The notes beneath the pieces are model-generated. The model saw only the letters and a program-made list of their open reading frames with translations. It did not search any database and had not been told where the DNA came from. Shown piece after piece: positions 1-30,920 of a stretch of 30,920 bases of DNA. The DNA is taken from IMG/VR virus record IMGVR_UViG_3300043469_000931, positions 1-30,920 of that record; one strand, 5' to 3'. Position 1 is the first letter of the stretch. The number at the start of each line of letters is the position of its first letter. This stretch comes from a virus. The translations under genes were made by a program, and so were the position numbers.

Positions 1-127
1 TAAAAATTTTAATTACAAAGGCGGTTTAATTAAGAAGGATGGTAAAGAAATCCCTCCAACTACAAATTTTGGAATAGTTACAGGATTTGATTACCTGGAG
101 TGTATTGATGTAGATTTAAAAGTATTT
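1..127. repeat. Terminal 127-bp overlap, left copy
   Basis: Bases 1-127 are identical to 30794-30920. An exact overlap of 127 bases at the two ends is the signature of a circular or circularly permuted molecule closed by a k-mer assembler, because 127 is a common largest k value. It could instead be a short real direct terminal repeat, which cannot be excluded from sequence alone. The repeat lies inside a reading frame that stays open across the join, which supports closure. Confidence 0.9.
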
Positions 128-2152
128 TCAACAGCAAAAGAACAGATTGCATTTTGGACTGAATATATTGGTTATTTAAAAGATAATATTTTAGATTTTG
201 AAGATAAGATAGTAGTTTATAAAACTAAAAACGCTGGTTATCATTTACTCTATAAATCAAAACGAGTTGAAGGAAATCTAAAATTAGCAAAACTTAAAGG
301 ACATAAAGAAGCTGTCATTGAAACGAGAGGAATAGGTGGTTATATTTTTACCTATCCTGATAACAAAGTTTATAAAAAAAGTTACCATGATATTGATTTT
401 ATTAGTGATGAAGATAGAGAAATTATTATTAGTTTTTCTAAAATGTATGATTATCAAGAACCAATTAAAGAAATAACAGAAACAAAGAAAATAAAAAGCG
501 AATATGTTGAAGGAGAAATATTGCCTTGGGATGATTTTAATAATAAAAATAATATTTACGATATAGTTGCTTCTGAATTTACAATTGTTGGAAATCACAA
601 AGATAAGTACATTATTAAAAGACATGGGAGCAGTTCACCGCATAGTGGTTATATTTTTAAAAATGATAATTTAATGTTTTTATTTTCTACAGGAACAATA
701 TATCCACATGAAAAACCAATTTCACCTTATACAGCTTATACTTGGCAAAAATTTAATGGTGATTTTAGTGCTTCCGCAAAACAAATTTATATTGATGGTT
801 ATGGAAGTAGAAAAGTAAAAAATGAATTAGAGCCAAAAGAAAAAATTATAATTAATAAATCAGATCTTGAATTCCCTATTGATGTATTTCCAAAATCAAT
901 TCAGTCTTATATTTTAGAATGTAACCAAACTTTAGACAGTTCTATAGATTATATGAGTTGTTCTTTATTATGGCTAACTTCATTAAGTATTGGTAATAGT
1001 ATGCAAATAGAAGTCAAAAGAGGCTGGACTGAAATTGCTACGATTTGGGTGGCCATTGTTGGTAAAGCCGGTATAGGAAAAACACCATCCATATCAAATA
1101 TTATATTTCCTTTAGAAAAAATAAATAATAGAGAAATAGCAAATTATATTAAAGAATACGAAAAATATGAGTATTACAATGGACTTTCAAAGAAAGATCA
1201 AGAAGAGTGCATGGAAGTCAATAAACCTATTAAAAAACAATTTATAGCCAATGATATTACTATTGAAGCTTTAGTTGATTTGCATCAACAAAGCGATAAT
1301 TCAGTTGGAGTTTTTAAAGATGAATTAGCAGGATGGTTTAAAGATATGAATAAATACAAGCCAGGTTCAGATTTAGAGTTTTGGTTATCTACTTGGAGTG
1401 GAAAGTCTGTAAATTTAAATAGATTAACAAGAGCCGGATCATTTGTTGCAAAACCATTAATTCCTGTTCTTGGAGGTATTCAACCAAGTATTTTTAATTC
1501 ATTTTATACTGACGACAATAAAGATAATGGTTTTATGGATAGAATGTTATTATCATTCCCTGATTTAGTTATTGAAAGTTATAATGAAAATGAAATGAAT
1601 TATGATACTATTCAATGGTATAGTGATACTATAATTGCTTTTTATGATACTATTAAAAATAAAATTATTAATCGAGATGCTGATGGAGCCATTGTACCTA
1701 AAGTAGTTAAATTCAATGCTGAATCCAAATTGGAATGGATGCGAATTTTTAATGAAATAACAGAAATTCAAAACAGCGAAAGTGAAAATGAATATATGAA
1801 ATCAATGTTGCCAAAGCAAAAGTCTTACATTCCACGCTTTGCTCTTTTAATACACGTTTTTGGCGCAATAGGGCAAACAAATTACAATTTAGATGAAATA
1901 TCAGTTGATTCTATTTTAAAGGCGGAAAAGCTATCTAAATACTTTATCGCTATGGCTAAAAAAGTTAAAATTGATAGTATTGAAGTTTCAGAAATACGAA
2001 AGGTTTTAAAAACTAATGATGGTAAAACCAATAAAGATAAGTTTGCTTTGCTTTATGAAGCCAATAAAAACTTAAATAAAAAAGAAGTATCTGAACAACT
2101 TGGCGTTTCATTGCAGATGATTTATAAATATATTAAAGAATTAGATAAATGA
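1..2152 (+). CDS. Primase-helicase: prim-pol domain plus DUF3987-type ATPase (main part)
   Basis: This is the main part of a 758-residue protein whose start codon is at 30669 and which crosses the contig join in frame; the ATG at 443 is only residue 190. Residues 65-160 look like a bifunctional primase-polymerase (prim-pol) domain: IDVD at 77-80 gives the metal-binding DxD, GYHLLYK at 121-127 the conserved His, and VIETRGIGGY at 147-156 the glycine-rich strand. Residues about 330-700 resemble DUF3987-type phage helicases, with Walker A GKAGIGKT (396-403) and Walker B FKDELAGWF (Asp482-Glu483). The C-terminus (about 730-758) is a small helix-turn-helix. Such proteins prime and unwind DNA at the phage replication fork. 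It is the first gene of the operon behind leader RNA C and ends in an ATGA overlap with the next gene. No phage DNA polymerase was found, so host polymerase probably extends the primers. Confidence 0.88.
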   Translation, partial: KNFNYKGGLIKKDGKEIPPTTNFGIVTGFDYLECIDVDLKVFSTAKEQIAFWTEYIGYLKDNILDFEDKIVVYKTKNAGYHLLYKSKRVEGNLKLAKLKGHKEAVIETRGIGGYIFTYPDNKVYKKSYHDIDFISDEDREIIISFSKMYDYQEPIKEITETKKIKSEYVEGEILPWDDFNNKNNIYDIVASEFTIVGNHKDKYIIKRHGSSSPHSGYIFKNDNLMFLFSTGTIYPHEKPISPYTAYTWQKFNGDFSASAKQIYIDGYGSRKVKNELEPKEKIIINKSDLEFPIDVFPKSIQSYILECNQTLDSSIDYMSCSLLWLTSLSIGNSMQIEVKRGWTEIATIWVAIVGKAGIGKTPSISNIIFPLEKINNREIANYIKEYEKYEYYNGLSKKDQEECMEVNKPIKKQFIANDITIEALVDLHQQSDNSVGVFKDELAGWFKDMNKYKPGSDLEFWLSTWSGKSVNLNRLTRAGSFVAKPLIPVLGGIQPSIFNSFYTDDNKDNGFMDRMLLSFPDLVIESYNENEMNYDTIQWYSDTIIAFYDTIKNKIINRDADGAIVPKVVKFNAESKLEWMRIFNEITEIQNSESENEYMKSMLPKQKSYIPRFALLIHVFGAIGQTNYNLDEISVDSILKAEKLSKYFIAMAKKVKIDSIEVSEIRKVLKTNDGKTNKDKFALLYEANKNLNKKEVSEQLGVSLQMIYKYIKELDK

Positions 2153-3144
2153 CAAAATACGAATACTTATTTGATGCTAATGATAAATTAGTTCATCATT
2201 CAGAGGCAATAAGGCTAAATGAATATCGTTTATATCCTGGTGAGCCTTTAGATTATATTTATAAGCAAGGCGATGAAAGGGAATACTTCGCTAAAAAAAT
2301 TGAAACAACTAATGTTTTTGGTTTGATTGGATTAAAGGAGTCTGGTATTTATGGAGAAAGTCCGGAACATTATAACGCTAAAATGAAAATAGTTCATGAA
2401 AAAAAATACTTTGATACTATTTTTAATCAATGGATTGTGTTTGATAATGTAGTTCCCGAATTTTATCACGATATAAAAAAACGACCTGATTTATCCTGTT
2501 ATGATAATAATAATATTTTAGTTTGCTGTATTGAGATTTGTTACACTAATGCAAAAACTGAAATAGACATAGAAAAATTAAAACAATTAAAAGTTCCAAT
2601 AATAGAAATAAACTTAAAAAATGACAACAGATGTAAACATATTGTACTTACAGAAGTACTCGAAGCTAACAAACAAAAATATACAGATATTAACTTTAGA
2701 TTGCGAGAACTTGAGCAAGAGCAACAGCGAATTGAATCAGAGTATAATAGACTTGCCGATGAATTACAAAAAGGTTTATCAAAAATCACAACAGACGTTA
2801 AATACTTTGAAATCAACTTTAAATCAGAAGTCAAAAGAAGACTTGAAAAAATTGATAAATGGTTACAAACAAGACTCCAAAGATTTGGAGTTGAAGCTGA
2901 TGCAGACAAAAAAATTAAACATTTCGAAAGAGAGATTAAAAGAATTGAAAATGAAGGAGAAAAACGAGATTATAGAATTGGAAAACTTGAATCAGAAGTT
3001 AAATCTGTTGAATCAAAAATTAATCAAAACAGAAACTCTTTTGATAAAATTGCAAAACAAAGCAAAATCGAATGGTTTAGAAATAGTTGGATGAATTACG
3101 CACCACAAAATGTTGTAGAAGAAATTAAATATTGGCTATCGTGA
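2149..3144 (+). CDS. CoiA-like nuclease domain fused to a long coiled coil
   Basis: 331 residues, starting in an ATGA overlap with the primase-helicase. The N-terminal 160 residues resemble competence CoiA-like nucleases, a PD-(D/E)xK-fold family: ESPEHYNAK (70-78), RPDL (Asp114) and IEIC (Glu129) are spaced like that family's catalytic core. Residues about 178-305 are rich in Glu, Lys and Arg with heptad-like leucine and isoleucine, indicating a long coiled coil, followed by a short aromatic tail. The context, between a primase-helicase and a DExH helicase, suggests a DNA-processing role such as recombination or end resection; anti-host activity is also possible. The nuclease assignment is from motif resemblance only, and the catalytic Lys is not certain. 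It ends in a GTGA overlap with the next gene. Confidence 0.6.
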   Translation: MTKYEYLFDANDKLVHHSEAIRLNEYRLYPGEPLDYIYKQGDEREYFAKKIETTNVFGLIGLKESGIYGESPEHYNAKMKIVHEKKYFDTIFNQWIVFDNVVPEFYHDIKKRPDLSCYDNNNILVCCIEICYTNAKTEIDIEKLKQLKVPIIEINLKNDNRCKHIVLTEVLEANKQKYTDINFRLRELEQEQQRIESEYNRLADELQKGLSKITTDVKYFEINFKSEVKRRLEKIDKWLQTRLQRFGVEADADKKIKHFEREIKRIENEGEKRDYRIGKLESEVKSVESKINQNRNSFDKIAKQSKIEWFRNSWMNYAPQNVVEEIKYWLS

Positions 3145-4415
3145 AATTAAGAGATTATCAAATAAGACTTTCAAAACAAGCTGCTGAAATACTGCAACGC
3201 AAAAATATTGTTTACTTGGCGATGGAAGTGAGAACAGGCAAAACAATTACAGCTCTGCAAACTTCTGAAAATTATGGTGCTAAAAATGTTCTATTCCTAA
3301 CCAAACTAAAAGCATTTAGTTCAGTTCAATCGGATTATGACAATGTTGGTTTTAGTTTTAAATTAACTATTGCTAATGATGAAAGTTTACATAAAATTTC
3401 ATGCAATTTTGATTTAATCATTCACGATGAGCATCACCGATTTGGAGCATTTCCAAAGCCAAACGCAACAGCCAAGCTATTTAAAAAAATGTACGGACAT
3501 TTGCCGATGATATTCTTATCCGGCACTCCAACGGCTGAAAGTTACAGCCAATGGTATCATCAGTTTTGGGTGAGCAATTATAGTCCATTTACGCAACCAA
3601 CTTTTTATAAATGGGCAAATGATTACGTTAATATAAAAGTGAAGCATTTAGGCCATGGCAAAGTAAATGATTATACTGATGCAAGGAAAAAAGACTTTTG
3701 GCATTTGATACGGTATTACATTCTAACTTTTACGCAAGTTGAGGCGGGATTTAGTAATCAAGTAAATGAGAACGTTCTTTATTGCGATATGGATGCCATT
3801 ACTTATAAGATAATTGAAAAGCTAAAAAAAGATTTAGTGGTGCAAAATAAAGAAGGCCAATTAATATTAGCTGATACTTCGGTGAAGTTACAGCAAAAAT
3901 TGCATCAACTTTATTCCGGTACTTGCAAGTTTGAGGATGGTACGAGCAAAGTCATTGACTTTAGTAAAGCAATGTTTATCGATAATCATTTTAAAGGTCA
4001 AAAAATAGCTATATTCTACAAATTTGTAGAGGAGTTTAACGCACTCAAAAACATTTTTGGCAATAGATTGACAAACGATTTAGAGGAGTTTAACACAACC
4101 GATAAAAATATTGCTTTGCAAATAGTAAGTGGCCGGGAAGGTATTAGTTTAGCAAAGGCCAAATATTTGGTTTACTATAATATTGATTTTAGTGCTGTAA
4201 GTTATTGGCAGTCGAGGGATCGTTTAACCACAATGGACAGAAAAGTAAATGATGTTTATTGGATATTTAGTAAAGATGGAATTGAAAGCAAAATTTACGC
4301 ATCAGTAATTAAGAAAAAAGATTATAACAATGAAACATTTAAACGAGATTTCGGAATCAAAAAGGCAGAGCAAAATAATCAACCAACTCACAAAAGAGGG
4401 ATGGCTTTGCGTTAA
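3141..4415 (+). CDS. DExH-box superfamily 2 helicase
   Basis: 424 residues. A superfamily 2 DNA helicase or translocase with Walker A EVRTGKT (29-35), motif II DEHH (96-99), motif III SGTPT (127-131), and a C-terminal helicase half with SGREGISL and WQSRDRLTT (motifs V and VI, arginine finger). I place the start at GTG 3141, which forms a GTGA overlap with the preceding stop, rather than at the in-frame TTG 3132; this mirrors the ATGA coupling one gene earlier. It overlaps the next gene by 86 bases. It likely unwinds or remodels DNA during phage replication or recombination with the two neighbouring nucleases. Confidence 0.88.
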   Translation: MKLRDYQIRLSKQAAEILQRKNIVYLAMEVRTGKTITALQTSENYGAKNVLFLTKLKAFSSVQSDYDNVGFSFKLTIANDESLHKISCNFDLIIHDEHHRFGAFPKPNATAKLFKKMYGHLPMIFLSGTPTAESYSQWYHQFWVSNYSPFTQPTFYKWANDYVNIKVKHLGHGKVNDYTDARKKDFWHLIRYYILTFTQVEAGFSNQVNENVLYCDMDAITYKIIEKLKKDLVVQNKEGQLILADTSVKLQQKLHQLYSGTCKFEDGTSKVIDFSKAMFIDNHFKGQKIAIFYKFVEEFNALKNIFGNRLTNDLEEFNTTDKNIALQIVSGREGISLAKAKYLVYYNIDFSAVSYWQSRDRLTTMDRKVNDVYWIFSKDGIESKIYASVIKKKDYNNETFKRDFGIKKAEQNNQPTHKRGMALR

Positions 4416-4602
4416 ATTAATTAAGACAAATAAAAACGGCATACCGGATTTGATTTGCTTAAAAAATGGCATAACAATGTTCATTGAAGTTAAAAGGCCA
4501 AATGGAAAGTTGAGCGAATTGCAGAAGATAAGAATTAAACAATTACAAGATTTAGGCTTTGATTGTAAAATTTGGGTTGATTATGATGTAAATTATAATT
4601 AA
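4330..4602 (+). CDS. VRR-NUC domain nuclease
   Basis: 90 residues. A stand-alone VRR-NUC domain (PD-(D/E)xK superfamily): GIPDLICL with Asp40, then MFIEVKRPNGKLSELQ with Glu53 and Lys55, form the active site. Stand-alone phage VRR-NUC proteins are usually about 85-110 residues, so this is full length. It overlaps the 3' end of the helicase gene by 86 bases in a different frame. The first usable ATG before the domain is at 4330, and a later start would remove the first helix. The pairing with a helicase suggests cleavage of branched replication or recombination intermediates. It is the last gene before a new promoter at 4608. Confidence 0.85.
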   Translation: MKHLNEISESKRQSKIINQLTKEGWLCVKLIKTNKNGIPDLICLKNGITMFIEVKRPNGKLSELQKIRIKQLQDLGFDCKIWVDYDVNYN

Positions 4603-4607
4603 ATTAA

Positions 4608-4710
4608 TATATTTGCCAATGTAGAGTCGTCGCTACAATTAAAAATTTTATACAATTCCCGCAATGATAAAGACGACGACCTTTTGATTTGCGGGTTTTT
4701 ATTTAAAAAT
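4608..4710 (+). promoter_or_regulatory. Promoter plus structured leader RNA A
   Basis: TATATTTG at 4608-4615 matches the Bacteroidota -7 element TAnnTTTG; no clear -33 TTG is seen. The leader holds four pairing segments in interleaved order: A GTCGTCG (4626-4632), B CCCGCAA (4658-4664), A' CGACGAC (4674-4680), B' TTGCGGG (4689-4695). Gaps are 25, 9 and 8 nt. B' is followed by TTTTTATTTAAA and then the ATG at 4711. A small local hairpin GTAG/CTAC (4621-4624 with 4633-4636) encloses segment A. Leaders B and C have the same layout with unrelated stem sequences. Confidence 0.75.
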
Positions 4711-4950
4711 ATGAATACATTATTAGTACAGGGATTTAAGATTGACATTAACCACTTTGATACACAAATATCAAAAAGTGGCAGACCATTTAGGTTGAGT
4801 GGTGTTGAAATAGTAAGAACTAAACCGGCACAATGGGTGAATAAAATATTACTGCATGGAACTATTTACAGCTTCCGATATTTGGATGAGCAAGATGGTT
4901 TCTTTGCTTTTGAGTTTGATCCGTTTAACAATTTTATTTCAAAAATATGA
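4711..4950 (+). CDS. Small early protein, function unknown
   Basis: 79 residues, first gene behind leader RNA A. The ATG at 4711 is chosen because the alternative TTG at 4684 would lie inside the leader just before the B' stem. The protein is soluble-looking, with a central GTIYSFRYLD and a C-terminal FFAFEFDPFNNF, suggesting a small beta-rich fold. I do not recognise a family. Its stop overlaps the next start (ATGA), so the two are translationally coupled. Confidence 0.7.
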   Translation: MNTLLVQGFKIDINHFDTQISKSGRPFRLSGVEIVRTKPAQWVNKILLHGTIYSFRYLDEQDGFFAFEFDPFNNFISKI

Positions 4951-5195
4951 TTTACACAATTAACAACATCGCTGATTTCTGTAACGTTGATTACGGATTT
5001 GTTAGACGAATTATCGAATCTAATGAGTTGAGACCTAAACTAATAAGAGGAAATGAAAAAAAAGGATATAGCTTTTATCAGTTATTTATTATACAGTCTT
5101 TTTTAGAACAACTATCTCAAAACAATTTACACTTTGATTTTGAGAATGAAGAAGTATTTACAATTTACGAAAGCAAACTTAATTTTGAATTATGA
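4947..5195 (+). CDS. Small helix-turn-helix (MerR/excisionase-like) protein
   Basis: 82 residues, ATGA-coupled to its upstream neighbour. The N-terminal TINNIADFCNVDYGFVRRII reads like the winged helix-turn-helix of MerR- or excisionase-type DNA-binding domains, followed by GYSFYQLFIIQSFLEQL, where such families carry the wing and second helix. It may be a small regulator or DNA-architecture protein for the early region. No integrase was found, so a true excisionase role is unlikely. Confidence 0.55.
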   Translation: MIYTINNIADFCNVDYGFVRRIIESNELRPKLIRGNEKKGYSFYQLFIIQSFLEQLSQNNLHFDFENEEVFTIYESKLNFEL

Positions 5196-5545
5196 ACATA
5201 CACGAAAGAATTACCGAAATTAATAGCACTTTAATGCAACTTAATTACAAAGACAAGGAGATATTATCCTTTTGGGATGAGTGTATAAAAATTGCCAAAG
5301 ATAAACAGCAAATGTTTACTGATGAATTTAAGATTTCTATAAATGGCAAAAGATTAGCTGACAAATTAAATCAAAGCTTCGGTTTACAATTATTGCCAAA
5401 AATTAAACGAAACATTAAGAATGACATTAAATTTTTAATGTTGGATCAGTCAGGCAAAGTATATGAGTTTAAAGGTATTGTTTTAGACTTTTTAGATCAC
5501 GATGTTACTATTGAATTAAATGACTCAACCTTTAGCCTTTATTAA
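5192..5545 (+). CDS. Early protein, function unknown
   Basis: 117 residues, ATGA-coupled to the gene before. The N-terminal half is predicted helical (MNIHERITEINSTLMQL onward). The C-terminal half (VYEFKGIVLDFLDHDVTIEL) looks like a small beta-barrel or SH3-like segment. No catalytic motif or known family is recognisable. It sits in the tightly packed operon behind leader A. Confidence 0.65.
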   Translation: MNIHERITEINSTLMQLNYKDKEILSFWDECIKIAKDKQQMFTDEFKISINGKRLADKLNQSFGLQLLPKIKRNIKNDIKFLMLDQSGKVYEFKGIVLDFLDHDVTIELNDSTFSLY

Positions 5546-5547
5546 TT

Positions 5548-5742
5548 ATGAATCAACACAAAATGTATAGATGCATAAGGCTTATGGAATATCTCCAGGA
5601 GAAGCCAAGAAATATGTATACAATAGAAAGGTATTTGAATGTAAGTAATAGAACAGTTTACCGGTATCTTAAACTTTATGAAGCACTTGGATATATTGTA
5701 AAAAAAGACAAATTTAATAAAGTTGAACTACTAAAACAATAA
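5548..5742 (+). CDS. Small winged helix-turn-helix protein
   Basis: 64 residues. Nearly the whole protein is a DeoR/HTH_11-type winged helix-turn-helix: MEYLQEKPRN, then MYTIERYLNVSNRTVYRYLK with recognition helix NRTVYRYLKLYEALGYI and a wing near VKKDKFNKVEL. This fold normally reads DNA as part of a larger regulator; here it is alone, as in many phage early regulators. It could bind the repeat arrays near 30278-30545 or 7272-7344, but nothing in the sequence proves a target. Confidence 0.7.
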   Translation: MNQHKMYRCIRLMEYLQEKPRNMYTIERYLNVSNRTVYRYLKLYEALGYIVKKDKFNKVELLKQ

Positions 5743-5744
5743 TT

Positions 5745-5987
5745 ATGAACTACCTATTATCAAAAGAGCATTTTTTAGCTCACGAACAGACTAAAGAAGA
5801 TTATAAAAATTTAATTTGCCATTATGCAGATTTTAAACTTTATCGCAAAGGAACTGCACAAAGCTACAAAGCAAAGCAGAACTGCCATAAGTATTTAATA
5901 TCAATTATCGTAAATAAAAACATATTGAAAATTGATACTACTGCTGATGAGTTAATGTTGGATGAATTGTTTGACAGGATTAAATAA
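5745..5987 (+). CDS. Early protein, function unknown
   Basis: 80 residues, start 2 bases after the preceding stop, last gene of the leader A operon. Basic and probably helical, with a Lys- and Tyr-rich centre (KLYRKGTAQSYKAKQNCHKY) and an acidic C-terminus. No family recognised. A hairpin follows immediately after the stop. Confidence 0.6.
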   Translation: MNYLLSKEHFLAHEQTKEDYKNLICHYADFKLYRKGTAQSYKAKQNCHKYLISIIVNKNILKIDTTADELMLDELFDRIK

Positions 5988-6019
5988 AAAAAACCCCTTC
6001 ACGTAAAACGGAAGGGGTT
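5986..6019 (-). terminator. Strong hairpin; intrinsic terminator on the minus strand
   Basis: AACCCCTTC (5992-6000) pairs perfectly with GAAGGGGTT (6011-6019) around a 10-nt loop. On the minus strand it is followed by eight T residues, a textbook terminator. On the plus strand the stem is followed only by ATTAACC, so it may act there as a weaker pause or RNA-end stabiliser after the gene ending at 5987. It could stop transcription that leaks through the convergent terminator at 6441-6467. Confidence 0.65.
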
Positions 6020-6040
6020 ATTAACCTAAACCAAACTATT

Positions 6041-6070
6041 ATGAAGTTCAAATATAAACAAAAAATATGA
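6041..6070 (+). CDS. Nine-residue upstream ORF coupled to the next gene
   Basis: ATG at 6041 opens a 9-codon frame (MKFKYKQKI) whose TGA stop overlaps the ATG at 6067 (ATGA). The start context AAACTATTATGAA is the same as before the real gene at 28703, so initiation here is plausible. A role in translational coupling of the 6067 gene is inferred; the peptide itself may have no function. Confidence 0.4.
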   Translation: MKFKYKQKI

Positions 6071-6375
6071 AAAAAACTGCAATAGCTGAATTAATAGCAA
6101 TAAATAATAGAAATATTAAAAAATTAAAAGAATTGCCTCATAAAGGACATGATTTTTATATTGGTATGCTTACTTATGCACAAGCATTTAATTTAGATTT
6201 ACAACATTTTAAAAAACTTGAAAAAGAAATAATAGATTATGTTTATGATAATGCTTTACAAAATGAAATACAGTTAGATTTAACACAAGGTTGTGAAAAT
6301 CCATATTGTGATAATGGAAAAATAGAAATGCCTTATGGAGAATATATAAGTTGTTCAATTTGTGAAAATAAATAA
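6067..6375 (+). CDS. Small protein with a C-terminal zinc-ribbon-like motif
   Basis: 102 residues. The N-terminal two thirds are Lys-rich and helical. The C-terminus contains CENPYC followed 17 residues later by CSIC, i.e. CxxxxC...CxxC, which could bind one zinc ion. The start is coupled to the short ORF at 6041. I do not recognise the family; the cysteine arrangement suggests a nucleic-acid- or protein-binding knuckle. Confidence 0.6.
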   Translation: MKKTAIAELIAINNRNIKKLKELPHKGHDFYIGMLTYAQAFNLDLQHFKKLEKEIIDYVYDNALQNEIQLDLTQGCENPYCDNGKIEMPYGEYISCSICENK

Positions 6376-6385
6376 TATTAATAAT

Positions 6386-6439
6386 ATGAATCATTTAAAC
6401 TATGTTAACCGCATCAATGAGGTAAACATATCAAATTAA
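6386..6439 (+). CDS. Possible 17-residue ORF
   Basis: An ATG 10 bases after the previous stop opens MNHLNYVNRINEVNISN and ends just before the terminator hairpin. The upstream AATAATATTAATAATATG is an A/T-rich context typical of starts in this genome. It is too short to judge coding potential. Confidence 0.3.
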   Translation: MNHLNYVNRINEVNISN

Positions 6440-6440
6440 A

Positions 6441-6467
6441 AAACCACTCTTGTACTTTGAGTGGTTT
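6441..6467. terminator. Bidirectional terminator between convergent operons
   Basis: AAACCACTC (6441-6449) pairs perfectly with GAGTGGTTT (6459-6467) around a 9-nt loop. It is flanked by an A-run on the left and TTTTGTTGTTCTT on the right, so it can end transcripts from both sides. It lies between the plus-strand early operon and the minus-strand operon that ends at 6532. Confidence 0.8.
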
Positions 6468-6531
6468 TGTTGTTCTTATCGTTTTGGCTTTCGATTTAAC
6501 CTATATATGACTTTCACTGGTGCGCTTCATT

Positions 6532-7035
6532 TTAAGCCGAGAGGCGTTGAAAGTATTTTTTTCCATAATACCAAATAGGGATTAAAAGTAAAAACCAAAG
6601 AAGCCACCAATATGACTCTTTTCGTTCAGTTTGTTTTACTTCAATTATCCTATTGGATTTAACCACCTTTAAATCGCTTTTTTTTGCTTTGTGTTGGACT
6701 TTTACATCTTTTGCGATACTTATATTGTTTTTAGTTTTTTTGTGTCTTATTTTAACGTTTTTGTAAGTTATTCCATTCACAACCATAGGAATTGTATCAG
6801 ATATCGGACTAATCTCAATTTCATCAGTTGTTGAACTGTCAAGGATTTTAATATTGTTCGTTACTCTCGTTTCAGTTTCGAGAGTAATTTTTTCAGTTTT
6901 TTGCTCTTGTTCTTTGGTTTCAGACTTGGATACTTTTCGTGATCCACAAGAAGTCAAAACTATTGCAGCTATTAAACCTATTACAATAGCTATTAGTAAT
7001 AAGTCGTTTTTGTTGTCGTTTTCGTTTACTGTCAT
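6532..7035 (-). CDS. Candidate unimolecular spanin (u-spanin)
   Basis: 167 residues. After a short polar start, residues 11-29 are strongly hydrophobic and end in a lipobox LTSC with Cys30, predicting an outer-membrane lipoprotein. A charged stretch of about 110 residues (Lys/Glu-rich, then KVQHKAKKSDLK) follows. Residues about 142-157 (YWWLLWFLLLIPIWYY) form a C-terminal membrane helix with a basic cytoplasmic tail. A lipoprotein signal plus a C-terminal membrane anchor is the topology of u-spanins such as T1 gp11, which link inner and outer membranes and fuse them at the last step of lysis. The endolysin and holin candidates lie about 2 kb upstream. ATGA overlap with the preceding gene. The assignment is from topology; it could be another lipoprotein. 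Confidence 0.65.
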   Translation of the reverse strand: MTVNENDNKNDLLLIAIVIGLIAAIVLTSCGSRKVSKSETKEQEQKTEKITLETETRVTNNIKILDSSTTDEIEISPISDTIPMVVNGITYKNVKIRHKKTKNNISIAKDVKVQHKAKKSDLKVVKSNRIIEVKQTERKESYWWLLWFLLLIPIWYYGKKYFQRLSA

Positions 7036-7187
7036 TCTTCTTCTTTTAAATATTCATTTATTGATTCTTGGGCATACCCACAAAAAGATAATAATATTTT
7101 AAATTTTTGTATCATATCCGAAATAGTACTATCATCGTGTAATTCCAATGTAATTACTTCGTCATTTATTTCAAGTGTTATTTTCAT
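7032..7187 (-). CDS. Small acidic protein, function unknown
   Basis: 51 residues from the ATG at 7187. The frame also extends to a GTG at 7217, but the ATG has a better A-rich context. Begins MKITLEINDEVITLELHDD, a likely beta hairpin, then a helix. No family recognised. Its stop overlaps the start of the candidate spanin gene (ATGA), so the two are probably co-translated. Confidence 0.6.
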   Translation of the reverse strand: MKITLEINDEVITLELHDDSTISDMIQKFKILLSFCGYAQESINEYLKEEE

Positions 7188-7235
7188 ATTTTTGATGGTG
7201 ACATTAGTGTCGCTCACATACCTTTTGTGTCAATT

Positions 7236-7257
7236 AAAACCCTAAAAATTAGGGTTT
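7236..7257 (-). terminator. Hairpin, possible weak terminator
   Basis: AAACCCTAA (7237-7245) pairs with TTAGGGTTT (7249-7257) around a 3-nt loop. On the minus strand only four T residues follow, so termination would be weak. It separates the gene ending at 7333 from the two-gene spanin unit. Confidence 0.35.
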
Positions 7258-7271
7258 ATCTTTAAACGATT

Positions 7272-7344
7272 AGTAACTTATATTATACATTTTGTATAAT
7301 TTTTAGTCTTTTTGTATAGTATATTATACATACTATAAGTTACT
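7272..7344. repeat. Nested inverted and direct repeats (possible operator)
   Basis: An outer perfect 11-bp inverted repeat AGTAACTTATA (7272-7282) / TATAAGTTACT (7334-7344) encloses two further palindromes: ATTATAC/GTATAAT (7282-7288 with 7294-7300) and TATAGTAT/ATACTATA (7315-7322 with 7330-7337). TATTATACAT occurs as a direct repeat at 7281-7290 and 7322-7331. The right end overlaps the stop codon of the gene at 7333. It may be a protein-binding site or a long RNA hairpin; see findings. Confidence 0.6.
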
Positions 7345-7578
7345 TTCTTTTTTATAGATTTCTAATAGTTCTTTAGGTGTATAATCTTCTTCAAATGTTG
7401 CAAATCTTTTTTCTTGATTTCCATACAAAATAGAATACTCTGATTTCTCATTTGTTAACCACTCTGCAAATCCAATAGCAAATTCATCTGCTATATCTTC
7501 GCATTCTTTTGCAAATACTTTAGCTTCTTTTGTAGTGTCTATTGAAGATTTTGTTTCAAACTTTTCTATTAGTGTCAT
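7333..7578 (-). CDS. Small acidic protein, function unknown
   Basis: 81 residues, helical and acidic: EAKVFAKECEDIADEFAIGF followed by AEWLTNEKSEY, ending DYTPKELLEIYKKESNL. Short proteins of this style occur near the ends of phage operons, but I cannot name the family. Start coupled by ATGA to the cysteine-rich gene upstream. Its stop lies in an inverted repeat. Confidence 0.65.
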   Translation of the reverse strand: MTLIEKFETKSSIDTTKEAKVFAKECEDIADEFAIGFAEWLTNEKSEYSILYGNQEKRFATFEEDYTPKELLEIYKKESNL

Positions 7579-7898
7579 AAGTTAATTTGTATTTTACGTG
7601 TTGGGCAACTCATTTTGTGTTCGCTATCTGTCTTGTGGCAATACTCGCAATAATCATCCTGGACACATTTTGGATAAGTACAATAATCTAAATTGCAAAT
7701 TTCTCCATCGCGTTTAACTCCATTTAATTTACATTTCTTAGAATCAATACCATTACTCCAAAACATATTGCAGTTATCTGCATCTTCTTCCCTATTAAAA
7801 TTTTGATAATATTCCAACATTCCTACTGGCGCAGTAAACCTATGGCAGTATTTACTGCTTGTGCATAAAAAATCGTTGCACTTACTTATATCAGCCAT
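7575..7898 (-). CDS. Cysteine-rich small protein
   Basis: 107 residues with about a dozen cysteines spread over the whole length (CNDFLC, KYCHRF, CNLDYC, YPKC, DYCEYCHK, MSCPTR), suggesting several zinc-binding knuckles in the cytoplasm. I do not know its function. The start overlaps the preceding small gene by 8 bases and the end is ATGA-coupled to the next gene. Confidence 0.65.
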   Translation of the reverse strand: MADISKCNDFLCTSSKYCHRFTAPVGMLEYYQNFNREEDADNCNMFWSNGIDSKKCKLNGVKRDGEICNLDYCTYPKCVQDDYCEYCHKTDSEHKMSCPTRKIQINL

Positions 7899-8031
7899 TT
7901 TTTTGTTTTATTAATTCTCTATAAATAGTATTTGTTTTTTCGCAGTTTTGTCCTCTTAAATATTGTCGAAGTATTTTATTTCCTACTTTTTCAATTCGCG
8001 AATCAAGATCTGGCATAACTTTGTTTTCCAT
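7891..8031 (-). CDS. Short basic protein, function unknown
   Basis: 46 residues, beginning MENKVMPDLDSRIEKVGNKI and rich in Lys and Arg. Its ATG at 8031 shares one base with the stop of the phosphoesterase gene (TAATG), and its stop overlaps the next start by 8 bases. This double coupling fills what would otherwise be a gap in a packed operon and argues that it is a real gene. No family recognised. Confidence 0.55.
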   Translation of the reverse strand: MENKVMPDLDSRIEKVGNKILRQYLRGQNCEKTNTIYRELIKQKNG

Positions 8032-9056
8032 TACACAATTTTATAATTGATTATTCTAATATTCTTTAATTCATAGTTCCCATCTTGGGAAACTTTAACG
8101 TGAGCAAACCCATGATTATAATTATTATAAGGCGCATATTCAGGCTCTAAACCGCAAAGGCATCCTGTTGACCAGGTTGTTGTAACTTCACCGCTTAAAG
8201 TCTTTTCTGTGTGTTCTGATGTTCTATGGTGATGTCCTACGATTGCACTCTCTTTCGCTTTCATAAACAAACCTCTTGCAGGATTAACAGGCGGAGCAAA
8301 TCCCCCAAACCATTCGTGACCATGAAGTATTGGAAGCTTTCCGGCCATTGCCATTTGCTTATCTTTAACCAACGTAACTCCAAACTCCCTAAATCGTAAA
8401 AGTTGTTCAAGTTTAAAATCATCAATCCCCAATAACTCCGGAGCTTTAATCATCAAATAATCTTCATACCTTTTTTCGTGATTACCTATTTTATAATAGA
8501 TAGGACATTTAAACAAGTCTTGCATCATTTTAAGAAACCCTCTAACCATTTCTAACTCACCCGCCATATCCCTTAATCGTCTGTCTTTAGTAAATCTACT
8601 GCATTGATAAAAGTCTGCAATATCACCATTTAAGTAGATTGTATTGACTTTATTTTCAAGTCCGTAATTAATCGCCAATTCTAAAGCTTTATTGTCCTGG
8701 TAAGGGAAATGAATATCGCTTAAAATTAAAATATTGTTTTGTCCTTTTGGAATTATAAAGGATTCGCACTTTTCATAATCGCTGTTAGGTAGGTCAATTA
8801 TTCTACTCATAGATTGTTTTTTTTGGGTTTCAGTACGTTCTCCGATTATTGAAATAGGCGAACTATTTTTGCCATTTTCGCCTCTATATCTTCTTACGTT
8901 GGTTCTTACGGTATCAAGTGAACTAAAGTCTAATTTATGCTCATTATAAATTAATCTGGAAATGGCCATTGTAGTTGCGTTTGGGAACTGATTTATAAAA
9001 GATAAAACAATATCTTTTTTATAAGTAGCAGCGTTTTGATTGCCTTTTATGCTCAT
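8031..9056 (-). CDS. Calcineurin-like metallophosphoesterase with N-terminal helical domain
   Basis: 341 residues. The N-terminal ~80 residues look like a small DNA-binding (helix-turn-helix-like) domain: YKKDIVLSFINQFPN, then TTMAISRLIY and TVRTNVRRYRG. Residues 108-310 carry the metallophosphoesterase motifs in order: LSDIHFPY (Asp114, His116), NGDIADF (Asp145), GNHEKR (191-196), HGHEW (245-249) and GHHHRT (274-279), a complete two-metal site. Substrates could be nucleic acid ends, cyclic nucleotides or dinucleotide signals; the sequence does not decide. First gene of the minus-strand operon running to 6532, behind a promoter at 9077-9084. Confidence 0.85.
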   Translation of the reverse strand: MSIKGNQNAATYKKDIVLSFINQFPNATTMAISRLIYNEHKLDFSSLDTVRTNVRRYRGENGKNSSPISIIGERTETQKKQSMSRIIDLPNSDYEKCESFIIPKGQNNILILSDIHFPYQDNKALELAINYGLENKVNTIYLNGDIADFYQCSRFTKDRRLRDMAGELEMVRGFLKMMQDLFKCPIYYKIGNHEKRYEDYLMIKAPELLGIDDFKLEQLLRFREFGVTLVKDKQMAMAGKLPILHGHEWFGGFAPPVNPARGLFMKAKESAIVGHHHRTSEHTEKTLSGEVTTTWSTGCLCGLEPEYAPYNNYNHGFAHVKVSQDGNYELKNIRIINYKIV

Positions 9057-9076
9057 AAGTTTTTAATTTGGTTATT

Positions 9077-9084
9077 CAAACCTA
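9077..9084 (-). promoter_or_regulatory. Promoter -7 element for the 9056-6532 operon
   Basis: On the minus strand TAGGTTTG fits TAnnTTTG. It lies just downstream of the endolysin terminator and 20 bases before the ATG at 9056, which leaves room for a short leader. No clear -33 TTG was seen. Confidence 0.5.
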
Positions 9085-9111
9085 CAAAAAAAGTATTGAA
9101 TAACAATACTT
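9085..9111 (-). terminator. Intrinsic terminator after the endolysin gene
   Basis: On the minus strand AAGTATTG (9111-9104) pairs with CAATACTT (9098-9091) around a 5-nt loop and is followed by seven T residues. The stem overlaps the endolysin stop codon by one base. It marks the end of the late operon. Confidence 0.8.
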
Positions 9112-9560
9112 TACGGAGTAAAATATAAATCAGCTTCTTTAGTACGTCGATTAGTTAAGCCTTTCAATGCAACTCCATTGGCTTTATTCCATCTTAAAAA
9201 CTCATTTCTAATAGTTAAATCATTTGGGTTTACATTTACCTTTTTTAGCAAAGTAGAAGAAGCTAAAGCTCCCGAACCTAAATTGTATGCAAAGGATGTT
9301 AAAGCATTTAGTTGATTTTGAGTAATTGGTTTTTTAACTAAATTCACCACTTTACGAGCAAACCTATCAGCACTTAATTGTAGTAACTCATCTGCACGTT
9401 GTTTAGTAATTGGTGGATCGGACATTAAAACTTTTTTATTATTCTCGTAAAAAGTCGATCCATATCCAATCGTTGGCACTTTTGCGCTACATAAATATGG
9501 TTTAAGCCTCAATCCTTCAAATAACTTAATCAGGTCGTATCCTTCTTTATTCAGCTTCAT
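9111..9560 (-). CDS. Endolysin, GH24 (T4-type) lysozyme
   Basis: 149 residues, normal for a single-domain GH24 muramidase that cuts peptidoglycan glycan strands during host lysis. The catalytic signature is FEGLRLKPYLCSAKVPTIGY, with Glu15, Cys24 and Thr30 spaced 8 and 5 residues apart as in the E-D/C-T triad of this family. TQNQLNALTSFAYNLG and GLTNRRTKEADLY are the conserved C-terminal-lobe motifs. There is no signal peptide or membrane anchor, so release needs a holin; small membrane proteins sit directly upstream. The start overlaps the 9547-9717 gene by 14 bases. Last gene of the late operon. Confidence 0.95.
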   Translation of the reverse strand: MKLNKEGYDLIKLFEGLRLKPYLCSAKVPTIGYGSTFYENNKKVLMSDPPITKQRADELLQLSADRFARKVVNLVKKPITQNQLNALTSFAYNLGSGALASSTLLKKVNVNPNDLTIRNEFLRWNKANGVALKGLTNRRTKEADLYFTP

Positions 9561-9717
9561 TTTTTTTATTTTTTTCCATCAGCCACCATCTGCGAGTAGT
9601 ATATCCAATAGCTAATAATAATGAAAAAATCTTTAATCCTAATTCAACATTTGAAAAAGAGAAACTAATTAAAAAACCATTTACAAGTAAAAGTTTTATG
9701 TCGTGTGCATTATTCAT
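9547..9717 (-). CDS. Small two-helix membrane protein, holin candidate
   Basis: 56 residues. Two hydrophobic segments, about 7-21 (IKLLLVNGFLISFSF) and 24-40 (VELGLKIFSLLLAIGYT), are followed by RRWW and a charged C-terminus (MEKNKKNEAE). Size, two membrane helices, a charged tail and a 14-base overlap with the endolysin start all fit a class II holin-like role. The start lies 2 bases after the preceding stop. Candidates at 9720-9902 and 9895-10254 compete for the same role. Confidence 0.6.
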   Translation of the reverse strand: MNNAHDIKLLLVNGFLISFSFSNVELGLKIFSLLLAIGYTTRRWWLMEKNKKNEAE

Positions 9718-9719
9718 TA

Positions 9720-9902
9720 TTATGTTTTTATTTTAGCGACAATATCAGTAAAACCTTGAATGCCTATGTAAGCAGTCGCAACAATTACCCAATCACTTGA
9801 TGTTATATTACTAAAAAATAAACCTACACAAGCTACGAAAAAAACTAATAGCTTTCTGCTAATCCATTTGTTTAGTAACTTATCTAATGTTTCTTTACTC
9901 AT
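9720..9902 (-). CDS. Small two-helix membrane protein, holin candidate
   Basis: 60 residues. An N-terminal amphipathic, charged stretch (MSKETLDKLLNKWISRK) precedes two membrane helices (LLVFFVACVGLFF and WVIVATAYIGIQGFTDIV) and a short Lys-containing tail. This is consistent with a class II holin, which forms inner-membrane holes that release the endolysin. The start overlaps the upstream membrane protein gene by 8 bases. Topology alone cannot say whether this or its neighbours is the holin. Confidence 0.6.
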   Translation of the reverse strand: MSKETLDKLLNKWISRKLLVFFVACVGLFFSNITSSDWVIVATAYIGIQGFTDIVAKIKT

Positions 9903-10254
9903 TGTTTTTATTTTTTATTGCACGTATTAAATCAGCTATTATTAAAGCCATACAAGTGTAAAAAAGCCAAAAGCTAATAAAATGTATGTCTGTATAAAAA
10001 CAAGCCAACATACAGCCAAAAACACCACCTATTGCAGTTCTCTTTATATCATTTTCATCGTGTTTAATACCAAAAGCGATATTATTAAATAACTCCCAAA
10101 ATGCTCCAATAGTGCCACCAAAAATTAATCCTATTAATATAGAGCCAACTATCTTTTGCCATTCCAAAAAGTCACTTACATAAGTAGCGTTTCCAATAGT
10201 ATAAAGAAAAACAAATCCAACTATGTAATGTGCTATATTTCTAATTTGTTTCAT
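9895..10254 (-). CDS. Multi-pass membrane protein in the lysis region
   Basis: 119 residues from the ATG at 10254, which forms an ATGA overlap with the preceding gene; the frame extends to 10293 but that would bury it in the neighbour. About four hydrophobic segments: IVGFVFLYTIGN, IVGSILIGLIFGGTIGAFW, AIGGVFGCMLACFY and FWLFYTCMALIIADLI. Possible roles are an antiholin or holin accessory, or superinfection exclusion at the membrane. No family recognised. Confidence 0.6.
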   Translation of the reverse strand: MKQIRNIAHYIVGFVFLYTIGNATYVSDFLEWQKIVGSILIGLIFGGTIGAFWELFNNIAFGIKHDENDIKRTAIGGVFGCMLACFYTDIHFISFWLFYTCMALIIADLIRAIKNKNNE

Positions 10255-10529
10255 ATAAACACAACTCCTAATTGTTCTCCTACATAATCCCAAATTATAT
10301 CATCTGAACTTCCCCATTGTTGAATAATATCTGACGGAATTTCTAAAATAGAAATATATACATCTGTTGCACCATTTAATTCATCACTTGAAATAAGTTT
10401 ATATTCTATTTTACCATTACCTTCGTCAAAATGATAGTCAAAAAAGTTTGTTAAACTTAAAGTGTCGATTGATTTTTCACCGCTTGGTGACCATACTGTA
10501 ATTGTTTGAATTTTTCTTGTGTTTCCCAT
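10251..10529 (-). CDS. Small protein after the tail fibre gene, possible fibre accessory
   Basis: 92 residues, acidic, predicted beta-rich. The segment DTLSLTNFF resembles ETLSLTNLF in the N-terminal module of the 878-residue fibre protein directly upstream, and the DNA shares a 14-base identical stretch there. It may be a small relative of that module or a tail-tip accessory. No known family recognised. Five bases separate it from the fibre gene and it is ATGA-coupled to the membrane protein gene. Confidence 0.55.
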   Translation of the reverse strand: MGNTRKIQTITVWSPSGEKSIDTLSLTNFFDYHFDEGNGKIEYKLISSDELNGATDVYISILEIPSDIIQQWGSSDDIIWDYVGEQLGVVFI

Positions 10530-10534
10530 TTTTT

Positions 10535-13171
10535 TTAATATAATAAAATTAAACCACTTCCAGCACTTGAACCATTTATTGAAGTAGTTGCTACTGTTGG
10601 AGTAGGTAATGCTGTTGTTCCCGAATTTGATGTTCCACCTAATTTAGCACTATTTGTAAAATCAATAGCCGGAAAGTTATTACTGTTGTAAGCATTAAAT
10701 AAAATAGTAGGTGCTGTTGTTTGAGCAGATGAATTATATAATGCAAATAAATAATATATTCCAGCAGCAGCAGAATAAGTAGATGAAAAAGGTTTGGTAA
10801 TCCAAGTTGCACTTGTTCCTTTCCAAAATTCAGTATCATTTGTAGTTGATGCCACTAAAGTTAAAGTTCCACCACTATAAGAATATAAACCAACTCCATT
10901 ATAATTGTTACCCGTGTAAACTCCTTGATTTGGTTGAAAAAATTTAACTCCGGTTATTGTTGCTGCTTGTGGTAAATAATATGATAAATATCTACCAACC
11001 CCAGTACCTAAAGAAGTAGCTGATAATTGTGCAAATGTTGGGCAAGTTAAATTAACTCCTTTTATTGTGCTACCTAATAAACCATAGGCTTGTGTTAACA
11101 TCCAATTATATGAAGAAGCATCAAATTTTAAAGCCAATGCATCAAAAACAGCGTTTTGGCTTGGTGCAATAGTTGTAACTCCATTTGTAATATTATCTTC
11201 AATTATGGTTTTATTTTTCCATAAATCTGTTGAAGTTTCATAAGTTAATGCTTGATTGTTAATTGGCGCATTACTTATTAAATCAACATCGTGTATTTCT
11301 GATAATTCATACCCATTTTGCACCCTTACATACATTCTACCCGCACTTCCATTACTTGCTGTCGTTACAACTCCCAAATAAACTAAATGATTAGGCGCAT
11401 AAGGTTTAACATTTGTAATTGTTCCATCAGTTGCGCCAAGATAAATAGCATCACCATCGGCAAAAGTTGATGTTGGTAAAATACTTAACCCATCCAATAA
11501 CCCTTGCATCATTATCAACCCTTTTTGATTAGCACCAATGGATGTCGATAAAACTAATCCAACTGTTTGAGCGGAAGTAGCATCAGTTGTATTATTTGCT
11601 CTTTTTACAGTCATTCTGTCTCCTGTTCCACTAAAAGCATAAACCGGCATACCTTTAGTTAAAGTAACTGAGTCATCATTGGTTACATAGGCAAATAAAC
11701 TATTTGGAGCAGTTCCAATAACTTGAAATCCGTTTAAAGAAGTGTTGTAAATGCAAAGCATTTCTCCTCCATTAATAATATCACCACCTATTAAAGCACC
11801 ATCGTTGTTTCTGTAAAGAGTTTTTGCGCCTAAAGAATTAATATTTAAAGTTGCTCCGGTAGTGTTACCATTGGTAAATCTAATTAAGAAGGCATCAGCA
11901 TCATTATAAGCAGCAACACCTGTAACTGTAGCGGTATAGGTATCAGTTCCTGATGCAGTTGCGTGAGGTATTCCGCCACCTGTTGGAATATCATCTAAAG
12001 TAGCCAATTCATAATCTCCAGCAGGTAGATTGTTTTGAACTTTAAAATTAGTAATACCACTTCCAGAAGTTTTAAAAGGTACAACTATTTTATTTGCACT
12101 GTTTAACGAAAGAGTATCATCATAAACACTTAATTCATAACCATTAGTTATATCTTTTGTATCTGATACATATTTATTATTAGCAGCATCATCAACTCCA
12201 GTAATTAAAGTAGAAGGTGTCATTGAAAGAATACTACTTAAATCATCTACTGGTCCAACAATGATTTGTAAATTATTAGTTGTTGCAGTATTTCCTTCAT
12301 TTAATACTTGTTGAAGCGTTGGAGTTGTTCCTGTATTAACTAACTCCCAAACGGCAGCTCCTGTTGTGTCATCCGTACAAACATAAACATCGCCATTATC
12401 TAAAATCCAACGTGAATCAACAACAAATCCTTTAGTATCGTCATCATTTACTGTTGGTGTAGTTGTAAAGTTATGCGATACTTCACGAATAGTAAATCCA
12501 TCGCCACCCATTACATACAAACGACCTGCCTCCCATTTCAATTCGTAATCAACCGCACAACGTAAAGCAATACCTTTAGTTCCACCAAGACCTGCATCTG
12601 TTGTCCCTTTTTTTAAGTTTGCACCATTGTCTAATACTATTTTATCGCCATCGGAAATGGATATATCAGTACCATCGGTAATGTTTCCTTCAATTAAAAC
12701 TTCAGCAAGTGTTTGAGTTCCACCGCCACCTGTTGAGTTAATTACTGGATTTAAAGGATCAGTATTATCAACTGCACTACCTGTTACACTTTGAACTCCA
12801 ACCTCTGCAACTATTGGTATTCCAACAGCTAACTGCCAATGGTCTGTTAAACTCATAACAGCATTTAGTTCATCCGTACAAATAACATCCGGATAGCCGT
12901 TGATATTTAAATAAGTACCCGCACCACATAAAAAGAAACTTGGTAATTCGGGAACATCCGGCAACTGTTGACCATCGGTAACTGATATCGCAATATAACC
13001 AACACCACCACTCACACCAATAGCAGTAGCAACTAAATCAACTAACTCTTGTATAGTAGCAGATTTTAAGTCAGTTCCTACGGTATGCGGAAATAAATTT
13101 GTTAAACTTAACGTTTCATCCGGTAGTTGGTCAACTCTAATCGTTGTAATTAATTCGGGATTTATTGCCAT
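10535..13171 (-). CDS. Large tail fibre / receptor-binding protein
   Basis: 878 residues. Residues 1-48 form a module shared with the neighbouring 180-residue protein (MAINPE-ITTIRV-LP-T-LT-GTDL-LVD-V), probably the part anchored to the tail. The middle is long, Thr/Asn/Gly-rich and beta-like, with repeated phrases (TLAEVLIEGN and TLQQVLNEGN; DDTLSLNSANK) typical of phage fibre shafts. A central part (VTNDDSVTLTKGMPVYAFSG onward) resembles fibre domains common in phage tail proteins. The C-terminal ~180 residues are Ser/Thr/Gly/Tyr-rich and likely form the receptor-binding tip. Bacteroidota hosts often present capsule or surface glycans, so these are plausible ligands, but this is inference. 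Confidence 0.75.
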   Translation of the reverse strand: MAINPELITTIRVDQLPDETLSLTNLFPHTVGTDLKSATIQELVDLVATAIGVSGGVGYIAISVTDGQQLPDVPELPSFFLCGAGTYLNINGYPDVICTDELNAVMSLTDHWQLAVGIPIVAEVGVQSVTGSAVDNTDPLNPVINSTGGGGTQTLAEVLIEGNITDGTDISISDGDKIVLDNGANLKKGTTDAGLGGTKGIALRCAVDYELKWEAGRLYVMGGDGFTIREVSHNFTTTPTVNDDDTKGFVVDSRWILDNGDVYVCTDDTTGAAVWELVNTGTTPTLQQVLNEGNTATTNNLQIIVGPVDDLSSILSMTPSTLITGVDDAANNKYVSDTKDITNGYELSVYDDTLSLNSANKIVVPFKTSGSGITNFKVQNNLPAGDYELATLDDIPTGGGIPHATASGTDTYTATVTGVAAYNDADAFLIRFTNGNTTGATLNINSLGAKTLYRNNDGALIGGDIINGGEMLCIYNTSLNGFQVIGTAPNSLFAYVTNDDSVTLTKGMPVYAFSGTGDRMTVKRANNTTDATSAQTVGLVLSTSIGANQKGLIMMQGLLDGLSILPTSTFADGDAIYLGATDGTITNVKPYAPNHLVYLGVVTTASNGSAGRMYVRVQNGYELSEIHDVDLISNAPINNQALTYETSTDLWKNKTIIEDNITNGVTTIAPSQNAVFDALALKFDASSYNWMLTQAYGLLGSTIKGVNLTCPTFAQLSATSLGTGVGRYLSYYLPQAATITGVKFFQPNQGVYTGNNYNGVGLYSYSGGTLTLVASTTNDTEFWKGTSATWITKPFSSTYSAAAGIYYLFALYNSSAQTTAPTILFNAYNSNNFPAIDFTNSAKLGGTSNSGTTALPTPTVATTSINGSSAGSGLILLY

Positions 13172-13175
13172 ATTT

Positions 13176-13718
13176 TTATAATTTCATTATTTTTAATAAT
13201 ACCATGTAAGGTTGCATATTTTTATTAGTTCCACTTACACCTGTGCTTTCAGTTACATAAGTTCTACCTGTTCCCGTTCCATCGTTTAAAGTTGCAAAAG
13301 TATCTCCAGCACCACCGCCTAATATTGCAACGTTATGAGTGTGTTCAACTACAACCGCATTTTTACTTCCGCCAATGGCTTTGATAACATTGTAATTATT
13401 TCCATAACCAATACTCACTAAACCATCTAAATTTGGAGTGCCATTTTGACCATTACAAATAGCATAACCTTCACATAAATCAACTCCTAATCCTGTTTCA
13501 TCAAAATTGTCATCAATATAAGATTGTGAAACCCATAAATCTTTAATCTCAAATTGAAAAGCGTTAGCGTTTATATTTACAAAATCAACTAAATCTTGAC
13601 CATCTATTTGTTCTAAATCTGTTCCATTTTCAACTGCTATTTTAGAAGTTAATTCTATTGTTCCTATTGGTAACTCACCAACACGAATTGTGGTTATTTC
13701 TGATGGATTTATTGCCAT
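13176..13718 (-). CDS. Tail collar-type fibre/tip protein
   Basis: 180 residues. The N-terminal ~50 residues match the anchor module of the large fibre protein downstream. The rest resembles the phage tail collar domain: GYAICNGQNGTPNLDGLVSI, then GGSKN, a VVVEHTHNV metal- or trimer-forming histidine motif, a Thr/Gly-rich loop, and the closing MQPYMVLLKIMK. Such proteins form short trimeric tips. The two proteins may therefore be alternative or nested parts of one adsorption device. The start shares one base with the stop of the tail-tube paralogue. Confidence 0.75.
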   Translation of the reverse strand: MAINPSEITTIRVGELPIGTIELTSKIAVENGTDLEQIDGQDLVDFVNINANAFQFEIKDLWVSQSYIDDNFDETGLGVDLCEGYAICNGQNGTPNLDGLVSIGYGNNYNVIKAIGGSKNAVVVEHTHNVAILGGGAGDTFATLNDGTGTGRTYVTESTGVSGTNKNMQPYMVLLKIMKL

Positions 13719-14230
13719 TACTCTGTTGTTTTAATTATATAATTTGCATCTGTATTTGTTGTGAGTATTACATCCGGATCACCATCATTTAATACAAATT
13801 CGCCTAATCCTCTTGTTTGTGGTATTCCATAACCAACCATTGAACCACTAAAAGTTAAAAAATCATCAACTGATGAAGCTTCCGAAATTTCAGTTATGTA
13901 GCATTTACCATAGTCAACTGTTGGGAATGTAGTACCTTGTATCTTCCAATCCAATAGTATTTTTGAACGTTTTAATAGTTTTAGTTTATCATAAGATGCA
14001 ACAGTAAAAGTTCCACCCGCTACAGCTGAATTTATTTGTATACCCTCAAAGGATATACTATAACCTTGCATCATAGGTCTTGAAGTATTCCAACCATTGT
14101 TATCTCTTGTTGTAGTGGATAGCATTTCGGCATTTTCAGAAAGCGAATTACTTGTTAAACAACCAATCGGCAACCAGTTACCAAGTTGCTTTATATATAA
14201 AATTCTATCGTTGCCATTGTAGAAATCCAT
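13718..14230 (-). CDS. Second tail tube protein paralogue
   Basis: 170 residues. Clear similarity along most of its length to the tail tube protein at 21129-21572: shared ILYI, CLTSN-L, STT, YS, AGG, AS-D-L-LL, L-WK, YG--YITE/DLS and FS-S/T order. It is about 20 residues longer at the C-terminus. It sits beside the fibre genes rather than beside the tape measure gene, so it may form the tail tip, a ring below the tube, or a specialised segment of tube. First gene after a promoter-containing divergent region. Confidence 0.75.
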   Translation of the reverse strand: MDFYNGNDRILYIKQLGNWLPIGCLTSNSLSENAEMLSTTTRDNNGWNTSRPMMQGYSISFEGIQINSAVAGGTFTVASYDKLKLLKRSKILLDWKIQGTTFPTVDYGKCYITEISEASSVDDFLTFSGSMVGYGIPQTRGLGEFVLNDGDPDVILTTNTDANYIIKTTE

Positions 14231-14245
14231 TAAAAGTAGTTTTAA

Positions 14246-14315
14246 TTACTACAAATGTAGTAAAAAATATTCTTTGTTTATAATCATTCTAAATAAATTT
14301 TATTACATTTGTAGT
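14246..14315. promoter_or_regulatory. Divergent promoters with palindromic sites
   Basis: Minus strand: TACATTTG (14259-14252), for the tail-tube paralogue at 14230. Plus strand: TACATTTG (14304-14311), for the portal gene at 14330. Both fit TAnnTTTG. The left one sits in a perfect palindrome TTACTAC-AAAT-GTAGTAA (14246-14263), and the right one in TTACATTTGTAGT (14303-14315), an inverted near-copy. The plus promoter also carries TAAATAAATTTTAT upstream of the -7 element, shared with two other late promoters. Confidence 0.6.
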
Positions 14316-14329
14316 TATAAACACTACCA

Positions 14330-15715
14330 ATGGTAAAAAATAGAATAGCTTTAGCTTGGGATGTATTAATCGGGGCAAATAAAAACTTATTTAACGAAAG
14401 TATTTATAAATTAGTCGGAGGCCTTACCTCTACCTATAATACTACTTTAGAAACTTTAATAACAAAAGGTTACGGAGAAAACCCTGATGTTAATGCAATA
14501 GTAAATCAACAAGCATCGAAAACAACATCAGTTCCTTATTGCGTTAAAAAAATAGACGATAAAGAAGCTTATAAAAAATTAAAAAAATATCCTAACAATC
14601 CAACGTTTCAACAAAAGTTAGCAATTAGCAAACTTAAACGCAAAGCTTACGAAACCGATACCGAGTTGCCAATGCCTTTAGAACGACCTAATGTTAACCA
14701 AACATGGAACGATATATTTTTCTTATACAAAGTATATCTTAAAGTTTGTGGTAATGTTTATCTATATAAGCAAACAATTAGCGAAGGAGCAAACGCAGGA
14801 AATCCATTGCAACTTTATATCCTTCCTTCTCATTGGATGCAAATAGTATTGAAACCAAACGCAGCTTTAATGAGTATTGAAAACCCTATTGACTATTATA
14901 TTATGCAACAGGGCAACCAATTAATAAGGTTTGAAGCTGCTGATATAATCCATATAAAACGATCCAATCCGTTTTATAATCAAAGTGGAACACATCTTTA
15001 CGGTTATAGCGAATTAATGGCCGCTATTAGAAATATTAATAGTTCTAATAATGGAATAGATAACAATTCTAAAACAATGCTTAACAGCGGAGTTTATGGA
15101 TTTATTCACGCTGGTGATGGAGCAACACCATTAACAGCAGAGCAAGGCCAATCTTTAAAAGAAAGACTTGTTGAAATGGATAACGATAGCACACGACTTT
15201 CAAACATTGCAGGAGCAAGTGCAAAATTAGGATTTACACGTATTTCACTTACAACCGATGAACTTAAGCCTTTTGATTATTTAAGTTATGACAGACGTAC
15301 TTTAGCGAACTGCCTTAACTGGAATGTAGATTTATTAAACGAAGAAAAGAACGGCAGCGGATTTGGTGTTGATACTATGAACGAAGCACGTAAACGAGTT
15401 GTAACTGATAATATCAAACCCGATTTAGATTTATTAGCGGAATACTTAAATCTTGAATTTATCCAAAAGTTCAAAGGTTATGAAGATGCCAAGATTGAAT
15501 GGGATATTTCAGAACTACCTGAAATGCAAACGGATATGGAAACAATGTCTAAATGGGTTAATTCTGTTCCTTTGACATTAAACGAAAGAAGGGAAGTTTT
15601 TAACTACGAAGAAATTGACGATGAGATGATGAACGAAGTTTATATACCTACCGGAATAGTCAACTTAAACGATCCAACACTTAACACGTTAATGGATGGA
15701 CAAACTACGCTTTAG
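14330..15715 (+). CDS. Portal protein (HK97 family)
   Basis: 461 residues, typical for an HK97-type portal, the dodecameric ring at the capsid vertex through which DNA passes. Recognisable family features are the N-terminal region with VNQQASKTTSVPYCV, the FFLYKVYLKVCGNVYLY stretch, the ADIIHIKRSNPF motif, and the long helical C-terminal part with DYLSYDRRTLANCLNW and ARKRVVTDNIKPDLDLLAEY. It is on the opposite strand to the terminase and capsid genes, which is unusual. It overlaps the MuF-like gene by 20 bases. Confidence 0.9.
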   Translation: MVKNRIALAWDVLIGANKNLFNESIYKLVGGLTSTYNTTLETLITKGYGENPDVNAIVNQQASKTTSVPYCVKKIDDKEAYKKLKKYPNNPTFQQKLAISKLKRKAYETDTELPMPLERPNVNQTWNDIFFLYKVYLKVCGNVYLYKQTISEGANAGNPLQLYILPSHWMQIVLKPNAALMSIENPIDYYIMQQGNQLIRFEAADIIHIKRSNPFYNQSGTHLYGYSELMAAIRNINSSNNGIDNNSKTMLNSGVYGFIHAGDGATPLTAEQGQSLKERLVEMDNDSTRLSNIAGASAKLGFTRISLTTDELKPFDYLSYDRRTLANCLNWNVDLLNEEKNGSGFGVDTMNEARKRVVTDNIKPDLDLLAEYLNLEFIQKFKGYEDAKIEWDISELPEMQTDMETMSKWVNSVPLTLNERREVFNYEEIDDEMMNEVYIPTGIVNLNDPTLNTLMDGQTTL

Positions 15716-16439
15716 ACAAGAAGTTCAAGCCTACCGAATAGTTAGAAGGAATGTTATTAAAATAGTTAATGCTATTCCTTTTAATAATATGTCTAAAGTA
15801 ACCTATGAAGCTTTAATTAATTCAAACGTTACCGAAAAGCAAATAAAGGATATGTATAAAGAGATTTATACTACTTTAGGCAATCCACAGTATAAGCGTA
15901 TTAAAAGAAGCATTAAAATTATTGAATTAGACTTTGAAACAATTATAGCCAACTGGCTTAACTCAAATATGGGTTTGCGTATTGTTTCCGTACATCAAAC
16001 GTTAATTGATGCCATTATTGCTGTTATTGCTAAAGGATATGAAGATAATATTTCGGTTGCCGATATAACAAGAAACCTGCAAAATAAGTTTGGATGGTAT
16101 AAATACCAAGCGTTACGAATAGCACGAACAGAAACTACAACCGCAACTAATTTCGCTACTGTTGTAGCTGCACAAAACTCCGATTTTGTATTAGAGAAAA
16201 CTTGGATAAGCGTACAAGATAACAGAACACGTAGACCGCCTAAATCTGTTTATGACCATTTAGATATGAACGGAGTAAAAGTTGGTCTTAATCAGCCATT
16301 CTTTACAAGTGGCGAAGAAATAATGTATCCAGGTGATCCAAGTGCAAAGGCAGGGAATGTAATTAACTGCCGATGCAAAGTGGTGTTTACTGTTAAAGAA
16401 GATGAAAACGGATTACCAATAAGAAAAACTATCCTTTAA
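15696..16439 (+). CDS. MuF-like head morphogenesis protein
   Basis: 247 residues. The C-terminal half carries the Mu F-like signature: RIARTETTTATNFA, KTWISVQDNRTR, DHLDMNG, MYPGDPSA and the closing NCRCKVVF. These minor capsid proteins associate with the portal and are often encoded directly after it, as here (20-base overlap). Its stop overlaps the stop of the minus-strand baseplate gene by 11 bases with no terminator between them. Confidence 0.9.
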   Translation: MDKLRFRQEVQAYRIVRRNVIKIVNAIPFNNMSKVTYEALINSNVTEKQIKDMYKEIYTTLGNPQYKRIKRSIKIIELDFETIIANWLNSNMGLRIVSVHQTLIDAIIAVIAKGYEDNISVADITRNLQNKFGWYKYQALRIARTETTTATNFATVVAAQNSDFVLEKTWISVQDNRTRRPPKSVYDHLDMNGVKVGLNQPFFTSGEEIMYPGDPSAKAGNVINCRCKVVFTVKEDENGLPIRKTIL

Positions 16440-18645
16440 TAGTTGGCTTAACTGTATTATTTCCATAATCAGGACTTACTGTATATTGAATGTCTGCAAT
16501 GTCAGTATTATAAAACTCTAATAGTTTAACTTGTGATTTATTAGTTTTATAATCATAATCATATTCTATTGGCATAAATAATCCCGATATATTATCAATA
16601 GTTATAACTGACATATAAGGTATTTGACCTAATATAGAACCCGAAAACACTTTAATAGGATTTGATTGTATTCTTAAATCATCCATAGCTGAAATTCCTA
16701 ATAATGGCAGGTTTTCAAACTTATCTTTACGAGTCCAATTTGTTGTTAATTCTGTTAAATCTTCTTTGTAAATTGAGCCAATTAAAGATGATATTCCATC
16801 GCCATTAAATACTTTTTGATTTTCTTTTGTTATCGAGCTTGGTGGTTGTGAACGAGTAACTGTGTGAAATTCTCCAACTATACCTGATTTCGCAATTTCA
16901 TTATTTAAAAGCTGTACATAAGTGAAATTTGATATTCCTGTTCTTTGAATTAATGGCGGTGTATAAATATATGGTTTAGGACCATATATTGTTATTGTAA
17001 CATCGCAATCATCAATCAAAGGAGGTAAAACTAATTCATAGTTTAAAAACAATTCACTTGTTTTATATTCACCAAAAGCAAAATTTCTTTTATAATTAGT
17101 TGTAGTCCACTCATCATTATTATTTAAATAATAACCATCACTTGTAGAAATTTGAAAGAAAAAAGTTTGTCTAACGTTTTTACTTAACAATTTTAGTCTA
17201 AAGCTTAAAATTTCATCTTGTGTAAATGGAACAGGTGTTGAAGTTATAACTTCATAAATTCCATCATAAACTTGCGCTCCAATTTTTAATCCTGAAGTTG
17301 AGCCATCATTAATAATACCTAAAACTGTTAATCCATCTTCTATTATTGGCAAATCTGGGTTTACTGTCCAATCTTCAAAAACCAAATCTTCATCATGATT
17401 TAAATTTGGATTTAAAACTAATCCTTCCAAAAAGCCATATTGATAATTCAATCGATAAGCCGATATTGCACCTTTAACTTCTATTTGTTGATTGCCATCA
17501 CAATGGTGAGGATAAAAGTTATTTATCTGACTTCCTAAAACAGCATTTAAATTCTTTGTAAAAGTTGTGTCAGTATCTTGATTTATAAAAGTAGTGTAAC
17601 CATTTAATTGCAAATCGTTAGGTCTATAAATCCACCAATTAGCATCCTGTTGTGTTATAACTGCTGAAAACAAATTTAGCATTGATGTCAAAACTTCGTT
17701 ACAATCCATTATAACAATATCGTTTTGGTCTTTTATAAAACGATCAGCATTTACATAAATATCTTTTAAAATATTTGTTCCAGCATAATCTACATAACTA
17801 ACTTCCGTACTGGTGTTAATTGTAAGTGATAATCTTGTTCTGTCTAAACAACCTTTTATAACATCGTATACCGACATTTTACCGGTAAACCTTAAACCAT
17901 TAGTTTGAACAAAAGATAAGTCTTTTAAAGCACCTAAAATGTCGTTACTTTCTATATTAACATACCAAGCATCATTAACGTAACTTTGTTGGCATCCATC
18001 GGGTTTAATATATCCTTCAAATATTATTTGACTACCTTTTAATAATTCAGTCTTATAGGTAAATTCATCTTCAAGTAAAAACTCATCAAAAGTTAATGTT
18101 TGATTTGCCTCTAAAGACAATTCTAAAGCTGTTCCTCTAATCGGAGTTAATATAGTGTCAACACTTGATTTTTTAAGTGTAAATGTTCCATATATTTCAG
18201 ATGCAGTACCTTGATAATTGCTTTTATAAATATTTAGTGTATAATCATCAAAATATAAATAATACTTTAAGTTAGTTCCAAAAGGCTCGACATCTTCAGT
18301 AGTTATTGTAATGTTTTCGTTTAAATCTTCACCAATGGTAACAACAGCATCCGCTTGTATTAAAACTTCAATAGTGTTATTAACTAAACTATAACTTATT
18401 AATTCGTTTATATAGTTTTCACGTAAATAACTTAATAATATTTGTAATGTTTCATCAAGCGATGTTCCTATTGCTAATTGATAATCTTCATCAGGAGTAT
18501 CTCCATTTGCAATAAAATCAATTCTAACTCCATTTAGTCCATTGGTATAATAAAGTATAAAATCATTTACTGTAATATCATAACTAAAGCCAACTACATC
18601 AATAATTGGCTGTGCGCTAAAATCTATTATTATTTTTTTTGCCAT
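16429..18645 (-). CDS. Baseplate / tail-tip structural protein
   Basis: 738 residues, encoded directly after the tape measure gene, where siphophages encode distal tail or baseplate hub proteins. It is beta-rich and acidic, with no transmembrane segment. Residues about 185-260 (FTYKTELLKGSQIIFEGYIK, later WYVNIESNDILGALKDL) resemble the beta-sandwich of distal tail/Tal-type hub proteins. A middle insertion with VNPDLPIIEDGL may be a carbohydrate-binding-like sandwich. Role inferred from position and composition. The start shares one base with the tape measure stop (TAATG). Confidence 0.65.
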   Translation of the reverse strand: MAKKIIIDFSAQPIIDVVGFSYDITVNDFILYYTNGLNGVRIDFIANGDTPDEDYQLAIGTSLDETLQILLSYLRENYINELISYSLVNNTIEVLIQADAVVTIGEDLNENITITTEDVEPFGTNLKYYLYFDDYTLNIYKSNYQGTASEIYGTFTLKKSSVDTILTPIRGTALELSLEANQTLTFDEFLLEDEFTYKTELLKGSQIIFEGYIKPDGCQQSYVNDAWYVNIESNDILGALKDLSFVQTNGLRFTGKMSVYDVIKGCLDRTRLSLTINTSTEVSYVDYAGTNILKDIYVNADRFIKDQNDIVIMDCNEVLTSMLNLFSAVITQQDANWWIYRPNDLQLNGYTTFINQDTDTTFTKNLNAVLGSQINNFYPHHCDGNQQIEVKGAISAYRLNYQYGFLEGLVLNPNLNHDEDLVFEDWTVNPDLPIIEDGLTVLGIINDGSTSGLKIGAQVYDGIYEVITSTPVPFTQDEILSFRLKLLSKNVRQTFFFQISTSDGYYLNNNDEWTTTNYKRNFAFGEYKTSELFLNYELVLPPLIDDCDVTITIYGPKPYIYTPPLIQRTGISNFTYVQLLNNEIAKSGIVGEFHTVTRSQPPSSITKENQKVFNGDGISSLIGSIYKEDLTELTTNWTRKDKFENLPLLGISAMDDLRIQSNPIKVFSGSILGQIPYMSVITIDNISGLFMPIEYDYDYKTNKSQVKLLEFYNTDIADIQYTVSPDYGNNTVKPTIKG

Positions 18646-20456
18646 TATCCTAAACCTAAAGTTCCCCCTAATCTTCTATTAGCATTTATTGTATTGCTTA
18701 ACACTCCAATAAGTTTTTGTCCGGATATTTCAAAGACTACCGTTCCACCGCCACCGCCACCACTAAATCCACTTGATGAAAATGATTGATTGTTTGCTCC
18801 TGCTCCTGTTCCTCCTGAAGCTTTACCACCTCCTCCAATACTATTACCTATTGAACTTGATTTTGAACTAAAAAAAGAACCTAAAGCAATTAAAGCAACA
18901 CCGGCCGCAATAGCTACAGCAGGATTTAATGATTTTAAAGCTGCCTTTATTCCTAATAAACCAACCCCGATTGAAATAGCCATTTGCCCCATATTTGTTA
19001 AAATACTACCTAAAGAACTTAAAAGAGTTTTTCCAACAGATTCTAAAACATTGCCTCCAGTAGCTAAAGCACTTCCTATTGCGCTTCCTAATCCTGCAAA
19101 TGTATCAGCAATAGAATTATTTATTATTTCAGTTGCGGCATTATTAAAATCAAGTAAAGCCTCCATCATTAAAAGAGTAGCTTCATTAATTTCCTTTGGA
19201 ATTTGAACTAAAGTAGATTTTATTACGCCAGGTAATTCTTTTATCTTATTTCCAAAGGCATCAACTTGACCATTAAATGTAGCTATTCCATTAACATCAA
19301 ATAAAGGAGCGGGAATAATATTGTTTCCTATTCCTGATACTTGTGGTGTGTTAAAAGTTGGTTTAGCAGGTTTAGCTAATTCTTGTTTTAATTTTAATTG
19401 TGCGCCAACATTTTTATTTATTTCTTGAGTAAATTTTGCTTGTTTATTAGCATTTTGGTCTAATTCGTTTTGGTTTTTAATAAGTTCGCTATTTACTAAT
19501 TCTAAAGCAACTCTTAAACCACCTGCTCCTTGAGCCGCTCCAGAAGTAGCAAATTTTGACACTTCTGATAAACCTTTTTGAAGTCCAATTTGCTCTTTAA
19601 CTAATTTTGCTCTTTCTTCTTCTAATTTATATTGCTCTTGAGCAAGTTTAACAATTTCTTCGGTAAACGCTTGTGCTTTGGCTCTTGCTATTAATGCTTG
19701 AGTAACTCCTTCAACAGCTGTTTTTACATCACCATTTAAGATTTGTTCTTTTGATAGGTTGCCAAAATAACCCGGATATGTTTTCTGTAATTCTTCAACT
19801 GCTATTTTCCTATCTTTCATTGATAGATTAACATTCTGTGCTGATGCTACTAAAGAATTCAACCCCGATATTTCAGCAGCTGAATTTTTTACAGCTTCCT
19901 CATTTGCTTTTTTTACTGCAGCACCAAATTCGTCAAAGTTTCCTGTAAGTTTATTTATTACATCTTGAACACTTAATCCACTTTGAGCCAATAAGGTCAT
20001 TCCGGTAGTAAGTAAAGAAACACCTAACAATATTCCTCCTGTACCCATTAAAGATTGCCCTAAAGCTTTTAATGCTCCGCCTGTACTTCCTGTTTGTGCT
20101 TTTAAGTATGAGAAACTTTCAGCAGTTGCAGTAATGTTGTTACCAATTCCAATAATACCAAATGGAGCATCTTGTGCTATTCTACTAAACTGCGTTAATG
20201 TATTACCCGCATTGGCAACCTTTGGAGCTGCCGAAGCAAAACTTTGTCCTGTATCTTTAACCGTACTTTTAAGGCTGTTTAAACTTGCCTTTGCATCTTT
20301 TATTTGTGAATTGATTTCAGTTGTATCTAAACCAACTTTTAACCTATCAAGTTTTACCTTTGACAGTTCTTTTATATCAAACTCAACTTCTTTGATTTTC
20401 TTTTCAAAGTCGGTAATGTCTGCTCCAATCTCAACTGTTAATTTACCTCCTGCCAT
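18645..20456 (-). CDS. Tail tape measure protein
   Basis: 603 residues. The N-terminus MAGGKLTVEIGADITDFEKK is a classic tape measure start, followed by coiled coil (KEVEFDIKELSKVKLDRLKV). There are hydrophobic segments near 135-157 (GILLGVSLLTTGMTLLAQ) and 490-540 (AISIGVGLLGIKAALKSL, then AIAAGVALIALGSFF), and a Gly/Ser-rich C-terminus. The protein sets tail length: at about 0.15 nm per residue it predicts a tail of roughly 90 nm. It follows the tail assembly chaperone genes in the usual order. Confidence 0.92.
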   Translation of the reverse strand: MAGGKLTVEIGADITDFEKKIKEVEFDIKELSKVKLDRLKVGLDTTEINSQIKDAKASLNSLKSTVKDTGQSFASAAPKVANAGNTLTQFSRIAQDAPFGIIGIGNNITATAESFSYLKAQTGSTGGALKALGQSLMGTGGILLGVSLLTTGMTLLAQSGLSVQDVINKLTGNFDEFGAAVKKANEEAVKNSAAEISGLNSLVASAQNVNLSMKDRKIAVEELQKTYPGYFGNLSKEQILNGDVKTAVEGVTQALIARAKAQAFTEEIVKLAQEQYKLEEERAKLVKEQIGLQKGLSEVSKFATSGAAQGAGGLRVALELVNSELIKNQNELDQNANKQAKFTQEINKNVGAQLKLKQELAKPAKPTFNTPQVSGIGNNIIPAPLFDVNGIATFNGQVDAFGNKIKELPGVIKSTLVQIPKEINEATLLMMEALLDFNNAATEIINNSIADTFAGLGSAIGSALATGGNVLESVGKTLLSSLGSILTNMGQMAISIGVGLLGIKAALKSLNPAVAIAAGVALIALGSFFSSKSSSIGNSIGGGGKASGGTGAGANNQSFSSSGFSGGGGGGTVVFEISGQKLIGVLSNTINANRRLGGTLGLG

Positions 20457-20797
20457 TATGCTTTTATTTTTTCTTGATATTTTCTAAACTCATTCATAAA
20501 CCTTTCTTTCATCTCATCCGTTACACCTGACCTAACTTGCTTTTCATTATTCAAAGGCAAAAACGCTTCTTTTCGTTTAACCATCTTTTTAGGATCTTGA
20601 TGCGGTGCAATGTAACTGGTCCACATTAACTCCCTTAACTTTTGCCAATCGTATAAATCAATCCTTTTATATGCAAAAAGTCGAATTTGAAACTCCGCCC
20701 ACGTCATATCGTAAACCGCTTCCAAACTCGACATTCTTAATTCACCAATGGCAAAAGAAATTACATCCTCGCTCCAGTTTATTTTTTCGTTACTATT
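20456..20797 (-). CDS. Tail assembly chaperone, C-terminal extension made by -1 frameshift
   Basis: This frame is open from the A10 run at 20805-20796 to 20456 and is in -1 relation to the upstream chaperone gene. The extension begins NSNEKINWSEDVISFAIG, continues through the internal ATG at 20734, and includes AVYDMTWAEFQIRLFAYKRI, a helix typical of gpT-type chaperone extensions. Read from the slip, about 113 residues are added to the first 111 of the upstream protein, a fusion near 224 residues. The ATG at 20734 would cut off conserved-looking residues, so separate initiation there is less likely. Its stop overlaps the tape measure start. Confidence 0.75.
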   Translation of the reverse strand, partial: NSNEKINWSEDVISFAIGELRMSSLEAVYDMTWAEFQIRLFAYKRIDLYDWQKLRELMWTSYIAPHQDPKKMVKRKEAFLPLNNEKQVRSGVTDEMKERFMNEFRKYQEKIKA

Positions 20798-21129
20798 TTT
20801 TTTTTGCTTTTATCTTCCGGAACATCCTTTGTTAAGGATTGAGTAAACGCTTGAAAAAACGATGTAACTATTTCGCTATCCATTCCAACTTCATCAATCC
20901 ACTCTGCTACATCAAAAGCATCAAAGTCGGGAAATTCATTTCTACGTTTAAATCCAAAAGCACAACTATAAAACATAATTAACGGAATCCATTTAAAAGG
21001 ATTCTCTGCTAATTTAGCATCAATCTCATTCATCGCTATGTTTTCGCTTTCAAGTAAGTTTCCTAAAAAACCTAATCCGAAATGAAATACACGCTCTTTT
21101 TCTCCAATAGTTAAGGTTATTTGTTTCAT
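20779..21129 (-). CDS. Tail assembly chaperone (gpG-like)
   Basis: 116 residues, ending shortly after a run of ten A residues in the coding strand. The sequence is helical, starting MKQITLTIGEKERVFHFGLG, with a central FKWIPLIMFYSCAFGFKRRN and an acidic/lysine-rich tail. Position between tail tube and tape measure genes is diagnostic. In lambda-like tails the short form is abundant and a few percent of ribosomes shift to make the long form that binds the tape measure protein. Confidence 0.8.
   Translation of the reverse strand: MKQITLTIGEKERVFHFGLGFLGNLLESENIAMNEIDAKLAENPFKWIPLIMFYSCAFGFKRRNEFPDFDAFDVAEWIDEVGMDSEIVTSFFQAFTQSLTKDVPEDKSKKKIVTKK
20796..20805 (-). other. Slippery sequence for programmed -1 frameshift
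   Basis: On the minus strand ten consecutive A residues lie in frame as AAA AAA AAA A, containing an A AAA AAA heptamer, the strongest simple -1 slippery site. The zero frame stops about 16 bases later (TAA at 20781-20779), while the -1 frame stays open into the chaperone extension. A second A6 run lies at 20787-20782, just before the zero-frame stop. Confidence 0.75.
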
Positions 21130-21572
21130 TAAGCGTTAGGATCTGTTAATACTATCGCACCATCACCATCTAAAGTTAGTGAGAAAGTTGTAACCTCGTC
21201 ACCACTTCCGAAAGTAGCACTTAAATCAGTAATGTAAGCATCACCATAGTATTTTACAGAAGTAGCATCATCAACATTTGTGTCAAGTTTCCAAGTCACT
21301 AAAGTTTTATCTTGTTGTAACAAGAACAAAGCATCATGTGAAGCTTTTGCATCATCACCTCCAGCAGTAGTGGTGTCGATATATTCGCCCTCTGCATCTA
21401 CTGAATAACTAAATGTACCTGGCGTTTTCTTAACTACACCCGGAAAGCATTTAGTTGTGCTTTCAATCATTGCTAATGTTGTGTTTAATCCATTTGAAGT
21501 AAGACAAGCAACAGGCTTATAGGCTGCTGTGTCCCAAATGTAAAGTATTCCTTTTTCGCCTCTTATTGACAT
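21129..21572 (-). CDS. Major tail tube protein
   Basis: 147 residues. It has the features of a siphovirus tail tube subunit: GILYIWDTAAYKPVACLTSN at the start, a Gly/Thr-rich loop, KTLVTWKLDT, YYGDAYITDLSATF and the closing FSLTLDGDGAIVLT. Position just before the chaperone genes is canonical, so this copy probably builds the main tube. A longer paralogue is at 13718-14230. The stop shares one base with the chaperone start. Its own promoter lies at 21608-21615, fitting high expression. Confidence 0.85.
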   Translation of the reverse strand: MSIRGEKGILYIWDTAAYKPVACLTSNGLNTTLAMIESTTKCFPGVVKKTPGTFSYSVDAEGEYIDTTTAGGDDAKASHDALFLLQQDKTLVTWKLDTNVDDATSVKYYGDAYITDLSATFGSGDEVTTFSLTLDGDGAIVLTDPNA

Positions 21573-21607
21573 ATTTTCTATTTTTTATAAATTAATGATT
21601 TCAAATT

Positions 21608-21615
21608 CAAAGATA
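21608..21615 (-). promoter_or_regulatory. Late promoter for tail tube gene
   Basis: On the minus strand TATCTTTG matches TAnnTTTG. It is preceded by TAAATAAAATTAT, an upstream block shared with the promoters at 25348 and 14304. The start codon at 21572 lies 35 bases downstream. The 80-bp gap between this gene and the one before holds nothing else I can see. Confidence 0.6.
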
Positions 21616-21653
21616 ATAATTTTATTTATATTTATTCTAAATAATTATAAAAT

Positions 21654-22055
21654 TTATTCTAATGTTAAAATTACTCGAATAAAGCTACGATAAACTGTTT
21701 GTGTTGTTGTGCTGCTATCTAAATTACTTGGGAACTCATATCTTCGGTTAACAACTGTAAATCCATCAATAGTAACGTTTTCGATTAATGATAATATATT
21801 GTTTTCCATATCGTCGTTAACTAATCTACTACCAACATTTCCCGCACCATTGTAGATCTTTACAATATCTAAAAGAGTATAAGAAATCCATTGGTAATTG
21901 CATTTAGTAGCTTTGTCAATTTCTTTGTCCTGTGTTGAAATAATAACGTATTGAGTCGGATTATCATTGCCAGTTACTTGCATATCATAACAATCATAAT
22001 CGCCTATTATGGCATCGTATAAAGCTTTCCTAACGTATTTATTTGGATTTACCAT
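21654..22055 (-). CDS. Tail terminator / tail completion protein
   Basis: 133 residues. A mixed alpha/beta protein starting with a helix (YVRKALYDAII), then strands around TQYVIISTQDKEI and an acidic linker, ending in YRSFIRVILTLE. Size, composition and position between the gp10-like and tail tube genes match tail terminator proteins (lambda gpU/DUF3168-like), which form the hexameric ring capping the tail tube. Overlaps the upstream gene by 17 bases. Confidence 0.7.
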   Translation of the reverse strand: MVNPNKYVRKALYDAIIGDYDCYDMQVTGNDNPTQYVIISTQDKEIDKATKCNYQWISYTLLDIVKIYNGAGNVGSRLVNDDMENNILSLIENVTIDGFTVVNRRYEFPSNLDSSTTTQTVYRSFIRVILTLE

Positions 22056-22467
22056 ATTTGTCTAATACTTTTTTTAACTTCTCTAAATATTCTGTTCTGC
22101 CTTGCAATAATGCCGGATATAAATAAGGTCTTGGTCTTAAATTTACTTGCTTTATTCCTTTACCCTTAAATTTAATAGCTTGGTCCTTTAGTTCGTTTGG
22201 AACATTAACTAAACCACCTGTTCCAAATTCAACGAATGGAGCATAAGGAGCAATAACTCCTCCAGCTTCAATCTTCCAATTTAATGGAGTATCTTTTACC
22301 GCTTGTATAGATTGTCCTAATTTACCAAAGTTTGCCGGAGCGTAATTTTTAGCGTTCTTTTCAATATTACGAGCCACCAATTCAGTAACTCCTTCAATAT
22401 CCTTTTCAGCTTCTTTGCCGTACTTTCGTATATTAGCTAAAACACTATTTAAGCCTTTTATTTCCAT
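22039..22467 (-). CDS. HK97 gp10-like tail completion protein
   Basis: 142 residues with the family's features: an N-terminal helix, ARNIEKNAKNYAPANFGKL, then APYAPFVEFGTGG and the C-terminal RPRPYLYPALL. HK97 gp10-like proteins act at the head-tail junction or tail end. One-base overlap with the head closure gene and 17-base overlap with the tail terminator gene, in the usual phage order. Confidence 0.88.
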   Translation of the reverse strand: MEIKGLNSVLANIRKYGKEAEKDIEGVTELVARNIEKNAKNYAPANFGKLGQSIQAVKDTPLNWKIEAGGVIAPYAPFVEFGTGGLVNVPNELKDQAIKFKGKGIKQVNLRPRPYLYPALLQGRTEYLEKLKKVLDKYGKSK

Positions 22468-22793
22468 TAGGTTCTTTGAGTGGCTTGTATTTCAATATCA
22501 ATATTATCCAGGTCAATATTTAAGATACTATCAATATTGTAAATAACACTATTATAAACAATGAAGTTATCTTTTATAGAAATATTTAAATTTGGATTGT
22601 TACGAACAGTAAATATTACCTGAACAAAATTATCGTTTTGTCCATTCTCGTTTGTTCTTGAAGCATTGTTTGTAGTTACGTTTGCCCAAAGAGTATAATC
22701 TAAAGCAGTTGTTACGGTATTTCCACCGAATCCATCGGAAACAGTTGTTGTGATCCACATTTCAATAATCCTATCGTATTTTCGTGCAATCAT
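22467..22793 (-). CDS. Head closure / head-tail joining protein
   Basis: 108 residues, a small beta-barrel-like protein: MIARKYDRIIEMWITTTVSD, then DGFGGNTVT, LWANVT and VIFTVRNNPNL. These match the SPP1 gp16/HK97 stopper fold family, which closes the head after packaging. The order connector, stopper, gp10, terminator on the minus strand supports this. One-base overlap at both ends. Confidence 0.8.
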   Translation of the reverse strand: MIARKYDRIIEMWITTTVSDGFGGNTVTTALDYTLWANVTTNNASRTNENGQNDNFVQVIFTVRNNPNLNISIKDNFIVYNSVIYNIDSILNIDLDNIDIEIQATQRT

Positions 22794-23254
22794 TATAAAA
22801 ATCGTCTGTTAACATCAATATTAGATAAGACAAAATCAGGAACGGAATTCATAGCGTTTTTAGTTTCTGAATTGTAAAACCAAAAGTTAATCAGTTGCAA
22901 AGCACTATCAATTAACTCCGAAGGAATATCATCAACAGAAGTATATCCAGTTGTTAAAGTAACCATGTTATTAACCGTTGGAACAATAGCAAATAAAGGT
23001 CTGTAAATTATATCTAATTCGGTTTCAGTATTGTCAATAGGATAATCGTAAACTCTAACTTGTTGCACTAAAGCGCAATCTTTAAAATAAACTTTATCAC
23101 GTGTTTTAAAAATGTGATTTGTACGTTTCTCAATAAAAGACAAAGCACTATTTATCATTCCGGTTATTTCATCATCGGTAACGGTTTGCCCATCATCGAT
23201 TTTAAGATATAACTTCGCTTGTTCTAAAGAAATAACATCGGTATAATTAGTCAT
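22793..23254 (-). CDS. Head-tail connector / adaptor (gp6-like)
   Basis: 153 residues. The N-terminal VISLEQAKLYLKIDDGQTVT, followed by DDEITGMINSALSFIEKRTN, is the signature of gp6/gp15-like head-tail adaptors, all-helical proteins that attach under the portal. The C-terminal helix DIPSELIDSALQLINFWFYN is also characteristic. One-base overlap with neighbours on both sides. Confidence 0.88.
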   Translation of the reverse strand: MTNYTDVISLEQAKLYLKIDDGQTVTDDEITGMINSALSFIEKRTNHIFKTRDKVYFKDCALVQQVRVYDYPIDNTETELDIIYRPLFAIVPTVNNMVTLTTGYTSVDDIPSELIDSALQLINFWFYNSETKNAMNSVPDFVLSNIDVNRRFL

Positions 23255-23424
23255 TATTTTTTGGTTTTAGGTTCTTTTACTTCTTTAACTTCTTTCACTT
23301 CCTCTAAATAACCATCAGTAAGCATTCCTAAAGCTTGTTCTTTAGTCAACTCAATAGTTTGTCCTACTTTATAGTTTTGTTTATTAGAATGAGTGTAAAA
23401 TGGTTTTAATACTTTAAATATCAT
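23254..23424 (-). CDS. Small Lys/Glu-repeat protein between capsid and connector genes
   Basis: 56 residues from the ATG at 23424; the frame extends to 23472, but that would run into the terminator hairpin. The start MIFKVLKPFYTHSNKQNYKV, then IELTKEQALGMLTDGYLEEV, looks like a small SH3-like or HeH fold found between capsid and connector genes in other phages. The tail is a short repeat EVKEVKEVKEPKTKK. Function unknown; a role in packaging or head maturation is a guess. Confidence 0.65.
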   Translation of the reverse strand: MIFKVLKPFYTHSNKQNYKVGQTIELTKEQALGMLTDGYLEEVKEVKEVKEPKTKK

Positions 23425-23451
23425 GTGGAGTTTATTAATGTTAATTCTAAT

Positions 23452-23483
23452 AAAAAAAGCCACCACAATCAAGCAGTGGCTTT
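23452..23483 (-). terminator. Intrinsic terminator after the major capsid gene
   Basis: On the minus strand AAAGCCAC (23483-23476) pairs with GTGGCTTT (23463-23456) around a 12-nt loop, followed by a T-run (23458-23452). It lies 20 bases after the capsid stop. Partial termination here would make capsid mRNA much more abundant than the connector and tail mRNA downstream. Confidence 0.8.
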
Positions 23484-23503
23484 AGTTTAAAAAATCTTAA
23501 TGA

Positions 23504-24655
23504 TTATGCAGTAGCAGTGAAATCACCGTAAACAATCGCTAATGGTTGCTCAACAGCCAAAGCAACTTGAGCCTCAATACGAGCTGTGATGTTGTTGTTC
23601 ACAAAGTTTGTTCCTTCTGTTTCAGAAAACTCTAAAGACAATCCTTCAGTAGTTACTTTGTTTACTCTTGTCCAATCACCTACATAGTATTTGTTAGCAG
23701 CTAACCAAGTAGCTTTAAATACTTGAACTCCTGCAACTCTTAAAACTCCACCTTCGTAAGTAACGGCAGACTCTAAATCCATTTTCGCAGTTTTCAAGAT
23801 ATCTAAATAATCAGTTGGTCTGATAACGATACCATTTACAGTATAGTTTGCATCTTCTAATTTACCAATCTCATTGATAAGCATTTCAGATTTAGAACTT
23901 CCTGTTATGATTTCAGTTGAAGCTGTAGCATCATCAGCTAATATTGTGTTGAATGCAGCGTTTTCAGCTTTCAAGTAATCTCTTCTCAATAAATCAGGAA
24001 TAGCTGAAGTGATGTAAGATAAGTTGTTACGCATTTTTTTAGAGTAACGAGCAAAACCAGCGATGAAGTTTGTAGAAACATCAACAGCAGTAAAGTCGTA
24101 ATCTCTTTGGTTTTTAGCAGCTCCTTCAGAATTTGCTCCGATTGATCCTTCTCCTGCACCTTCTACTGTGTAAGTATAAGTTCCACCATTAATGTTGATG
24201 TTACCTGTTAAGTCAGCAACGTTTAACATTTGTGAAGGGAATCTAACTATATCGAAGTTATAATCTCTTGGCTCTTCTCCAGTAAAGTTAGCAGTAGTCA
24301 TATTTCCTACAGCTTTCAATCTTACCTTGTTGTTCTCACCAACAGAAGCAATTCTTTCAGCGTTATCTTTAATCAAAGATTTGATAGCATCAACATTTGT
24401 GTTAGCTTCAGCTTTTGCTTTCTCTTGTAGTTTTACATCTAATTTGTCAGCGTGATCTTGTACAGCTTTCAAGTCAGCAGTAAATTTAGCTTCCAACTCT
24501 TCACGTACTGATTTGATATCAGCTTCGAAAGTAGATTTGATTGAAGCAGTTAATTTTGTTTCGAAAGCATCGATTGCGCTTTTTACTTCTGAAGCGGTTT
24601 TAGTTTCTAATCCGCTTTTAATGTTTGCCAATTCGGCTAATAATTTTTCGTCCAT
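23504..24655 (-). CDS. Major capsid protein (HK97 fold) with N-terminal scaffold domain
   Basis: 383 residues. Residues 1-105 are almost entirely coiled coil (EVKSAIDAFETKLTASIKST, later DNAERIASVGEN), matching the HK97 delta domain that acts as internal scaffold and is removed by the prohead protease. The rest is an HK97-fold capsid: VRFPSQMLNVADLTGNI, then GEGSIGANSEGAAKNQ, YSKKMRNNLSYI, a P-domain helix LLRRDYLKAENAAFNTIL, IVIRPTDYLDILKTAKM, and a C-terminal RIEAQVALAVEQPLAIVYG. The gene follows its protease, and a terminator follows it. Codon choice is less A/T-biased than its neighbours, as expected for high expression. Confidence 0.93.
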   Translation of the reverse strand: MDEKLLAELANIKSGLETKTASEVKSAIDAFETKLTASIKSTFEADIKSVREELEAKFTADLKAVQDHADKLDVKLQEKAKAEANTNVDAIKSLIKDNAERIASVGENNKVRLKAVGNMTTANFTGEEPRDYNFDIVRFPSQMLNVADLTGNININGGTYTYTVEGAGEGSIGANSEGAAKNQRDYDFTAVDVSTNFIAGFARYSKKMRNNLSYITSAIPDLLRRDYLKAENAAFNTILADDATASTEIITGSSKSEMLINEIGKLEDANYTVNGIVIRPTDYLDILKTAKMDLESAVTYEGGVLRVAGVQVFKATWLAANKYYVGDWTRVNKVTTEGLSLEFSETEGTNFVNNNITARIEAQVALAVEQPLAIVYGDFTATA

Positions 24656-24657
24656 TT

Positions 24658-25326
24658 TTATTTAATGTTTAACGAGTTTGTAAATGATTTTAACGTGTCT
24701 AATATAAGCGGCTCAACTTCTAAAGTGTCAGGTTCTGACGGCTCATCTGTAAGTGCTTTTAATAATGTTTCGATTTGTTTTAATCTGATATCGGAATAAT
24801 CCAAATCGTATGCTTTTGTTATCAATTCCATTAAACCGTAATGAGATTTAATAGCTTTTATATTTTGTACTGTACTCAATTCATTTGCTGCCCAACTTGA
24901 TAGGAATGAATATTCAGCAAGTTTATACTCTGTAATTTTGGCTTTCTCTTTTGCATCTCTACTCATTACCTTATATCCAATACTTAACTCTGCATTTAAA
25001 TTGCTATCGTGCATAAGTTTAACATCAGTAAACATATCACGACCTAAATCCTTCTTCATATTGAATTGGGTTGTAGTTAGTAAACCATAAGTATCTTTAG
25101 TATCAATCGCTAAAGGAACACCTATCATCATAGTAGGATTGTGATCCTTCAATACTCGAATGCGTTTAAAGTTTTCCGCAACCGTTTTGTTAAACGATCC
25201 ATAAGCAGAAATATCACCATCGCTGTCTTTAACATTGTAAACGTTAGCATAAGCAGTAACAACTCCTTTGCTTTCGTCTAACTCTTTTAAGTCGTATGCT
25301 AATTGTTTGAACTCTATTCTCTCCAT
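24658..25326 (-). CDS. Prohead maturation protease (HK97/U35 family)
   Basis: 222 residues. The active-site pattern is visible: VLKDHNPTMMIG with His62 and AELSIGYKV with Ser115, as in the herpesvirus-assemblin-like U35 serine proteases. A Glu/Asp-rich C-terminal tail (DEPSEPDTLEVEPLI) may target it into the prohead. It cleaves the capsid scaffold domain before DNA packaging. Two bases separate it from the capsid gene; its own late promoter is at 25348-25355. Confidence 0.9.
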   Translation of the reverse strand: MERIEFKQLAYDLKELDESKGVVTAYANVYNVKDSDGDISAYGSFNKTVAENFKRIRVLKDHNPTMMIGVPLAIDTKDTYGLLTTTQFNMKKDLGRDMFTDVKLMHDSNLNAELSIGYKVMSRDAKEKAKITEYKLAEYSFLSSWAANELSTVQNIKAIKSHYGLMELITKAYDLDYSDIRLKQIETLLKALTDEPSEPDTLEVEPLILDTLKSFTNSLNIK

Positions 25327-25347
25327 TAAAAGTAGTGTTTATAGATA

Positions 25348-25355
25348 CAAAGATA
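25348..25355 (-). promoter_or_regulatory. Late promoter for protease and capsid genes
   Basis: On the minus strand TATCTTTG matches TAnnTTTG and is preceded by TAAATAAAATTTA. The start at 25326 lies 21 bases downstream. There is no -33 TTG, so the upstream TAAATAAA block may replace it. This promoter gives the capsid genes expression independent of the terminase genes. Confidence 0.6.
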
Positions 25356-25396
25356 TAAATTTTATTTAGACTAAATATAAATAGTATATATTTTTT

Positions 25397-26695
25397 TTAG
25401 AAGGTAAAGAAAGTTTGTTTTAAATCAAAGTAGAATCGCATTGCTAACGCATCCGAGTAATCGGGTGAATGGCCTATTAATTCCTTTACTTTTTCTTTTG
25501 GCAATATCCTTAACTTACCATCTTGGTCAATCTTATCTCTTTTAACCTGTTCTAATTCTTTGCAAATAGTGTCTTGAACATCGGCATTATTGCAATCGAT
25601 AAATAGTTTGTTTGCCTGGATTAGTTCCGCCAATTTATAATAGCATTGCGTTTTTAGGTTTTGATATTCGACATTATTATTTTCTTCTTTTAATGCTTTG
25701 GAATTATTTACAAATCCTTTGCAACGTACAATGTCCACAACACCGCCTCCAACACCATCCTCATCGGCAATAACGTTAGACAATGGAACACGATGTTTAT
25801 TCATTAACGATTTGATTGCTTCAGCAGTTTCGGTAATACTTGATTTGTCTAAAGTAAATATCTCAATAACTCTGAATCCACTCCAAACTAATATAACCAT
25901 CTTATCGCTTCCATATCGAGCAATATCCGCACTAATATACATATCACCGGCATCAACAAAATCATTAGTAAATATGTTCTGAATCTTATCAAAATCGATA
26001 AGTCTTGCAGGATCATTGTCGAACTCCCAATTACCATAATATAACCTTTGCTTACTATTCTCATCCAAAGCGAGTAAACTATCTAAATAGGATGGCGGTA
26101 AGTTTGGATTGTCAGTTGGAAGCGATTGTATAAATTTTCTCGTTTCTGTTATAGTTCCGGCAGCAGTTGGAATGTAAAACTTTGAATAGGTCCAGTTCTT
26201 TGCCGGGTTACATGTTCCTAATATCTTTGGAGTTAAGTTGTATTCATTTAGCTTATATCTTATCCTGGATGTAACTATTTGCCATGCTTTAAATGAAATT
26301 TGATTGCACTCATCTATAAACGCTCCGGTTATCTCTAACGAACCTAAACTATCGAAGTTTGGATCAGCGGGATAGGAATATAAATCCTTTAATAGTATTT
26401 CGCTTCCATTAGTCCAGGTAATCACTCCCGTTTGACTATTATAGTTATAGGAAGTAGATAGTTTTAAATTGGATGTCAGTTCAAAGAAAGTATTTAAAGT
26501 CGTTTCTTTTAATGTCTTTAGCTTTGACCTTCCCATTAGCCAACGAGTGCCAGGATATGTTTGGCATTGTTCTATAAGCCATAAAACACCGAGAGCGGAT
26601 TTGCCACCACCGGCAGCACCGCCGTAAAGTATTTCCTTTGTGATATTATCTTTAAGATAATAAACAGCGTGTTCTTGCTTAATTAATAGTTTCAT
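25397..26695 (-). CDS. terL: Terminase large subunit
   Basis: 432 residues. ATPase half: Walker A GGAAGGGKS (25-33) and Walker B GAFIDECNQ with Asp128-Glu129; the coupling motif may be GTCNPAKN. Nuclease half (RNase H fold): ISADIARYGSD with Asp257, VIADEDGVGGG with Asp311, and HSPDYSDALAM with Asp412/Asp415. All acidic residues for ATP-driven packaging and concatemer cutting are present. Overlaps the small subunit gene by 17 bases. Whether packaging is by cos or headful is not decided by sequence; the circular closure of the contig would fit either. Confidence 0.95.
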   Translation of the reverse strand: MKLLIKQEHAVYYLKDNITKEILYGGAAGGGKSALGVLWLIEQCQTYPGTRWLMGRSKLKTLKETTLNTFFELTSNLKLSTSYNYNSQTGVITWTNGSEILLKDLYSYPADPNFDSLGSLEITGAFIDECNQISFKAWQIVTSRIRYKLNEYNLTPKILGTCNPAKNWTYSKFYIPTAAGTITETRKFIQSLPTDNPNLPPSYLDSLLALDENSKQRLYYGNWEFDNDPARLIDFDKIQNIFTNDFVDAGDMYISADIARYGSDKMVILVWSGFRVIEIFTLDKSSITETAEAIKSLMNKHRVPLSNVIADEDGVGGGVVDIVRCKGFVNNSKALKEENNNVEYQNLKTQCYYKLAELIQANKLFIDCNNADVQDTICKELEQVKRDKIDQDGKLRILPKEKVKELIGHSPDYSDALAMRFYFDLKQTFFTF

Positions 26696-27089
26696 TTGGT
26701 TTTATTCCACTACCTAAAGAAATAATGTTTGTAGTGATTTCACCGGAGTGTTCTTGTTGGACTTTATCGCCAAACATTTTAGGATAATATTTAGAAGCTT
26801 TCCATTTTAAAGTTTGAATTAATACGTTTGCTGTACTTGCATCATACAAACCATTTTTACAACCATCCCATATTTCATCGATTTGAGCATCTACACTTTC
26901 GCTTTTGTCTTGTATTGAGTTTACATACAGGTTCGATAATTCTTGGTTTTCTCTTTTCCATTTACACCAAGTAGAAAAGGCCGGATAATTATCTTTGCTT
27001 TCTAAAATAGTTTTAATGTTTTGACCATCCGCAATTTTATTGCAAATCTCAATACATAAATCAAAATTATATTCGCTTGGTCTTGCCAT
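26679..27089 (-). CDS. terS: Terminase small subunit
   Basis: 136 residues. The N-terminal ~60 residues are a helix-turn-helix DNA-recognition domain (RPSEYNFDLCIEICNKIADG, then KTILESKDNYPAFSTWCKWK), as in small terminases that recognise the packaging site. The central helical part (VDAQIDEIWDGCKNG, LIQTLKWKASKYYPKMFGDK) is the oligomerisation region, and YYPKMFGDK is a recurrent small-terminase motif. It overlaps the large subunit gene by 17 bases. Confidence 0.88.
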   Translation of the reverse strand: MARPSEYNFDLCIEICNKIADGQNIKTILESKDNYPAFSTWCKWKRENQELSNLYVNSIQDKSESVDAQIDEIWDGCKNGLYDASTANVLIQTLKWKASKYYPKMFGDKVQQEHSGEITTNIISLGSGIKPNETIN

Positions 27090-27111
27090 ATCTTTTTTTT
27101 AAATACGTTAA

Positions 27112-27134
27112 ACCTACCCTTTAAAAGAGTAGGT
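27112..27134. other. Hairpin between the 27163 gene and the small terminase
   Basis: ACCTAC (27112-27117) pairs with GTAGGT (27129-27134), with CTTT/AAAG adding four inner pairs past one mismatch. No good T-run follows on either strand. It may be a weak terminator, an RNA stability element, or part of a packaging site recognised by the small terminase. Confidence 0.4.
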
Positions 27135-27162
27135 AAAGAGTAACTTTAATTTACTACTCCCG

Positions 27163-27378
27163 CTAATTTTTATTCATTAGGTTTCTAATCGCTATATTCT
27201 TTTTAATCTCATCGTATAGTTCGCCATTGAACTCTAATATGAAGTCAGTTCCATTTAAAACCAAACACATTGTCTCACTATCGATTACATAACAACCATT
27301 AACATCAGCGATAACAAAATCAAAGTTTCGGTATTCCTGATCATGTTCCGTTTCAATTAAAACACGTGGCTGCTTCAT
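27163..27378 (-). CDS. Small protein before the terminase genes, function unknown
   Basis: 71 residues, beta-rich by appearance (VLIETEHDQEY, FDFVIADVNGCYVI, TMCLVLNGTDFILEFNGE) with a short basic C-terminus. First gene of the minus-strand late block, divergent from the early genes at 27479. No family recognised. It could be a regulator or a small structural protein, but there is no direct evidence for either. Confidence 0.6.
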   Translation of the reverse strand: MKQPRVLIETEHDQEYRNFDFVIADVNGCYVIDSETMCLVLNGTDFILEFNGELYDEIKKNIAIRNLMNKN

Positions 27379-27382
27379 ATAA

Positions 27383-27390
27383 CAAAGATA
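27383..27390 (-). promoter_or_regulatory. Possible promoter for the 27378 gene
   Basis: On the minus strand TATCTTTG matches TAnnTTTG, but it ends only four bases before the ATG at 27378. If used, transcription would begin at or just past the start codon, giving a leaderless message, or the promoter serves the genes further downstream. No TAAATAAA block is present. Confidence 0.4.
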
Positions 27391-27436
27391 TATAAAAAAT
27401 AATTAGAAAAATGTTTGGTAGTTTATTATAAATAAC

Positions 27437-27444
27437 TATATTTG
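27437..27444 (+). promoter_or_regulatory. Early promoter for the 27479 operon
   Basis: TATATTTG with a TTTG (27414-27417) 19 bases upstream fits both the -7 and -33 elements of Bacteroidota promoters. The 34-base leader is unstructured and A/C-rich (repeats of ACAAAC/AAACA), unlike the structured leaders at the other early promoters. Confidence 0.75.
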
Positions 27445-27478
27445 TACTCAAGAAACAAACAAACTAAAACAAAACATT

Positions 27479-27661
27479 ATGAAAACATTAAATTTAACAA
27501 AAAAAGATTGGTACAGATTTGATTCATTATGCAAATTATTTGGACTAACTGTAGAAACTGACGCTACTTACACTTATAGTAATTTATGCGAAACTCAAAA
27601 CTGTTTTTTAAGAATTATAAAAAATAATAAAACAATATGCCTTGCTTATTTAATTAACTAA
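27479..27661 (+). CDS. Small early protein, function unknown
   Basis: 60 residues; basic N-terminus MKTLNLTKKDWYRFDSLCKL and a cysteine-containing second half. First gene of a six-gene early set. Its start region AAAACATTATGAAAACATT is repeated at the next small gene (27673). No family recognised. Confidence 0.6.
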   Translation: MKTLNLTKKDWYRFDSLCKLFGLTVETDATYTYSNLCETQNCFLRIIKNNKTICLAYLIN

Positions 27662-27672
27662 ACCAAAACATT

Positions 27673-27759
27673 ATGAAAACATTTTTAAGCAAACAAAAGT
27701 ACCAAGTTTACGCAATAGGAGTTATTGCAGTATATTTTTTAACCCGATTTTTATATTAA
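27673..27759 (+). CDS. 28-residue membrane microprotein
   Basis: A short basic start (MKTFLSKQKYQ) is followed by one membrane helix (VYAIGVIAVYFLTRFLY). The start context is a near-copy of that of the gene at 27479, which argues it is translated. Could sit in the inner membrane. Small early phage membrane proteins often act in exclusion or host takeover, but no specific function is indicated. Confidence 0.5.
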   Translation: MKTFLSKQKYQVYAIGVIAVYFLTRFLY

Positions 27760-27761
27760 TT

Positions 27762-27992
27762 ATGAGTATCAGAGCAAAACAAAAATTCTATAACCAGGCC
27801 GTAACGCTTGGAATAGATTTAAAGGATTTGGATGTTGAGAGATTAGATTTTTCAGCACCACAGAAACACAAAAGCAGTTTTAAGAAACGAGCTTCAGAAA
27901 TAAAAGAATTATACAACTATCGATTTCCTGTTTATGTAGAGCCTCGCAGTTTTGATTTTGGATTGTTTAACATTGAATTTACAAGAAAATGA
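27762..27992 (+). CDS. Small basic early protein, function unknown
   Basis: 76 residues, Lys/Arg-rich, with HKSSFKKRASEIKELYNYRF in the middle and an aromatic C-terminus. Starts 2 bases after the microprotein stop and ends in an ATGA overlap with the next gene. Possibly nucleic-acid-binding from its charge; no family recognised. Confidence 0.6.
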   Translation: MSIRAKQKFYNQAVTLGIDLKDLDVERLDFSAPQKHKSSFKKRASEIKELYNYRFPVYVEPRSFDFGLFNIEFTRK

Positions 27993-28102
27993 CAGATCAA
28001 GAAAAAAAGGAATTAGACTTTGTCTTAAAGACCGGATTGAAATGCGCTATTGGAATAGCATTATTCTTTTTTGCATTACTAATTTTAACATCTATCCTAT
28101 GA
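27989..28102 (+). CDS. 37-residue membrane microprotein
   Basis: Charged start (MTDQEKKELDFVLKTGLK) then a strong membrane helix CAIGIALFFFALLILTSIL ending the protein. ATGA overlaps at both ends couple it to its neighbours, strong evidence that it is a real gene. Topology: cytoplasmic N-terminus and C-terminal helix in the inner membrane. Function unknown. Confidence 0.65.
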   Translation: MTDQEKKELDFVLKTGLKCAIGIALFFFALLILTSIL

Positions 28103-28422
28103 AAAAACTAATATTAGATTCGATAAAGGATTTTTGTAATGAGAAATATAATTGGTTTGATTACTATATTAACTCCAAATGCTTTGAAATTTACGATAAA
28201 GATTTTAATTGCATTGCCGTAGTTGATTTTGAGGTTGAGGTTGAGGTGTATCGTAAGCCATGTACCGGTAATTATTTTAATCCACCGGAGACAGGTGAAT
28301 GTGATTTTATACTTTACGAGATAACTGTGCATGAAGTTTATAATTCAAAAGGACAATTATTGCCAAACTATAAAGTAAAATTACAAAACGAATTAGATAA
28401 CGTAAAAGGTAAAATAATATGA
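28099..28422 (+). CDS. Early protein, function unknown
   Basis: 107 residues from the ATG at 28099, which is ATGA-coupled to the membrane microprotein; the same frame extends back to 27952, but that would overlap two genes. Acidic, with a beta-like core (FNCIAVVDFEVEVEVYR, FILYEITVHEVYN). The string EVEVEVY is unusual but only short. No family recognised. Confidence 0.65.
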   Translation: MKKLILDSIKDFCNEKYNWFDYYINSKCFEIYDKDFNCIAVVDFEVEVEVYRKPCTGNYFNPPETGECDFILYEITVHEVYNSKGQLLPNYKVKLQNELDNVKGKII

Positions 28423-28568
28423 AAAAAGAAAAAAATCTCGGAGGCAGACCTAAAGCATTTATTGACGATGTGGCTGTTGTTTTGCCAATATCAGTTCCAA
28501 GTAAAGAGCGTGAAAGATTGCGGATCAAATGGAACAAAGATTTAGATGAATTTAGAATTAAAAAATAA
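28419..28568 (+). CDS. Small GRPK-motif protein, possibly DNA-binding
   Basis: 49 residues: MKKEKNLGGRPK, then VVLPISVPSKERERLRIKW. A GRPK start followed by a short strand and a charged helix resembles the beginning of small ribbon-helix-helix or mobilisation-type DNA-binding proteins. ATGA-coupled to the gene before; last gene before the leader B promoter. Confidence 0.55.
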   Translation: MKKEKNLGGRPKAFIDDVAVVLPISVPSKERERLRIKWNKDLDEFRIKK

Positions 28569-28569
28569 A

Positions 28570-28702
28570 TTTGTTTATTAATTATAAATTACTATATTTG
28601 TAACCGAGTTGGTCAGAACTCTAAACCGAAGCATAACTAATTCCCTTCTGACCTTACGACTGACCTCGTTTGTATTGGAAGGGATTTTTTATTTAAACTA
28701 TT
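28570..28702 (+). promoter_or_regulatory. Promoter plus structured leader RNA B
   Basis: TTTG (28570-28573) and TATATTTG (28593-28600) are spaced 19 bases, a full Bacteroidota promoter. The leader has segment A CGAGTTGGTCAG (28605-28616), B TCCCTTC (28642-28648), A' CTGACCTCG (28660-28668; pairs with A with a 3-nt bulge) and B' GAAGGGA (28678-28684). Gaps are 25, 11 and 9 nt. B' is followed by TTTTTTATTTAAA and the ATG at 28703. CTGACC occurs twice (28648-28653 and 28660-28665), and both copies can pair with GGTCAG, so alternative folds are possible. Confidence 0.75.
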
Positions 28703-28918
28703 ATGAAAACACTATTTGACAATTTAAAAGAAGAACACAAATTGCAGTTGGAAGTGATGAAAGAAATTTATCCAAACTCCCACGCAAGATTGGTAAAAGC
28801 ATTAGAAGAAAATTATTTGTATTCTCTACTGACAATATCGGATGCTTATACCTTGATTTTAAACACGAGTAACAAAAGCTTTTCAATAACTAACCTATCA
28901 GACCTATTTTATGAGTAA
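28703..28918 (+). CDS. Small early protein, function unknown
   Basis: 71 residues, predicted mainly helical (MKTLFDNLKEEHKLQLEVMK) with a C-terminal hydrophobic/polar mix. First gene behind leader B and overlapping the next gene by 8 bases (ATGAGTAA). No family recognised; its place upstream of the ssDNA-binding gene suggests a DNA metabolism role. Confidence 0.65.
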   Translation: MKTLFDNLKEEHKLQLEVMKEIYPNSHARLVKALEENYLYSLLTISDAYTLILNTSNKSFSITNLSDLFYE

Positions 28919-29354
28919 AGATTTATTTCAGATGATGAGAGAGCAAGAAGTACAAACGCAGAATTTCTTGCCAAACAAAAAAGAGATCCAATTCTCTGCA
29001 ACCAAATTTATAACTGATGTTATAGATGGCGGAGAAGTTGACAAGTACGAACTCCTGGCACAAGCTAAAAGAATGCAAGAAGCACTTGATGTAATTACAG
29101 CTAAAATTTTAGAAGTAGTGCCACAGGAGAACTTTGAGGCATTTGGCCTTAAAGGAACTTTTAGAAATGGTGGTGAAACCATAAACTATAAAGATGACTT
29201 TAAATGGTCAGAAATCAAAGAAAAACTAAACGAAAGGGAAATGCTCCTGAAGGTAGCTTTAAAGTCTAATTCAAGCATTTACGATGATGATGGTGTTGAA
29301 GTTACAAGAGTAAGCACATCACCACGCAAAGATACTTTAGCTATCAGTTGGTAA
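28911..29354 (+). CDS. Early protein associated with the ssDNA-binding gene
   Basis: 147 residues, Glu/Lys-rich. FITDVIDGGEVDKYELLAQA, then RMQEALDVITAKI, suggest a helical N-terminal half. FGLKGTFRNGGETINYKDDF is a small strand-loop motif, followed by a helix (WSEIKEKLNEREMLLKVAL). Proteins of this layout are frequently encoded beside phage ssDNA-binding or recombination genes, but the molecular role is not known to me. Overlaps the previous gene by 8 bases. Confidence 0.65.
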   Translation: MSKDLFQMMREQEVQTQNFLPNKKEIQFSATKFITDVIDGGEVDKYELLAQAKRMQEALDVITAKILEVVPQENFEAFGLKGTFRNGGETINYKDDFKWSEIKEKLNEREMLLKVALKSNSSIYDDDGVEVTRVSTSPRKDTLAISW

Positions 29355-29445
29355 TTAACCAAAAAAACATTATATTAGCATATCATAATTAACAGCTCGA
29401 AGGTTTCACGAGCTTCTATTGAAACCACAAATAAATATAAAAATT
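29348..29445 (+). promoter_or_regulatory. Promoter plus compact pseudoknot leader D
   Basis: TTG (29348-29350) and TATATTAG (29371-29378) form a plausible promoter with 20-base spacing. The leader contains a compact H-type pseudoknot: stem 1 AGCTCG (29394-29399)/CGAGCT (29409-29414), stem 2 GGTTTC (29402-29407)/GAAACC (29421-29426), loops of 2, 1 and 6 nt. It is followed by an A/T-rich, unstructured 19 bases and the ATG at 29446. No T-run follows stem 2, unlike leaders A-C. Confidence 0.75.
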
Positions 29446-30228
29446 ATGAGTACTTCAAACCGCAAACAAGCGTTTGCACAACCATCAACAAACCCAGCCA
29501 CTAAATTTATAGAGTGGAAATCTAACGACAAATGTTTTTCTTATTTTGACAAAGCAATCGCTGAATCTTTAAAAGGTTCTGATATTGATGTTATAAAAGA
29601 AAAGGCAAATGTATCAATTCCTTTACCATTTAAGTTTTTAGTATTAGATGAGTTATCATTTGTAAAAGGATGGAGCGATTCTTTAAGTGGTAATATTATT
29701 TCAAATGAAGTTAAATTTATTTCTAAAGAAACATTAACTGCTAAATGTTATCATAAAAACATTAAAGGCGAAAATGCTACTACTGAAATTGCCAAAGGTT
29801 TATATAAAGACATTAAGGATCAAGTTGTATCTGCCGGAGCAAAATATCACAAATCTATTTATGTGATGTTAGAGGATGGATCACTTGCGAATATTAAATT
29901 TAAAGGAGCTTGTGTTGGCAAATGGGCAGACTTTACGCAAAAGACTCGCTCCAGGTTAGCAGATGAATGGATTGTTATAGCCAAAGCTGAAGATGGTAAA
30001 AAAGGAGCGGTTAAATTTTCAACTCCTGGCTTTTCTTTTGGAAAGTCATTAAGCGAATCAGAAGCTATTAAAGCGGATGAGTGCTTTGACATTTTAGAGG
30101 CATACCTTAAAACATATTTAGTCAAACAAGATGTCAACGATATTGAGGTTGTTTTAAATGGTGACATTGCCAATGACTTTAATGAATCGCAAGAAGCTTC
30201 AGAGTTTGATGACGATTTAGATTTTTAA
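29446..30228 (+). CDS. Putative single-stranded DNA-binding protein
   Basis: 260 residues from the ATG at 29446; the frame extends to a TTG at 29419, but that lies in the pseudoknot. The C-terminus is an acidic tail ending EFDDDLDF, like the acidic tip of SSB and gp2.5-type proteins that recruits partner enzymes. The body contains YFDKAIAESLKGSD, FKFLVLDELSFVKGWSDSLSG and KSIYVMLEDGSLANIKFKGA, compatible with an OB-fold protein. It would coat ssDNA during replication or recombination. It has its own pseudoknot-bearing promoter and is followed by a terminator. Confidence 0.7.
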   Translation: MSTSNRKQAFAQPSTNPATKFIEWKSNDKCFSYFDKAIAESLKGSDIDVIKEKANVSIPLPFKFLVLDELSFVKGWSDSLSGNIISNEVKFISKETLTAKCYHKNIKGENATTEIAKGLYKDIKDQVVSAGAKYHKSIYVMLEDGSLANIKFKGACVGKWADFTQKTRSRLADEWIVIAKAEDGKKGAVKFSTPGFSFGKSLSESEAIKADECFDILEAYLKTYLVKQDVNDIEVVLNGDIANDFNESQEASEFDDDLDF

Positions 30229-30250
30229 ATAGCATTCAACACAACTAATT

Positions 30251-30276
30251 AAACCACCTTAACCGGTGGTTTTTTT
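30251..30276 (+). terminator. Intrinsic terminator after the ssDNA-binding gene
   Basis: AAACCACC (30251-30258) pairs with GGTGGTTT (30265-30272) around a 6-nt loop and is followed by a T-run through 30276. It separates this operon from the repeat-rich region and the primase-helicase promoter. Confidence 0.85.
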
Positions 30277-30277
30277 A

Positions 30278-30545
30278 TTTTAAACCAAGTTTAAAATTTT
30301 AAACTTTTTTAAACTAATTTTAAACCAAGGTTTTCAAGAATATCAAGGCTTAACGTCGATTTTAAACCAAGTTTAAAACTTTTTCTATAAATAATAATTT
30401 TTTTCTAAAATAAAAATATAAAATAATATATTTTAAACTTGGTTTAAAAGGTTTAAAAACTTTGTAAAGCACTATAAAATAAGGAAAGTTTGGTTTAAAA
30501 TTAGTTTAAAATAGTTTAAAATAATTTAAATTAGTTTAAAAGCAT
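30278..30545. repeat. TTTAAAC/GTTTAAA palindrome array (candidate origin or operator)
   Basis: This fills most of the 440-base gap between 30228 and 30669. It holds three full 17-bp palindromes TTTAAAC-N3-GTTTAAA: 30279-30295 and 30361-30377 with spacer CAA, and 30432-30448 with spacer TTG. Partial copies occur at 30319-30333 and 30488-30499. TTTTAAAC half-sites repeat at 30297, 30307 and 30318. Immediately before the promoter are four 10-bp units at exact 10-bp spacing (30501-30540, consensus wtAGTTTAAA). The region is extremely AT-rich. It precedes the replication operon, which fits a replication origin, an operator for the operon, or both. Confidence 0.65.
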
Positions 30546-30563
30546 TTATATTAAAATAAATCT

Positions 30564-30668
30564 TATATTTGCATAACCTCTTACACTTGAAAAGTATTAT
30601 ATTAATCCGATTTTGAAACTGAGGTAAGAGGCAGTGGATAAATCGGATTTCTTATTTAAAAAATATTT
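30564..30668 (+). promoter_or_regulatory. Promoter plus structured leader RNA C
   Basis: TATATTTG at 30564-30571 lies just after the repeat array. The leader has A CCTCTTAC (30577-30584), B AATCCGATTT (30604-30613), A' GTAAGAGG (30624-30631) and B' AAATCGGATT (30640-30649), with all pairs perfect (8 and 10 bp). Gaps are 19, 10 and 8 nt. B' is followed by TCTTATTTAAA and the primase-helicase ATG at 30669. The layout matches leaders A and B. Confidence 0.78.
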
Positions 30669-30920
30669 ATGGAAGAATCTAAATTAAAAAAGTTCTACGA
30701 AAACTTTTCTTTGATAACAGTATCAGATAACAAAGTTCCTAACTTTATTTGGAAGCAATCTCAAAATGAAAAACAATCCTGGGATAGCTTTATTAAAAAT
30801 TTTAATTACAAAGGCGGTTTAATTAAGAAGGATGGTAAAGAAATCCCTCCAACTACAAATTTTGGAATAGTTACAGGATTTGATTACCTGGAGTGTATTG
30901 ATGTAGATTTAAAAGTATTT
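30669..30920 (+). CDS. Primase-helicase, N-terminal part (continues at base 1)
   Basis: The ATG at 30669 begins the primase-helicase; 125 bases run to the unique end at 30793 and the frame then continues in phase at base 2 of the window. The first 84 residues are visible here (MEESKLKKFYENFSLITVSD onward) and include the prim-pol DxD motif IDVD at 77-80, within the duplicated 127 bases. The start is supported by leader C directly upstream. See the entry at 1-2152 for domains. Confidence 0.88.
   Translation, partial: MEESKLKKFYENFSLITVSDNKVPNFIWKQSQNEKQSWDSFIKNFNYKGGLIKKDGKEIPPTTNFGIVTGFDYLECIDVDLKVF
30794..30920. repeat. Terminal 127-bp overlap, right copy
   Basis: Identical to bases 1-127. 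Removing one copy gives a unit of 30,793 bp in which the primase-helicase gene is intact. Confidence 0.9.

Follow-up and report, generated by a model that had tools for sequence, protein, structure and literature searches.

The window, which is the whole stretch of DNA that we analyzed, is virus record IMGVR_UViG_3300043469_000931 (30,920 bases). Because its first and last 127 bases are identical (1–127 and 30794–30920), the record most likely represents a whole phage genome (about 30.8 kb) that is circular or circularly permuted. Its terminase region is 71% identical to that of Flavobacterium phage 11b. The terminase gene lies with other long ORFs in a block on the - strand (6532–27089), where promoters of the type described below occur without leaders. 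The early/replication half of the window contains three structured leaders, which we call A, B, and C. All three are on the + strand, as are their parts and the ORFs behind them.

Leader C lies upstream of a primase-helicase gene (Prim-Pol plus DUF3987), whose 5' part is at 30669–30920 and which continues across the terminal repeat to 2152. The first ORFs behind leader A (4711–4950, 79 amino acids) and leader B (28703–28918, 71 amino acids) have no family match. Directly upstream of leader C is a very AT-rich stretch of about 330 bases (30229–30560) with many TTTAAAC/GTTTAAA units, three copies of TTTTAAACCAAG, and one inverted CTTGGTTTAAA. This stretch is a possible replication origin with iterons.

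Anatomy of the three leaders

The initial annotation described each leader as four pairing segments in the order A-B-A'-B', with a TGA after segment B. The segments of all three leaders lie where it placed them, and the TGA is present in 3 of 3. Its gaps between segments hold as well, except that the A'-to-B' gap of leader B is 12 nt instead of 9. It did not describe that A and A' lie in hairpin loops (in leaders A and B), that another helix (P2b) lies inside B/B', or that a U-tract follows B'. Below, K and K' are segments A and A', and P2a is the B/B' helix.

Leader A begins with a promoter -7 element of the Bacteroidota type (TATATTTG, 4608–4615), which is kept as TAnnTTTG in relatives. Hairpin 1 (4620–4637) has the stem P1 (TGTAG/CTACA) and a loop with an A followed by the kissing word K (GTCGTCG, 4626–4632). 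Hairpin 2 (4658–4695) is built from P2a (4658–4664/4689–4695), a symmetric internal loop (UGAU/UGAU, 4665–4668/4685–4688), and P2b (4669–4672/4681–4684), with K' (CGACGAC, 4674–4680) at its tip. Overall, TGTAG-AGTCGTCG-CTACA pairs by its loop with CCCGCAA-UGAU-AAAG-ACGACGAC-CUUU-UGAU-UUGCGGG. A U-tract (4696–4700) follows P2a directly and ends 10 nt 5' of the start codon (ATG at 4711). The TGA of the initial annotation is, in leader A, the 5' half of the tandem G-A internal loop. This loop (tandem G-A with flanking U-U) recurs in some unrelated leader families, and we take it to resemble the non-Watson-Crick quartet of SECIS elements. Among the 47 leader families described below, 11 have GA on both sides, as compared to 2.1 expected, so the feature is enriched and not universal.

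Leader B has the same -7 element (TATATTTG, 28593–28600). Its hairpin 1 (28606–28621) has P1 (GAGTT/AACTC) and the loop GGTCAG, which is K (28611–28616). In hairpin 2 (28642–28684), P2a (TCCCTTC/GAAGGGA, 28642–28648/28678–28684) encloses P2b (ACGA/TCGT, 28656–28659/28666–28669) and the loop CTGACC, which is K' (28660–28665). A U-tract of six T (28685–28690) precedes the ATG at 28703. In leader C, the -7 element (TATATTTG, 30564–30571) is followed near the 5' end by K (CCTCTTAC, 30577–30584), for which no stable P1 is predicted. Hairpin 2 (30604–30649) has P2a (AATCCGATTT/AAATCGGATT, 30604–30613/30640–30649), P2b (ACTG/CAGT, 30618–30621/30632–30635), and K' (GTAAGAGG, 30624–30631), and a U-rich tract (TCTTATTT, 30650–30657) lies before the ATG at 30669.

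Thus, leaders A and B make their first pairing by loop-loop (kissing) contact between two hairpins: the hairpin at the 5' end has a loop of 6–7 nt that is the perfect complement of the apical loop of the second hairpin. Leader C is closer to an H-type pseudoknot because no stable stem encloses its first segment. The P2 hairpins have predicted folding energies of -12.8 to -15.5 kcal/mol.

Relatives, covariation, and the extent of the class

We wrote a descriptor that requires a TAnnTTTG promoter and then A-B-A'-B', with at least 6 Watson-Crick pairs in both helices. On both strands of the window, it found exactly the three leaders (scores of 17.0, 19.0, and 21.5). In 60 shuffled windows there were 0.63 matches each at any score and a total of 4 matches at scores of 17 or above, so the chance expectation at the leaders' score is about 0.07 per shuffled window.

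Leader A has relatives (83.5% identity, E = 5e-24) in an unannotated gap of 34 annotated Flavobacterium phage records, where it precedes a different gene than in the window (an HNH endonuclease with NUMOD4). With both loop words held constant, a pattern scan matched 110 stretches of IMG/VR contigs, and the AT-rich ones among these are mostly leaders. We then scanned the contigs with the inner stem fixed and the loop sequence free. All 57 leader-like sites had 7/7 complementarity to the loop in hairpin 1, and they carry 9 different K' loops (counted as loop octamers). Matches that are not leaders were mostly complementary at 4–6 of 7 positions.

An alignment of relatives of leader A (A2; 33 sequences, chosen with P2a pairing in mind and with a few mis-trimmed rows omitted) had 98.8% of its cells paired, versus 79.1% if shuffled and 30–50% if the alignment was slid. 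In the same alignment, 130 cells had double changes (37.9 if shuffled), and the covariation score was 0.501 (0.129 if shuffled and at most 0.057 if slid). All four helices covary, including P1 and K, with double compensatory changes at 19 of 22 pairs. In the kissing helix, every cell is paired, and double changes occur at 6 of its 7 pairs. In the leader-B family, P1 covaries across 15 relatives. The initial annotation had claimed covariation from the three leaders of one genome; true covariation is now found among the leaders of related phages.

A natural double mutant occurs among isolates of one host: phages tooticki6-1 and hattifnatt9-1 have GTGAGACG/CGTCTCAC and mumin6-1 has GTGGAACG/CGTTCCAC. 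The orthologous leaders of tooticki6-1 (contig L469, 6126) and mumin6-1 (L470, 7202) have matched double changes in both loop words. More broadly, isolated Hattifnattvirus and Muminvirus phages of Flavobacterium LMO6/LMO9 carry such leaders. When we compared leaders B and C and about 25 other representatives to annotated phages by BLAST, only the LMO phages were found. We saw no convincing leader in Flavobacterium phage 11b, in Cellulophaga phage phi18:1, or in the first 20 kb of pippi8-1. To look for leaders in host chromosomes, we scanned 84,980 species genomes; the pattern for the A subfamily had 21 matches, of which only one (L364) is a real leader. Overall, sequence comparison establishes where the leaders lie and what they contain: the promoter, the two hairpins with their kissing or pseudoknot contact, and the U-tract. 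We are nearly certain that the structure is real.

Across 2.75 Mb of fetched contigs, the descriptor identified 194 deduplicated leaders with scores of at least 16.5, as compared to 6 in shuffled DNA. These leaders form 41 BLAST clusters. With an enlarged set of contigs there were 69 clusters, and we retained 47 of them as families; the other 22 were removed by eye as coding sequence or repeats, which weakens the count. There are thus about 47 sequence-unrelated families of leaders in related phage contigs, as found by a descriptor that demands the promoter and whose matches received some curation by eye. In 36 of the 47 families, the first segment is surrounded by a P1 of at least 4 bp (17.8 expected), and in 25 by a P1 of at least 5 bp (8.2 expected). 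This corrects the pseudoknot topology that was originally proposed: its usual form is two kissing hairpins, with leader C nearer to the H-type.

We also gathered relatives of the primase gene by protein similarity, blind to leaders, which gave 67 distinct upstream regions. The descriptor matched 35 of these at relaxed limits and 28 at scores of at least 16.5, and those 28 leaders have 17 different kissing words. Unrelated leaders of the same design are found before the same primase gene in different phages, including orthologs of the gene behind leader C. Where the descriptor did not match, the primase gene often comes directly after another ORF; a few of these regions have leader-like pairs that were missed.

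Across the leaders, the genes behind them encode Prim-Pol/DUF3987 primase-helicases, NUMOD4-HNH homing endonucleases, BT4734-like/PriCT primases, DEAD helicases, a Lin1244-type protein, and a DNA methylase, or they are small ORFs of unknown function. This bears out the proposal of a family of structured leaders that is defined by its topology and that heads replication or early operons, including that of the primase-helicase. The homing endonuclease genes appear to move together with a leader of their own. A nearly identical leader A is found on the NUMOD4-HNH genes of many phages (for example, L001 6001–6115 [L376 13282–13396]), as if it were part of one mobile cassette. In the contigs L031, L037, L049, and L095, the GTCGTCG leader and its upstream flank are constant and the short genes behind them differ. 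Each of these genes lies behind a sequence that starts with TATAACG and has GTTATAA-like palindromes, so that the arrangement resembles cassettes with attC-like recombination sites behind a phage leader. Some leaders (in L028, L074, L147, L050, and L018) have an extra small hairpin, such as GGTTAA-TAAC-TTAACC, in the linker that separates the two kissing hairpins.

Candidate mechanisms

We infer the function of the leaders from their layout. Our best reading, to which we give a probability of roughly 0.4, is a conditional terminator (attenuator) or pause that is capped by the kissing contact. The leader RNA would act in cis, with transcription starting just downstream of the TAnnTTTG promoter, so that the first part to be transcribed would be the small hairpin or, in families that lack it, a bare segment at the 5' end. 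Its loop word K would then pair with K' in the apical part of the second hairpin, whose base, P2a, directly adjoins the U-tract 10–20 nt 5' of the first gene. Together, P2a and the U-tract would serve as an intrinsic terminator or a strong pause site. The K:K' cap, which would form ahead of the closing of P2a, would set how often RNA polymerase stops and may act for or against termination. The early or replication genes would be opened only upon relief, for example by a factor that recognizes the shape.

We favor a conditional terminator or pause because the U-tract is tied to the stem and because, at leaders A and B, hairpin 2 is the only terminator-like element that we found after the preceding gene and before the next operon. 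If the ATG is within 20 nt, the T fraction at positions +1 to +6 after the stem is 0.79 (T content was not a selection criterion). The U-tract belongs to the stem since the T fraction near the stem is still 0.66 when the ATG is over 25 nt away. At promoters without leaders in the same contigs, T is only about 0.2–0.4 in the corresponding stretch, and positions -10 to -20 are A-rich, not T-rich. P2 has the layout of an intrinsic terminator, with a stable stem and a directly adjoining U-tract. Two points count against this reading. Our terminator scan did not call P2, because the scan allows loops of at most 8 nt, and the T-runs of the leaders (5–6) are shorter than that of an ordinary terminator in this phage (30251–30279).

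How would the stop be relieved? By eye, we saw no competing helix in alignment A2, where the linker is A/U-rich and has no strand that matches the varying P2a. All of the leader helices are mutually compatible, which also counts against attenuation of the classical kind. A two-state switch is thus unlikely to be built into the leaders, and the regulator would more naturally be a factor that recognizes their shape. We also considered a leader peptide. Hairpin 2 of leader A contains a frame of 7 codons (NTG ATA AAG ...TGA), which is lost or shifted in relatives (L016 and L033), and leaders B and C have no ATG between the promoter and the gene start, so we rejected a leader peptide. No conserved upstream ORF was seen.

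More tentatively, the leaders may form a phage-wide code, which we consider possible rather than probable. One RNA architecture, recognized by its shape, would mark the early or replication operons, and a private kissing word for each leader would prevent cross-pairing. The words would become diverse through compensatory changes and through the exchange of whole leaders before the same gene. The recognizer may be a phage or host factor or RNA polymerase itself. In 64 non-redundant contigs with at least two leaders, just 1 of 121 pairs of leaders shares a 6-mer of the word (a repeat artifact), as compared to 6.0 expected by permutation (P = 0.009), and no contig has the same word of the A subfamily twice. 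That words differ within a genome is suggestive only, because many of the contigs were fetched via one word. The initial annotation proposed that the leaders coordinate the early genes; if they do, the difference argues against one sequence-specific regulator acting in trans, and a factor specific for the shape may act instead. Distinct K words plausibly keep the leaders of one genome from pairing with each other in trans.

Alternatively, a loop-loop pseudoknot upstream of the start codon might activate or block translation initiation, in the manner of the IncI-alpha repZ pseudoknot or the T4 gene 32 leader. The median distance from the end of the structure to the ATG is 15 nt, which is close enough to make a role in translation nearly as natural, and intramolecular loop-loop pseudoknots that control translation have precedent. 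But the U-tract's position follows the stem and not the ATG, the distance to the ATG varies from 7 to over 50 nt, and we saw no sequestered start site or Shine-Dalgarno sequence in the leaders. We consider a translational switch less likely than attenuation.

The compact fold could instead be armor for the 5' end that only shields the mRNA from host or defense nucleases. In most leaders, hairpin 1 starts a few bases past the promoter, the fold appears to have a single state, and it is independent of the downstream gene. Armor leaves the U-tract and the fixed place before a gene unexplained, and we view it as distinctly unlikely.

The terminator-like 3' end and the K word that is unique to each leader could also be explained if the leader terminates to release a small RNA, roughly 90 nt long, that acts on other RNAs through its loops, as C4-type systems use loop words, with the gene read by leakage. 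However, K and K' occupy each other, and nearly all leaders precede an ORF. Furthermore, the words of leaders A and C have no other copies anywhere in the window. The 6-mers of leader B occur at two other sites, and a second CTGACC lies within leader B itself. We rejected these words as targets of another RNA in this genome, and a free small RNA is improbable. Finally, although single 6-mers pair at random and some singleton matches are clearly false, chance pairing in AT-rich DNA or DNA-level inverted repeats is refuted for the class by the shuffles, the covariation, and the fixed strand and order relative to promoter and gene, and has almost no probability.

Comparison with known RNAs

At the head of many early-gene mRNAs in viruses of Flavobacterium-like bacteria, almost all letters of the leader vary and the pairing persists, which points to a widespread kind of RNA control element without an earlier description. 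If so, this would be a large class that tends to escape sequence-based RNA discovery, because topology and not letters defines it. It would also provide a first handle on early-gene control in flavobacterial phages and supply orthogonal kissing-loop leaders that are ready for use in Bacteroidota. The leaders can be tested now because isolated Hattifnattvirus and Muminvirus phages carry them.

The initial annotation knew of no named family with this layout, and our searches agree. Rfam 15 had no matches in the window at the gathering score, and at E ≤ 5 there were just two weak matches, both away from the leaders; the c4 covariance model did not match the window. At E ≤ 1, nothing was found in contigs L018 and L110, and L085 had one sub-threshold match of 32 nt. 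We did not find a description of kissing-hairpin leaders in the literature that we searched. The description of the LMO phages (PMC7077304) does not contain the words intergenic, non-coding, promoter, or RNA structure. Similarly, the part of a survey of 104 RNA motifs (PMC2864571) that was covered contains no recognizable counterpart. As far as these tools reach, single features of the leaders have precedents and the combination is new.

Some of the closest known systems are leader pseudoknots. Asano and Mizobuchi reportedly described, in 1998, an intramolecular loop-loop pseudoknot that controls translation. The repZ/repA leader pseudoknot of IncI-alpha, IncB, and IncL/M plasmids acts together with an antisense RNA and a leader peptide. 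As in our leaders, two hairpins of the leader pair loop-to-loop, here close to where a replication gene begins to be translated. Unlike repZ/repA, the phage leaders have a first hairpin adjacent to the promoter, a U-tract, and dozens of unrelated words, and leaders A, B, and C have no translated peptide that would open the structure. The leader of T4 gene 32 is also a pseudoknot in a phage mRNA upstream of a replication gene, but it is a compact, autoregulatory H-type pseudoknot of one gene that is bound by the gene's own product. In contrast, our leaders are kissing hairpins that are repeated over operons, and the genes behind them, which encode primases, helicases, HNH endonucleases, and a methylase or are unknown ORFs, include none assigned to a single-stranded DNA-binding protein.

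Other precedents are RNAs that control phage transcription or plasmid replication. The C4 antisense RNA of P1/P7 (Rfam RF01695, c4) and the CI RNA of P4 are phage RNAs with short, phage-variable complementary words that control termination. They act in trans on separate target sites, whereas the words of leaders A and C are found only within their own leader in the window. The put RNA of HK022, like our leaders, has two hairpins and lies where phage early transcripts begin, but its sequence is conserved and it has neither loop-loop pairing nor a U-tract, while our leaders vary in sequence and have both. The kissing complex of RNA I and RNA II of ColE1, which acts with Rom in the control of plasmid replication, likewise has a loop-loop helix of 6–7 bp that is free in sequence and is read by its shape. 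That contact joins two molecules, whereas in the phage leaders the kissing contact lies within one.
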